From assembly GCF_009898475.1 (NCBI RefSeq), contig NZ_QURE01000006.1, forward strand, positions 1-53,637: a stretch of 53,637 nt of DNA. The letters run 5' to 3'. Positions within the stretch are counted from its first letter, which is position 1. The number at the start of each line of letters is the position of its first letter. Under the pieces are notes generated by a model, which was not told where the DNA came from, did no database searches, and worked only from the letters and a program-made list of their open reading frames with translations. The position numbers and the translations under genes were made by a program. Shown here one piece after another: positions 1-53,637 of this stretch. Origin of the DNA: Nitrososphaera sp. AFS. GTDB lineage: Archaea > Thermoproteota > Nitrososphaeria > Nitrososphaerales > Nitrososphaeraceae.

Positions 1-103
1 TTAAACTAATGTCGTATCCATAGGTATCAAACCCTCTTTCTTTTACATACTTTGCTACAGGAAGTCCTAATTGTCCTAATCCAACAATCAGAACTTTTTT
101 CAA
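1..103 (-). CDS. Nucleotide-sugar dehydrogenase, N-terminal fragment (runs off the window)
   Basis: The reverse strand encodes 34 codons before the window edge. They begin with a TTG start and contain a Rossmann dinucleotide-binding signature, KKVLIVGLGQLGLPVAKYV, followed by a short strand ending in YGYDI. This is typical of the NAD-binding domain of the UDP-glucose/GDP-mannose dehydrogenase family, which oxidises nucleotide sugars for surface glycans. Only the first beta-alpha-beta unit is visible, so substrate and even exact family remain inference; another NAD-dependent dehydrogenase is possible. An in-frame TTG farther upstream exists, but the Rossmann motif normally sits at the extreme N terminus, which favours the start at 103. 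Confidence 0.6.
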   Translation of the reverse strand, partial: MKKVLIVGLGQLGLPVAKYVKERGFDTYGYDISL

Positions 104-291
104 CTGCGCAGAAATACGTGTGTCGTTGATCTCAAGCAAATAAGTCGATATAACAGAGAAAGCTAATTATTAAAGAATTAAGAAACAATGGCAGAGAAAT
201 AATTCCCTATTAAAATTTATGTTTAGTGACTATAGAAGTGTAAATATAATACATTCAGATACAACAATATTTTCTCTTTTGATTTCTGCTC

Positions 292-942
292 ATGAATAAA
301 GCTTCCTATAGAATTTATTATTCTATCGCTTATTTCGTTTTGAATTTGCTCAATAGGATTAGGGACACAATGGATCCGTTCATGACAAAGGTCGGCACAA
401 TCTTTGCGTCTACGGGTTTATCCGCAAACTTCTTCACTTGGTTAAGTCTAATCACTTTCACACTTGCGGGAATTCTATATGCATGTCGATCACTTGTGGG
501 AGAATATTGGGTATACCTCCCACTCATAGGCAGTTGCCTAATACTATTGGGAGGCTTCCTGGATATAGTCGACGGAAGTGTAGCAAGGATAACCAAACAA
601 GTGTCAAAAAGAGGATCTTTCCTTGATTCAACAGGGGATAGAATTTCCGAAGCCGTTATATTCATCGGAATTGCTAAAGGAGGTTTTGCTGAACCGACTT
701 TATGTATGATAGCTTTGTCACTATCATTTCTCGTAAGTTATACCAGGGCCAAGGCTGAGTCTCTTCAGCTGGGCTTGGCTGGTTTAGGGCTAGGAGAGCG
801 AGCAGAGCGGCTTTTACTTTTGGCTGTTGTAAGCTTAATCCCTGTTCCCAGGGCAATGGAGTGGGCGGTAATATCAGTGTCAATTATTGCTTCTTCCACT
901 GTAATTCACAGAATTATTGTAGCAGCAAAAAAGTTAACGTAG
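292..942 (+). CDS. CDP-alcohol phosphatidyltransferase (archaeal phospholipid head-group synthase)
   Basis: A 216-residue membrane protein with several hydrophobic segments. It carries the family's catalytic signature D-x2-D-G-x2-A-R-x8-G-x3-D-x3-D at about residues 84-107 (DIVDGSVAR, then G, D and D at the expected spacing). The family transfers a phosphoalcohol onto CDP-archaeol in the membrane. In archaea of this kind the usual assignment is archaetidylinositol phosphate synthase, but head-group specificity cannot be read from the motif. The start is ATG. The gene ends 9 nt inside the convergent S26e gene. The length is normal for the family. Confidence 0.85.
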   Translation: MNKASYRIYYSIAYFVLNLLNRIRDTMDPFMTKVGTIFASTGLSANFFTWLSLITFTLAGILYACRSLVGEYWVYLPLIGSCLILLGGFLDIVDGSVARITKQVSKRGSFLDSTGDRISEAVIFIGIAKGGFAEPTLCMIALSLSFLVSYTRAKAESLQLGLAGLGLGERAERLLLLAVVSLIPVPRAMEWAVISVSIIASSTVIHRIIVAAKKLT

Positions 943-1221
943 TCTACCGGCGGTCCGCCGATCTAATTCAGACCTTACTTTGACTATACCCCTATGAACA
1001 GCACACGAGACACAATAGAACTTTACATCAGTAGAAGGTGCTATGTATGCCCCCTGCGATCGCAGTTCTTTTGCGAGCATGGGTTCAACCAAGGTAATCC
1101 GTCCTGTCACTTTTTTTGCCTTGTCTCGTGGTACCATTGCACCACATTGACTACAATGTACTGTACTTGAGCTACCCTTTCCACCCTTTGTCCTTCCCCT
1201 GCTAGCTCGTTTTTTTGGCAT
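934..1221 (-). CDS. rps26e: 30S ribosomal protein S26e
   Basis: The 95-residue product starts with a very basic tail (PKKRASRGRTKGG) and then has a zinc-binding CSQCG motif paired with a later CVSC. This is the S26e layout, a small-subunit protein near the mRNA exit channel. S26e occurs in eukaryotes and in Thaumarchaeota/Crenarchaeota-type archaea but not in Euryarchaeota, so it is a useful lineage marker. The ATG lies about 27 nt after a TTTAAAT box, which suggests a leaderless transcript. The 3' end overlaps the convergent phosphatidyltransferase by 9 nt. Confidence 0.95.
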   Translation of the reverse strand: MPKKRASRGRTKGGKGSSSTVHCSQCGAMVPRDKAKKVTGRITLVEPMLAKELRSQGAYIAPSTDVKFYCVSCAVHRGIVKVRSELDRRTAGRLR

Positions 1222-1245
1222 TGTTTAAAATTTATTTTTCCACCC

Positions 1246-1252
1246 TTTAAAT
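1246..1252 (-). promoter_or_regulatory. TATA box of rps26e
   Basis: On the reverse strand ATTTAAA lies about 27 nt upstream of the S26e ATG, the spacing expected for an archaeal TATA box serving a leaderless transcript. Called by eye only. Confidence 0.45.
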
Positions 1253-1346
1253 CTTCTGATAATTTTGAAGTTAACCGACCATAAGATCAGAATAAATTCT
1301 CGTCTGCAAGCTAGCCAACAGTTAGAGCAACTCAAATTGGTCGATC

Positions 1347-2237
1347 CTAAAATCCGGAATAGCTAGCTTTGGCATATGAGCCTAATATCTTTATAAAGGC
1401 AGTTTTCTGCCCGATTGCTATTATCGCCTCCTTAACGAGTTCATCCTTAACGTGGCCTTCAAAATCTACATAAAAAAAATACTCCCAAGGCGTTTGCTTT
1501 TTAGGCCGCGATTCTATTTTCGACAAATTGATTCTTCGAGCAGCGAATTCTTCAAGTATGCCATACAATGCACCGGGTGCATGTTTGACTGAAAATATGA
1601 TGGAAGTACCGTCGTGGCCAGTAGGCTCAGTTTGAATCCCAGATATAACTAGAAATCTAGTAAAATTATTCTTGCTGTCCTCAATCCCTTCCTCCAAAAT
1701 CTCCATGTCATACAACTCTGCTGCTCTCTTGCTAGCAATAGCAGCCACATTCATTTTTCTATGTTGTTTGATCAATTTTACAGCACCGGCTGTGTCGTAA
1801 GCTTCATTGGTCAATAATCCTCTTCTCCGTATGTAATTCCTGCATTGGGCGAGTGCTTGGGGGTGAGAATATACAGATTTGATTTCTTCTTTCGTCTCCC
1901 CCCTGTTGCCGATTAGACAATGTATGATCCGAAGATAGATCTCCCCAGACACCGTCAGATTTGTATGGAGTAGCAAATCATAGGTTTCGTTAACACTTCC
2001 TTCTGTAGAATTCTCTATAGGAACAACTCCACATTTTGCGATCCCCCTTTCCAAACCATCGAACACTTCATGGAGAGTTTTCATTGGTACTAAGCCCGAG
2101 TTTTGAAATCGTGTAATCGTTGCTATTTCGCTAAAGGCGCCTGGCTCGCCTTGGAACGCAACTCTATCTAATAACTGACCCGACCTAAATACCTCCTCCT
2201 TGATGTATTGACGCAACTGTTTGTTTTCCATAATCAT
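1347..2237 (-). CDS. pheA: Prephenate dehydratase
   Basis: Converts prephenate to phenylpyruvate in phenylalanine synthesis. The catalytic domain begins at about residue 24 with RVAFQGEPGAFSE and contains the conserved NNFTRF (Thr-Arg-Phe) active-site motif. The C-terminal ~80 residues are an ACT domain with the ESRP signature that binds phenylalanine, so feedback inhibition is expected. There is no chorismate mutase fusion; this is the archaeal monofunctional form. The ATG start used overlaps the upstream csl4 gene by 53 nt, giving a csl4-pheA operon. A strong purine-rich AAGGAGGAGGT lies just inside the overlap, but no standard in-frame start follows it closely, so the upstream ATG at 2237 or 2231 is kept. 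Confidence 0.93.
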   Translation of the reverse strand: MIMENKQLRQYIKEEVFRSGQLLDRVAFQGEPGAFSEIATITRFQNSGLVPMKTLHEVFDGLERGIAKCGVVPIENSTEGSVNETYDLLLHTNLTVSGEIYLRIIHCLIGNRGETKEEIKSVYSHPQALAQCRNYIRRRGLLTNEAYDTAGAVKLIKQHRKMNVAAIASKRAAELYDMEILEEGIEDSKNNFTRFLVISGIQTEPTGHDGTSIIFSVKHAPGALYGILEEFAARRINLSKIESRPKKQTPWEYFFYVDFEGHVKDELVKEAIIAIGQKTAFIKILGSYAKASYSGF

Positions 2238-2796
2238 CAGTCAACTTTCTATCTTCGCTTGCACTACACTCGACGCATTTTATACCATTACCGTGAATGC
2301 GTACCGTATCTCCGCTGCAATTGGAGCAAAGCGTGTAAAGTACACCAAATTCCTTGTCATCTATTGCTATATGTATAGAAGAGTTTAGCAAGCTAATGAC
2401 GCGACCTCTTATAATATCACCTACCCGGAATATCGATCTACCTCTCCTATCACGTTCACGCCCTGAAGAGCCTACTCTTACAGATGCAATAGCAGAAAAC
2501 CCTGACGACGATTTTTTGTCATTTATATAAAGTATCCTCATAGACATCATGCTTCCGAAGAGCATTTCAATGAATCCTATAGTGATGTCGCCAATTTTCG
2601 GTATCGCTCGGGCGTTAACTTTGTCAGTCCTAGCTACGTGCTTCTTGAAATCATAAATCCTAGCTCCTATTGCAGTCGATCTGAGAGTGCCATCTAAAAC
2701 GTAAACATTTTTGCCAGCTTCGAATTCTTCAATTAAAGCAATACTATCCCCAGGCAAGGTTGGAGACCCTGACATTTTCCTAGCATGCATAGACAT
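2185..2796 (-). CDS. csl4: Exosome RNA-binding cap protein Csl4
   Basis: A 203-residue protein with the Csl4 order: an N-terminal strand-rich domain (PGDSIALIEEFEAGKNVY), a central S1 RNA-binding domain (about residues 60-150) and a C-terminal zinc ribbon with CSNC and CVEC pairs. Csl4 forms part of the trimeric RNA-binding cap of the archaeal exosome (Rrp41/Rrp42 core) that degrades or tails RNA. It is the first gene of a pair with pheA. The divergent region upstream holds a 9-bp inverted repeat at 2889-2923. Confidence 0.9.
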   Translation of the reverse strand: MSMHARKMSGSPTLPGDSIALIEEFEAGKNVYVLDGTLRSTAIGARIYDFKKHVARTDKVNARAIPKIGDITIGFIEMLFGSMMSMRILYINDKKSSSGFSAIASVRVGSSGRERDRRGRSIFRVGDIIRGRVISLLNSSIHIAIDDKEFGVLYTLCSNCSGDTVRIHGNGIKCVECSASEDRKLTDDYGKQTVASIHQGGGI

Positions 2797-2888
2797 AATT
2801 CAGCCGAATAGCTATAATAGTTTACTTACACAACGTAAAGGCCAATTCTTTGTACCTCTACTCCCAAAGCGATAAAAACTTACTTTGG

Positions 2889-2923
2889 CCATATGAAATA
2901 TTCTGCAAATGTACTTCATATGG
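2889..2923. repeat. 9-bp perfect inverted repeat between csl4 and mptE
   Basis: CCATATGAA at 2889-2897 is matched by TTCATATGG at 2915-2923 with a 17-nt spacer. It sits in the divergent intergenic region (2797-3064), nearer to csl4. It could be an operator for a dimeric regulator or an RNA hairpin. No known motif is recognised. Confidence 0.45.
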
Positions 2924-3064
2924 GATACAGGTCAAATCAGAAAATCGGGATAAACATATGACACATTAAGCTGTTTGCCATGAAAGTGTGCATACTCACA
3001 AGCAATCTATGGCTTGTATTAATATCAGCAAACAACCTATTAATAACTTACATGTAAGCTAGAT

Positions 3065-3793
3065 ATGAGATTTTCCGAATGGTTTCCTTATTATCAAGCA
3101 ATTAGACAAGAATTTGGCTTTAGCACTGAACAAGATCAAGTAGCAGCAAACATCTTATCCAAACTGATCAAACGAAAAGCACTCGGCATAAAAGTGCTAC
3201 AAAGGAAAATAGCTGGGAAGACCACGCTTATCATTGGCGCCGGTGATAGTCTAGATTCAAAGATAAAGTACATAAAGAAAAATCGAACCTATGTAAAAAT
3301 AGCAGCAAATGGCGCAACTAGGACTCTAATTGAAAATCATATTACGCCAGATATTGTTGTTACCGACTTAGACAGCGATCCTGCAGTTTTGAAGAAGGCT
3401 GAGAAGGCGGGTGCAATAATGGTAGTTCACGGTCACTCAGATAACATTCAAGCTCTAAAGACTTTGGTTCCAAAGTTTAGACGGGTTTTGGGCACCACAC
3501 AAGTAATGCCTGTAGAAAGCGTTTTTAATTTTGGAGGATTTACAGATGGCGATCGGTGTGTGTTCATGGCAGATGAGCTCGGGGCCAAAGAGATCATTCT
3601 GGTTGGAATGGAATTTGGTGATCGAATTGGACAGTCTTCAAAAAATATAATAACCGACGTAGAACTAAAGAGAGCAAAACTAAAGACTGGTAAGCGACTT
3701 CTTGAAATGCTTGCAAAACGTTCACGGTCCCACTTGTTCGACACTTCAGCTAGGCCGATTAGGGGATTCACACACCTGGACTCTAGCTCTTAA
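3065..3793 (+). CDS. mptE: MptE-like 6-hydroxymethyl-7,8-dihydropterin pyrophosphokinase
   Basis: This 242-residue protein has the DUF115/MptE core: a glycine-rich TTLIIGAGDSLD (about residues 55-66), then ANGATRTLIE, PDIVVTDLDSDP and VVHGHSDN, then a C-terminal LVGMEFGD. In archaea MptE pyrophosphorylates 6-hydroxymethyl-dihydropterin for pterin or folate-like cofactor synthesis. The DLD and HGH motifs are the metal and substrate region of the family. The ATG start at 3065 gives the normal length. The gene stands alone, with about 240 nt before the next start. Confidence 0.85.
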   Translation: MRFSEWFPYYQAIRQEFGFSTEQDQVAANILSKLIKRKALGIKVLQRKIAGKTTLIIGAGDSLDSKIKYIKKNRTYVKIAANGATRTLIENHITPDIVVTDLDSDPAVLKKAEKAGAIMVVHGHSDNIQALKTLVPKFRRVLGTTQVMPVESVFNFGGFTDGDRCVFMADELGAKEIILVGMEFGDRIGQSSKNIITDVELKRAKLKTGKRLLEMLAKRSRSHLFDTSARPIRGFTHLDSSS

Positions 3794-4033
3794 CAGACTT
3801 GCTCTGATATTCTTTCACCTAGACCCATCTGCACATTGATTATTATAGTAAGGTAGAGGCGAGTGCTTTATAGCACTTACCAAGAAAGAGATAGGAAATA
3901 GTCGAACCTGTTTTCAAAGGCAGTGGACGAATGTGATTGAACCAGAAACCACCAGGCTTCAATGACAAGTAGGTTAGGCATAGCAATACTAAATGTGAAA
4001 ACCTATTATAGCTTATGCATCAATTTGCCTGCA

Positions 4034-4735
4034 ATGTCGAATATTTCTGAAGAGGATGTTAGACGCGCCGCCGATATTCGAGAATGGCTCACAAAGCAGA
4101 TAGGTGACAAACAAGAAGAAATTGAACGTTTGCGCACTATTTTGTTAATTATAGATATGTTGTTAAAACGAGGTAGTTTTAAAACTGCCGCAAGTCTTGG
4201 AACCCTTTCAACGATTCCCTCGAAGAAATTTTCGGAAGCTTCGTCTTCGAATAGAAGTCATGATGAAGTAAACACGATTTCAGAGAGCGACAGTCCGGAA
4301 TCAGAATTAGGGAAGTCGATCCCCTTACAGAGCCATCAAAACGAACCCAGAGATCAAGGAAGGGGAGAGAGATATTTAGAGACCAAGGAGCTCCGACGCA
4401 TTAAAGATAATCTTCTACTTTGTACTGCGTCGATCTCTTCTGCTTACGTAGAAATAATCCCTGCGGAAGGAATTATGTTGAGCGTCGAAATCCAGCCCTT
4501 TAAGTCATTTTTCCAGAACAGAATATTAGAAGGAATGAGATCGAGAGATTTGGAGAAAGCAAACAAGGGTGAAATCTCGGAAACCGACTGTCTTAGCTAT
4601 CAAATTGATACAGATGATGAATCTCACATAAGGAGAATCGTAATCAGAAATTATAGAGCAAGAGATCGACTAAACGAGATATTCAATACTTGCACTTGGG
4701 TGCTAACGAGAATGGTGGAACGGAAGGGTGGATAA
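4034..4735 (+). CDS. Conserved-type hypothetical protein upstream of guaA
   Basis: About 233 residues from the ATG at 4034; the frame is open back to 3962, but the extra residues look non-coding. The N terminus is helical and charged (EEDVRRAADIREWLTKQIGDKQEEIERL), suggesting a short coiled coil. A low-complexity Ser/Glu-rich linker follows at roughly residues 65-115. The C-terminal ~110 residues are a compact mixed alpha/beta region (LLLCTASISSAYVEIIPAEG). I do not recognise the family. It ends 2 nt before the guaA start, so the two are probably co-transcribed and translationally coupled. No catalytic motif is visible. Confidence 0.75.
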   Translation: MSNISEEDVRRAADIREWLTKQIGDKQEEIERLRTILLIIDMLLKRGSFKTAASLGTLSTIPSKKFSEASSSNRSHDEVNTISESDSPESELGKSIPLQSHQNEPRDQGRGERYLETKELRRIKDNLLLCTASISSAYVEIIPAEGIMLSVEIQPFKSFFQNRILEGMRSRDLEKANKGEISETDCLSYQIDTDDESHIRRIVIRNYRARDRLNEIFNTCTWVLTRMVERKGG

Positions 4736-4737
4736 CG

Positions 4738-6276
4738 GTGGAACTGGATAAAATTATTGTGTTCGACTTCGGATCTCAGTATAGTAACCTTATTTGCCGA
4801 AGGGTTCGCGAAGCAAACGTCTACTGTGAATTATTACCCTTTGATACTTCTGCGGAGGAGATTGGAAAGATGCGTCCAAGCGGAATTATTTTTTCTGGCG
4901 GGCCTTCCAGCGTTTATTTCAAGAATTCACCCAGACCGGATAAGAAAATATTCGAAATGGGAATTCCAATTTTGGGAATATGCTATGGGCACCAGCTTAT
5001 CGTGGATAGGTTTGGAGGGGTAGTAAGAAAGTCCGATGGTAGAGAGTACGGACATGCTGACCTAATTGTGGACAACAAGACCGATCTCTTCAATGGGTTG
5101 GCTGATAGGATAAAGTGTTGGATGAGCCATGGGGATGCTGCTGAAATGCTCCCTCCAGGATTCGAAATATTGGGTCATACTGAAAACTCATTCTCCGCTG
5201 CGATAGCAAATCGGCAAAGAAAGGTTTATGGTATCCAATTTCATCCCGAGGTTGTTCACACAGAACACGGAATAGAAATATTAAAGAACTTTGTCCGGAC
5301 GATAAGCAAGGCAAAACCTTCCTGGAACATGAAAAGTTTCACTGAAGCGGCAATAGATGAGATCAAACAAAAGGTTGGTGAAGAAAAAGTACTGTGTGCT
5401 TTGAGTGGAGGCATTGATTCCGCCACTGTTGCCATGCTCTTGGATAAAGCTATAGGTGAGAACCTAAAGTGCGTGTTCGTGGATCATGGACTACTTCGCG
5501 AGAATGAGTCAGCTTTGGTGAGCAAATTGTTCAAGCAACACTTGCAAAGTGAAGTAATATACGTGAATGCGGAAAAGCAATTCCTTGAAAAGTTGAAGGG
5601 GATTTCTGATCCCGAAATGAAGCGCAGGATTATCGGAGAAGAATTTGCAAGAGTGTTTATGGACGTTGTGAAAGAAAACGGGCCATTCCAGTGGCTTGCT
5701 CAAGGGACACTCTATCCAGATGTAATTGAAAGCGGGGTCTCAAAAGGTCCGGCTTCGGCGATAAAAAGCCACCACAATGTGGCCGGCCTTCCAGAGTGGC
5801 TTAGTTTAAAAACCATTGAACCGTTGAGGACATTATACAAGGATGAAGTTAGACGCGTCGCAAGGCTTCTGGGCATGCCAAATGAATTCATACAGAGACA
5901 CCCATTTCCAGGTCCTGGCTTGGCTGTCAGAATAATTGGAGAAGTGACTAGCGAAAAAATACGGATAGCTAAAAGTGCCAGCAAAATTATAGAAGAAGAA
6001 CTAGTCGCATCAGGTCTCTACCACAATGTTTGGCAGGCCTTTGCTTCGGTTGGCGACGATAGAGCGGTAGGCGTGGTGGGAGATCAGCGGCTCTACGGCC
6101 ATATAGTTATCATCAGAATCGTCGAGTCGATTGATGCCATGACGGCGGATTGGTGTAGATTGCCATATGATCTACTAAGAAGGTTAAGTGATAGAATTAC
6201 TAACGAAGTGGAAGATGTCTCATGGGTCACATATGCGGTCTCGAGCAAGCCACCATCGACAATCGAGCCGCAATAG
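4738..6276 (+). CDS. guaA: GMP synthase (glutamine-hydrolysing)
   Basis: Aminates XMP to GMP. The N-terminal class I glutamine amidotransferase has the nucleophile elbow GICYGHQ (Cys about 82) and the FHPEV histidine. The ATP-pyrophosphatase domain has the PP-loop ALSGGIDSAT, and the C-terminal dimerisation domain ends in the usual VSSKPPSTIEPQ type. The fused 512-residue form is used, not the split subunits of many Euryarchaeota. The GTG at 4738 is chosen because it follows GGAAGGGTGG and puts the glutamine domain at the N terminus; the longer frame from 4690 adds a non-homologous stretch overlapping the previous gene. The gene is intact, unlike guaB in this window. Confidence 0.97.
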   Translation: MELDKIIVFDFGSQYSNLICRRVREANVYCELLPFDTSAEEIGKMRPSGIIFSGGPSSVYFKNSPRPDKKIFEMGIPILGICYGHQLIVDRFGGVVRKSDGREYGHADLIVDNKTDLFNGLADRIKCWMSHGDAAEMLPPGFEILGHTENSFSAAIANRQRKVYGIQFHPEVVHTEHGIEILKNFVRTISKAKPSWNMKSFTEAAIDEIKQKVGEEKVLCALSGGIDSATVAMLLDKAIGENLKCVFVDHGLLRENESALVSKLFKQHLQSEVIYVNAEKQFLEKLKGISDPEMKRRIIGEEFARVFMDVVKENGPFQWLAQGTLYPDVIESGVSKGPASAIKSHHNVAGLPEWLSLKTIEPLRTLYKDEVRRVARLLGMPNEFIQRHPFPGPGLAVRIIGEVTSEKIRIAKSASKIIEEELVASGLYHNVWQAFASVGDDRAVGVVGDQRLYGHIVIIRIVESIDAMTADWCRLPYDLLRRLSDRITNEVEDVSWVTYAVSSKPPSTIEPQ

Positions 6277-6726
6277 CCTTCAGAATTGATGATTCTTGGT
6301 ATAAACTGAAGTAAAATTGTAACATTCAAGGTTATGCTAGTACCATCCTAGCTTAACTTTGAATCTTAGATATAAGAATACGAGGTAACGAATTGTGAGG
6401 TAAACTTTATTTCCTGTATACTTCCGAATTCGTAGGAGTCTATATTTTAGGAACGACATCCAACTCTATTTGTGAAGTCATTATCTATTAACTTCTTCGT
6501 AAACAACGTCTCGGTTTGCGAGGAAATCGAATAAGCGCACTATGTGTCCCCGTTATCGCTTCGAGCCTCTTCAAGAAAAGAGAATTTTTGTGGAAGACGA
6601 CTGTATTACTAAGTAGCAGGCGAATAACAATAAAACGGATAATTAATACTGAAATACCAAAGTTTACTTTGTGCATTTGTAAAACGCATATACATTTATG
6701 GACACTTCAATTTGATATATTGATTC
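6277..6726. other. Intergenic region, guaA to aminotransferase
   Basis: 450 nt without a convincing gene. Short frames on both strands (for example 6516-6740) lack a start signal and a protein-like composition. No tRNA-like cloverleaf was seen. A TATA-like CATTTATGG near 6691-6700 lies about 30 nt upstream of the aminotransferase ATG and could be its promoter. Confidence 0.5.
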
Positions 6727-7827
6727 ATGATTTCCATTAATCAGCCGTGGATTGGAGAGGAAGAAAAGTTAGAAGTTATGAAAGTGCTTGAAGAAAATGC
6801 ACTAACGTCAGCATCGAATGATGGAGGAAAACGAGTTCAAATTCTGGAAACCCTCTTGGAGCGCTTTCTCAACATCGACAATGTAATAGTTTTAAACTCT
6901 GGAACCGCCGCAATATATGCCGCTTTGCTTTGCCTAGGGATCGGACCAGGCGATGAAGTACTCTTGCCTTCATTCACGTTCGTTGCCACAGCAAATTCGG
7001 TGATCGCAACCGGGGCAAAACCTGTTTTTGTAGACATAAATACAAAAGATTACACCATGGACATAAAGGACCTAAAGGAAAAGATCACAAAGAGATCAAA
7101 AGCAATCATGCCTGTACATCTTTATGGTCATCCAGCGGATATGGAAGAAATCTTAGAGGTTGCCGCCACGCAATCATTGGAGGTAATTGAAGATGCATGC
7201 CAGTCACTTGGCTCGACGTATGATAATCTACAAACTGGAACAATTGGAAAAATTGGTTGCTTTAGCTTTTATGCAAGCAAGGTCTTGACAGCCGGTGAGG
7301 GCGGCGCGGTATCGACTAAAGACAAGGAGTTGGCATCTATACTAAAAATGATTAGGAATCACGGTATGCTTGAAGGTAATGACACCAGAAGACTAGGTTT
7401 AAACCTGAGACTCCCCGAGTTATGCGCTGCTATAGCCTCGGTGCAAATGAACAGATTACCAGCACTTCTGGGTGGTAGGAGAAAAAATTCAAAAATATTG
7501 ACGGAGTTGCTTTCTTCGATCCATGGCAAGTTGAATATTCCTTTTGAGAGTGAGAGGAAAAAGTTCAACTGGTACTTGTATACAGTTGCCTTTCAGAGCG
7601 AAAGTACTCGCGACAAGATCCAAAATGCACTTATTCATGAGGGAATCGCAGCAACCATATACTATGCTCCGCCAGTTCATAAGACCCCTTATTATAGTAA
7701 TGTCGGCCTGGTTCATCTTCCCAATACTGATTGGGCAGCATCCCACGTTCTTTCCTTGCCCGTTCATCCTCGCCTTTCAGAAGAAGACATGAACCTTATC
7801 GTCAACTGTATCAAAAAGAAAATTTGA
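6727..7827 (+). CDS. DegT/DnrJ/EryC1/StrS-type PLP sugar aminotransferase
   Basis: A 366-residue fold-type I PLP enzyme. It shows LNSGTAAIYAAL near the N terminus, the EDACQSLGS motif whose Asp contacts the PLP ring nitrogen, and the Schiff-base lysine in FYASKVLTAGEGGAV. The family transaminates keto-sugars on nucleotide carriers for glycan or lipopolysaccharide-like products. The exact substrate cannot be read. The start is ATG. A 43-nt gap separates it from the ArsA ATPase on the same strand; a functional link is not obvious. Confidence 0.9.
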   Translation: MISINQPWIGEEEKLEVMKVLEENALTSASNDGGKRVQILETLLERFLNIDNVIVLNSGTAAIYAALLCLGIGPGDEVLLPSFTFVATANSVIATGAKPVFVDINTKDYTMDIKDLKEKITKRSKAIMPVHLYGHPADMEEILEVAATQSLEVIEDACQSLGSTYDNLQTGTIGKIGCFSFYASKVLTAGEGGAVSTKDKELASILKMIRNHGMLEGNDTRRLGLNLRLPELCAAIASVQMNRLPALLGGRRKNSKILTELLSSIHGKLNIPFESERKKFNWYLYTVAFQSESTRDKIQNALIHEGIAATIYYAPPVHKTPYYSNVGLVHLPNTDWAASHVLSLPVHPRLSEEDMNLIVNCIKKKI

Positions 7828-7870
7828 AATCACCCTATATTCACTTTATTTCTCGGCATAACGCGAAGAC

Positions 7871-9076
7871 ATGCGATTAATAATTTATACTGGCAAAGGT
7901 GGCACTGGAAAAACCGTAAGTGCGTGTTCTACAGCAATTTTGATTGCAGAAAAGGGATCACGTACGTTGCTTCTATCTTCTGACCCTGCTCACACTCTGG
8001 CCGATGCTTTGATTAGGCCAGATCTTGGCACGGAACCAAAGGAGGTTATTCCTAATTTGCAAGCAGTTCAAGTTGATCCGCTGGTTGAGATGAACAAACA
8101 CTATTCGAGTATCCTCTCCTATGCTGCGTCTATGCTTCATACAAAGGGTTTAGACGAAACATTGGCATATGAGCTTGCCATGTTACCAGGGATGACTCAG
8201 CTGTTCTCATTGCTAATGATCGAAAATGTCGCCAGAACAAAATCCTTTGATACAATAGTTCTGGATATGGCGGCATCGGGTGAGGCGTTGAGATACCTAT
8301 TTTTGCCGAAAATTGCTGGGAGCGTTGGACGAAAGCTTAGCAGTTTGGCTGGAGTTTTCAGCGGTTTTTCTAAGATATTCCAACCATTTGCGAAGGCTTC
8401 AGGGGTGCCAGAAGGGGTCTTGGAAAATGAGCTCGAGTTGTTGGATAGGCTGGGCAGGCTCAGTAAACTAATGGTAGATCGAGATCAAACTACCATCAGA
8501 CTAGTCGTCAATCCTGACACTTTTAGCATCGAGAATGCTAAAAGAACATTCATGTCTGCAAGTCTATACGGTATGAGCGTAGATCTTGTGGTAATTAACA
8601 AAATCATGCCGGTAGGGAGTCCTGACCCTTACTATTCTCGCTGGGCTGAGTCCCAAAGATTGAAGGTAGAAAATGCAAAGGCCAGCTTTTATCCACTTCC
8701 AGTAAGGGAAGTTAAGCTCTATGACAATGAGCTAATAGGCGTGGATATGTTGCGGGAAAACGGCCGCGTGCTCTTCGAAACGAGTCATCCAGCCGAAGTC
8801 CTCTTCAAGGGAGATTCATATAGGTTTCACAAAGAAGGATCATCATTTCTAATGAACGTCAAGGTTCCATTCACCAAAAAGGATGACTTTGATGTAGAAC
8901 GCTATGGAGATCAGATCACCATAAAGGTAAAAAATCAAACTGGTTTTATGATCAATACAATACCTTTGCCTGCTATAACCTTTAACATGAAACTTAGCAA
9001 GGCTAAGTTAGTTGGAGACGAGCTTGTCATTATATTTGAGGACACTGCCTATTCAGGAAAAAATACGAAAGCATAG
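7871..9076 (+). CDS. ArsA/Get3-family ATPase with C-terminal HSP20-like domain
   Basis: A 401-residue deviant-Walker P-loop ATPase: GKGGTGKT at residues 8-15 (signature lysine), SSDPAHTLADAL (switch/A-loop), then VLDMAASGEALR. The last ~75 residues (from about 325) form a beta-rich, alpha-crystallin-like module seen fused to archaeal ArsA homologues. The family includes arsenite-pump ATPases and Get3/TRC40 tail-anchor targeting factors. No arsB, arsC or arsR lies nearby, so a targeting or redox-chaperone role seems likelier than arsenic export. A ferredoxin gene with its own promoter follows 81 nt later. Confidence 0.88.
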   Translation: MRLIIYTGKGGTGKTVSACSTAILIAEKGSRTLLLSSDPAHTLADALIRPDLGTEPKEVIPNLQAVQVDPLVEMNKHYSSILSYAASMLHTKGLDETLAYELAMLPGMTQLFSLLMIENVARTKSFDTIVLDMAASGEALRYLFLPKIAGSVGRKLSSLAGVFSGFSKIFQPFAKASGVPEGVLENELELLDRLGRLSKLMVDRDQTTIRLVVNPDTFSIENAKRTFMSASLYGMSVDLVVINKIMPVGSPDPYYSRWAESQRLKVENAKASFYPLPVREVKLYDNELIGVDMLRENGRVLFETSHPAEVLFKGDSYRFHKEGSSFLMNVKVPFTKKDDFDVERYGDQITIKVKNQTGFMINTIPLPAITFNMKLSKAKLVGDELVIIFEDTAYSGKNTKA

Positions 9077-9121
9077 AGCGTAGCAAGTCCTAATCCCAGT
9101 TCCAGTTGAGCCCACACATGA

Positions 9122-9129
9122 TTTATATA
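9122..9129 (+). promoter_or_regulatory. TATA box of the ferredoxin gene
   Basis: TTTATATA lies about 33 nt upstream of the ferredoxin ATG, with an AT-rich flank. This fits an archaeal promoter giving a leader of only a few nucleotides. Called by eye. Confidence 0.5.
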
Positions 9130-9157
9130 ATATGAGATCACGATTAACAGCAGATAT

Positions 9158-9694
9158 ATGCCAATAGACCCAGACTTTCCAAGAAATCACAAAGTACTTG
9201 GTAAACATATGCATTCTGACGGTGAGCACTATCACTATGTATGGGGGCCAGGCAAAACAGCTGAGGCCGCCGAGAATGAAGAAGTCAAGGCAGCATTTGC
9301 TGCACGAGGAGAAGAGATCGCTCCAGTTGGAGTACACGGAACTATGGTAGCTGTTGATTGGGATTCCTGTGTGGCAGATGGTGCTTGTATTGAGGCCTGT
9401 CCTGTCCAGGTTTTTCAGTGGTATAGGACTGAGCAGGATTTGCCGGCTTCAAAAATGGTGAATGAAACTAGTAGTGGCACTGGTAGTACCGTAAAAGAGG
9501 AGAGAAAAGATTATACAGACAAGGCTGACCCAGTACGGGAACACGATTGTATTTGGTGTATGGCCTGTGTTTCTGTCTGCCCGCCTCAAGCAATTAAGGT
9601 CGATCAATCCAACCTTGAGTTCCATGAAAAAGCCTCAGGTACTTTCAATGAATCACTCTCGAAAGGAAGTGCACCTCCACCACACGCCCATTAA
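9158..9694 (+). CDS. Zinc-containing 3Fe-4S/4Fe-4S ferredoxin, Sulfolobus type
   Basis: A 178-residue electron carrier. The N-terminal extension is rich in histidine (HMHSDGEHYHYVWG, about residues 17-30) and resembles the zinc-site extension of Sulfolobus/Thermoplasma ferredoxins. Cluster I reads CVADGACIEACP (Cys71, Cys77, Cys81), with Asp in place of the second cysteine, which predicts a 3Fe-4S cluster. Cluster II is a full CIWCMACVSVCP (Cys131, 134, 137, 141). It probably serves 2-oxoacid oxidoreductases. A Ser/Gly/Thr-rich insert between the clusters and a C-terminal tail ending PPPHAH are additions. A T7 tract at about 9702-9708 may terminate it. Confidence 0.93.
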   Translation: MPIDPDFPRNHKVLGKHMHSDGEHYHYVWGPGKTAEAAENEEVKAAFAARGEEIAPVGVHGTMVAVDWDSCVADGACIEACPVQVFQWYRTEQDLPASKMVNETSSGTGSTVKEERKDYTDKADPVREHDCIWCMACVSVCPPQAIKVDQSNLEFHEKASGTFNESLSKGSAPPPHAH

Positions 9695-10004
9695 AACCAC
9701 ATTTTTTTGAAGCCGTCACCTTTCGATGAGCATGGTAGACCTTGTGGCTAACATGCACACTCGAAGGAGACGAAAAAAGATCTTTTTTTCTAAACAAGAA
9801 TTATTGCGATCTCGTAAAATCTCCGAATGAATCGACTTAGGGTGAGTCTAGTTTTTATGGGCTAACAAATACCAAATTACAATATGCAAATATTTTTCGT
9901 CTTGATAAATGACAAGTGTTTAAGTTTATTGGATTATCAATTTCACAGAACACGAACCATTGTGTTGATCAAAGGTTGTTATAAAATTCAAGAGCTTGAA
10001 ATGG
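9695..10004. other. Intergenic region with poly-T tracts and an A/T palindrome
   Basis: About 310 nt without a gene. It holds a T7 tract directly after the ferredoxin stop and an almost perfect palindrome centred on GATC at 9772-9790 (A6 before, T7 after), which resembles a terminator hairpin plus U-tract. The remainder is AT-rich, with possible promoter sequence before the next gene. Confidence 0.45.
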
Positions 10005-10598
10005 ATGAAGCGAAATAGTTCACATATGCAAATGATACTTCCTGAGGATATCCATTGGAGGCTAGCTAAATTCATGCAAGGAAGGAAGGTTTTTCCATTC
10101 ATTGAGAATAATGAACTGGTATGTATTTTCTATTTATACCTAATATCTGAGAACCATGACGAACTTGAAAGGAAAAAAGCTGTGGACGTTGCCACTCAGA
10201 CTGTTAAAAGAATCAGTTTCGAGATAAATAAAAACACGAAGGGTAATAGCTATATGGACTCTGATATGGTTCGCGAGCTGTATTTAAAAAGACAGCTTCA
10301 AATCGCAGTAGACCAAGTAGAGAACATTAATTTTCGCTATGACCAAATACTGAATGATCCTATTATTCTCTCCTATTGCTTTTCTCAACATGTCTCATAC
10401 TACAAACAAGATTATTTTTTTCAGATTTATGGCCCGCTTAACGAAGGAGAATACCTTAACGAGATGAGATCAACTTTGCAGGGAGCTATGATAATGCTAG
10501 GTTTTAACCGGAAAGATGAAACCATGCTGCCATTCAAACATCCCTTAATCCCATTGTATATCTGGCTTAAAGATCATCAGATTAGAGTTGGACTCTAA
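10005..10598 (+). CDS. Hypothetical protein
   Basis: About 197 residues from the ATG at 10005; a TTG at 9996 and an ATG at 10026 are alternatives. The sequence is mostly helical, with alternating hydrophobic and charged residues (HDELERKKAVDVATQTVKRI) and aromatic-rich segments. There is no signal peptide, membrane helix or metal-binding motif. I do not recognise the family. It stands alone between long intergenic regions. Codon usage and amino-acid composition look genuine. Function unknown. Confidence 0.65.
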   Translation: MKRNSSHMQMILPEDIHWRLAKFMQGRKVFPFIENNELVCIFYLYLISENHDELERKKAVDVATQTVKRISFEINKNTKGNSYMDSDMVRELYLKRQLQIAVDQVENINFRYDQILNDPIILSYCFSQHVSYYKQDYFFQIYGPLNEGEYLNEMRSTLQGAMIMLGFNRKDETMLPFKHPLIPLYIWLKDHQIRVGL

Positions 10599-10759
10599 GC
10601 CACTGTGACACTTGCAAATTGGCCCTCGATTTTCAAACACGCAGATCATTGCGTGTAAATCATGACAACTCAAGCTAGATCAGTAATAGATCCAAGGATT
10701 TACCTGAAGGATAGATGGAGCAAGTCTTAGTAGAACCCAGTGATTTAATGGTCCGGCCC

Positions 10760-10815
10760 TGGAGGCGGGAATATGACATATGTTGAGTTTCCCTTCTGTG
10801 TTATACTTTCCTCCA
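10760..10815 (+). other. Potential structured leader upstream of prs
   Basis: TGGAGG (10760-10765) can pair with CCTCCA (10810-10815), and CGGGAA/TTCCC (10766-10771 with 10789-10793) can form an inner helix. The element ends about 80 nt before the prs start. It may be a leader structure, a small RNA or chance. Some pairing partners resemble Shine-Dalgarno and anti-Shine-Dalgarno sequence. Confidence 0.25.
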
Positions 10816-10893
10816 TAGAGCTGAATCTCTGGGATAGCAATTTGGATTTCTATAATCAACATTTTTATGAATGCTAAGTAAGATGAATATGGT

Positions 10894-11802
10894 TTGGGCA
10901 GGGAAATCTCCGTAATTGCAGGGCCTTCGTCTGTCGATTTGGCAACCAAAGTCGCCAGTTGTCTAGATGCAGATTTACTTTCTGTTGATTTTCGAATATT
11001 TAAAGATGGCGAGACAAAAATCAATATGAGTAAGCCATTCGGGAAAAATTGCGTATTAATACAATCGACTTATCCACCAACCGATAGGCATCTATTGCAG
11101 GCCCTTATGATGTTAAAGAAGTGTTCTGATAGTTCGGCAGATATCGTAGCGGTTGTGCCGTATATGGCGTACTCTCGCCAAGATCGGCAATTTTTGGAGG
11201 GAGAAGTGGTTAGTATGGCAATTGTCGCAAGATTGTTCGAGTGTGTTGGGACTAGACGATTAATCACGGTAGATATTCATAGTCCAGCTTCATTGTCCTA
11301 TTTTTCGATTGACGCTCGCAATTTGAGTGCTACTGGCCTTTTGGCCAAATACGCAATCACTAATTTGAAAACAAGCCGTCCTGTAGTTGTATCGCCAGAT
11401 AAAGGTGGTGCTAAGAGAGCAATGGAATTTGCTAGAATTCTAAAGGCAGACATGTTCACCTTGTCGAAAAGGAGAGATATGCAAACGACGGAGGTATTTG
11501 TGGAAAAGCAGAAGCTAAATTTCGACATTGCTGGCCGAGATGTAATTATCATAGATGATATGATAAGTACTGGTGAAAGCATTGTAAAGGCTTCTGAGTT
11601 TCTGATCGAGGCTAATCCGAACAATATTTACGCGATGTGTACTCATGCAGTTATGATCGAGGATGCTCCTAAAAAAATCGAAGCAGCTGGAGTTAAGGAG
11701 ATCATCTCTACCAACTCAATTCCAAGTGCTACTGCCAAAGTAGACCTCTCATCAGTGATTTCTAGAGAGGTCGCAAGTATAATTGAACAAGCAGCCATTT
11801 GA
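10894..11802 (+). CDS. prs: Ribose-phosphate pyrophosphokinase (PRPP synthase)
   Basis: Makes PRPP from ribose 5-phosphate and ATP, feeding purine, pyrimidine, NAD and histidine synthesis, all of which other genes in this window serve. The 302-residue protein has the N-terminal FRIFKDGETKI, the metal-binding VDIHSPAS, the flexible-loop RRDMQTTEV and the PRPP-binding loop DVIIIDDMISTGESI. The start is TTG at 10894; nearby ATGs at 10883 and 10889 are out of frame. Length fits archaeal Prs. A possible structured leader lies about 80 nt upstream. Confidence 0.95.
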   Translation: MGREISVIAGPSSVDLATKVASCLDADLLSVDFRIFKDGETKINMSKPFGKNCVLIQSTYPPTDRHLLQALMMLKKCSDSSADIVAVVPYMAYSRQDRQFLEGEVVSMAIVARLFECVGTRRLITVDIHSPASLSYFSIDARNLSATGLLAKYAITNLKTSRPVVVSPDKGGAKRAMEFARILKADMFTLSKRRDMQTTEVFVEKQKLNFDIAGRDVIIIDDMISTGESIVKASEFLIEANPNNIYAMCTHAVMIEDAPKKIEAAGVKEIISTNSIPSATAKVDLSSVISREVASIIEQAAI

Positions 11803-11890
11803 TGAAGGAAATCTTGAGTTCTCGCCACTCAGAACGGATGAAATATAGTTGTAGAAGTCAACTTAAGGCTTGGCTTTTGCGGGAAAGAAT

Positions 11891-12820
11891 ATGGTTAACA
11901 TGAAGCTGATCTTCCTAGGGACATCAGCGTCCACCCCTACGGCAGAACGAGGACTTTCGTCGATGGTGATTCAGAGGGATGGCGAGTTGCTATTGTTTGA
12001 TGCGGGCGAGGGAATGCAGAGAAACTTCATCAGATCTAGGCTGGGGATGAATAAGAGGATGAAAATATTTGTGACTCACATGCACGGCGATCACTGCATC
12101 GGTCTACTTGGGCTTCTACAAACATTGTCATTACATGGAAGGTTGATTCCCCTTGATGTATACGGACATGGTAAGTTGGATGAGTTTCTCAAAGAAAATA
12201 TGCGAATAGTGAATTTCGGTTTGGGTTTTGATGTTAATATGCATACAATTAGGAGTGAGGGGGTAGTTGTTAGAGAAAAGGATTACGAAGTTACTTGCTG
12301 CGAAGCAGATCACCTGATCCCTTCATTTTCATACTGTCTTGTTGAGTTTGACAGGCCGGGGATTTTTGATGTTGGTGCAGCTAGGCGATTTCACATCCCC
12401 GAAGGCAGATTATACGGCATTTTACAAAATGGCGAGGATATTGTATACAATGGTGAGCTGATTAGATCATGCCAAGTAATAGGACAGCCAAGGGCCGGGA
12501 GAAAAATAGGTATCTCAGGGGACACAAGACCAACAAGAAAATTGAGGGACTTTTTTAGAGAATGTGATCTTCTGGTTTATGAATCTACTTACGGTCAAGA
12601 CAGGTATAACAAGGCACTTGAAAACTTTCATTCTACTGCGTTAGAAGCGGCATCATTAGCTAGAGACTCGGGGGTTAGAAAGCTAGTTCTTACGCACTTT
12701 AGTACAAGGTACAAAGAAACATCTGTGCTCCTAAATGAGGCAAGGTCAGTTTTCAGGAACACTGAAGCCGCAGAGGACCTTAAAATAGTAGAAATCCCAT
12801 ATAAAGAATCTGTATCGTAA
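11891..12820 (+). CDS. rnz: Ribonuclease Z (tRNA 3' endonuclease)
   Basis: Cleaves the 3' trailer from tRNA precursors. It is a metallo-beta-lactamase fold with the zinc motif THMHGDH (His63, His65, Asp67, His68 from the ATG at 11891), GTSASTPT at the N terminus, a later GISGDTRP and a C-terminal LTHFSTRY carrying the last ligands. The 309-residue length fits the short-form RNase Z. The frame opens at a TTG at 11870, but the ATG at 11891 or 11900 matches the family's N terminus (MKLIFLGTS). It is transcribed in the same direction as prs, 88 nt downstream. Confidence 0.94.
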   Translation: MVNMKLIFLGTSASTPTAERGLSSMVIQRDGELLLFDAGEGMQRNFIRSRLGMNKRMKIFVTHMHGDHCIGLLGLLQTLSLHGRLIPLDVYGHGKLDEFLKENMRIVNFGLGFDVNMHTIRSEGVVVREKDYEVTCCEADHLIPSFSYCLVEFDRPGIFDVGAARRFHIPEGRLYGILQNGEDIVYNGELIRSCQVIGQPRAGRKIGISGDTRPTRKLRDFFRECDLLVYESTYGQDRYNKALENFHSTALEAASLARDSGVRKLVLTHFSTRYKETSVLLNEARSVFRNTEAAEDLKIVEIPYKESVS

Positions 12821-12902
12821 TATGGCAGTGGAGTATCACGTAAATGTGTAAATTATGACTGGGTAACTCCGTCCAAACGTTGGGACATGGTTTTCCCATT
12901 TC

Positions 12903-13592
12903 TTATTTATTGGCCTCAGAAGGCAATTTTTCAATGATGCTTAAGATAATTGTACTAGTATTTAGGAGCACAATTCTGTGAAAAGTTGGATTGAATAGGA
13001 CAACGTCGATTGCAACGGCCCTGCCATGTTCATTGACGAACTCAGACGATGACAAGTACGTGTTATACATGCATAGGTATCCTGGTTTTGACAATTGTTT
13101 GATAGGTATCATCGATGCTGGCTTGAGACTTGTAGTTTCCCCAACTAATATAAGAGCGAGGCTGCGAAAGTTGCTATCGCATGGTAGCTTTGCAGTTAGG
13201 TATCCTTTTGCTATTGTGTGCGGGGCCGAGTCATAAATAGTTATGAAATCTCTCGGAGGTAGGGTTTGATGTGACAATAAAACTGTTGCAGAATTCCTGA
13301 ACGAGGGAAATACTGAAGAATTTTCATTGAATGTCATGTTGTCATTGGTTATGTTATGGTTTTGACCTTTTGCAGCTGATAAAAAAACGCTGGGATCTAA
13401 AATTTCGTTCATGACAGTCTCAACCGATTTGTTGTTTTTTGCAAAGTGATTTGAAAATACTGCCGTCATTTCTGGTTGTAGTGCCTTCGAGAAGGCGACA
13501 TTCGTTTGTATAGCACCTAAAAGTATCGATAGTATAATAAAGCATGTACATGCGAAATATATCGAGTAGGATTCAGGATGATCCCCGATCAT
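12903..13592 (-). CDS. Secreted or membrane-anchored hypothetical protein
   Basis: A 229-residue product with one N-terminal hydrophobic helix (about residues 10-30, IYFACTCFIILSILLGAIQ) that acts as a signal peptide or anchor. The rest is an extracellular domain rich in Ser, Asn and Thr. The C-terminal half has a strand-rich pattern (RDFITIYDSAPHTIAKGYLTAK, later IDVVLFNPTFHRIVLLNTS). I do not recognise a named family. The style matches small exported proteins of unknown function common in Nitrososphaerota. No cofactor motif is seen apart from two cysteines that could form a disulfide. Confidence 0.7.
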   Translation of the reverse strand: MIGDHPESYSIYFACTCFIILSILLGAIQTNVAFSKALQPEMTAVFSNHFAKNNKSVETVMNEILDPSVFLSAAKGQNHNITNDNMTFNENSSVFPSFRNSATVLLSHQTLPPRDFITIYDSAPHTIAKGYLTAKLPCDSNFRSLALILVGETTSLKPASMIPIKQLSKPGYLCMYNTYLSSSEFVNEHGRAVAIDVVLFNPTFHRIVLLNTSTIILSIIEKLPSEANK

Positions 13593-13631
13593 TTATGTTA
13601 CCCAATATTGTCGGGTAGAAAAGAATAATTG

Positions 13632-13910
13632 TTATTTTTTATTGATATGTTTCTTAGCTTCGCTATTCAGGTAATGCATATCAAAATGTACTATGCCTAA
13701 ATTATTAACCGAATCTCGCTTTCTCTCTGAACCCTGAACTATTTGTACTTTGACTGAGTCAATACTCAATAGTTGTCCCCATAAAATAAGGTCTGTTGCA
13801 GTAGCTTGGTTCGCGAATAATATAGAACAGTAGATACTTTTTTTGATGATAACTAATGGAACCAAATGAGAAAAATACTTTATGCATAAAAACTCAACTA
13901 ATAAGATCAA
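13632..13910 (-). CDS. Short hypothetical protein, possibly a remnant
   Basis: A 92-residue frame whose first part is hydrophobic (a possible signal or anchor) and whose C-terminal half looks protein-like (ATATDLILWGQLLSIDSVKV). It overlaps the upstream hypothetical gene by 17 nt and lies just downstream of it on the same strand. It may be a small exported protein like its neighbour or a decayed gene. Support is weak. Confidence 0.35.
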   Translation of the reverse strand: MILLVEFLCIKYFSHLVPLVIIKKSIYCSILFANQATATDLILWGQLLSIDSVKVQIVQGSERKRDSVNNLGIVHFDMHYLNSEAKKHINKK

Positions 13911-14568
13911 CGAATTGTTTAATAATTTCCAATTCCTTGACTCCTAAACGGCTAGAGGAGTCAATGATCTCCTTCTCGATCCCAATTTCCGACGCAACAA
14001 CTGAACGTAACTTTTTGATATCGATGGGTATCACGCCATTAACTAAGCCTGCGCTATAAGCACGTACATATAGATTAACAATCTTCCCCATGAAGGAGGG
14101 AATGAATCGAACAAGCAGTAGCATTGCTTGACGAACAGCTTCATCGTCAGGGTTACAAATCGAAACACATTTGATAAGCGATTCCAAGATTTGCATCCGG
14201 AATCGACCTAGTTCGTCCAAAGCAGAAGCAACAATAAGGCCTGATTCACTCAACTCGTAAAATGGTACTCCTTCCATCTGTAAGGCTTTAGGGCCACGGC
14301 GCAATGGTAGTCTCCCTCCCTCCTTGACGACGCCAGAAGGAATCAAAACTTCATCTAAATCTCTAAAAATACCGGAGTACATATTTTGCCATAAAATACC
14401 CTGTTTTTTTGCAATTATCTGGGCAATTGAAGTTCTGGTTCGCAGCTCCGGACTTTGTTCTGTCGCGAGGTGGACAATAATTTCCCGTTGTCTCCTTGCT
14501 TCGCCAGTAAATTTATTGTCTTGACTTTTGAATGTGTCGAATATCCCTATACCTTGTTTTGATCTCAA
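13894..14568 (-). CDS. Hypothetical protein with a helical C-terminal half
   Basis: A 224-residue soluble protein. The first ~110 residues include a basic segment (GEARRQREIIVHLATEQSP) and a region resembling a small DNA- or RNA-binding fold (RTSIAQIIAKKQGILWQNMY). The rest is strongly helical (FRMQILESLIKCVSICNP onward). No catalytic signature is visible and I do not recognise the family. It is the first gene of a reverse-strand set with the two short hypothetical genes downstream. Composition is typical of a real gene. Confidence 0.65.
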   Translation of the reverse strand: MRSKQGIGIFDTFKSQDNKFTGEARRQREIIVHLATEQSPELRTRTSIAQIIAKKQGILWQNMYSGIFRDLDEVLIPSGVVKEGGRLPLRRGPKALQMEGVPFYELSESGLIVASALDELGRFRMQILESLIKCVSICNPDDEAVRQAMLLLVRFIPSFMGKIVNLYVRAYSAGLVNGVIPIDIKKLRSVVASEIGIEKEIIDSSSRLGVKELEIIKQFVDLIS

Positions 14569-14752
14569 ACTTCTTACTTTATAAGGCTCAGTTATGTTAA
14601 TATTTTTGTCTATCAGCTTTGTGAAAATTTTATGGACATCATCATATTTGGGATATAATAAGTATGGATTATTGAAGTTGTTTAATGGAATCCTTCATGA
14701 GGAATAAATGTGCTCTTCTCAAAAGTTTCAGTTGGATTGTTAGACCGCCAAG

Positions 14753-15025
14753 TTGAATAAATCCCAGATGCTAATTTCATATAGAGTATTGATTCTTCCA
14801 AAACTCTTGAGCGAGCTAAACAAAGAGTCCTTCAATCCACGCTACTTTATTCCTATTGGTAGGGTAGGAAACGGTATGATTTTTCGTTTCCCAGCTCTAG
14901 CTATGCGAGTGCGAGACGAGGAGGGTTTTGAAGGAACCAATTCACTTATCTTCTATTGGCTCTTCGAACCTCACTACCGCAATAAACAAGCTACAGCCAA
15001 ACTGAAGGGAAATTCTATAGTATAA
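14753..15025 (+). CDS. Uncertain short open frame
   Basis: A 90-codon frame in an otherwise gene-free 530-nt gap. The middle (FNPRYFIPIGRVGNGMIFRF) looks somewhat protein-like, but there is no clear ribosome-binding site and no recognised family. A hairpin-capable segment (GCCTTC at 15032-15037 with GAAGGC at 15057-15062) follows its stop and precedes guaB. It may be a small lineage-specific gene or chance. Confidence 0.25.
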   Translation: MNKSQMLISYRVLILPKLLSELNKESFNPRYFIPIGRVGNGMIFRFPALAMRVRDEEGFEGTNSLIFYWLFEPHYRNKQATAKLKGNSIV

Positions 15026-15099
15026 TAAATTGCCTTCTAGACGAGCTCTAATAGAGGAAGGCTTATAACGCCATATGAGACAAGTATTTCAAAGAAAAT

Positions 15100-16520
15100 T
15101 TGGAAATAAGGGAAGGTTTAACTTTTGATGATGTATTACTTGTTCCAAGACGTTCAGCGGTAATTTCAAGATCCCAAACTGATCTTAGAACCAGGCTATC
15201 CTCTAACATTTCACTAAATATTCCCTTGATAAGCGCAAACATGGATACCGTCACAGAGGCAAGCATGGCTATTGCTATTGCAAGGGAGGGGGGCATTGGG
15301 ATCGTTCACAGATTTATGACAATTGATGATCAGGTGGATGAAATTCTGAAGGTAAAGCGCTCTGAATCAGTCATTATTGAACAACCATATACTATCAAAA
15401 CAAATGCTACAATGAAGACTGCAAAAAAAATTATGGTGTATCGGGACTTCTTGTCGAACAAAGCGGCGGATTTTTAGCAGGGATTATCACGCAGCGGGAT
15501 ATTAGTTTAGAAAAAAACACAAGTTGTAAAGTTGAGGATTTAATGACTAAGAACGTAGTCACTTCGAAAGAAGGGACAACTATTGAACAGGCAAAGGAAA
15601 TCTTGCACAATCATCGAATCGAAAAGCTGCCGCTGGTAGATAGCAATAAAAAAATTGTTGGGCTCATAACAAGTAAGGATATCCTTAAAATGGAACAATA
15701 TCCACATGCTTCGAAAGACAAAAAGGGGAGATTGCTTGTAGGGGCAGCCGTCGGAGTTAAGGGTGATTATCTTGAACGTACTGAAGCTCTCCTAGAGGCG
15801 GGATCAGATGCAATAGTAGTTGATATTGCGCATGGTCACAGTGACAACGCAATTAACACAGTACAAATGATCAAGAAAGCATTCCCAAACTGTGAATTGA
15901 TTGCTGGCAACGTTGCAACAGCGGGAGGAACAGAGGACCTGATTAAAGCCGGTGTGGACGCGGTCAAAGTTGGTGTTGGCTCAGGGTCAATCTGCATAAC
16001 TCGTGTAATCACTGGCTCTGGTGTACCTCAGCTTACTGCAGTTATGGATAGCGTCAAAATAGCAAGTCATTACAATATACCGGTGATCTCAGATGGAGGT
16101 ATAAGGACATCCGGCGACTCTACCAAAGCGCTTGCAGCTGGAGCATCTACCGTGATGGTAGGTGGCCTTTTTGGCGGTAGCGATGAGAGTCCGGGCCGAA
16201 CTCTGGTAAAAAATGGTAAAAAGTATAAAATGTATCGAGGTATGGCTTCGTTTTATGCCTCACTCGGAAGAAAGTACAAAGAAGGCGTTCCTTTGGACTC
16301 GGACGATTTAAACGATTATGTTGCTGAGGGTGTTGAAGCAATGGTCCCATACAAAGGAAGCGTTGTTGAGATCATTAGGCAGATGGTCGGAGGCATAAGG
16401 TCAGGCTTAAGTTACTGCGGTGCTCATACAATCAGACAGATGCAGAACAATGCCGAATTCATAAAAATGACACCAGCCGGCAATTCAGAAAGTCATCCTC
16501 ATGATGTAGACGTACTTTGA
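15100..16520 (+). CDS. guaB: IMP dehydrogenase, interrupted by a frameshift
   Basis: Oxidises IMP to XMP, the step before GuaA. The first frame (15100-15477) encodes the N terminus ([28 protein letters not shown]) and the start of the CBS pair. The second frame carries the rest: the second CBS domain, [11 protein letters not shown] with the catalytic Cys, and [11 protein letters not shown]. The switch is required at an A8 run, 15423-15430. One more A would join the frames as [14 protein letters not shown], which matches the CBS consensus. Every other part is intact and full length. The start is TTG. The cause could be a homopolymer sequencing error, polymerase slippage or true inactivation; error is the simplest explanation. 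Confidence 0.9.
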
Positions 16521-16708
16521 CAGATTTAATTTGATTTGCCTTAAGGTTAGAGGCTAGAAACTACTGCAAGTATTCTACTCGATGTCATTTAGAATGTATG
16601 CTTCTTGAAGGTGAATAATAGAAGAAGACCATGATTACGATTGTTTTGGGATAAGAATTAGGATGAGATGCCTTGTCAACCAAATAACATAACCCCTATG
16701 AAACTGAT

Positions 16709-16804
16709 TCAACACTCGGGTGGCTAAACATTGAAAATAGTCTAGGGATTAGCCTTACCGAAACCATGGGGCTAATTTTTCAGAAGTGTTGACGCTCCTT
16801 TTTT
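16709..16804 (+). ncRNA. Candidate structured RNA between guaB and rpoL
   Basis: TCAACACT (16709-16716) pairs perfectly with AGTGTTGA (16785-16792) and encloses about 68 nt. Inside, GGCTAA occurs twice (16722-16727 and 16770-16775) and each copy can pair with TTAGCC (16749-16754); the first pairing extends by GGT/ACC across a TT bulge, the second by an A-T pair. A T5 run follows the second copy (16776-16780) and a T6 run (16799-16804) follows the outer helix. This looks like a small RNA or a switching leader/terminator. No known RNA family is recognised. It ends about 40 nt before the rpoL TATA box, so it is more likely a separate or guaB-3' transcript. Confidence 0.35.
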
Positions 16805-16844
16805 AGAAAGACTCAAGGCTAATAGTTTATTCTCAAAGGTATAA

Positions 16845-16850
16845 TTTATA
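16845..16850 (+). promoter_or_regulatory. TATA box of rpoL
   Basis: TTTATA within an AT-rich block lies 26-31 nt before the ATG at 16876. This supports a leaderless rpoL message and helps choose that ATG over the upstream TTG. Confidence 0.5.
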
Positions 16851-16875
16851 TCCTCATAACACAAATTTGTGTCCA

Positions 16876-17154
16876 ATGCTTGCTGAAATTCTGGATCTGG
16901 AAGATAGGGAGGTAGAAATAAAGCTGCAAGACGAGGACATATCGGTGATGTATATAATTCAGCACGAATTATTAAAGGAGAAGAATGTTGAATTTGCGGG
17001 TGTCATTCTAAAGCATCCACTTGTCGAGGACTTCTTAATTAGAGTAATAACAAAGAAAAAAGATCCAATAGCCGCATTCCAATACGCGTGCGGTACAGCA
17101 TCAGAGATTATACAAAATCTTAATACTGTTCTAAGCGAAGTGTTGATTGAGTAA
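16876..17154 (+). CDS. rpoL: DNA-directed RNA polymerase subunit L (Rpb11-like)
   Basis: About 92 residues. It contains the Rpb11/RpoL dimerisation fold: an acidic first strand (LDLEDREVEIKLQDED), a helix with HELLKEKNVEFAGVILKHPL and a long C-terminal helix. RpoL pairs with RpoD in the polymerase assembly platform. The ATG at 16876 is preferred because it is 26 nt after the TATA box; a TTG at 16867 is possible. It overlaps the longest reading of the downstream tfs frame, and the likely tfs start lies 20 nt after its stop, so the two form an operon. Confidence 0.93.
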   Translation: MLAEILDLEDREVEIKLQDEDISVMYIIQHELLKEKNVEFAGVILKHPLVEDFLIRVITKKKDPIAAFQYACGTASEIIQNLNTVLSEVLIE

Positions 17155-17173
17155 TAGAGCGAGGTTAGATTCG

Positions 17174-17512
17174 GTGAAGTTTTGTCCTAAGTGTGAGAGA
17201 CGTATGAAGCCAAAGATTGAAGAAGGCATATTGTCTTGTCCGAAATGCGGCCTGATTATAAAGAGAGACGAGGAGTACATAGAAGATAGAGTGGTATCAA
17301 CTCGCGGGCAGGATCAATCTTCACAAAGTGCCCTCAAGATCATGGAAGGGGATAAATCGCTGGATACTATGCCAACAACGTCTATTGACTGCCCAAAATG
17401 CAAGAATGACTCGGCATACTGGTGGCTTCTGCAGACTAGATCTGCTGATGAACCCACAACCCAGTTTTATCGTTGCACTAAATGCACCCACACGTGGAGA
17501 AATTACGCATGA
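17174..17512 (+). CDS. tfs: Transcription elongation factor TFS
   Basis: An archaeal TFIIS-like factor that stimulates RNA cleavage by backtracked polymerase. It has an N-terminal zinc ribbon (CPKC and CPKC pairs) like RpoM/Rpb9, a linker, and a C-terminal TFIIS zinc ribbon (CPKC and CTKC). The acidic catalytic hairpin RSADEP carries the Asp-Glu that reaches the polymerase active site, so it should be cleavage-active. The GTG at 17174 follows a GAGG box and is preferred to the TTG at 17147. It is co-oriented with rpoL and pcn. Confidence 0.94.
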   Translation: MKFCPKCERRMKPKIEEGILSCPKCGLIIKRDEEYIEDRVVSTRGQDQSSQSALKIMEGDKSLDTMPTTSIDCPKCKNDSAYWWLLQTRSADEPTTQFYRCTKCTHTWRNYA

Positions 17513-17631
17513 ATACATTGCGATCGTCGAATTTTCTCGGGATATTCGTCGGTTAAAGTGGCATGCCTCTGATCACGTCTATTTCAGCAATCTTTAAAGT
17601 AAGTGGATAACTGCCTCAAGATAGAATTGAA

Positions 17632-18384
17632 TTGGTTTTCGTAGCAAAAACAAGGTCTCCGGACGAATGGAAGGTTATATTATCTACGATCTCGACACTT
17701 GTTGACGAGGCAACTTTCGAGGCTACTGTTGAGGGAATTTCATTCAGGGGAATGGATCCCTCACATGTGGCACTTATTGATATTCAATGGCCAAATTCGA
17801 CCTTTGAAAGGTATGAATGCGATGATTCAGTAAAGTTTGGTGTAAGAATTGACGAATTGTCGAAGTTGATCAAAAGAGCTAGCAAGAAAGATTCGATCGA
17901 GGTTAGTATGCTAGAGGATGGTTTGTTGACAATCAAAACACAGAATGATTATCTAAGGGAGTACAAGATAAGGCTCATTGAGAGTTCCGCAAGTTCGACG
18001 CCTTTGCCAAAGCTGAATTTTAGCTCAAAGGTTGTGTTATCAGCAAGTGAATTTGACAAAGTCTTGTCCGATGTCCAAGTCGTCTCTGAATATATCTCAA
18101 TTGAGACTGAAGCCAAACTAGTAGAATTTCGTGGAAAAGGTGATTCCGGTGAAGCAACTATCAGCTTAAATTCAGAGAGCGTAGGGTTGGAAGAGATTGA
18201 GGTTAAGGAAAAAAGTCGAGCAACATATAGTCTCGATTATCTGACGAGGATAACCAAGGCAGTAAGTTCATCAGGAGGAACTATTGCAGCTGAGTATTCT
18301 AGTAAGATGCCACTGAGGCTGGAATGCAGGATAGCGAATATCGGTAGAATTCATTTTTACCTCGCTCCTAGAGTGCAAGACTAG
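17632..18384 (+). CDS. pcn: DNA polymerase sliding clamp (PCNA)
   Basis: A 250-residue protein with two PCNA folds: N-terminal domain with FRGMDPSHVALIDIQW, an interdomain connector, and a C-terminal domain starting near LNFSSKVVLSASEFD. The C terminus IHFYLAPRVQD is typical. The clamp tethers DNA polymerase, FEN1 and ligase to DNA. A single gene suggests a homotrimer, unlike the three-gene heterotrimer of Sulfolobales. The start is TTG at 17632. It follows tfs after 119 nt. Confidence 0.96.
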   Translation: MVFVAKTRSPDEWKVILSTISTLVDEATFEATVEGISFRGMDPSHVALIDIQWPNSTFERYECDDSVKFGVRIDELSKLIKRASKKDSIEVSMLEDGLLTIKTQNDYLREYKIRLIESSASSTPLPKLNFSSKVVLSASEFDKVLSDVQVVSEYISIETEAKLVEFRGKGDSGEATISLNSESVGLEEIEVKEKSRATYSLDYLTRITKAVSSSGGTIAAEYSSKMPLRLECRIANIGRIHFYLAPRVQD

Positions 18385-18827
18385 TTCTCATAACAGACAT
18401 CTGCACCAATGATAGAAATAGATTAGTAGCACTGATATTATTTACGATTCAGATGGGCTGTGATGCCATTCTGTTAATGAATACAACGAAATCGAAAAGC
18501 GATTTCATTATCTGATTATTTCAACTCTTCACAAAGTCACAAAAAAATATTTGCATTAGAGAAGCCCCGTGTAGAGAACCATACATATGAACCAATTACT
18601 CTTCAGCCAAGTCAGTAAATCTAATGAATATGATGGCGGGACCCAGGTTACTGGTCCCCCTCTATTGCATTTAGGCGAGTCGATTGCTACAATTAGCATC
18701 AATAGTGATGTGCTCCCTCGTCGCTGTTATGATGACCAGCAAGAATTTCGCGTTAGCGATTCGTCCTTATAATTTGGGGCATCTAAGATGTTAAAAATAG
18801 GTAAAGGGCTGATATTTAGAAGCCTTA
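18385..18827. other. Intergenic region between pcn and pyrD (convergent)
   Basis: 443 nt without a convincing gene. It contains a perfect 7-bp hairpin, GAAATCG (18488-18494) with CGATTTC (18500-18506) around AAAAG, about 100 nt after the pcn stop. A 61-codon frame at 18587-18772 starts with ATG but has no ribosome-binding site and no recognisable product, so it is not called. Confidence 0.4.
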
Positions 18828-19754
18828 CTATCTATGGGCTAAACCCACCAACTCTCCTGCATTCTTCAGCTGTTTTTTTTCCAGGTACAGCTTGAGTCCT
18901 GTAATAATACTTCTAAATACACCTAAACCTTCGTAAGCGATTGCACTCCCTATCTGCACAGCAGATGCACCAGCAAGCATAAACTCCACGGCATCTTCCC
19001 ATGAGAATACTCCTCCACATCCTATTACAGGTACGTCAACTTTCTCATAGATCTCATAAACGCACCTGATTGCTATAGACTTAATCGACTTACCGGATAA
19101 TCCACCAATCTTATTGCTTAGAATCGGGTGTCCACTTTCGATATCTATTGCCATGGCTCGAATTGAATTGATAGCTGTAATAGCATCAGCGCCTGATTCA
19201 GTAGCGACTCTAGAAATTTCAAGCAAGTCTACATTTCCGGTTCCGACTTTAACAATTACCGGCTTTGTAGTAGCAGATTTCACGGTTTTTACGAGTTTTG
19301 CTACCATCTCCGGATCGTCTCCAACTTCTAATCCTAATTTGGCCACGTGGGGACAGGATAGGTTAATTTCGTAGCCTAAAACCTTTGAGTTGCCAAAACT
19401 ACTTATTAACCTTGAGAAGTCATATTCGGAAGATCCGATCAAGCTTATTATCAAAGGAGTACGAATATTGGCTGATGCTTCAGTTGAGAATGCCCCTGCT
19501 CCAGGGTTAGCTAGACCTACGGCATTTATATAACTCCCATCTTTTAAGCAAACAACTGTTGGATTTCTATAACCCAATATAGGTTCGTAACTAATCGATT
19601 TGCTCACAATCGCTCCGGCATTTACTCTGTCAATTCTTTTGAATATATCCCCAGAAAGGCCCAAAAATCCAGAAGCAAGCATCGTGGGATTTCGCATTTC
19701 TATTCCGCCTACATTTGTCGCAAGTATGTTAGAATTTGTGTCTCTGTCTTCCAT
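18828..19754 (-). CDS. pyrD: Dihydroorotate dehydrogenase, catalytic subunit
   Basis: Oxidises dihydroorotate to orotate in pyrimidine synthesis. The 308-residue FMN-dependent TIM barrel has N-terminal MRNPTMLASGFLG, the active-site EINLSCPH where Cys is the general base (class 1B hallmark), NSIRAMAIDIESG, and the FMN phosphate site IGCGGVFSWEDA with MLAGASAVQIGSA. Class 1B enzymes normally partner with PyrK; no pyrK is in this window. The start is ATG. Convergent with pcn across 443 nt. Confidence 0.95.
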   Translation of the reverse strand: MEDRDTNSNILATNVGGIEMRNPTMLASGFLGLSGDIFKRIDRVNAGAIVSKSISYEPILGYRNPTVVCLKDGSYINAVGLANPGAGAFSTEASANIRTPLIISLIGSSEYDFSRLISSFGNSKVLGYEINLSCPHVAKLGLEVGDDPEMVAKLVKTVKSATTKPVIVKVGTGNVDLLEISRVATESGADAITAINSIRAMAIDIESGHPILSNKIGGLSGKSIKSIAIRCVYEIYEKVDVPVIGCGGVFSWEDAVEFMLAGASAVQIGSAIAYEGLGVFRSIITGLKLYLEKKQLKNAGELVGLAHR

Positions 19755-20198
19755 CTTACAATCATCCCAAGTCGACTTGCAGGCACTGTGGCTCAGCCGG
19801 ATTATTGGACAGAAGTGATGCCTTCAAGAACTGACTATAAAATACTACAAAAGGGTTTAGGATTAATATTATTTCATGTTCCTTCGCCAGACTGGTCAAG
19901 GTACTGCTCAAGTCCTCACTTCAAATCTATATTTATTTTAATACTCTTACGTACTGAGGTTAAATTGAAGTAGTAGTATACATGCGAACAAAATTTCGCT
20001 AGTGCGACGGAATATAAAGTCTTAATCATGAACCGCCCCAAGACATTTTCTGATCTTCTTCGGAATAAGAGTCAGACATGCAAGTGAAGCTCAGTCAAAT
20101 TGCTGGTAGAGAATCAATAAATAGCTAAGTTTGTTGTCTCCTTAAATTATATGTCGCGCCAATATCACACGTCGATAATAACTGGGATGAGATGATGA
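19755..20198. other. Divergent intergenic region between pyrD and egtD
   Basis: 444 nt with no gene that I can support. Only very short frames exist. The AT-rich stretches around 19920-19950 and 20140-20155 could hold the two divergent promoters. No tRNA or strong repeat was seen. Confidence 0.4.
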
Positions 20199-21173
20199 AT
20201 GTATACAAGCCAGATAGATAATGACTTTGCTCAAAGCGTTAAAAAAGGGTTAGGAAGCAGCCGCCAAAAACGCATAGAGTCAAAATATTTTTACGATGCT
20301 GTGGGATCGACGCTTTTCGAGGAAATTTGTCGTCAGCCGGAATACTACCCATGGCGGGTCGAGACCTCGTTGCTTAGGCACCATTCCAAAGAGATAGTTG
20401 GAATGTTCGACGAGAATTTTGCGTTAATCGAGCTTGGCAGTGGTAGTTCAATTAAGACAAGGATACTGCTGCACGATCTTATATTGAGACAACCGTATGT
20501 GTATTACTTTCCGATAGATGTTTCAAAAGAGATGCTCTGTACGGCAACAAGGGGACTAGGTTCAGAATTTCCTAATCTTAGGGCTTCTGGCATTTCATCT
20601 GAGTATGTCGAAGGAATTAATAGAGCAAACAAGCTGATTTTTTCCAACCCCCAAATACCTCGTAGGAAATTGATAATTTTCTTAGGATCAAGTATAGGGA
20701 ATTTTGAGCCAAAAGACTCAATTTCTTTTCTACAACAATTAAGATCTACAATGGATAAAAAAGACGGGCTCGTGGTTGGGATTGATCTTCAGAAGGACAA
20801 ATCTGTTCTGGAAGCGGCTTATAACGATAGCATGGGATTCACAGCTAGATTTAACCTAAATCTTTTGACTCGAGTAAATCGGGAATTGGATGGAAATTTT
20901 GATCAACATCACTTCGTCCACCATGCCTTTTACAATTCTAGATTCAAGAGAATAGAAATGCATCTGTTGTCTACCAAAGAACAGGAAGTATATGTAGGTA
21001 GGTTATGCGAAACTTTTGGCTTCCAGGCAGGGGAGACGATCCACACGGAAAATTCATATAAATATTCATTGGAAGACATAAGGAGCATGGCTGAGAAAAG
21101 CCAATTTACTCTCAGAGCTGCTTTTATTGACGAAAAAAACTGGTTTAGCCTGGCTGTCTTTTCCCCTGGTTGA
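20199..21173 (+). CDS. egtD: L-histidine N-alpha-methyltransferase (EgtD-like)
   Basis: A 324-residue SAM-dependent methyltransferase of the EgtD/DUF2260 family. It shows YFYDAVGSTLFEEICRQPEYYPWRVE near the N terminus in separated blocks (YDAVGS, QPEYYP), the SAM-binding LIELGSGSSIKT, FPIDVS, and IIFLGSSIGNFEP. EgtD trimethylates histidine to hercynine, the first step to the antioxidant ergothioneine. The length matches the family. EgtB, the sulfoxide synthase, is often adjacent but is absent from this window, so hercynine production or a distant egtB must be considered. Confidence 0.93.
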   Translation: MYTSQIDNDFAQSVKKGLGSSRQKRIESKYFYDAVGSTLFEEICRQPEYYPWRVETSLLRHHSKEIVGMFDENFALIELGSGSSIKTRILLHDLILRQPYVYYFPIDVSKEMLCTATRGLGSEFPNLRASGISSEYVEGINRANKLIFSNPQIPRRKLIIFLGSSIGNFEPKDSISFLQQLRSTMDKKDGLVVGIDLQKDKSVLEAAYNDSMGFTARFNLNLLTRVNRELDGNFDQHHFVHHAFYNSRFKRIEMHLLSTKEQEVYVGRLCETFGFQAGETIHTENSYKYSLEDIRSMAEKSQFTLRAAFIDEKNWFSLAVFSPG

Positions 21174-21254
21174 TATATTCGGTTGTTTGGCAGATGTTAT
21201 TTTAGATGTCATCGAATTATAACTTTAGCGGGATGAAACTGTAGATACATACAT

Positions 21255-21280
21255 ACAATACAATACAATTCAATACAATT
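21255..21280. repeat. Short tandem repeat of a pentamer
   Basis: Copies of ACAAT (with two variant TTCAAT/ATACAAT joins) are repeated about five times just after egtD. It is a low-complexity tract in non-coding sequence that could vary in copy number. Confidence 0.5.
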
Positions 21281-21311
21281 TCAATAAGATTCTAAAATCC
21301 GTCAAGTGAAA

Positions 21312-21530
21312 TTAGACCGAAGAGCTTCGGTTAGCCCATAACACAATTGTAAAGGTACTTATGGCTGATCCAGCTACGCCCGTAACTAATGCTCCAATTA
21401 CAGCCTGGTTTAAGAAGCTCGGCACGTTAAGAGCAAACCAATGACTAATATTAGGTAAAGAGAGATACCCAATAAACCCTATCCCAAATCCCAATAGCCA
21501 AAAGGCAAAGATGGCAATTTTTCTAGACAT
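21312..21530 (-). CDS. Small two-helix membrane protein
   Basis: 72 residues from the ATG at 21530; the frame can extend to an ATG at 21560. It has a basic start (MSRK), a hydrophobic segment (IAIFAFWLLGFGIGFIGYL), a short loop and a second segment (AVIGALVTGVAGSAISTFTIVLW), then a charged end. That topology is typical of a small inner-membrane protein. There is no family assignment. It converges with egtD. Confidence 0.55.
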   Translation of the reverse strand: MSRKIAIFAFWLLGFGIGFIGYLSLPNISHWFALNVPSFLNQAVIGALVTGVAGSAISTFTIVLWANRSSSV

Positions 21531-21560
21531 TTGCTTGTTCACTACACAAATACAAGACAC

Positions 21561-22003
21561 TACAGCCTAGGTTTTGAACACCGTTTATCAGATTTTGCAT
21601 ATTCTAAATGTTTCAATCCCGTAATAAGCATAGTTGTCAGCTTTTGTAATATATGCGACAAAAAAATCCTCGATGACAAATCCAATTTCTATTTATTTTC
21701 CCTCGGCAGGAGAGAAAGGACTAAAAAAACTTCTAATTATGGTTAAATGTTGTGACCATGTGAGATATATAGAATAATCTACACCTACTCCCAAATGGGT
21801 GTTGTGATCCATGGCCATATTTTTACAACAATTACCGTATACCATAGCCGTTGTATAGTGATTGATACTTCAGTGTATAGATGCTCAGGTTATATTGCTC
21901 ATTTGGATGGAATTCACAGCAAGATTGTTAACAATTTGTGTGCAATAGATAGATCGACTCAAAGGTCGGGGATAAATGATATACAAGAGGAGTTAACTTC
22001 AGG
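21561..22003. other. Intergenic region upstream of tfb
   Basis: 443 nt. Two forward frames exist. One at 21531-21746 contains a CNIC motif but no clear start signal. The other at 21795-22007 overlaps the tfb ATG by four bases (ATGA), an arrangement seen in coupled genes, but its composition is not convincingly protein-like. Neither is called as a gene. A GAGGAG at about 21988-21993 is a plausible ribosome-binding site for tfb. Confidence 0.35.
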
Positions 22004-23083
22004 ATGAATTCAGCTGAATACTATACGCGTTGCCCCGAATGCGAGTCGGCTCTTATCCATGATTTCGCGATTGGGGAATATATATGCCAGAAATGTGGCT
22101 ACGTTGTTATAGATCAGATTGACGATTATGGGCCGGAAACTAATTCATCTGACCTTGATGAGCGAATAAAGAAAACACGTGCAAGTGGATGTACTAGCCT
22201 GTCATTACATGATTATGGGATAAGAACTGAAATCGGTTTGGGCTCTAAAGACTATAGTGGCAGATCAATAGATTGTCAAATGGTGGAGCAGCTGAACAAT
22301 ATGAGAAGGTGGCATTCGAGAATTAGAGTAGCTACCCCTAAACAGAGGAGGTTATCAAACGTCTTATCCAAAATTAATGAAGTATGTTCAGCATTATGTT
22401 TCCCAAAAATTCTGGTTGAAACCTCTGCGATGATCTTTCGAAATTTTGAAAACAGGAGCGGAGCTAAAGGAAAATCTATAAATTCCATGGCAGCGGCGAC
22501 GATATACTTGGCCTGCAAAAGATGTTCTATAGTCAGGTCTTTGGAAGAAGTCGTTTTGGCGACTGGCGCCTCAAGAGAGGACCGGTCTAGCTTAAAATTG
22601 GCATCGAAGTATTATAGAATGATGGCTATGGAAATGGGAGTATTTACAGACCCCATACAGAGCGCTGGATGTGCCCCTAGCCACCTACCAAGCGTAGCTG
22701 TGGCCGTAGGCTCACAACCTGTTATCATTTCATCTTCTTCAATCGCATCTTCATGCAGCATTCCGATACCTGTGACCTTGGCGATAGATCATTATATTGC
22801 CAAACTCGCAAATATGTCGAGGATTGATTCAAAAGTGGAAAGATTGGCAATTGAAATTGCCCATAAGTCAAACAGTCACCTATTAGCCGATGGTAAATCT
22901 CCTAACGGCATAGCAGCAGCCTACATTTATCTTGCTGCGATTTTGCTTGGAGTCAACCTTTTGCAAATTGACCTTTCAAGCCTAGCCGGGGTAACTGAAG
23001 TTACTATCCGTAATAGATGCAAAGATATATTGACTAATTTCAGGGTTATTATAACTGTAAGACCCATGGTCAAAGTGACTTGA
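22004..23083 (+). CDS. tfb: Transcription initiation factor IIB (TFB) with inter-repeat insertion
   Basis: Recruits RNA polymerase to TBP-bound promoters. Visible parts are a zinc ribbon (Cys10, 13, 28, 31), a B-reader/linker region (about 40-110) and two cyclin-like repeats (about 115-212 and 254-350); the first has NSMAAATIYLACKR and the second NGIAAAYIYLAAILL. At 359 residues it is longer than the usual ~300. The excess is a roughly 40-residue Ser/Val/Pro-rich segment (213-253) between the repeats, where a short linker is expected. Nitrososphaerota often carry several TFBs, so this may be a specialised paralogue. The start is ATG. Confidence 0.93.
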   Translation: MNSAEYYTRCPECESALIHDFAIGEYICQKCGYVVIDQIDDYGPETNSSDLDERIKKTRASGCTSLSLHDYGIRTEIGLGSKDYSGRSIDCQMVEQLNNMRRWHSRIRVATPKQRRLSNVLSKINEVCSALCFPKILVETSAMIFRNFENRSGAKGKSINSMAAATIYLACKRCSIVRSLEEVVLATGASREDRSSLKLASKYYRMMAMEMGVFTDPIQSAGCAPSHLPSVAVAVGSQPVIISSSSIASSCSIPIPVTLAIDHYIAKLANMSRIDSKVERLAIEIAHKSNSHLLADGKSPNGIAAAYIYLAAILLGVNLLQIDLSSLAGVTEVTIRNRCKDILTNFRVIITVRPMVKVT

Positions 23084-23278
23084 TTCTGAAAGCCAGCTGT
23101 AAATTTGGGTATTTTGGTTAAACTTCTGTTGCACTGCCTATCAATGATTAGAATAAGGCGGCTATGATTCCGTCGGACAGGTCAATTCAGTGCTGTAGAC
23201 AAATAACTGAGCGCTTATGGTTCTTTTCACTAATTCTTCTGCATTCAGGAGGATTCACATGTAGATTTTATTGATGTA

Positions 23279-24331
23279 ATGCTGAAGAGTATTCAGGTAT
23301 CAAAATCTTTATACCAAGGACTTTTAGTACGAAACCAAAAGATGTCAGCAACTGCATGTCTATCTCATAAAGAGGACGTGGACGGCGTAGTATCGGCCGT
23401 GTTGATTAAGGCTGCATTCGAAGCCGATACAGTTGTCCTGACAGATTATCAGAACATTATCTCAAAATTGGATGGATTCTCATCGCCTGATTTATTGCCT
23501 AAGTTTAACCGGATTTTCGTGAGCGACCTAGGGTTAAGCAAGAAAAATGAGGGCGAATTTGTTGAGATACTGGGAAAATTAGTATCTGCTAACACTAAAG
23601 TAGTGTACATTGATCATCACGATTTGAGCGCAGATGTGGCTTCTCTTTTAAAGAAAATGGGTGTCTTGCTTATTCATTCAGTCGATGAATGTAGCAGCGT
23701 GCAGATTTACCAAAAATTCAAAAAGAGGCTTTTGCCACATGCTGCTTTCTTTGCCGCGGCAGGTTCTTTAACTGATTATATGGATACTAGGCCAATTGCA
23801 TCTGCCATTGTCTCAAGGTATGATCGGCAATTTTTAATGCTTGAGTCGACTGTTCTCTCATACATTATCTCGGCAAAACAAAATGATGATGAATTTTTGA
23901 TTGATCTGGTCAACTTTCTTTCTGAAATGAAATATCCTCATGATATAAAAGGTGGTTTTTGTATAGCCGAGAAATATGCACAAAAGGTTTCAGAAGCAAT
24001 CAAAAAAATAGAAGGATCTATAACCAGAACCAAAAATATAGCTTACGTGCAAAACAATTTGGCACTTTCTGCGAGTGGGATTGTAAACTTTGTTCTTGGA
24101 ACTTCTGACAGACAAGTCGCAATAGTTTATAAACTCAAGCAGGAAGTGGACTCCTATGTTCTGTCAATACGTGGCAACAAATCTTGCAGGGTGCACCTTG
24201 GCAGAACTGTTAACCGAATAAGTTCAGAGTTAGGAGGAAGCGGAGGTGGACATGATATGGCATGCGGCGCCCTTATTCCAAGGGACAAACTTGATCAGTT
24301 CATTCGTATTTTGGACAACCATCTGGCTTAG
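23279..24331 (+). CDS. DHH-family phosphoesterase
   Basis: A 350-residue protein with the DHH catalytic motifs: SHKEDVDGVV (about residues 29-38), VSDLGL, and VYIDHHD, which bind the two Mn ions. The C-terminal DHHA1 domain carries GGSGGGHDMACG, which binds nucleic acid or nucleotide. The family includes RecJ-like nucleases, nanoRNases and cyclic-dinucleotide phosphodiesterases; the exact substrate is unknown. The ATG at 23279 is used; a second at 23342 sits closer to the first motif. Upstream is AGGAGG (23247-23252) followed by ATG directly followed by a stop. Confidence 0.88.
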   Translation: MLKSIQVSKSLYQGLLVRNQKMSATACLSHKEDVDGVVSAVLIKAAFEADTVVLTDYQNIISKLDGFSSPDLLPKFNRIFVSDLGLSKKNEGEFVEILGKLVSANTKVVYIDHHDLSADVASLLKKMGVLLIHSVDECSSVQIYQKFKKRLLPHAAFFAAAGSLTDYMDTRPIASAIVSRYDRQFLMLESTVLSYIISAKQNDDEFLIDLVNFLSEMKYPHDIKGGFCIAEKYAQKVSEAIKKIEGSITRTKNIAYVQNNLALSASGIVNFVLGTSDRQVAIVYKLKQEVDSYVLSIRGNKSCRVHLGRTVNRISSELGGSGGGHDMACGALIPRDKLDQFIRILDNHLA

Positions 24332-24413
24332 GTGTACTTACTTTTAAATGTCATCAAATCCTAGATAAGCTAATGCTAACGGTAGTGCAGATAACAAACC
24401 GGCCTGCGTACAA

Positions 24414-24420
24414 TTTATAA
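24414..24420 (+). promoter_or_regulatory. TATA box of rps25e
   Basis: TTTATAA lies about 28 nt before the TTG start, which suggests a leaderless transcript. Assigned by position and composition only. Confidence 0.5.
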
Positions 24421-24445
24421 GCCTTAATAATTTTTAACTTTACTC

Positions 24446-24778
24446 TTGGGCGGCGGCAAAAAAAAACCTTTGGGATCCGACAAGAGGTCTGGAACTTCTG
24501 ATAGTGCAGAGATTAAGCAAGCAAAAAAAGAAGAGGCTAAGAAGCCTTCAGGAAAAATGCAGCAGAAACAAAAGCTTTCTGTTTTAATTGAAGAATCTCA
24601 AGGTAGTAAGGCAATTCAGGATATGAAAGCAATTACGATACAAGGACTTGCACGGGTTGTTGGCGTAAAGATCTCTGTAGCAAACTCTTATCTTAGATCA
24701 TTGGAAGTAAAGGGTGTAGTCAGGAGCGTAGGAGGGTATAGCGGCCATAGAGTATATCAGTTAAATCAGTCGTCATGA
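24446..24778 (+). CDS. rps25e: 30S ribosomal protein S25e
   Basis: 110 residues: a very lysine-rich N-terminal tail (GGGKKKPLGSDKR onward) followed by the winged-helix S25e domain, recognisable by ITIQGLARVVGVKISVANSYLRSLEVKG and VYQL at the end, given here as separated blocks. S25e is absent from bacteria and Euryarchaeota. The TTG start is preferred because the TATA box is 28 nt upstream. The 3' end overlaps the convergent cyclophilin-like gene by 13 nt. Confidence 0.93.
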   Translation: MGGGKKKPLGSDKRSGTSDSAEIKQAKKEEAKKPSGKMQQKQKLSVLIEESQGSKAIQDMKAITIQGLARVVGVKISVANSYLRSLEVKGVVRSVGGYSGHRVYQLNQSS

Positions 24779-25149
24779 TTACGCCTCAGTATCATAACAT
24801 CGCCTGGGCCAGCCCTTTCTGCGACGTCTAGGCTCATAGTAACCATTCCCAGAGGATTCATACTGTATGCTAGTTTATCTCTAAGGAAAATACATAGGGA
24901 TCCATTAGATGGCAAATAAGCCACTTCACCAAGTTTGAAGGTAGACCTTTGCTTCTCCTTACCTAACCTTAATCCGGTTTCAACATATATGAAATCCTGA
25001 CCCATTTTGTGTATCCTGCCCTTCATGGGGAGATGGCTTAGCAGCTCAGAGACAGTAAGAGGTGACAAATGACGAACAATCTCGCATTCCATTACCCCCT
25101 TGGATACGATCTCTAAAACGAGGGGCACTCTGGAGATACTTTTAACCAT
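24766..25149 (-). CDS. Cyclophilin-like fold protein (TM1367/DUF369 type)
   Basis: 127 residues that resemble the small cyclophilin-like beta-barrel family: CEIVRHLSPLTVSELLSHLP near the N terminus, then FKLGEVAYLPSNGSLCIFL and MVTMSLDVAERAGPGDVMI. These proteins share the cyclophilin fold but generally lack the prolyl-isomerase active site; their role is unknown. The start is ATG. Convergent with S25e and divergent from rpoK, whose start lies 90 nt away. Confidence 0.75.
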   Translation of the reverse strand: MVKSISRVPLVLEIVSKGVMECEIVRHLSPLTVSELLSHLPMKGRIHKMGQDFIYVETGLRLGKEKQRSTFKLGEVAYLPSNGSLCIFLRDKLAYSMNPLGMVTMSLDVAERAGPGDVMILRRNHDD

Positions 25150-25239
25150 ATATGTGTCGTACGGTATTTGTTACCTGCTGTGACATTAAAAAATTCGCAA
25201 CATTTAATTATATATTTGTTATCTTTTGGAGCATTCTTG

Positions 25240-25737
25240 GTGGCTAAAGATTCCAGTCAGCGGACCTCCAAAAAAATTAGATCAAAGACTGTCAAACGAA
25301 CCCAGCCTACAAAAAAAACCACACCTGAACGGGGGACACCCGTCTCAGCTAAAAAAATAGCCCCAGAACCGGAAGCCAATAGTGAATACCCAAAAATGCA
25401 ATTGGAAGAACAGACATTAGCGAAGTCTACTCGTCCAATTGAAGAGGTAGTTACCTATGACGAACCGGATTTTTCATTAATGGAGATATCTTCTAATGGC
25501 CCCCAAGTTCTGATCGGGCCTACGCATATAACTAGGTTTGAAAAGGCAAGAATTACTGGGACAAGATCGTTGCAACTTTCCTTAGGAGCTCCTTCCTTTA
25601 TCGTTGTACCACCTCGTGTTAGAGATTCAGTGTCCCTGGCTACTGCTGAGCTGCTTTCGAAATCGCTCCCAATATCGATCAGGCGCGTTCTACCCAACGG
25701 GTTATACCAGGATATCCCGATTGATTGGTTGAAATGA
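25240..25737 (+). CDS. rpoK: DNA-directed RNA polymerase subunit K (Rpb6-like) with long N-terminal tail
   Basis: The C-terminal ~80 residues are the RpoK/Rpb6 core: GPTHITRFEKARITGTRSLQ, PPRVRDSVSLATAELL and a terminal RRVLPNGLYQDIPIDWL. It clamps the largest polymerase subunit. The first ~85 residues are a Lys/Thr/Pro-rich, probably disordered tail. The GTG at 25240 is placed 8 nt after GGAG and yields MAKDSSQRTSKK; a TTG at 25237 is equally possible, while the frame from 25168 adds a hydrophobic segment unlike the family. Confidence 0.9.
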   Translation: MAKDSSQRTSKKIRSKTVKRTQPTKKTTPERGTPVSAKKIAPEPEANSEYPKMQLEEQTLAKSTRPIEEVVTYDEPDFSLMEISSNGPQVLIGPTHITRFEKARITGTRSLQLSLGAPSFIVVPPRVRDSVSLATAELLSKSLPISIRRVLPNGLYQDIPIDWLK

Positions 25738-25767
25738 CTATCTGAAAGAAGTATGTTATATAACTGG

Positions 25768-26280
25768 TCACTGCTCGACCTTTATGAGTCCTCTCATTTC
25801 AGGATGGATACTGCAGTAGTATACAAATGTCCCGATCTTGTTCGCAATGAACGTCTGAGACTGGCTTTCAAAATAGCCTAAATTCCTCGTGTGTACGTTA
25901 AAAGCATCGATATTCAAATTATGTAAAGATCGTGTATCTGAGTCTTCATTTATCAAATGAATCGAGTCAAGCGCCCCAAGCTTTAAGACAATCGTTGGAC
26001 TGTTATAGCCGCTAACATTAACCGGCCGTGCGGCTGTTGACGATTGGGTTGTGAATACGTAACCAGTTTGAGGAGAATATGTAGCCTTCATGAATGTGTT
26101 TACAGGAGGGGAAAAAACTGGAACATTGCTGTTAACTGGAATCAATGAATGTATTCCAAAATATGCGGCAACTGCAACAACGGCCGCAATTCCTGCAAAA
26201 ATTGCGATAGTATATTTATATTTGGCGAATATGAATTTTTTATCCTTGACATTTTGTTGGCGCCTACCTTTCTTTGGCAT
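25768..26280 (-). CDS. Membrane-anchored cupredoxin (plastocyanin-like)
   Basis: A 170-residue protein with a basic start, one transmembrane anchor (about residues 23-46) and an extracellular cupredoxin domain. The C-terminal copper loop reads YYCSIHPEM, giving Cys, His and Met ligands, and HNLNIDAFNVH upstream supplies the first His. This is a type 1 blue-copper electron carrier. Ammonia-oxidising archaea encode many such proteins and use copper carriers in place of cytochromes; the specific partner is unknown. Convergent with rpoK. Confidence 0.9.
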   Translation of the reverse strand: MPKKGRRQQNVKDKKFIFAKYKYTIAIFAGIAAVVAVAAYFGIHSLIPVNSNVPVFSPPVNTFMKATYSPQTGYVFTTQSSTAARPVNVSGYNSPTIVLKLGALDSIHLINEDSDTRSLHNLNIDAFNVHTRNLGYFESQSQTFIANKIGTFVYYCSIHPEMRGLIKVEQ

Positions 26281-26668
26281 CCAAAAAACAAGCCCATGAA
26301 GTATATATTTACTTAGTGATCTATTGGCTCATCAAAATTCGTTGAATGGTACAATCAGGTTAGTTATTTGACGTAGTAAAGAAATGCCTGACCATTATAG
26401 AATTACAATCAGGAATTGAAGAGTAGAGCTGACCGTTGATTCGAGTTCTACTGACATCAGAATCAGGAATAACGACTTAATGACGTTTAAGAGCTGACCA
26501 ACACGCATTGATGCCGATATCCGAAGTTTATCGCCAAGTTGAATTTGGCTGCACGGCGATGAAACGCTCTTGATTCCCTCAAGAGCAAAACTTAAATTTG
26601 CAGTTCCAAGGATTTGCCACTGGTCTAAAATTCCAACCCTTCGTAGAACGTACTTCGGAGACCGTGGC
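26281..26668. other. Region upstream of carA, with a divergent open frame
   Basis: 388 nt between the cupredoxin and carA. On the reverse strand a frame from 26671 (an ATG sharing the GCATGC palindrome with the carA start) to 26395 could encode 91 residues including QILGTANLSFALEGIKS; it looks moderately protein-like but has no recognised family and would cover the carA promoter. It is not called as a gene. TCTAAAAT at about 26624-26631 is a possible TATA element for carA. Confidence 0.3.
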
Positions 26669-27895
26669 ATGCTTTTGCTAGAGGATGGTAGTATGTTCGA
26701 AGGTATTGGGTTTGGTTTTCCAAGTGAGGTTGCAGGAGAACTCGTCTTCAACACAGGTATGGTCGGTTACACCGAGACGCTTACTGACCCTTCTTACCGT
26801 GGACAGATTCTGTGCTTTACTTATCCCCTCATCGGAAACTACGGGGTCCCAAAGTTCGAAGACATTGATGAATTTGGGCTGCCCAAATATTTTGAGTCCA
26901 ACCAGATCCAAATAAAAGGCCTAATAATTCATGAATTATCAGCAGCAGCGAGCCATTGGAGTTGCGCTAAGACCCTAGATGAGTGGTTATTCGAAGAACG
27001 CATCCCGGGAATTTATGGTGTAGATACCAGAGAGTTGACCAAAAAGCTAAGGATAAATGGGTCCATTCGCGGGGCCATGGGTACCTGGCCTCAGCAAGTC
27101 CATGAAACTAGTGAGTCAGAAGTGCCAAAAAGATTGTCGCTTTTATTGGAAAATTATGACTACGAGGAACACAACTTTATGCCGGAAGTCTCTAACAAGA
27201 CACCTAGAGAATACGGTGCCAAGTCTTGCGAAACAGTCGTACTCCTTGATACTGGCACAAAAAACAGCATTATACGCAATATAGTCAGGATTGGTTTCAG
27301 AGTCGTATGTTTACCCTGGAATTCAACTTTTGAGGAGATCATGTCTTACGATCCAAAGGGCATAGTGATTAGCAACGGACCCGGAAATCCGAAAGAGTGT
27401 AAGGTAGCTATAAGGACTGCTGGCGATCTTATAGAAAGATCTGTCCCCACATTAGGAATATGTCTTGGACACCAAATCCTAGCTTTGGCTGCGGGTGCAG
27501 ACACTTATAAACTAAAATTTGGCCATCGGGGCCAGAATAAGCCTTGCGTTGATCTCAGGAATAGGCAAACCTATATCACTAGCCAGAATCATGGATACGG
27601 TATCGATCCTGATAGCTTGGAGGGAACTGGCTTCAAAGTGTGGTTTTCCAATGCGGACGACCAGAGTATAGAAGGTATTGAACATACATCCAGACCTATT
27701 ATTGCAGTCCAATTTCATCCCGAAGCTTCACCAGGACCTTATGATTGCAAATTCGTTTTTGATCGGTTTAAAGAGTTACTTAATAAGGAGAATGTGGATT
27801 CTCTATCAGCTAGAAGCAATGGATTGAGCCATAACAAACATAATCCCCAGACTTATAAAGCTAGTACTATTTTAAAGAGGAAAGAAAACAAGTGA
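26669..27895 (+). CDS. carA: Carbamoyl-phosphate synthase small (glutaminase) subunit
   Basis: Hydrolyses glutamine and channels ammonia to CarB for pyrimidine and arginine synthesis. 408 residues: an N-terminal CarA domain (LLLEDGSMFEGIGFG, GMVGYTETLTDPSYRGQ) and a class I amidotransferase domain with GICLGHQ (Cys265) and FHPEASPGP. The ATG at 26669 matches the family's N terminus; the open frame to 26570 is not homologous. A basic tail of ~35 residues follows the last conserved block. The stop is followed after 9 nt by the carB start, with GAGGAGG in between. Confidence 0.95.
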   Translation: MLLLEDGSMFEGIGFGFPSEVAGELVFNTGMVGYTETLTDPSYRGQILCFTYPLIGNYGVPKFEDIDEFGLPKYFESNQIQIKGLIIHELSAAASHWSCAKTLDEWLFEERIPGIYGVDTRELTKKLRINGSIRGAMGTWPQQVHETSESEVPKRLSLLLENYDYEEHNFMPEVSNKTPREYGAKSCETVVLLDTGTKNSIIRNIVRIGFRVVCLPWNSTFEEIMSYDPKGIVISNGPGNPKECKVAIRTAGDLIERSVPTLGICLGHQILALAAGADTYKLKFGHRGQNKPCVDLRNRQTYITSQNHGYGIDPDSLEGTGFKVWFSNADDQSIEGIEHTSRPIIAVQFHPEASPGPYDCKFVFDRFKELLNKENVDSLSARSNGLSHNKHNPQTYKASTILKRKENK

Positions 27896-27904
27896 GGAGG
27901 AAAT

Positions 27905-30900
27905 TTGCCAAAGAATGAAAGTCTAAAAAAAATTCTTGTACTCGGGAGCGGGGCAATTAAAATCGGAGAAGCCGGCGAAAGTCAGCCAAGATGACCGCCA
28001 TTTTGACTATTCCGGTTCACAATGCCTCAAAGCGCTGGGAGAGGACGGAATTACAAGTGTCTTAATTAATCCCAACATAGCAACTATTCAGACGGATACA
28101 AGATTTGCGAATAAAGTTTATCTTCTTCCAATTAACCCGAGCTATATTGAGAAAGTCATTGAAGCCGAGCGACCGGATTCAATCATGCTTAGCTTTGGGG
28201 GACAAACCGCATTAAATTGTGGTGTCGCGCTAAACAAACTTGGAATACTTGAGAAATATGGAATTAAAATACTAGGTACGCCGGTTAGAGGAATTGAAGT
28301 AACCGAGGATAGACAGCTCTTTAAAGAAGCAATGGTTTCGTGTGGGGTGCCAACCTTGTGTAGTGCTTCAGCATATTCTCTTGAAGAGGCCTATAAAGTT
28401 TCTGATGCAATTGGTTATCCAGTCATAGTTAGGGTGGCTTATACCCTTGGGGGGCGAGGGGGAGGAGTTGCCTTCAATGAATTTGAACTTCAAGAAATTG
28501 TGAGAAGAGGACTTTCTCTCAGCATGGTCGGACAAGTACTTATTGAAAGATATGTCGGAAGCTGGAAACAAATTGAATATGAAGTGATGCGAGACAGTCA
28601 AGGTAATTGCGTTATCGTTTGCAACATGGAAAATATCCTCGGAATGAAAGTCCACACAGGGGATAACATTGTAGTGGCACCTTCACAAACATTGAATAAT
28701 TCTGAGTACCATTTACTAAGATCTGCCGCCCAACGAGCTACTTCTCACTGCGGCGTTATAGGGGAATGCAACGTGCAATTTGGACTTGATCCAACTTCTG
28801 AAAAATATTGCGTCATCGAGATAAATGCTAGATTATCTAGGTCATCAGCTCTCGCCAGCAAAGCGACAGGCTATCCGCTTGCTTATATGGCTGCAAAGAT
28901 TTCACTCGGCTATACGTTACCTGAGCTGATTAATCGTATAACGAAGGCAACTACCGCATGCTTTGAACCATCACTTGACTACGTCGTACTCAAACTCCCT
29001 CGTTGGGACTTTCGCAAATTTGAGCTGGTTAAACGAAAGCTTGGTAGTACAATGAAATCCGTGGGAGAAGTAATGTCTATTGGACGAAGCTTCGAAGAGG
29101 TGCTACAAAAGGCAATAAGAATGGCTGAAACTGGAAAAGATGGCCTTGTAGCGAATTCCAGAATAGTATCTGCCGTAAACCCTATTCTAGGTACTAGGTC
29201 ATATGATCAGTTCAACGCATCACACGGAAGTCGAGCGGGTGTGTTAAAGGATACAATTCGGGAAGATCTTACTAATAGCATTCAAGAAAAAGAAAACATC
29301 GATAGTATCGAATCAATAGAACAGGCATTACTTTACCCAACAGATGAAATTTTATTTGAGGTAGTAAGGGCGATGCGAGAGGGAATGACTATTAAAAGGA
29401 TCAGTTCGCTTACTTCCATAGATCCGTGGTTTTTAATTCGGATCAAAAATATTGTCGACATGGAGTATGTCTTGCTTGGGCAATCTGGCATAAATCTGGC
29501 TAACATTAAAGAAGCGAAGAGGCTTGGCTTCGCAGACAAACAAATAGGAAGATGCTTAGGAATAGATGAGTTGAAAATAAGAAGCCTGCGACAGAGCTTC
29601 GGGATTAAGCCAGTAATCAAGCAGATTGATACATTGGCCGCGGAATGGCCAGCTAGGACAAATTACCTTTATTTGACTTATGGAGGCCAATTCGATGATA
29701 TCGAAGTTAAAGCAGACAACAATGGACGGATAATAGTCTTGGGTGCCGGGCCATACCGGATAGGAAGTAGTGTGGAATTTGATTGGGGAACGGTCAATAC
29801 GGTATGGGGATTAAAAGAGAACGGCGCGAAAGACGTATCGATAATCAATTGTAATCCTGAAACGGTATCCACTGATTACGATATTTGTGACAGGCTGTAT
29901 TTTGAGGAGCTCACATTTGAGAGGATACTGGATATAGTTGAAAAGGAAAACCCAGAAGGCATCGTAACCTGTGTAGGTGGACAGACGGCGAATAATGTTG
30001 CTCCCAGATTAGCCCAACAAGGTATTAAAATAATTGGTACAAGTAGTGAAGACGTAGACAAGGCAGAGGATAGAGAAAAATTCGGAATATTGTTGGAAGC
30101 TTTGAAGATTGGCCAACCATCATGGAGAAAGTTTACTAGTATAGAGGAAGCCAAAGAATTTGCTCTATCTGTAGGATATCCTGTTTTGGTCAGACCATCG
30201 TATGTTCTTAGTGGCGTAGCCATGAAAATAGTCTGGGCAGAGCTACAACTGGAACAATTCTTGAATGAGGCTACCAGGGTTAGCCCCGATCATCCAATAG
30301 TGATAAGCAAGTTCTTACAGGATGCATCAGAAGTAGAGGTCGATGCCGTGGGCAGTGCAAACGGAATTTTAATTGGGTCAGTTATAGAACACATTGATAA
30401 TGCAGGCATACATTCTGGCGACGCTGTGATGTGTATACCACCTTGGAGGCTTGACCGGAAAACGACCGAAACCATAATAGACTACTCTAAAAGAATAGGC
30501 AACGCACTAAATATCATAGGTCCCTTTAACATTCAGTACATAGTCAAGGATGATGAGGTACTTGTAATAGAGGCAAATATCAGAGCTTCTAGATCAATGC
30601 CCTTTGTATCAAAATTCGTAGGATTAAATCTAATTAACTTGGCGGCAAAAGCGATGATGGGAAGGAGCTTGCCAACAGTCCCGAACCAGAGTTGGGCAAA
30701 AATTTCAGGATTCGGGATTAAAGTTCCGCAATTTTCATTTATGCAGCTCGAAGGTGCTGACATCGTATTGAGTGTTGAAATGCAATCTACAGGTGAAGTT
30801 GCATGTTTCGGAGATAGTTTCTATGATGCACTCACAAAGGCCTATATTGCTGCTGGATATACGCTACCATCGACAGGATCAGCCCTTGTTACTATTGGTG

Positions 30901-31301
30901 GCCACAAAAATAAGGAAAAGCTGTTGCCTTTAATGTCAATCCTCTCACGATTAGGATACAATATCATGGCTACAGAACATACAGCCGAGTTTTTGATGAG
31001 CAACGGACTGTTAGAGATTCAAAAGATCTACAAGATTAGCGAGCCTGACAGAAAGCCGAATATATCAGACTTGCTTTTTGACCGCAAAATCAACTTTATC
31101 ATAAATATCCCCTCGACTTCAACGATTGAAAAGTATCTTGGAATGTTGGACGATGAATATCAAATTAGGCGAAAAGCTGTTGAGGCCGGCGTACCAGTCC
31201 TCACAACTTTAGAAGCTGCCAACTCATTTATTAAATGTCTTGAGTGGTTGAGGACAAATACTCCAACACTCACGGCCTTGCGAGATTATATTAACCCCTA
31301 A
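27905..31301 (+). CDS. carB: Carbamoyl-phosphate synthase large subunit, disrupted near the 5' end
   Basis: TTG at 27905, seven nt after a GAGGAGG box, starts PKNESLKKILVLGSGAIKIG, the canonical CarB N terminus, which runs to GEAGE and then hits a stop at 27992. From 28002 another frame continues as FDYSGSQCLKALGEDGI, exactly the next conserved residues. Removing 22 nt (27980-28001) joins the two in frame. The rest, about 1100 residues, is intact: two ATP-grasp halves (first GRGGGVAFNE and EINARLSRSSAL; second GPYRIGSSVEFDW), an oligomerisation segment, and a C-terminal MGS-like regulatory domain. CarB makes carbamoyl phosphate with CarA. The insertion could be real, spliced, or an assembly artefact. 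Confidence 0.92.
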
Positions 31302-32022
31302 GAGAGACTTTTGTTTCGGCAGAACTATTTTTAGGCAGGAGCAGCGCCAATGCATCATGCCTGTCAGCAATAATTGAACCGTCAAGTGTCACGGCAATCG
31401 CGCTCTCTACTGCATCATGCTCAAAAACTCTCTTGATGATTGGAGAAACCTGGCTGGAAGTCTTTTGTACCTCTGGATACATTGCACTATTGAGAGAGGG
31501 TAAAATCACTATATCTACCAACCCTTTTGCACAGTTGAAGATCTTTTCCTTTCGCGCCTTGAGAAATATCCACACTCGCTGTGAATTTAGAATACTATTT
31601 GCTTTTGAAAACTTCGGATGGACGTGCCCCATCACAATCCTTTTGATTGATCCTCTGCTAGCAGTGGGCATCACATGACCATGGGTGAGCAATGTATCTC
31701 CCAAAACGATACCTTTCACGCTGCAGATAGTGACAGACTCAGGGACCAACAAGCTAATGTTACCGTCGTGGTTACCAGGTACTATGTATGTGCCTGCGTA
31801 TTTCGAGATATAATTGAAAAATTCTGGGACTTCTTGCCATTCGTACTTGGATATTCGCTTTATAGAGGCTTTTATGTCTCCAAGGAGGATCAGCTTGTTT
31901 ATACAATACAACTGAATAATCTTTCTGATGTCATCCTGGACCTTTGATTTGGAACTCAAGTCAAATAATATCCTGTTTTCCTTAAAAGCAGCTTCAAATC
32001 CAAGGTGCAAATCTGATGCCAC
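31291..32022 (-). CDS. Metallophosphoesterase (start uncertain)
   Basis: A calcineurin-like phosphoesterase with the ordered motifs SDLHLG, LLGDIK, VPGNHDG, LTHGH and MGHVHP that bind two metals. It resembles archaeal Icc-type phosphoesterases often linked to DNA repair. The GTG at 32022 leaves the first motif almost at the N terminus. The same frame stays open for another 29 codons and encodes IRPLYPYPALLLQTQ just upstream, which looks like the normal N-terminal strand of this family, yet contains no ATG, GTG or TTG. A non-standard start or a sequence error is possible. The 3' end overlaps carB by 11 nt. Confidence 0.85.
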   Translation of the reverse strand: MASDLHLGFEAAFKENRILFDLSSKSKVQDDIRKIIQLYCINKLILLGDIKASIKRISKYEWQEVPEFFNYISKYAGTYIVPGNHDGNISLLVPESVTICSVKGIVLGDTLLTHGHVMPTASRGSIKRIVMGHVHPKFSKANSILNSQRVWIFLKARKEKIFNCAKGLVDIVILPSLNSAMYPEVQKTSSQVSPIIKRVFEHDAVESAIAVTLDGSIIADRHDALALLLPKNSSAETKVSLRG

Positions 32023-32179
32023 CAGGTACGACTCATTTAGACCACGCTCTTGTGTCTGAAGTAGCAGCGCGGGATATGGATAGAGTGGCCGGATATAGCT
32101 TAAAACAAATCACTAACTTGAGGCAAGGGGATCTGGATGGTCTTATCCCTCCATCAAAACCGTACGATCAAACAACAAC

Positions 32180-32566
32180 CTAGCTTTGAACTAAAACAGC
32201 ATTTACGCTGCCGTCCTGCCCAGGCCTCGATACTACTCTTGCCATTCCTTGATCCGTTTCTAACAATGCTCCTTTACTTATCACTCCCCTTCTTTCGTAG
32301 TCTTTGTTAGCTGGATTTTTGATCACATTCTTGATAAGTAATTTAGTAGTCCTTCTTGAAGCAGGATTGGTAACGTTTACAGTTTCGGCCGTCTTTAGGG
32401 ATGCTTTTATGTCATTTCCTCTCGTTCTTCGAGTAACTGTGGTGGTAGTACCTAAACTTGCTTCATTTGGGTATCTGTCGATCTCGAAACTGCGTCTACT
32501 TCTTGACGCAATCCTTCTACCCCCAGAAGGTTTCCTCTTAGCAAGATTTTCCAGCGACTTGCGCAT
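32180..32566 (-). CDS. rps8e: 30S ribosomal protein S8e
   Basis: A 128-residue basic protein. The N terminus (MRKSLENLAKRKPSGGRR) and the central block TRRTRGNDIKASLKTAETVNV followed by NVIKNPANKDYERRGVISKG and a C-terminal GQDGSVNAVLVQ match S8e, a small-subunit protein shared by archaea and eukaryotes. The ATG start gives the normal archaeal length. It lies downstream of scpA/scpB on the same strand, separated by 217 nt. Confidence 0.93.
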   Translation of the reverse strand: MRKSLENLAKRKPSGGRRIASRSRRSFEIDRYPNEASLGTTTTVTRRTRGNDIKASLKTAETVNVTNPASRRTTKLLIKNVIKNPANKDYERRGVISKGALLETDQGMARVVSRPGQDGSVNAVLVQS

Positions 32567-32783
32567 TTCACTCTATACTAACTTTCCTGTAATTAAGACT
32601 TTGCGAGTTACTTTTTAGATTTAAGCCAGAAACTATTTCCGTGATATTAGCTGACCTGTTGCACAACCACATCAGTCGGGATTAGTTGACCCAGCTATGT
32701 TCAACTAAGCTCAAATTTGGATCCGGTTAGTTGTCCTAGACTTGCTATCATACATGGTTGGTATAACGAATTACAGAGAATGA

Positions 32784-33296
32784 TTAGCCAATATATTTCG
32801 GAAGAGAGCTCTTTAAGGATTCAATGTCGGTTAGTCCAAAATATGCTTGGAACTTCCGGGTAGTCCTGTACGTTCGTGGCCTTTGATTTTCGTATTCGAT
32901 GAACCCCATTCGCCTTAAGATTCTTAGATGACTGTATACCTGGCTACCTCTAATCTGTAGGAGACGTTTGGACGTAACGGGTTGTTCATATGTAATATAT
33001 GATAAAGTTTTGAGAGAAGAAGCTGGAATTAGTGGCCGTTGAGCATATCTTCTTATCATTGGACTGTAGCTAGGTTTCAGCTGAAAAACAAATGTCCCAT
33101 CTGCTAATTCCTTGACCTCTAAAGCACTGAAAACCGATTTTGCCTTCTGGATCAAGTTATTTAGGACTTTCAAAGTTGTCGATCGTGAAGAGCCCGAAGC
33201 TTTTACTAGTTCATCTACAGATAGAGGACGACCAGCAGAGTAGAGCGCAGCCTCGATCCTAGCTGAAACTTCCTCTATTGGAAGAGCTTTGGCCAA
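32784..33296 (-). CDS. scpB: Segregation and condensation protein B
   Basis: About 170 residues with two winged-helix domains typical of ScpB: EEVSARIEAALYSAGRPLSVDELV opens the first, and LKTLSYITYEQPVTSKRLLQIRGSQVY the second (given as partial blocks). ScpB binds ScpA in the SMC complex that organises and segregates chromosomes. The TTG at 33296 is chosen because GGGAGG lies 6 nt before it; a TTG at 33314 is the longest option. scpA is 31-48 nt upstream, so scpA-scpB form an operon. No smc gene is in the window. Confidence 0.9.
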   Translation of the reverse strand: MAKALPIEEVSARIEAALYSAGRPLSVDELVKASGSSRSTTLKVLNNLIQKAKSVFSALEVKELADGTFVFQLKPSYSPMIRRYAQRPLIPASSLKTLSYITYEQPVTSKRLLQIRGSQVYSHLRILRRMGFIEYENQRPRTYRTTRKFQAYFGLTDIESLKSSLPKYIG

Positions 33297-33344
33297 TGTT
33301 GTCCTCCCTAGCAACTCAAGAAGTTAGCGTAACTTCATAACCGC

Positions 33345-34046
33345 TTATCTAGAAATGATTTTTATGTCCTCGCGTTCTTCGCAATGCTGGAGGCTAATCT
33401 TTTCTTTAGTTGCCAGATAGAGCAATGCTATAAAATATCTCGCAATTTCTATCGGTTCTAAGCCATTGACAAGCAGCTTGAACATTACTTCACCAGACAA
33501 CAAAATTGCATCTAGGATCCTTTGTTCATAATCACGTATAATTTGCTCAAACTTGTGTGAATATTCCTTAAAATCAAGTGGCAGTATAGGTTCCATATTG
33601 AAATTTTTCCTCCCATGCCCTTGACCTGATAATTCAAGGATCATGTTCTCCATCATGCGCATTAGATCTTCCAGAGAGACTGGGTAAGTAGATTCAACTC
33701 TAAACGGGAGCTCTATCGCTTTCAAATCCGTAATAGGCAAGTCAGAATCTGGGACTGTTGCCGTTTTTCGCTGCCCTCCAACCTTATCGAGCCTAAAAAT
33801 GCTTTCTACCTTAAGGCGATGAATCATCGATGACGATAAGGCAGCGACTCCACAAAGACGCAGATCCTTCTTTCCAGTTTCGCTTAGAAGTTGTAGGAGC
33901 ATCTTAAGCAACATGCTAACGTCTATTTCCCAAATATCTCTTCTGCTTACAAGAGAAACGTTGAATAATATGTTTAACGGGGGTTCGGCAATCTTTTTTT
34001 TGGAACCATAATCCGACTTTAAACGAAGATTGTCTGCGCTTGACAA
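33345..34046 (-). CDS. scpA: Segregation and condensation protein A (kleisin)
   Basis: 233 residues. The N-terminal segment (EPPLNILFNVSLVSRRDIWEIDVSMLLKM) resembles the SMC-neck binding helices of ScpA, and the C terminus (MFKLLVNGLEPIEIARYFIALLYLATKEKISLQ) the winged-helix kleisin end that contacts the SMC head. The middle is a charged linker that binds ScpB. The start is TTG. First gene of the scpA-scpB pair; assignment gains support from that context. Confidence 0.87.
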   Translation of the reverse strand: MSSADNLRLKSDYGSKKKIAEPPLNILFNVSLVSRRDIWEIDVSMLLKMLLQLLSETGKKDLRLCGVAALSSSMIHRLKVESIFRLDKVGGQRKTATVPDSDLPITDLKAIELPFRVESTYPVSLEDLMRMMENMILELSGQGHGRKNFNMEPILPLDFKEYSHKFEQIIRDYEQRILDAILLSGEVMFKLLVNGLEPIEIARYFIALLYLATKEKISLQHCEEREDIKIISR

Positions 34047-34642
34047 ATTCGATACCAGCTATATCAAAATAACATCGTAATAATAAAGTAGCAATTCAGC
34101 AATCTTGAATCACCACAACAAAAGGATTTTACTTCGCCTTTCATGATCAAGTAGAAATTCCGCCATGCTCCTTTTAAACATAATGCCAACCGGACAAAAA
34201 TGCAAGAGTTCAAATGTAAAACTAGCAACTAAAGATAGAGTTCTAGCGTAACCAATAACTTTTCAAAGAATGCAGTTTCGAAATCTGGTACTGAGGCTGT
34301 ATTTGGGAAATGCTGAAAAATTTAACTATTCTTTAACTTGAGCTGTTGCTGCCGGTGCGCACATAATAGTATCGTCCTAGAACTAGATCACAAAACTGTC
34401 TTCAGCAGCTTATTCTCTCTAGCCTAATTGGTGTTGAGCGCGTCAATACGGCGATTTGAGTTAATCTCGGGTAATCGCAAATTGTTCCTTCTATGATCGT
34501 GCTACAAAAATATATTAATGGATGCATTCCATTGATGGATGGCTTATTGTCGGTCTAAATGTTCACGATATACTCTCAATTTAGTGCGCAATCTTGTATA
34601 TACTTGTAAGGAAAATACCGAAAAGAGCTGGATAAGTAAGAC
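34047..34642. other. Long divergent region between scpA and aCPSF1
   Basis: 596 nt with no supported gene. Only frames under 62 codons occur, and the one at 34539-34727 lacks a ribosome-binding site and runs into the aCPSF1 start. An AT-rich AAAATATATTAATG near 34506-34519 could be a promoter, which would give aCPSF1 a leader of roughly 100 nt, long for this lineage. No tRNA or strong repeat was identified. Confidence 0.45.
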
Positions 34643-36835
34643 GTGCGAGAAAATCAAAAATCAAATAACCTTCGTGAGAAGGAAGAGAAATCGGATAATC
34701 GACACAGCGGTGAAGCTTCACATATAAAAGGGTCAGATACCAATTATGATGAGGATCACCGTTCTCAAGGGCTGCCTACCCACCAGCGGCTGCAAAGGAA
34801 TTCGTCTGAGACTACTACTAAACAAGCAAAGGAAAAGGATAGCCATGGCGCTAAGCTGACATTAGACAAGGAAAGTGGCCTTTCAAAGGCCATTTTAAAG
34901 TCTATTCCACCTGAATCCCAAATATCATATGCAAAATTTGAAGGCCCGAATATTGCCCTTTATACTCGCAATCCCGGCTTTTCTCTAACAGAACTGACAT
35001 ACCACCTGTCAAACCTTTCAAAAAGCTTGAAGAAAAGGTTTGTAGTTCGTACAGACCCATCAATCAGAATGCCCGAGGATGACACTAGGAGGACCGTAGT
35101 CAAACTACTCCCAAAGGATGTTTTAGTTTCTGCAGTGTTCTGTGACGATGCTACGGGGGAAGTTATCCTAGAAGTTAACAGACCTGACGCTGTAACTCCA
35201 GAAATTGTCATAGAAATAGCCAAGTCTACAGGTTGGGTTGCCCATACTCGACTTTCCCCGCACCTGCCGTCTTATATAATTAATACGATTCATTCTACCT
35301 TAAAGAGCTCTGCAAAGGAAAGATCGAGTTTTTTACAAGAGTTAGGATCCAGAATATTTAGGACTCCCCTTGTAGAAATAAAAAGCTTCAATTCAAAGAG
35401 CTCCATGATTGCCATGGTTAATTCCTTTGAATCATCACACAGCCAAATCTCTCAACCAAATAACAAAGAGGTTATCTTATTTTGCTTGGGCGGAGTAAAG
35501 CAGGTAGGAAGATCTTGTTTTATAGTGGTAACGCCTGAGAGCAAAGTGATGTTAGATTGCGGTATCAATCCAGGTGAGAGTAGTGGTACTGATGCTTATC
35601 CGAGGTTAGATTGTTTTAATTTTAATTTAAGCGAGCTGGACGCAGTGGTGGTGAGTCATGCACATATTGACCACCAAGGCTTTCTTCCTAGTCTATACAA
35701 GTATGGATACAGCGGTCCAATTTATTGTACTGAGCCGACGTTACCCTTAATGACCCTGTTACAAATGGACTCAATAAAAATATCGAAAGCCAATGGGACA
35801 TATTTGACGTACGAAGGTAGGGATGTAAACGAAGTTATTAAGCATTGTATTACTCTTCCATACGGAAAGCCAACTGATATTTCCCCTGATATCACGATCA
35901 CACTGAATAATGCCGGTCACATCCTCGGTAGCGCTACAGTCCATCTAAATATTTCTGGTGCACACAATATACTTTATTCCGGCGACTATAAATATGCAAA
36001 GACACAGCTCCTTGACAGCGCCTCCTCAATGTATCCTAGAGTTGAGACTCTCATTACAGAGAGTACCTATGGCAGTAGCGCAGATATAATGCCTGATCAA
36101 ACAGCGGTGTATTCCACTTTTACACAGAGCATAAACAAGACGTTAGTTGATGGTGGAAAGGTGCTTATTCCGGTTCCAGCGGTAGGCCGCGCTCAAGAAA
36201 TAATGCTAGTGATAGACAAAGAGATGCGTGAAGGAAGGCTCATTGAGACTCCTATATACATAGAGGGAATGATTTCGGAGGCTAGTGCTATCCACATGTC
36301 ATATGCACATTATTTAGGGTACGACGTACGAAAGTCCGTTTCTCAGGGCACTAATCCCTTTGAGTCGGAGTATTTTACCCCCATTAACGGACCAAATAAA
36401 AGAGAGGAGGTTTTAGAAGATGAGAATCCTGCAATAATTATGGCGACCTCAGGGATGCTTGAGGGAGGGCCTTCAGTAGAGTACTTTAAAGTGATTGCTC
36501 CTTCGTCAAAAAAGATCGTATTCGTTTCTTACCAGATAAACGGTACTCTGGGAAGAAGGATCGTGGAAGGAACTCTAACGGAGGCGAGTATGCTGGATCA
36601 GGCTGGCAAGGTCAAAGTTATTCCAGTTAAATGTAAATCTCAAAAAATCGACGGTTTTAGTGGACATAGTGATTTTAATCAGATATTGAGTTTCATTTCT
36701 AGAATAAGGCCTAAACGAGTCTTAGTTAATCATGGAGAGAAATCCAAGTCTGAAAGCGTAGCAAGTACGGTGTATCGGAAACTTAAGATTAGATCAAGTG
36801 TACCGGACAATAGAGAAATTATCAAACTAAGATAA
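34643..36835 (+). CDS. fttA: Transcription termination factor aCPSF1 (FttA), beta-CASP ribonuclease
   Basis: The archaeal homologue of CPSF73, which ends transcription by cutting nascent RNA downstream of U-rich signals. 730 residues: a ~75-residue charged, probably disordered tail, two KH-type RNA-binding domains (about 85-225), a metallo-beta-lactamase domain with VSHAHIDHQG (first His about 339), a beta-CASP domain (IPVPAVGRAQEIML, IMATSGMLEGGP) and the final zinc ligands KIDGFSGHSD and VNHGEKSKS. All catalytic motifs are present. The GTG at 34643 starts it. The extra N-terminal tail is longer than in methanogen homologues I know. Confidence 0.95.
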   Translation: MRENQKSNNLREKEEKSDNRHSGEASHIKGSDTNYDEDHRSQGLPTHQRLQRNSSETTTKQAKEKDSHGAKLTLDKESGLSKAILKSIPPESQISYAKFEGPNIALYTRNPGFSLTELTYHLSNLSKSLKKRFVVRTDPSIRMPEDDTRRTVVKLLPKDVLVSAVFCDDATGEVILEVNRPDAVTPEIVIEIAKSTGWVAHTRLSPHLPSYIINTIHSTLKSSAKERSSFLQELGSRIFRTPLVEIKSFNSKSSMIAMVNSFESSHSQISQPNNKEVILFCLGGVKQVGRSCFIVVTPESKVMLDCGINPGESSGTDAYPRLDCFNFNLSELDAVVVSHAHIDHQGFLPSLYKYGYSGPIYCTEPTLPLMTLLQMDSIKISKANGTYLTYEGRDVNEVIKHCITLPYGKPTDISPDITITLNNAGHILGSATVHLNISGAHNILYSGDYKYAKTQLLDSASSMYPRVETLITESTYGSSADIMPDQTAVYSTFTQSINKTLVDGGKVLIPVPAVGRAQEIMLVIDKEMREGRLIETPIYIEGMISEASAIHMSYAHYLGYDVRKSVSQGTNPFESEYFTPINGPNKREEVLEDENPAIIMATSGMLEGGPSVEYFKVIAPSSKKIVFVSYQINGTLGRRIVEGTLTEASMLDQAGKVKVIPVKCKSQKIDGFSGHSDFNQILSFISRIRPKRVLVNHGEKSKSESVASTVYRKLKIRSSVPDNREIIKLR

Positions 36836-36910
36836 TCGAAAAAAATAGGGAATTTCGCTTACGGAGCATTTTTAGCCTTGTGTCGCGGCTTATACACTTA
36901 GATTAGTGAT

Positions 36911-37057
36911 TTGGCAATAAGATATAGATGCATAGATTGTAACATTGTTTTGAGCGGAGAAGGAGCTTCAAGACATTATTTGGCAAATCCGACTCATAAA
37001 CTAGAAAAACTTCCTCCGCCGCTGAAGCCGGTTAGAGATACTGACGTCACTCGATAA
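36911..37057 (+). CDS. 48-residue zinc-finger-like protein
   Basis: A short gene starting with TTG at 36911. It contains CIDC and, 11 residues later, H-x6-H, so it resembles a C-x2-C-x11-H-x6-H zinc finger. The C-terminal half is Pro/Lys/Arg-rich (KLEKLPPPLKPVRDTDVTR). It lies 75 nt after aCPSF1 and converges on the UPF0147 gene 6 nt away. The tight fit between flanking genes, the metal-ligand pattern and the basic composition support a real gene. The function is unknown; nucleic-acid binding is an inference. Confidence 0.6.
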   Translation: MAIRYRCIDCNIVLSGEGASRHYLANPTHKLEKLPPPLKPVRDTDVTR

Positions 37058-37063
37058 TTTAAC

Positions 37064-37366
37064 TCACTCTCTAATACTCTCCAAGGTTGAAACTACCTGC
37101 CAGAGCATGGTCCTAATATGAGATTGCATTTGGGGATTTTGGGTAATTGTGTCTAGCATACTAATTGCGTTTGCGGCTCGAACAGATACGCTACCTCCTT
37201 TTTCATCCTTTAGTGCAAAGAAAAGTTCTTTAATCATATTCCGTATGTTCCTTTGAATATTGGTATTCTTTGAAATATTATCCAAGGTAGAAATTGCACT
37301 TGACAAACGATCTTCATTTTCTTTGCGTTTTACTTCCTTTTTTGTTGACGTCATTTCCATATTCAT
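37064..37366 (-). CDS. UPF0147 family protein
   Basis: 100 residues, entirely helical. The two repeated units, STLDNISKNTNIQRNIRNMIK and SMLDTITQNPQMQSHIRTML (shown in part), together with SVSVRAANAISMLD, match the archaeal UPF0147 family, helical-bundle proteins of unknown function found across archaea. The basic N-terminal tail is an extension. The start is ATG at 37366; the ATG at 37360 is an alternative. Confidence 0.8.
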   Translation of the reverse strand: MNMEMTSTKKEVKRKENEDRLSSAISTLDNISKNTNIQRNIRNMIKELFFALKDEKGGSVSVRAANAISMLDTITQNPQMQSHIRTMLWQVVSTLESIRE

Positions 37367-37395
37367 CCTTTAAGATTGGATTATTTTTTAGTTAG

Positions 37396-37590
37396 CAACT
37401 GGTAGCTTTTGAATCTTTTTATTCCCATAAATTGATTCGTCGTACCACGAATGCCGATCTGTACAAACAACGTTGGTTCAAAGATTGCGGCTGCAAGTCT
37501 GTCTCAAGATCTTCTAAGTTTATTGTTCCAGATCGTAGCTTTGAAACTGTTTCTAATACTATTCTAGCTCATCTTGGGCACAACAATTGA
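37396..37590 (+). pseudogene. Possible remnant of a zinc-ribbon (transposase-type) gene
   Basis: A 64-codon open stretch bounded by stops. It reads LIRRTTNADLYKQRWFKDCG and then SKFIVPDRSFETVSNTIL, which resembles the N-terminal zinc-ribbon and helix region of some archaeal transposases or DNA-binding proteins (pattern R-W-F-C-x-D-C-G). One cysteine of that pattern seems lost (WFKDCG), no first CxxC pair is seen, and there is no ATG. It sits in a 950-nt gene-poor stretch. The assignment is inference from residue pattern only. Confidence 0.3.
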
Positions 37591-38318
37591 TTTCTTTATG
37601 TACCCTTACCTAGCCTATTTCGCACTTTGTTTTTTTTGCTCAAACGGACTAACTTTACTGTGTTCTTGACCTTTTGTCGAAATATACACTTCTTCCTTTT
37701 GAGTGTCATGAGTGAAGTAATAGGCATCGGTAGCCTTCCCACTCACACTTATTTAGTCGACCAATCGGAACCATGTTGTCTGCGGGGGCTACAAAGTTTA
37801 AGCACAGAGTATGAGTACACCATCCCATACATAACCTAAATTCGAACATGAATTTTAATAATACGGCTATGAAACATTTTGAAAGCAATTTCAGCGTAAT
37901 CTTTCCCTTAGATTGTGGGATATTTAGGCACCAACTACCCCGAAGCTCCAAGGAGCAAGTACTGTAGCGTAAAGGAATTATGTGCCCCAAACGGAATGTG
38001 TAATACGACCGATCGATGATCCCAGTTCTCTCCCGATCATCGATCCAATATTCCGTGCCTAATCTAATCATAATGAAAAGGTTTTGCTGTAGTAAAAGTG
38101 TCAGATTCTAACCCGAATCAAAAATTATGAACGTTGTCATCAAAAAGTAAATTTCACTCGACCGGCTACAGACCTCATAAACTTTATTTTGATCTGTTCT
38201 GGCTACTAGAATAAATCCAATTGATAACTGGCAGTCAAACCTTCTGGATCGAGTATTGCTATGGATAGAAGCCAGTTCTAAAATATAAAGTGTTTCGATT
38301 GCTATCCACAATCATTAT
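37591..38318. other. Gene-poor region upstream of hom
   Basis: About 730 nt. Overlapping frames on both strands (37627-37839 plus; 37706-38071 and 38108-38311 minus) have Cys-rich, Trp-rich compositions unlike their neighbours and no recognised family. The region contains an 11-bp inverted repeat (38011-38045). With the preceding remnant this looks like decayed, formerly mobile or accessory DNA. Confidence 0.4.
38011..38045. repeat. 11-bp perfect inverted repeat rich in GATC
   Basis: GATCGATGATC (38011-38021) is matched by GATCATCGATC (38035-38045) with a 13-nt spacer. It could form a stable hairpin or bind a dimeric protein. It lies about 330 nt before the homoserine dehydrogenase start. 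Confidence 0.55.
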
Positions 38319-38378
38319 TTGAGCCTAAAAGTCAAGTTGAATTTAAATATATTAAACCCAATTTCACAACCAAATCTC

Positions 38379-39389
38379 GTGCGATTACTGTTAGTTGGTT
38401 TTGGGGTGGTAGGTCAAAGCCTTGTAAAGTTGTTATTATCACGTTCGACCGATCTACATAAGTTATACGGGGTGAATCCCCGCGTCGTTGCGTGTATCGA
38501 CAGTCATGGCTCTGCTGTATCGACCGCCGGACTGGATCTCCAGAGGTTGCTGGAGGCAAAGAGATTGTTGGGCTCTGTTGGGGGTTACGATAGGTCCAAA
38601 CCAAATTATGAGTTGCCTTCTCTTATCGAGAAGGCTGATGCCGAGATTGTGGTTGAATTAACACCTACGAACATAGACAGCGGTGAGCCCGGCATTTCTA
38701 ATATTGTTGCATCACTAAAATCAGGAAAGCATGTTATTACAGTAAACAAGGGTCCGCTAGCTCTTGCTTTTCCATCGCTTTTAGAACTTGCGAATTACAA
38801 CGACGTTAAGCTTCGTTTTAGCGGCACGGTCGGAGGAGGAACCCCAATATTGGAGTTTGCCAAGCGTAGTTTGAAAGGTGACAATATACTATCGTTTCGT
38901 GGCATTCTTAACGGCACCACGAACTACATACTTAGTAAAATGGAACAAGGCCTCGAATTCAACGATGCCTTTAATGATGCCAAATTGAACGGATATGCTG
39001 AAGCATCCTCGCTTCTTGATATTGATGGTTTCGACGCAGCGGCCAAATTGGTAATCATGGCAAATTGGATCATGGGGATGAAAGTCACCATTAAGGACGT
39101 GTACAGACGTGGGATTGGTGACATAAATCTGACTGATGTCAAAAGAGCCAATAAAGCAGGGAAGGCTATAAAATTAATTGGCAAGTGTGAAAATAGACGT
39201 CTATGTGTCGAGCCCACGGAGCTGTCAAATACGGATCCAATTTGTGTGAATGGTACTCTAAATGCCGTGACCTTTTGTTCCCAACATTCAGGCGATCACA
39301 CAATTATAGGCCAGGGTGCAGGAGGGTCACCAACTGCAAGTGCCGTACTCAGAGATTTAATAGACATTCGTACCGCCTTATTGTTGTAG
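38379..39389 (+). CDS. hom: Homoserine dehydrogenase
   Basis: Reduces aspartate semialdehyde to homoserine for threonine and methionine synthesis. It has an N-terminal Rossmann motif (LLLVGFGVVGQSL), KHVITVNKGPLA, FSGTVGGGTPI, and the catalytic region RGILNGTTNYILSKM followed by DIDGFDAAAKLVIMAN with the active-site Asp and Lys. There is no C-terminal ACT domain and no aspartokinase fusion. The GTG at 38379 places the Rossmann strand at the N terminus (336 residues); a TTG at 38319 adds 20 residues of doubtful homology. Confidence 0.94.
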   Translation: MRLLLVGFGVVGQSLVKLLLSRSTDLHKLYGVNPRVVACIDSHGSAVSTAGLDLQRLLEAKRLLGSVGGYDRSKPNYELPSLIEKADAEIVVELTPTNIDSGEPGISNIVASLKSGKHVITVNKGPLALAFPSLLELANYNDVKLRFSGTVGGGTPILEFAKRSLKGDNILSFRGILNGTTNYILSKMEQGLEFNDAFNDAKLNGYAEASSLLDIDGFDAAAKLVIMANWIMGMKVTIKDVYRRGIGDINLTDVKRANKAGKAIKLIGKCENRRLCVEPTELSNTDPICVNGTLNAVTFCSQHSGDHTIIGQGAGGSPTASAVLRDLIDIRTALLL

Positions 39390-39575
39390 GATATTCCGCA
39401 ATTTAACAGCAAATGGTTATTCACGGATTTTTTATTAGGTTCGATCGAGAATATACAAACTTCCTGCCTAAAATTTCGACTTCGTGCTATTTTGAATCTT
39501 TCAAAAGAATGACGAAATTAATTGCTGCGATGCTCGTCAAAAGAATTAATAGCCTGGTAACGCGGATATAAATGA

Positions 39576-40229
39576 ATGTACAGTGGGGAACTGGAGCTCC
39601 AAGCCAAAAGGAAAGCATTGGCAGTGTTACAGGATGAATTCAGTAGGATTCTTAATTCTGCTAGAGAGTTGTCTGCACTAACTACCTCACTTGTCAGGGC
39701 TGAAATAAAGGACATACAGACTTCATTGGAAAAAATGAGGACAGCTGAGGAGGAAGTAGAAAATCTTCGCCGCAAAATTACTAGAGAAGTTACAGAAATA
39801 GGCAGCTTGATGGTATACAGAGAGGATGTTTTGAGAGCCGCCTATCATATGGACGATATTGCAGGATACATCAGTGGAGTGGCCTTTAGGCTGGGCAATA
39901 TGAAGTTTGCTTCATTGAAAAATGGGCGATTTGATGACGACCTGCAAGATCTAGTTGGAATGGTTGTCGACGCTATTTTCAAATTAAATGATATGGCTAG
40001 AGCTTTAAGTATTAATCCGGTAACTACAATAGAACTTGCCCAAGGAGTTGAGAAATTAGAGAGATTGGTTGATACAAAATATAGGGCCACCATCATCAAG
40101 GCCCTGAACGAAATCACGGTTACTAAGGATCTGCTTTTGTTCAAAGATGCTGTTGAAGGAATTGAAGGGATGGCCGATAAGTGCCAGGAGACTTCCGACT
40201 CGTTGACTATTTTAGCGCTGAGTATGTGA
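39576..40229 (+). CDS. DUF47/PhoU-like helical protein
   Basis: 217 residues forming an all-helical bundle like DUF47 proteins. The N-terminal half is a long coiled coil (SLEKMRTAEEEVENLRRKI), followed by HMDDIAGYISGVAFRLGNMK and a final EGIEGMADKCQETSDSLTIL; the paired E/D-x3-D pattern recalls the PhoU metal-cluster motif. DUF47 genes often accompany PiT phosphate transporters, but none is here. Its TGA stop overlaps the endA ATG by one base, implying translational coupling. Confidence 0.82.
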   Translation: MYSGELELQAKRKALAVLQDEFSRILNSARELSALTTSLVRAEIKDIQTSLEKMRTAEEEVENLRRKITREVTEIGSLMVYREDVLRAAYHMDDIAGYISGVAFRLGNMKFASLKNGRFDDDLQDLVGMVVDAIFKLNDMARALSINPVTTIELAQGVEKLERLVDTKYRATIIKALNEITVTKDLLLFKDAVEGIEGMADKCQETSDSLTILALSM

Positions 40230-40780
40230 TGATGCTAATTGAAGGCCTATTAATAGAGAATCGAATAATTATCTGGAACCAGGATCACTCCCACATGCTA
40301 TTTGGAAATGGATACTTTGGAAAGCCACTTGGAATATCAAAGCCAAAAGGAGTTCAATTCGATTCCCCTCTAATATTGGATTTAATGGAAGGTTGTTATC
40401 TAAGCCAAATCGGTGCTCTCACAATCATAAACAAGTTTCTGAAGAGATTATCATATAAGGATATAAGGGCTATTTGTAAGAAAGAGTATGCAAACTTCGA
40501 AAGAAAATACGTTGTCTTCAAGCATCTGCGAGAAAGAGGCTATATAGTATCTCCAGGACTTAAATTTGGATGTGACTTCGCCGTTTATGAAAAGGGGCCG
40601 GGCATTGATCATGCACCATACTTGGTTCAGGTCTTTGAGCAGAATGAGAATTTAACAGCTACGGGAATTGTTCTTTTCGGAAGGTTGGCTACAACCGTTA
40701 AGAAGCAATTCATTTTAGCGCTCCCACGGTTCAAGGAAGATAAGGTAGACTTTATAGGATTCGAGTGGTGGAGAGCCTAA
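40229..40780 (+). CDS. endA: tRNA-splicing endonuclease EndA
   Basis: Cuts bulge-helix-bulge introns from pre-tRNA. From the ATG at 40229 the product is 183 residues, the size of the short archaeal subunit. The C-terminal nuclease domain shows GCDFAVYEKGPGIDHAPYLV and RLATTVKKQF, which carry the catalytic Tyr, His and Lys. The frame extends to 40181, but that would overlap the preceding gene by 49 nt; the one-base TGA/ATG overlap is more natural. A single gene predicts a homo-oligomer unless a second subunit is encoded elsewhere. Confidence 0.93.
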   Translation: MMLIEGLLIENRIIIWNQDHSHMLFGNGYFGKPLGISKPKGVQFDSPLILDLMEGCYLSQIGALTIINKFLKRLSYKDIRAICKKEYANFERKYVVFKHLRERGYIVSPGLKFGCDFAVYEKGPGIDHAPYLVQVFEQNENLTATGIVLFGRLATTVKKQFILALPRFKEDKVDFIGFEWWRA

Positions 40781-40783
40781 TTT

Positions 40784-41452
40784 TTATACTCCTGAGCCAG
40801 ATAGCGAGCTTCCAGGTTGGATTATAACTTTTGTTCTCTGCTGAGGGAGGTCAAACTTTACAAAGTTTTCTCCGGAAATTGTCAGGCGCGCTGTATATTT
40901 GTCCGATCCAGGCTCGAGCCACCCCTTGTATCTGATGGTATTTTTGATGATGTCTGTTATGCTAGGTTTTTTCTCATCCACCTCTTCATAGCATGATAGG
41001 AGCTCACCATAGCGGACTTCGGATTGGCGGTTATGGTGGACTAAATAATAGGCGAAGACGGCAGTCTTTTCGTAATGATTGGCCGGTTTCTTTTGTGAAT
41101 AGAACTGGCGAAGGCCCAATTTATCGCCATTTCCCTTCAAATCAACTGGAATGGGAGGAAGTGATGAAGACTGTCTCGGAACGCTATGCTTAGAACTACC
41201 AGTTGGAGCAATTGATCGCTTGCTACGATCCTTGAAGGCAGGCATATTAAAACACTCCTTGTCCGATTCTAATATTGTGCCAAAACGACTAAGTAAGGTC
41301 TCTCCTATCTCGGAGTTGAAGATCTGTTCAAGCTTCTGAAGATGCTTATCGACAAAAGTTGTTGGTCCCTCTATCTCTACAGTCCCATCCTTTGAATTAA
41401 GCATAAATTTGGCCTCTGGAATTCTCAATATATTATAACCAGTTGCTGCCAC
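40784..41452 (-). CDS. Hypothetical protein convergent with endA
   Basis: 222 residues. The N terminus (LNSKDGTVEIEGPTTFVDKH) resembles a small strand-helix unit. The middle (about 85-125) is a Ser/Pro/basic linker. The C-terminal ~95 residues (HYEKTAVFAYYLVHHNRQSE, then SITDIIKNTIRYKGWLEPG and YTARLTISGENFVKFDL) look like a winged-helix domain. A domain of this type is typical of DNA- or protein-interacting proteins, but I do not recognise the family. It ends 3 nt from the endA stop. Confidence 0.7.
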   Translation of the reverse strand: MAATGYNILRIPEAKFMLNSKDGTVEIEGPTTFVDKHLQKLEQIFNSEIGETLLSRFGTILESDKECFNMPAFKDRSKRSIAPTGSSKHSVPRQSSSLPPIPVDLKGNGDKLGLRQFYSQKKPANHYEKTAVFAYYLVHHNRQSEVRYGELLSCYEEVDEKKPSITDIIKNTIRYKGWLEPGSDKYTARLTISGENFVKFDLPQQRTKVIIQPGSSLSGSGV

Positions 41453-41559
41453 TTAATAAAGGTGAAATAGTGCCGTAACATGGTTACGTACTTGTCATTC
41501 TTGACGTTGCTGCAAGTTCACAACTAGTTCATTACCTTTAATAGTAATGTGAGGGTCGT

Positions 41560-43377
41560 ATGGCCGTGGTAAGTCATTTTCCTGCCCCACTCAAATTTTT
41601 AGACAAAGTAGTCGTGATTACTGGCAGCGGAACTGGTATAGGCCAATCGATTGCAAAAAAATTTGCAGAAAATGGTGCGCACATTGTTATTATGGGAAGA
41701 AGAAAGGAGCCCCTAGAAAATACATTAAATCTATTAACTGAGACCATGAATATCGTAGGTTCAAAAGCAACTGTCAGAAGCTTTCCAGGAGTCGATGTCT
41801 CAGATGAAGTTGGAATAAACGAAATGTACAGAGATATCGAACAAAAATTCGGTAAAGTCGATATAATTGTAAATAATGCTGGAATATCAGGTCCCGTAAA
41901 AGCCTTCACTAATGCTAGCTATGAAGAATTCAGGGAATGTGTGGCCATTCATTTGACTGGGACTTTTTGTGCTACGACACATGGCATCAGGACGATGCGG
42001 CCTGGCGGTAAGGTCATAACTGTGTCCACATTTTTTACTGAAGAGAATAAATTTGAGCAGAGGCCGTATCGGTTTAGAGCTCCATACACTTCTGCACAGG
42101 GATCCAAAAATAGATTGACAGAAGCCTTGGCGTGGGAGCTTGTAGAAATGGGGATTAAATCAATAGCAACTAATCCAGGGCCTGTCCATTCGGATAGAAT
42201 ATACAGGACTGTATACCCAAAGGCAGCTGCCGAGTTCTTAAGAATAGGTGGCTTTGAAGGCCTTAGTTCATCAGAAATCGAGAAAGCAACAAAATCCTTG
42301 TTGGATTTACTTGGCGAGCCGGAGCCAGTTATTAATATGGGAGTTAATAAGATAGCTAGCGAAATTTCTAAATCCCGCGAAACGATCAAACCTGAACTTC
42401 CAGAATCAAATGGTTTAGCTTCACTGATCTTCGAATTACTTAGAAAACTACAAGAAATAGCTGAAAAGATTCAGTCAAACACGTCAAAAATGATAGTTGA
42501 CGGAGAGTTTTTAACACAAGATGATGTGGCAAATATGGTTCTGAATCTGTGTGATGACAATATTAGCAAACTAATCAACGGTAGAATTATTCCAAACGAC
42601 CGAGTGTTCTATCCTGTTAAACCTATTATCGGGACGTCTATACTGGATTCCGACCAGCAGCGTTCTAACCTAGCCAACAAGGTTTTCGTCATAACGATAA
42701 CCTCCTCGGTGGAAAAGGATTTGGATAGAGCTTATAGTATTGCTACTGATCTTAGATCTAACAAGGCCAAACAAGTAATAATACTCACGAGAAATCCAAA
42801 GGATGCGATAAAGTTCAGAGAGTTTCATTACCATTCAATAGATTTTTCAGATGAAGGTCGCGTACGGACGATTCTCAAAACTGTAAGGTCTAAATTTGGG
42901 ATTCTTGATTCATTGATCCACATTACCGGCGATTACAACTACAATATGCCACTAATGTCGATTGAGAGATCTACATGGGATCAATTGGTTGACAATTTCA
43001 TTAATCTGCCTAGTTTAATCGTTAAGGAGGCTGTTAATATTATGGCGCCTCCAGGATCTATTGAGAACCCAGAAAACTATAAAGGAGTACAAGGTTCTAT
43101 CATAATTATCGGGCCGGATTCTCCAGTAGGAAAGAAGATTTCTGGACTGGTTAGAGCAAGGTCGGAAATCTTCAGGGGTGCACTAAGGCCTTACACCGCC
43201 ACTGTAAATCAAGAGCTTCGGGACGTGCTCGGCTCGAAAATACATGTTTATTTGCTGCTGCCAGGTAACATAGCGGGCGATAGCCCTAGTACAGCGTTGC
43301 TTACCAGTTCAGTGGCCGGAATATTGACCATGTCATATCAGCCCAATAATCAATCAATATTTTATATAGGCGAATAA
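41560..43377 (+). CDS. Tandem short-chain dehydrogenase/reductase protein, malonyl-CoA-reductase-N-like
   Basis: 605 residues with two SDR-type Rossmann units. The first (about 10-260) has TGSGTGIG, NNAG (105-108), Ser156 in VITVSTFF and Tyr176; the motif reads YTSAQ, so the lysine normally four residues after Tyr is Gln180 and the nearest Lys is 183. The second unit (about 370-605) is degenerate, with no TGxxxGxG. The layout and the local pattern (VSTFF, PYTSA, NPGPVHSDRIYRTVYP) recall the N-terminal half of Chloroflexus malonyl-CoA reductase, which reduces malonate semialdehyde to 3-hydroxypropionate. Such a role in the 3-hydroxypropionate/4-hydroxybutyrate cycle is inference. It could also be an inactive scaffold. 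Confidence 0.85.
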   Translation: MAVVSHFPAPLKFLDKVVVITGSGTGIGQSIAKKFAENGAHIVIMGRRKEPLENTLNLLTETMNIVGSKATVRSFPGVDVSDEVGINEMYRDIEQKFGKVDIIVNNAGISGPVKAFTNASYEEFRECVAIHLTGTFCATTHGIRTMRPGGKVITVSTFFTEENKFEQRPYRFRAPYTSAQGSKNRLTEALAWELVEMGIKSIATNPGPVHSDRIYRTVYPKAAAEFLRIGGFEGLSSSEIEKATKSLLDLLGEPEPVINMGVNKIASEISKSRETIKPELPESNGLASLIFELLRKLQEIAEKIQSNTSKMIVDGEFLTQDDVANMVLNLCDDNISKLINGRIIPNDRVFYPVKPIIGTSILDSDQQRSNLANKVFVITITSSVEKDLDRAYSIATDLRSNKAKQVIILTRNPKDAIKFREFHYHSIDFSDEGRVRTILKTVRSKFGILDSLIHITGDYNYNMPLMSIERSTWDQLVDNFINLPSLIVKEAVNIMAPPGSIENPENYKGVQGSIIIIGPDSPVGKKISGLVRARSEIFRGALRPYTATVNQELRDVLGSKIHVYLLLPGNIAGDSPSTALLTSSVAGILTMSYQPNNQSIFYIGE

Positions 43378-43584
43378 TTAGTATGGCAAATCTTCCGTTA
43401 GCACGGTTCCTTTCTAGAAAGAGTAGATCGCTATACGTGATCTAATGGTTCTTACCTTATTCAACAACAATCAGCTCTGAAAATGAGGTCTCTCTCCACG
43501 TGGCAATGAAAAAAATACAGCATAAAAAACTGCTGCCGAGTACATCTGGTGCCAAAAGCTGCGCGATGTGTCGAATCGATCGTT

Positions 43585-43881
43585 TTAGCTCGTTACTTGT
43601 TCGCTAGAAGATTCCGCTGCACTACTCGAGGTTGTGGACGTTGGCGCAGATGCCTCGCCATCAACAATTTCGGCTGTAGCGAATCTATTGCCTACTTGAA
43701 CTACTCTAATCTTTGCGTTCTGACCCACTTTGCCATTCTTCACAAATATTACGAATCCCTGGATCCTGGCAATCCCGTCTCCTTTCCTACTGATCTCAGT
43801 AATCTGTACGTCATACTCTTTGCCTGTTTCAACCGGTTTTGGACCAAAGTTGTCGTTCCTTCTGAATCCTCCATAACTCAT
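43585..43881 (-). CDS. TRAM-domain RNA-binding protein
   Basis: About 98 residues from the ATG at 43881, preceded by AAAGG; a start at 43917 is the longest option. The TRAM core spans EVQ-type strands: KPVETGKEYDVQITEISRKG then DGIARIQGFVIFVKNG and GQNAKIRVVQVGNRFATAEIV. Stand-alone TRAM proteins act as RNA chaperones in archaea. The N terminus (SYGGFRRNDNF) resembles other archaeal TRAM proteins, and the C-terminal tail is Ser/Thr/Glu-rich. It lies downstream of nadX on the same strand. Confidence 0.88.
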   Translation of the reverse strand: MSYGGFRRNDNFGPKPVETGKEYDVQITEISRKGDGIARIQGFVIFVKNGKVGQNAKIRVVQVGNRFATAEIVDGEASAPTSTTSSSAAESSSEQVTS

Positions 43882-43946
43882 ACTTGATACCTTTACTGAA
43901 GTCAGATCACCATCCATATATAAACTGTCAAAGTTATGTTAATCTT

Positions 43947-44777
43947 CTATGACCTCTTAAACCAACTTCCGCATGCTTGTCGTAAGCATTCAATTGCCGA
44001 ATGCACTGCCAAGATACTAGTCTTAGGATTACTGGGGGTTTGTACGCTTCTAACATTTATCAGAACTTCTCCGAATGGCCCGGTAGCTCTGATGTTGTGC
44101 TGATTTACGTTAATATGCGGATCTGCAATTATTTCGACTCTCGTTTTCCGAAGACCGACTCCTGCGAGGCCCAAGGCCACTGCAACATTGATATTTGCTG
44201 GGAATTTCTCAGCAGCGTCTAGTGCATCACCCTGATATACAAGTGTACTTTCCTTTATAGTCTCTAATTTTACTGGATTAGAAGCAAAAAATGGGGCATC
44301 CGCCAAGGCTTTAGGATTTTTCGTTGTCGTAAGCGTAACTGAATCGAGATGTCCTTTAAGGCTCCTTATTGCATCTAAACCGGCTATAGCGCCGGTGGGC
44401 ACGTATATGTGATTCTTGTTTGTTAGGGCTATATCAAGCAATTCGGACGAGAAAGAATCGTCAGACAAGGCGCCGACGCTCATTAAAAAGAGATCTTTTT
44501 TGTATTTTAACACGAATTTGCCATATTGCTTAGCAGCAGCTTGTGAGGCGGCCTCAATCACGATATCAGTGATCCTAAATTCTTGAGAGCAAACAAAGTC
44601 AGTAAAGCTAGAAAAGGAAACTACATTGTGATTATGAAGACGAAGTTTCAACCTTTGAGTGGATATCTGCTCGGCATCAAATATGGCAACTAAGTTTGCG
44701 TTCTCTATTCTCCCGGAATCTATGGATATTGCTAATTCGCTGCCAATTGCCCCACATCCAATTATAGAAATATTCAT
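43947..44777 (-). CDS. nadX: L-aspartate dehydrogenase
   Basis: Oxidises aspartate to iminoaspartate with NAD(P), the first step of de novo NAD synthesis, replacing the oxygen-dependent NadB. From the ATG at 44777 it is 276 residues: Rossmann MNISIIGCGAIGSELAISID, VIEAASQAA, MSVGALSD, PTGAIAGLDAI and a C-terminal ADPHINVNQHNI motif with the substrate-region His. The frame can extend to 44876 but that would run through the S30e gene. Together with nadA and nadC it completes the route to nicotinate mononucleotide. Confidence 0.93.
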   Translation of the reverse strand: MNISIIGCGAIGSELAISIDSGRIENANLVAIFDAEQISTQRLKLRLHNHNVVSFSSFTDFVCSQEFRITDIVIEAASQAAAKQYGKFVLKYKKDLFLMSVGALSDDSFSSELLDIALTNKNHIYVPTGAIAGLDAIRSLKGHLDSVTLTTTKNPKALADAPFFASNPVKLETIKESTLVYQGDALDAAEKFPANINVAVALGLAGVGLRKTRVEIIADPHINVNQHNIRATGPFGEVLINVRSVQTPSNPKTSILAVHSAIECLRQACGSWFKRS

Positions 44778-44820
44778 GAGATAGCCCAGGGCTTTCAGAA
44801 CAAAATCATGCCATAAGGAA

Positions 44821-45000
44821 TTATCTCCTACCGCCTCTTTCCGGCCTTTTTTGTCCTGGTGGCCTTCTCCTTTCAAAACGCTTGACGAAGTTGTTCTTAT
44901 TGCGAAGCTTTGACACAGGACTTTGCCTGACCTTGCCTTGAATTTTAGGAGTCTGACCCCTTACTTTCCCTGCCTTGGTCAAAGATCCATGAGTTGGCAT
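44821..45000 (-). CDS. rps30e: 30S ribosomal protein S30e
   Basis: A 59-residue protein, short enough to be missed by a 60-residue cutoff. It begins [20 protein letters not shown] and contains [20 protein letters not shown] with an extremely basic composition, matching S30e. The ATG is at 45000 and a TATA-like element lies ~30 nt before it. Its stop is 43 nt before the nadX start, so the two are likely co-transcribed. S30e is another protein limited to eukaryotes and Crenarchaeota/Thaumarchaeota-type archaea. Confidence 0.93.
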
Positions 45001-45024
45001 TGCCTATATATACTGAAAATCAAT

Positions 45025-45035
45025 CTAATATATAC
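45025..45035 (-). promoter_or_regulatory. TATA element of rps30e-nadX
   Basis: On the reverse strand GTATATATTAG lies 25-35 nt upstream of the S30e ATG. The spacing suits a leaderless archaeal transcript. A second TATATATA run sits at about 45005-45012, too close to the start to be the promoter. Confidence 0.4.
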
Positions 45036-45158
45036 ATATCCATAGTACTGTGTAATATCAATGTGGCAAGTATTGCCATACTTTGGAATATCCAGGGCAG
45101 CCATCTCCTCGAATATACTCGTTTAAATGTGCTTCAATGTTGGTTGAAGCAGTAGACA

Positions 45159-46100
45159 ATGCTTGAAGAGCGCAAGAATAGACTGCAACAATTAAAGAAG
45201 TCAAAAAATGCAATAATAATCGCACATAACTATCAATTGCCGGAGGTGCAAGAGGTAGCTGATGTCATCGGTGATTCGCTAGCGCTATCAAGAACTGCTG
45301 CACAATCTGATGCACAAACAATAGTGTTCTGTGGTGTGCATTTCATGGCTGAGACAGCAGCTATTCTTTGCCCTGACAAACAAGTTTTAATTCCTGACTC
45401 CGATGCCGGGTGTTCTCTCGCTTCCAGTGTAAACACAGCGGAAGTGAAGTCTTGGAAAGCTAAACATCCAAACGCAATTGTAGTGAGCTATGTTAATACC
45501 TCGGCTGAAGTAAAGGCTTTATCAGATTATTGTTGTACTTCATCCAACGCAGTCAAAATAGTGAACAGTATTCCTTCAGAGCGAGAGATTCTTTTCCTTC
45601 CAGATATGTTTTTGGGTTCATACGTAGCAAAAATGACGAATAGAAAAAATATGTACATTTGGCCGGGCGAATGCCACGTTCATGCAGGAATAAAGCCAGA
45701 TGATATTAATATTATGCTCAAGAAATATCGACATGCGGATTTTCTGGTACACCCTGAATGTGGCTGTACTTCGACTGCCCTGTATCATACTTCGACTGGA
45801 GAATTGGAGAAATCAGCACATATTCTTTCAACTGACGGGATGATGAAGCATGTGACTACCTCGAGCGCTAAGCAGTTTGTAATTGCTACAGAGACCGGTA
45901 TTCTAAACAGAATGAAGAAACAAAATCCAGATAAACAATTTATTCCGATAAAGAAGGACGCGATTTGTAGGTATATGAAATTAATTAACCTGGAAAAATT
46001 AGAAAACTCGCTCCTTAACAATGTGTACCAGGTCAAAGTTCCATCCAATATTGCGTCGAAAGCAAAAGATGCAATTACACGTATGCTTTCTATTGGTTGA
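45159..46100 (+). CDS. nadA: Quinolinate synthase
   Basis: Condenses iminoaspartate with dihydroxyacetone phosphate using a 4Fe-4S cluster. 313 residues with IIAHNYQLPEVQEVADVIGD near the N terminus, FCGVHFMAETA (first cluster Cys), PDMFLG, WPGECHVHAG (second) and VHPECGCTS with the third Cys. All three cluster ligands are present. The start is ATG at 45159. It is divergent from the S30e-nadX pair and convergent with nadC 16 nt away, so the three NAD genes are clustered but not in a single operon. Confidence 0.95.
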   Translation: MLEERKNRLQQLKKSKNAIIIAHNYQLPEVQEVADVIGDSLALSRTAAQSDAQTIVFCGVHFMAETAAILCPDKQVLIPDSDAGCSLASSVNTAEVKSWKAKHPNAIVVSYVNTSAEVKALSDYCCTSSNAVKIVNSIPSEREILFLPDMFLGSYVAKMTNRKNMYIWPGECHVHAGIKPDDINIMLKKYRHADFLVHPECGCTSTALYHTSTGELEKSAHILSTDGMMKHVTTSSAKQFVIATETGILNRMKKQNPDKQFIPIKKDAICRYMKLINLEKLENSLLNNVYQVKVPSNIASKAKDAITRMLSIG

Positions 46101-46116
46101 TTTGAAAATCTTGATG

Positions 46117-47004
46117 CTAGTCTAGCTGGCTAATTATTCTCAAGCTGAAATCAATTGCCCTAGGTGAATGTGTGAGGTACCCTAGCGAGATGATGTCAGG
46201 TCTCAACCGTGCATAAGACATAATATTTTGCAACCCGATTCCGCCGGATATTTCTGTTTTAATCTTTTTGCGATGTGCTTTTTTCCTAATTGCGACCATC
46301 GCAACTCCCGCTTGCACCAATGAAAAGTTATCGAGCATTACGATGTCCACGTCAGCGTTTATCGCGGAATACATTTCCTTCAAATTCTTAACTTCGCATT
46401 CAAGCAACAGACCGCCGTGAGTTTTTTCAGTTGCAGTTCTGGCAGAGTCTCTGATAGACGGATTCAAAGTTAGATGGTTATCCTTTATCAATAGCATATC
46501 GTCAAGCCTCATTCTATGTGACCAACCGCCCCCGAGTTCTACTGCCTTCTTATCAAAGTAGCCTAGCCCAGTTGCTGTCTTTCGGGTACATGCAACTGTT
46601 GTGAATCTGTTAACCTTTCTTACCAATTTAACGGCCTTCCGGGTTTCCGTTGCAATACCGCTCATCCGCATTATGAGGTTTAATGCGGTTCTTTCTGCTT
46701 TCAGTATGGCTCTAGCTAAGCCTATGACTTTCATTACTACGCAACCCTTTTTAACGCTCCCTCCATCTGAAGCAAGTGCCTGAACGCTGCACCCGCATAT
46801 TTCGAAGACCATGCCTGCTTCTCTCAACCCTGCGATTGTCGCAGGCTCATCTGATTTGCAGACAATCTCTGCTGAAGTGGAGATCCCTGGCGCAATAATG
46901 CAATCAGTTGTTATATCACATGTACCCACATCCTGCGCCAAAAAATTTACTAGCGATTTTCTAATTGTAAGATATGTATGTAAATCCTCCGTAATCTCTG
47001 GCAT
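46117..47004 (-). CDS. nadC: Nicotinate-nucleotide pyrophosphorylase (quinolinate phosphoribosyltransferase)
   Basis: Transfers PRPP to quinolinate to give nicotinate mononucleotide. 295 residues with an N-terminal DVGTCDITTDCIIAPG, AERTALNLIMRMSGIATETR, TRKTATGLGYFDKKAV, MLLIKDNH, CEVKNL, VDIVMLDNF and ISGGIGLQNI: the known catalytic and substrate residues of type II phosphoribosyltransferases. Its ATG overlaps the spt4 stop (TAATG), so it is translated with spt4 in the rpoE-spt4-nadC operon. Confidence 0.95.
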   Translation of the reverse strand: MPEITEDLHTYLTIRKSLVNFLAQDVGTCDITTDCIIAPGISTSAEIVCKSDEPATIAGLREAGMVFEICGCSVQALASDGGSVKKGCVVMKVIGLARAILKAERTALNLIMRMSGIATETRKAVKLVRKVNRFTTVACTRKTATGLGYFDKKAVELGGGWSHRMRLDDMLLIKDNHLTLNPSIRDSARTATEKTHGGLLLECEVKNLKEMYSAINADVDIVMLDNFSLVQAGVAMVAIRKKAHRKKIKTEISGGIGLQNIMSYARLRPDIISLGYLTHSPRAIDFSLRIISQLD

Positions 47005-47192
47005 TACGCTACCTTAAGTGCATATTTGTGAGGTACTGTCAAGTCAAGTGTAGCAGCAACCATGGATTTTGCAGGATTAAAGATCAAAATTATTCCCGAC
47101 CAATCTGGGCTCAGATCAACAGACTTACAGAGCGGACATACCTTTCCAACGGTAACCGCCTTGCATTTTTTACATGCTACTTCCCTTGCCAC
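47004..47192 (-). CDS. spt4: Transcription elongation factor Spt4 (RpoE'')
   Basis: 62 residues starting with GTG directly after the rpoE stop. A zinc-binding pair, CKKC and CPLC, is followed by DWSGIILIFNP, the Spt4 core that binds Spt5 and promotes elongation. Length and order match the archaeal protein. Its TAA overlaps the nadC ATG. Confidence 0.93.
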   Translation of the reverse strand: MAREVACKKCKAVTVGKVCPLCKSVDLSPDWSGIILIFNPAKSMVAATLDLTVPHKYALKVA

Positions 47193-47801
47193 CTATTTGG
47201 CACCCCCAGCTCCACCTTTCTTTTCCTTTGGTGGTGTTTGTGCCTGAGGCTGTTTCGCCCTGACAACCTCTTGTTCAATCCATTCGCTAGCACCAAGAAA
47301 TGGCTGTCTACAAGTTATACCTATTTTTCCCATGGCGGCTCCTTTTCCTAAACTTATCGCCGTAACCCTTGCGCGAATTCTTGACCCAATTCGCAAACTT
47401 TTTGCACTCTGATTTGCGATTATAACTCCTTGCTTCACATCGCTCCTAAGATAGTCATCAGTTATTTGCGAGAGATGCAACAACGCATCAGTAGGGCCTA
47501 TTCTGACAAATGCACCGAAGTCAGTAATTTCCACGATCTCTCCTTCTACTACCTCTTGCAATTTTGGATAAAAAGTTAAGGCACTAAAGCTTACTCGATG
47601 GTATGTAGCCCCGTCGCCGGCTATGAGCTTACCTACTGAATTTGCACTGGCATCTATGATCATTATTACATATCCGAGCTCGGTGCTTATCATGCTCTCG
47701 TATTTTTCTTTTAGAATACCGACAGCCGTATCCCTTAATGAATTCTTTAACCTGCTTGGAGGAATTCTAACAACGTCACTCATATGAACTATTTCAAACA
47801 T
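47193..47801 (-). CDS. rpoE: DNA-directed RNA polymerase subunit E' (Rpb7-like)
   Basis: From the ATG at 47801 it is 202 residues, starting FEIVHMSDVVRIPPSRL; the longest frame to 47825 adds eight residues that do not fit. It has the Rpb7 tip domain (about 1-80) and an S1 domain (EGEIVEITDFGAFVRIGP). With RpoF it forms the stalk that binds RNA. A ~25-residue Lys/Gly/Ala-rich tail (QTPPKEKKGGAGGAK) is an addition. First gene of rpoE-spt4-nadC. Confidence 0.94.
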   Translation of the reverse strand: MFEIVHMSDVVRIPPSRLKNSLRDTAVGILKEKYESMISTELGYVIMIIDASANSVGKLIAGDGATYHRVSFSALTFYPKLQEVVEGEIVEITDFGAFVRIGPTDALLHLSQITDDYLRSDVKQGVIIANQSAKSLRIGSRIRARVTAISLGKGAAMGKIGITCRQPFLGASEWIEQEVVRAKQPQAQTPPKEKKGGAGGAK

Positions 47802-47883
47802 TCTGAACGTTGGGTTGTTGATCAAAAGATCAATTTATGAACCTTTGGTATTTTCACCGTGGTTGTCTGCGAATGATCCAATG

Positions 47884-48477
47884 TTAGCTGTTTTGGATGA
47901 AAAATTTAATCGAGGACTCAGTTATCTCGAAAATGGCATCTCTCATAGCGGTGTTCTTTAAGGTAGATTTTAAATATCCTTCGAAGAATATCGAACCTTT
48001 AAGGCCTAACCTATGTCTTATAACAACAGTTCTACCGTTTGATTGCAAGGTTTCATCATATGTTCCAAGATGACCATAACGACAAATTATCTTTTCAATA
48101 TAATCTAGGACAGTTTGCTCGGATAGCTCTTTCTTCCAAAACAAAATTGTGTCTTTGGAAACAGTTTCGCCAAGTTTTTGACCTATCTCACACAGTCTAT
48201 CATCCTCATAGGATCCAATTAGCGCAGTAACAAACTCTCTGTTAATTACTATCATGTCTATTTTTGACAAATATCTGGTAAACTCCACATATCTTTTGAT
48301 AATGATTCCCACCAATGCATTTACTGATATCCCCATCCTCTCGGCCTCCTTCTCCAAAGTTCTTGAAAGGGCTAAGTCGAATCTGAATGATCTGGTAGTT
48401 GTATCAGACCGAGAATCAAACTTATTGCGCTTCAAGGCTCTACTTAACTTTTCCAGATTTATAAGTCCTGTGTTCAT
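47884..48477 (-). CDS. Ribbon-helix-helix-type hypothetical protein
   Basis: 197 residues. Residues about 28-60 (TTRSFRFDLALSRTLEKEAE, then MGISVNALVGIIIKRYVEF) look like a ribbon-helix-helix DNA-binding unit: an alternating strand, a helix and a second helix. The remaining ~130 residues form an alpha/beta domain (FVTALIGSYEDDRLCEIGQK, RTVVIRHRLGLKGSIFFEGY) that may sense a ligand or oligomerise. This arrangement suggests a transcriptional regulator, but the family is not recognised. It lies just upstream of rpoE on the same strand, separated by 83 nt. Confidence 0.65.
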   Translation of the reverse strand: MNTGLINLEKLSRALKRNKFDSRSDTTTRSFRFDLALSRTLEKEAERMGISVNALVGIIIKRYVEFTRYLSKIDMIVINREFVTALIGSYEDDRLCEIGQKLGETVSKDTILFWKKELSEQTVLDYIEKIICRYGHLGTYDETLQSNGRTVVIRHRLGLKGSIFFEGYLKSTLKNTAMRDAIFEITESSIKFFIQNS

Positions 48478-48847
48478 TGGTGATGAAATGTGTCTAAAAC
48501 TTTAGCATTGGCTTGCGTACAAAAGTATATCTTCCTTTTCGCTCTAGTTGAACGTAGCCTGCTCGTTAAGTTCAACTGTCTATCAAGCAAATTTCCGAGT
48601 TCAAAGGCTTAGATTTGAACCACGTTTTTGAGCTAGGTCTTCTGAGCAAAGACGTTTGTGGGCCAATCGTGATTCAAATAAATTTGTATATATTATTTAA
48701 TTAGAACCAACTTAAGAACTTGAGATCAGCTTAAATCATCACTCTGATTATCACGCAATCGTCCTTAAAGAGTGAAGATTGAAAGGAAATCACTGGAAGC
48801 ATATTATAGACAACACTTTATATCCTGAAAGTGAATTTCAATATGAA
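48478..48847. other. Divergent intergenic region upstream of the Rieske gene
   Basis: About 370 nt. The AT-rich stretch TTTGTATATATTATTTAATTAG near 48681-48702 contains likely TATA elements. The frame of the Rieske gene opens at 48779 without homology. A GGTTCAAAT-like segment on the reverse strand near 48610 recalls a tRNA T-loop, but no cloverleaf can be built. Confidence 0.4.
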
Positions 48848-49153
48848 ATGACTAACGTTAGGGTAGCAGCGACTGACGAAATTGCTGAAGGCAAAGGCAA
48901 AGAGTTGGACGTGAAGGGAATTAAGATAGCATTGTTTAATGTTCGTGGGAAGTACTATGCAATCGAGGCCCTTTGTAGACATCAAGATGGCTCACTTGCG
49001 CCTGGAAGGACACAAGGAGAGATAGTTGAATGTCCTCTGCATTCTTGGCACTATAACTTGACAACTGGCAAACTAATTGATTATGTTGATGGAGTCAATC
49101 TTCTTACCTATCCTGTAAAGGTTGAGGGTAATCAGGTATACATAGACATTTAG
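48848..49153 (+). CDS. Rieske-type 2Fe-2S ferredoxin
   Basis: 101 residues from the ATG at 48848. It carries CRHQDGSL (Cys-x-His) and, ~17 residues later, CPLHSWHYN (Cys-x2-His), the four Rieske cluster ligands. The GRTQGEIVECPLHSWHY region and the small size match soluble Rieske ferredoxins that feed oxygenases or nitrite-reductase-like enzymes, rather than the membrane bc1 subunit (no anchor). No partner oxygenase is nearby. The frame to 48779 adds 23 unrelated residues. Confidence 0.92.
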   Translation: MTNVRVAATDEIAEGKGKELDVKGIKIALFNVRGKYYAIEALCRHQDGSLAPGRTQGEIVECPLHSWHYNLTTGKLIDYVDGVNLLTYPVKVEGNQVYIDI

Positions 49154-49263
49154 CATGCCAAGTGGCGTCATCATAATAGTTCATACGACTTTTCTTATTT
49201 GCAACTCAAGTGCGATGAGATGAATCTTTTAATCGTAGATTACAACACTATGGACTCAACTAA

Positions 49264-50643
49264 TTGAAAGTCTTTAACACCATGTCGAAAAGACTATCCA
49301 ACCTAGATCAATCTACACCTGTTAGGATATACGTGTGTGGAGTAACTGTCTATGATGATTCACATATTGGGCATGCACGAACTGTCATCATTTTCGACAT
49401 ACTACGTCGCTATCTCCTCTCGAAAAAATATACAGTGCAATATATTCAGAACTTTACAGATGTTGATGACAAAATCATAAGGCGGGCCCTTGCCGAAGGA
49501 GTTGTGGCCGAAGAAATTTCTTCTAAATATATCTTAAATTACTTTAGGGATTTCGATTCACTAAATGTACTTCGGGCTGATCTGTACCCAAGAGCAACAG
49601 AGCATATGCAAGACATGGAACGGATTATTGGCGTGCTTTTGCAAAAAGGTTATGCATATCTCTCTCAAAATGGTGTTTATTTTAGAGTCAAATCTTTTAA
49701 AGATTATGGCAAGCTGTCTAAGAAACCGATTGCTGAATTGGAAGTTGGGGCTAGAATAGAGATAGACCATCATAAGGAGGATCCTCTCGATTTTGCTTTG
49801 TGGAAATTCGAATCAAATTCTCCAGCATGGGACTCTCCTTGGGGAAAAGGTCGACCCGGGTGGCATATTGAGTGTTCCGCGATGGCTTTAAAGTACTTTG
49901 ACTGCCCTTTCGAGATTCACGGTGGTGGATATGATCTGGTTTTTCCTCATCATGAGAATGAAATCGCACAATCTGAATCATTTTCGGGTAATGAATTCGC
50001 AAGGATTTGGATGCATTGTGGCATGGTTACGGTGAATTTAGAAAAAATGTCTAAATCGCTCCGGAATATTGTGACAATCAAAGATGCGTTATTTAGATAT
50101 GGACCTAACAGTGTGCGCCTTTATTGCATGTCAGTCCATTATTCTAAACCTTTAGACTATTCAGAGGCCTTGTTGAATGAATGTAAGCAGAAATGGCGAC
50201 AAATAGAGATATGCGCATGTGAACTGAGTTTTGCAAGCGGTAGCAATGGTGCTATAACAGCTGTGGATAAGCTTTCTACTAACACAAAAAATGAATTCGA
50301 TGATGCGATGGAAAGTGATCTAAACACTTCCTTAGCCTTAACAGTGTTCCTCAGATTTGTCTCCGAGTTAAATCGACTCGCCGCTCAGGAAATAATTACA
50401 CTAAATAAGGCAGAGGCCGCAGGAAAGGTATTCAGGAACATCATTAATGTTCTCGGGCTAAAGCTGAAAGAATTGAGCGAAGGAGAAAAAAGCGTAATCG
50501 AGAACATGATCCAGACCAGGAATAGTCTGCGAGAACAAAGAAAATTTGAGGAGTCAGATATAATTAGAAAGAGGCTTTTAGAAGAATTTTCTGTCGAGTT
50601 AATTGACCATAAAGAGAGAACTATTTGGACTGCAGTAGAATAA
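49264..50643 (+). CDS. cysS: Cysteinyl-tRNA synthetase
   Basis: Charges tRNA-Cys. 459 residues with a zinc-site Cys at about 25 (VCGVTVYDDSHIGHARTV, containing HIGH), WHIECSAM, GGGYDLVFPHHENE (zinc His/Glu region) and the KMSKSLRN signature near residue 262. The C-terminal helical domain is complete (IQTRNSLREQRKFEESDIIR). The start is TTG at 49264. The canonical CysRS implies the SepRS/SepCysS route is not needed for this tRNA. Confidence 0.96.
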   Translation: MKVFNTMSKRLSNLDQSTPVRIYVCGVTVYDDSHIGHARTVIIFDILRRYLLSKKYTVQYIQNFTDVDDKIIRRALAEGVVAEEISSKYILNYFRDFDSLNVLRADLYPRATEHMQDMERIIGVLLQKGYAYLSQNGVYFRVKSFKDYGKLSKKPIAELEVGARIEIDHHKEDPLDFALWKFESNSPAWDSPWGKGRPGWHIECSAMALKYFDCPFEIHGGGYDLVFPHHENEIAQSESFSGNEFARIWMHCGMVTVNLEKMSKSLRNIVTIKDALFRYGPNSVRLYCMSVHYSKPLDYSEALLNECKQKWRQIEICACELSFASGSNGAITAVDKLSTNTKNEFDDAMESDLNTSLALTVFLRFVSELNRLAAQEIITLNKAEAAGKVFRNIINVLGLKLKELSEGEKSVIENMIQTRNSLREQRKFEESDIIRKRLLEEFSVELIDHKERTIWTAVE

Positions 50644-51147
50644 GACCAAGAAGACTTCATTTTCAATCCCTAGTAACAGAATAGTTGCGCCTGTCCCAAT
50701 TATACACTTGAACTGATATGGTTAATGGGTGTGAAGGATCCATTTGGATTAAAGGAATACAATATGCTAAGTTACGGAAGCCAATCTGTTAACTCATCTT
50801 GTAATAATCTTGTGCAACTGTATCTAATGTGTATTGAACCACTTTAGCTCAGACCAGTTACTCCTTGAGGAGAAAAATTGGTTTCTACTTTCAGGAAGTT
50901 ATTATTTTAATGTGGTCTGTATTACTTCAGCATTGGAGATTCCTGATTCCAGAATTGAAAGCAAATTATTCGTCTCTAACAAGCACGGAGAAATACCGCA
51001 TAAGAATTTGATGAATCCTTCGAAATAATATGACTGGATGCTATTACTTGTAAATGGCTTGTCGCTTAGGAAGCCGCTGCTACAAATTCATATGAAGATA
51101 CGCAAAGTCGGGGATCAGTCGCATGCCAATAAGCAGAGGACATTAAT
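50644..51147. other. Intergenic region after cysS
   Basis: 504 nt with one 64-codon frame (50834-51028) that has no ribosome-binding site and no recognised product, so it is not called. No repeat, tRNA or strong hairpin beyond short palindromes was seen. AT content is high throughout. Confidence 0.4.
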
Positions 51148-51300
51148 ATGAGAAAAAGCTATCGTGCCATTATGGAAAGTGTGGTGAAGAAATGCCCTCT
51201 TTGTGGACTTTTGATAGAGGATGAGAGTGAACTGAGTTTATGTTCAAGTTGTTTGAGAGATGCCGACTGTTGCGTCGGATTAGAGAGGATTTTAGAATGA
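51148..51300 (+). CDS. 50-residue zinc-ribbon protein
   Basis: ATG at 51148, eight nt after GAGG, opens a 50-residue frame with CPLC and, 16 residues after, CSSC, then a further CC pair. Two CxxC knuckles of this spacing form a small zinc ribbon. The remainder is charged and helical. It stands alone between long non-coding stretches. No named family; a nucleic-acid or protein-binding role is inference. Signals for start and composition are good for so short a gene. Confidence 0.6.
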   Translation: MRKSYRAIMESVVKKCPLCGLLIEDESELSLCSSCLRDADCCVGLERILE

Positions 51301-51558
51301 ACTCATTGGATTGGGAGCGTCTCACAAAATCTAAAGCGCCGCTGAATAGTTAGGCATTTTTTTGTCGAGCAACTCATTTACTTTCAAGCCGTTCGCTTCG
51401 CGGTTTTATCTAAGGAATACCTGGATGGAATTTCGAGCTTCTTTTCTTGTACATGCAGCCCGTAGTTAAACGGGATTTCACGCGACATAATCTCATCCTG
51501 TTGACTTAACACTGGAATATGTAACCTAATGAACAATGGTCAGGAAAAGCGATTAGCA

Positions 51559-52122
51559 TCATCCTACCAATTTCAAGGTGTCTGTCAGTGTGATTATCCC
51601 AGCTACTACACCTTTTTCGCTTACTAGAACACATTTGGAAAACCTTACTAGAGGAACTAGTGCTTTTGCCGGGGTAGACACGTCCACAATTGGTGGTGGC
51701 GGCTCCATTATGCTCGATAATGACATATCGCGATTACGGTCATTCTTTGCTGGCTCAACCATCCTTTTGGCTAGACCGTCCTCAGTTATTATCCCCACAA
51801 CTTGAAAACCATCGAAGACGGGAATTTGACTAATAGAATTGCTTCTCATTCTTTCAATCACGACCATCATCGTGTCGCACTTCTGAACAAAGTAGAGATT
51901 TCGGCTGCATATGTCGCCAGCCTTAAGTGCAGACTGACCTTCAAGTGAACTAAGGAGGTCGAAAATCTTCTGAGCAGTTTCGTAACTTGGTCTACAACGA
52001 CCAGACTCGATCTGATTGATCATGGATGTGCTTAGGCCAGTTAATCCTGCCAGCTTGCGCTGAGTTAATCCAAGCCTTCTTCTAGCATGAGCTATATACT
52101 CGAGCCTTGGCAGAATTTCCAA
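51559..52122 (-). CDS. HTH-CBS transcriptional regulator
   Basis: 187 residues. An N-terminal XRE/Cro-type helix-turn-helix (RRRLGLTQRKLAGLTGLS, then INQIESGRCRPSYETAQKIF) is followed by a pair of CBS domains (about 68-187) with QIPVFDGFQVVGIITEDGLA and GVVAGIITLTDTLKL. CBS pairs bind adenosine nucleotides, so this is likely an energy- or SAM-responsive regulator of a type common in archaea. The start is TTG at 52122. It is divergent from the aRF1 gene across 121 nt and may regulate itself or its neighbour. Confidence 0.88.
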   Translation of the reverse strand: MEILPRLEYIAHARRRLGLTQRKLAGLTGLSTSMINQIESGRCRPSYETAQKIFDLLSSLEGQSALKAGDICSRNLYFVQKCDTMMVVIERMRSNSISQIPVFDGFQVVGIITEDGLAKRMVEPAKNDRNRDMSLSSIMEPPPPIVDVSTPAKALVPLVRFSKCVLVSEKGVVAGIITLTDTLKLVG

Positions 52123-52243
52123 TACTTTTCTATTTCGGGGCCTTAGGTTTTATAATAATTTGGACTCACTATGCTATATGTTCACGATTTTGACGATTGA
52201 GTTTTGGTTTAGCTTATATTTGTGCGCTTAAGTAGTCTTAAAC

Positions 52244-53557
52244 ATGAATGCCAACACTAGCTCGAATACGCAATCTAAATGGGATTCTGTAAAGCGTTAT
52301 AAACTTACCAGAATGCTGAATGAGCTAGGTGGAATTTTAGGTCATGGGACGGAACTCGTGACAGTGTATATCCCCCCTCGACGACCAATATATGACGTTA
52401 TAGCGCAGCTCAGAAATGAGTCTGGTACCGCATCAAACATTAAATCCGATCTGACTAGAAGTCATGTTCAGGACGCATTGAGTAGGACAATAGAGCACTT
52501 GAAGCTTTTCAAGGAGACCCCTGAGAACGGTTTAGTCATATTTTGTGGAGCGATTCCGACAGGAAAGGGATTTGGCACAGAAAAAATTGAGCTTTATTCA
52601 GTAATGCCACCAAAGCCGGTCCAGATCCAACTTTACCGTTGCGACGACCACTTTTGGATAAGCCACTTGAAGGATATGATGAAGGATGACAAAGTGATTG
52701 GCATTCTCGCCATCGATACTCAAGAGGCTGGACTTGGAATTTTAACGGGCGATCGATGGTTGGTTGTAGACACAATGACTTCGGGCGTTGCAGGCAAACA
52801 TCGGCAGGGAGGTCAATCAGCTAGGAGATTTGAAAGACTCCGGGACAACGAACTCAATGATTATTATCATAGGGTCGCAGATCATGCCCAGAAGGTCTTC
52901 ATTAATCAATACAATGTTCGAGGAATTATTGTAGGTGGGCCAGGTCCAACTAAAGAGAATTTTCTCAAAGAAGAATATTTAGACTATCGTTTACAAAACA
53001 ACGTCATAACGACGCTGGATACTTCCTATTCTGGTGATGAGGGAATACGTGAAATCATAGACAAAGTTAATGATCAGGGAGTGATGGCCGAATATAGACT
53101 AATGGAGGAAAAAAAAATCGTAAAGAAATTTATGAGCGAGGTTCATTCAGGAGATGGTTTAGGTATTTATGGTATATCCGATGTTCTTGCGTCACTTCAA
53201 ACAGGAATAGTTGATATGGTCATTGTTGCCGACAATATAACCAAGACTAAATTGGATGCAAAATGCAATAGGTGCGGATACAATCAACAAAAGATCGTTG
53301 AAAGAATCGACGCCACACGAGTGAAGCAAGAGATCATATCAAAACCGTGCCCCTCATGTTCTGCGGTCGATTATGAAATTATAGAGAAGGATATAGTGGA
53401 TTACCTTGAGGAATTGGCCGCTTTGACAGGAAGTAAACTTGAAGTAATATCTGGAGGATCAGAGGAAGGTAGTCAAATTTCTAGTCTGGGCAGCATAGGA
53501 GCCATATTAAGATTTAGGCCAACAACAAATAAAAATTTGGTTGCGCATATATCTTGA
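52244..53557 (+). CDS. prf1: Peptide chain release factor aRF1
   Basis: Recognises stop codons and triggers peptide release. 437 residues, like eRF1: domain 1 with the stop-reading NIKS motif (65-68) and the YRCDDHF motif (131-137), domain 2 with the GGQ motif (189-191) in GKHRQGGQSARRF, and domain 3 with LGIYGISDVLASLQTG. A zinc-knuckle-like CNRCG and CPSC pair lies at about 343-372. The start is ATG at 52244. The gene is complete and lies 80 nt from the window end. Confidence 0.96.
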   Translation: MNANTSSNTQSKWDSVKRYKLTRMLNELGGILGHGTELVTVYIPPRRPIYDVIAQLRNESGTASNIKSDLTRSHVQDALSRTIEHLKLFKETPENGLVIFCGAIPTGKGFGTEKIELYSVMPPKPVQIQLYRCDDHFWISHLKDMMKDDKVIGILAIDTQEAGLGILTGDRWLVVDTMTSGVAGKHRQGGQSARRFERLRDNELNDYYHRVADHAQKVFINQYNVRGIIVGGPGPTKENFLKEEYLDYRLQNNVITTLDTSYSGDEGIREIIDKVNDQGVMAEYRLMEEKKIVKKFMSEVHSGDGLGIYGISDVLASLQTGIVDMVIVADNITKTKLDAKCNRCGYNQQKIVERIDATRVKQEIISKPCPSCSAVDYEIIEKDIVDYLEELAALTGSKLEVISGGSEEGSQISSLGSIGAILRFRPTTNKNLVAHIS

Positions 53558-53637
53558 TTTAATTCTTGTCGGCTGCTAATATAGCACACTAATGAAACTG
53601 TGACGTGTCATCCAAACTAGCATGAAAGGATTTTAGA

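Follow-up and report, generated by a model that had tools for sequence, protein, structure and literature searches.

The ammonia-oxidising archaea (AOA) universally carry a gene for a protein of two SDR units in tandem, which among the archaea of the phylum that were checked is restricted to them. The gene is real, and in its product the lysine of the catalytic Y-x-x-x-K site is fixed as glutamine while a second fixed lysine lies at position i+7 from the catalytic tyrosine. To judge from its sequence, the protein is probably an NADPH-dependent reductase, and the reaction that fits best, with a chance slightly short of even, is the conversion of malonyl-CoA to malonate semialdehyde; the next choice is the reduction of malonate or succinate semialdehyde. 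In the dark ocean and in soils, AOA account for much of the carbon fixation, and malonyl-CoA reduction is the second step of their cycle.

The window analysed here is a stretch of 53,637 nucleotides from Nitrososphaera sp. AFS (contig NZ_QURE01000006.1). The tandem SDR gene and the parts of its product are located in it as follows.

41560..43377, + strand: tandem SDR gene, an open reading frame with an ATG start, 605 aa and a stop codon at 43375-43377
41599..42204, + strand: SDR1, residues 14-215, intact NADP(H)-type SDR catalytic domain (Pfam adh_short, model)
42205..42654, + strand: helical insert and linker, residues 216-365 (helices in the model)
42655..43374, + strand: SDR2, residues 366-605, degenerate SDR (separate model, Foldseek, hmmsearch)

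The reading frame is neither a chance ORF nor a sequencing error. It represents a genuine gene: of 70 Nitrososphaeraceae genomes, 66 carry an orthologue; comparison with the nearest relative yields a dN/dS of about 0.16 (0.073/0.440); and all 84 distinct orthologues keep both Gln180 and Lys183. The sole good SDR match in Pfam is adh_short, at residues 16-212 (E 2e-40). The full-length AlphaFold model, for which an alignment of 67 orthologues served as input, contains two Rossmann units (pLDDT 87.6, pTM 0.89), and the helices of the insert span residues 212-230, 237-250, 255-276 and 283-313. SDR2 modelled separately also adopts an SDR fold (pLDDT 93.6), so the tandem arrangement proposed in the first-pass annotation is borne out, as are its motif placements (VSTFF at 155-159, PYTSA at 175-179 and NPGPVHSDRI at 205-214). 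By sequence SDR2 is a remote SDR (hmmsearch, E about 1e-5) with neither a Gly-rich loop nor a Y-x-x-x-K site, and the top 50 Foldseek matches to its model are ordinary SDRs.

The active-site elements of SDR1 are distributed along the gene as follows.

41620..41643, + strand: TGSGTGIG dinucleotide loop, residues 21-28 (conservation)
41698..41703, + strand: Arg47-Arg48 after β2, invariant, the expected contact to the 2'-phosphate of NADPH
41872..41883, + strand: NNAG motif, residues 105-108, invariant
42028..42030, + strand: Thr157 at the catalytic Ser/Thr position (Thr165 of Roseiflexus MCR-N), invariant in 84 orthologues
42067..42087, + strand: Y170-x-x-R173-x-x-Y176, the YXXRXXY motif that includes the catalytic Tyr, invariant in 84 orthologues
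42097..42099, + strand: Gln180 at the site of the catalytic Lys (i+4), Gln in 84/84 orthologues
42106..42108, + strand: Lys183 at i+7, the proposed relocated lysine, Lys in 84/84 orthologues
42178..42201, + strand: GPVHSDRI, residues 207-214, start of the substrate/cofactor lid, with Ser211 and Arg213 invariant

SDR1 thus has the classical SDR features (TGxxxGxG and NNAG motifs, Rossmann fold) and an incomplete Ser/Thr-Tyr-Lys triad, in which Thr157 and Tyr176 are kept and the lysine is replaced by Gln180. Loop residues T21, G22, S23, G24, G26, I27 and G28 are invariant in the 67 orthologues. The active-site stretch reads T157-FFTEENKFEQRP-Y170-RF-R173-AP-Y176-TSA-Q180-GS-K183. Invariant among 84 distinct orthologues are T157, E161, E162, Q167-R173, P175-T177, Q180, G181, K183-R185 and H210-R213; these orthologues span all four AOA families, namely f67 and the families f1, f2 and f3, which we read as Nitrososphaeraceae, Nitrosopumilaceae and Nitrosocaldaceae. 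At the equivalent of residue 180, all 26 background SDRs and all five domains of malonyl-CoA reductase (MCR) have Lys; at that of residue 183, the background SDRs have I/L/V/M, MCR-N has L/M and MCR-C has Gln. Compared with the YAVSKAGQ of MCR-C, the AOA consensus YTAAQGAK has Lys and Gln exchanged between i+4 and i+7, and in an ideal-helix estimate the two positions lie on the same face (i+7 at -20 degrees and i+4 at +40 degrees from the Tyr). The first-pass annotation had noted Gln180 with Lys183 nearby in this one protein and had named a lysine at 180 in close relatives as evidence against its reading; such a lysine was looked for and is absent. Since both residues are invariant in all four AOA families, the change is ancient and fixed. 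Relocation of the lysine to i+7 would be its simplest reading.

The remaining residues can be compared with those of the Roseiflexus enzyme, in which the SDR1 triad is Thr165-Tyr178-Lys182, malonate semialdehyde is held by Tyr172 and Arg175, the cofactor is held by Ser213 and Arg215, Arg41 touches the 2'-phosphate, and the YXXRXXY motif of SDR3 binds malonate (PMC10470521). The AOA equivalents of these sites, T157, Y176, Y170, R173, S211 and R213, are kept, with the exception of Lys182. Position 47 is Arg in 5/5 MCR domains. The Ser/Thr position is Thr in MCR-N and Ser in MCR-C and in 25/26 background SDRs; Ser211 is common to MCR-N, and Arg213 to both MCR halves. YXXRXXY occurs in 5/5 MCR domains, and Arg at -3 from the Tyr in 0/26 background SDRs. 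It was dropped as an MCR-specific signature, being found in plasmid-borne single-domain SDRs as well. YxxRxxPY is also present in the single-domain SDRs L140, L141, L142, L145 and 5unl; therefore, the motif would indicate a carboxylate-bearing substrate that is not certain to be malonate. The search of plasmid sequences yielded no full-length relative of the tandem SDR and no MCR-C.

The kinship of SDR1 to the MCR SDRs was evaluated by profile, fold and tree, with a Chloroflexus MCR comparison sequence that was checked against PDB 8hjw. Searching the PDB with the AOA profile gave MCR as the best match when whole chains are scored (E 1.8e-45, the sum of two domains), whereas single domains of MCR-C (85 bits) and of glucose dehydrogenase (90 bits) score alike. 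The full-length model matches MCR halves first in Foldseek: of the 26 top-ranked matches all but one are MCR halves (E 6e-26 to 2e-19), the exception being the MFE-2 tandem SDR 2et6 at rank 25, and single SDRs follow at E 1e-13. Superposition of the full-length model on the MCR halves gives RMSD values of 7-10 Å. In trees of SDR1 the AOA domains, MCR-N and MCR-C group together with support of 83/93, 85/79 and 98/85 over three samplings, each with five MCR domains only, which makes the result preliminary; the last of these, with 40 rows, omitted long-branch rows and took in the nearest single-domain SDRs. A topology that joins the AOA domains to those SDRs instead is rejected (p-AU 0.014). At this first look, SDR1 therefore appears to be kin of the MCR SDRs, and a placement outside them, which the first-pass annotation had named as refuting it, was not seen.

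The narrower part of that annotation, likeness to the N half of MCR in particular, is not supported as worded. The MCR-C half scores slightly higher by sequence, the N half fits better by Thr157 and Ser211, and the tree does not separate AOA+MCR-N from AOA+MCR-C (p-AU 0.47 for the latter); with scores, residues and tree in disagreement, assignment to either half was abandoned. No significant sequence match was found between the extra domain of MCR-C and the helical insert. Likewise, SDR2 was rejected as MCR-specific on the strength of its separate model and fold search. With an SDR2 that on its own does not resemble MCR, the tandem layout may have had a separate origin.

The tandem SDR is single-copy, and its distribution matches that of amoA. 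In the phylum sample it occurs in 73 of 398 genomes, and the same 73 carry amoA; in the order sample it occurs in 202 of 300. In a re-check of amoA in 29 genomes, both genes were detected in f67 and neither in 16 genomes from amoA-less families, and the six amoA-positive drafts with no tandem SDR match are fragmented assemblies. Two AOA genomes of 0.8 Mb (G563 and G578) keep the tandem SDR, with only two SDR candidates each at a first look. The carriers form one clade, and therefore the co-distribution with amoA represents one gain, not many; among the best genomes there is no clear loss. Universality in the AOA clade points to a core function, without saying which. One assembly listed at 3% contamination contains two differing copies (G622:C47 and G622:C82), which are probably mixed strains.

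No cycle genes lie beside the tandem SDR gene, and no operon with cycle genes is present at the loci examined. Upstream, Nitrososphaeraceae and Nitrosopumilaceae share a PhoU-like gene and a tRNA endonuclease with a small divergent gene between. In the window, 40784-41452 (- strand) encodes a protein of ~200 aa with no assigned family, which is read divergently from the tandem SDR and is limited to the window's genus and its close kin; elsewhere in the AOA the same upstream place is occupied by an unrelated conserved protein of 125-135 aa (cluster c3, e.g. L040:5489-5884). Downstream, NAD biosynthesis genes follow in the window's genus and some relatives, and a hotdog-like gene in most Nitrosopumilaceae genomes. 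The group adjoining the tandem SDR at 43585-47004 of the window comprises genes for a TRAM-domain protein, an aspartate dehydrogenase-like protein (NadX), quinolinate synthase and an NadC-like protein, and is conserved in about four relatives only. The hotdog-like gene is located, for example, as follows.

L095:7564-8010, - strand: hotdog-like gene; same place in G122, G158, G335, G345, G171, G177 and G082

This hotdog/MaoC-like gene encodes 148-180 aa and lies directly 3' of the tandem SDR on the same strand at 8 of 10 Nitrosopumilaceae loci. Its product shows weak similarity to MaoC-like 1q6w (E 0.0014) and has no Pfam match; distant copies occur elsewhere in some Nitrososphaeraceae genomes and none in Nitrosocaldaceae. 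Operon evidence for a role in the cycle was discarded, given the lack of adjacent cycle genes and a hotdog-like neighbour in part of the AOA only. A literature search for the N. maritimus locus tags Nmar_1000-1005, guessed from position, found nothing. Elsewhere in the window, 20199-21173 (+ strand) encodes an EgtD-family histidine-specific SAM methyltransferase (PF10017, E 7e-105), which suggests ergothioneine-type chemistry.

The larger gap in the AOA pathway is malonyl-CoA reduction, rather than the malonate semialdehyde reduction to which the first-pass annotation had pointed. Sulfolobales use a dedicated Asd-type malonyl-CoA reductase, a paralogue beside Asd. In 24/24 genomes, amoA-less G403 included, exactly one Asd scores above the curated cut-off. 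Since Asd is needed for threonine and methionine and each genome has one, there is no spare dedicated Asd-type malonyl-CoA reductase; homoserine dehydrogenase is encoded in the window at 38319-39389, and the genome from which the window comes also has a gene of the 4-hydroxybutyryl-CoA dehydratase family. Malonate semialdehyde reduction has a proven enzyme, the iron-ADH Nmar_1110. A strong iron-ADH match is absent from six Nitrosocaldaceae and two f67 genomes, all with the tandem SDR, and the weaker matches there are probably glycerol-1-phosphate dehydrogenase. The window's genome (G000) and G021 have no strong Nmar_1110-type match either; the congeneric G024 has one, and draft incompleteness could be the cause. 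In the literature, the malonyl-CoA reductase gene of AOA is described as unidentified, with its activity measured (PMC6038301; PMC4510362; PMC6964070), the succinate semialdehyde reductase likewise is without an identified gene (PMC6038301), and Asd and GabD of N. viennensis are candidates still to be proven (PMC12542715). N. cavascurensis lacks Nmar_1110, and SDRs ~30% identical to Caur_2614 (Chloroflexus MCR) were proposed as stand-ins by its authors (PMC5797428). Here, that proposal is narrowed to one universal gene.

We infer an active, NADPH-dependent enzyme with a malonyl or C4 substrate and a place in the cycle. The active site would reside in SDR1, with SDR2 as a structural partner. 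NADPH would be bound by SDR1 through TGSGTGIG and Arg47/Arg48. Going by residues conserved as in MCR, Tyr170 and Arg173 would hold the substrate carboxylate, and Tyr176 with Thr157 would polarise and protonate the carbonyl. With the i+4 Lys and the i+7 Gln swapped, Lys183 may position the ribose of the nicotinamide and supply the proton relay one turn further on. In its full form the proposal states that in all AOA malonyl-CoA is reduced to malonate semialdehyde by a stand-alone MCR-like tandem SDR with a rearranged Y-x-x-x-Q-x-x-K triad, which would be the long-missing reductase of the thaumarchaeal cycle; we consider it tentative and, taken whole, somewhat unlikely. The preferred reading, malonyl-CoA reduction by SDR1, is supported by the co-distribution with amoA, the single copy and the retention in 0.8 Mb genomes; by the SDR1-MCR grouping, the MCR-first fold matches of the full-length model and the invariant MCR substrate residues; by the gap at malonyl-CoA reduction with no spare Asd paralogue; and by the presence of the gene where Nitrosocaldaceae and f67 have no strong iron-ADH. 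Against it stand an SDR2 that is not MCR-like, YxxRxxPY in single-domain SDRs, the lack of adjacent cycle genes, and a CoA-binding extra domain in MCR-C that has no sequence match here. The catalytic reading itself is opposed by the loss or strong reduction of activity when the i+4 Lys of Roseiflexus MCR is removed (PMC10470521) and by the outcome of this analysis that, among characterised SDRs, none with Lys at i+7 came to light.

That essential lysine also speaks for a non-catalytic regulator or scaffold, which would have kept NADPH binding and lost catalysis with the Lys, replaced here in every orthologue. The first-pass annotation had left this option standing. It is now less likely, and we regard it as improbable: the cofactor loop, Tyr176, Thr157, the YxxR residues, Ser211, Arg213 and the new Lys183 are all invariant, and a pseudoenzyme is not expected to retain substrate residues and gain a lysine on the same helix face. 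Moreover, 46 of the 79 positions in residues 154-232 (58%) are invariant, compared with 22% for the remainder of SDR1 and 9% for SDR2; the active-site segment is thus the part under the strongest selection, which argues for catalysis.

An active enzyme could still serve another reaction. A semialdehyde reductase that is not CoA-dependent, acting on malonate and/or succinate semialdehyde, would be the sole enzyme for the step in Nitrosocaldaceae and f67, and in other AOA a partner of the Nmar_1110-type iron-ADH or a succinate-specific enzyme beside it. The match of Thr157 and Ser211 to the MCR-N half, the reducer of malonate semialdehyde, favours this, as do the eight genomes that keep the tandem SDR with no strong iron-ADH, the N. 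cavascurensis stand-in proposal and the vacancy at succinate semialdehyde reduction. However, the tandem SDR is universal even alongside the Nmar_1110 type, where pure redundancy is unlikely, and the helical insert and slightly better MCR-C scores would go unexplained; we consider this function unlikely. Equally doubtful is an AOA-specific oxidoreductase outside the cycle, engaged for example in acyl-thioester or cofactor chemistry for ammonia oxidation or membrane lipids, whose MCR likeness would reflect shared SDR ancestry only. The gain of the gene coincides with the whole AOA clade, which gained other traits too, SDR2 is not MCR-specific, and the hotdog fold of the Nitrosopumilaceae neighbour is typical of acyl-thioester enzymes; yet that gene is patchy and is lacking in the window's genome as well as in Nitrosocaldaceae and f67, and SDR1 is tied to MCR by tree and residue signature. 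Malonyl-CoA reduction remains the preferred reading, and with a single-copy gene of amoA-like distribution and bacterial kin the gap becomes one cloning and assay experiment. If active, the protein would be an SDR in which a swap of Lys and Gln has moved the catalytic lysine, and it would offer a rare opportunity to test how rigid the SDR triad is. It would also link the archaeal cycle to the bacterial SDR-type malonyl-CoA reductases, and not to the Asd-type enzyme that Sulfolobales use.

Among known systems, the bifunctional MCR of Chloroflexus, Roseiflexus and Porphyrobacter has ~1220 aa and four tandem SDR units, in contrast to the 605 aa and two units of the AOA protein. Because length and triad both differ, the tandem SDR is not a member of that enzyme class; in function it may resemble a single MCR half. 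The N half (SDR1-SDR2; PDB 8hi6, 8aew, 6k8v) likewise pairs a catalytic with a degenerate SDR and shares Thr at the Ser/Thr position, YxxRxxY, and the Ser and Arg of GP-x-x-S-[DE]-R, with a full-length fold match of E 2.8e-25 and a TM of 0.76 by target length. The AOA protein differs from it in the i+4 Gln for Lys, the extra helical insert of ~60 residues and its stand-alone form. The C half (SDR3-extra domain-SDR4; PDB 6k8s, 8a30, 8hi5) gives the best sequence and fold scores and shares YxxRxxY, a helical insert between the SDRs and a Lys/Gln pair at i+4/i+7, whereas the AOA protein has that pair exchanged, Thr for Ser, and an insert whose sequence does not detectably match the extra domain. 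The 5unl-type single-domain SDRs (Y-x-x-R-T-P-Y) share the Tyr and Arg before the catalytic Tyr, but have one domain and a normal Lys, and their joint grouping with the AOA domains is the one rejected above. Nmar_1110, the iron-type malonate semialdehyde reductase, belongs to the same cycle with a proposed overlap in substrate and has an unrelated fold, while the Asd-type malonyl-CoA reductase of Sulfolobales, whose reaction is the one proposed for the AOA protein, comes from an unrelated family with a semialdehyde dehydrogenase fold instead of the SDR fold.
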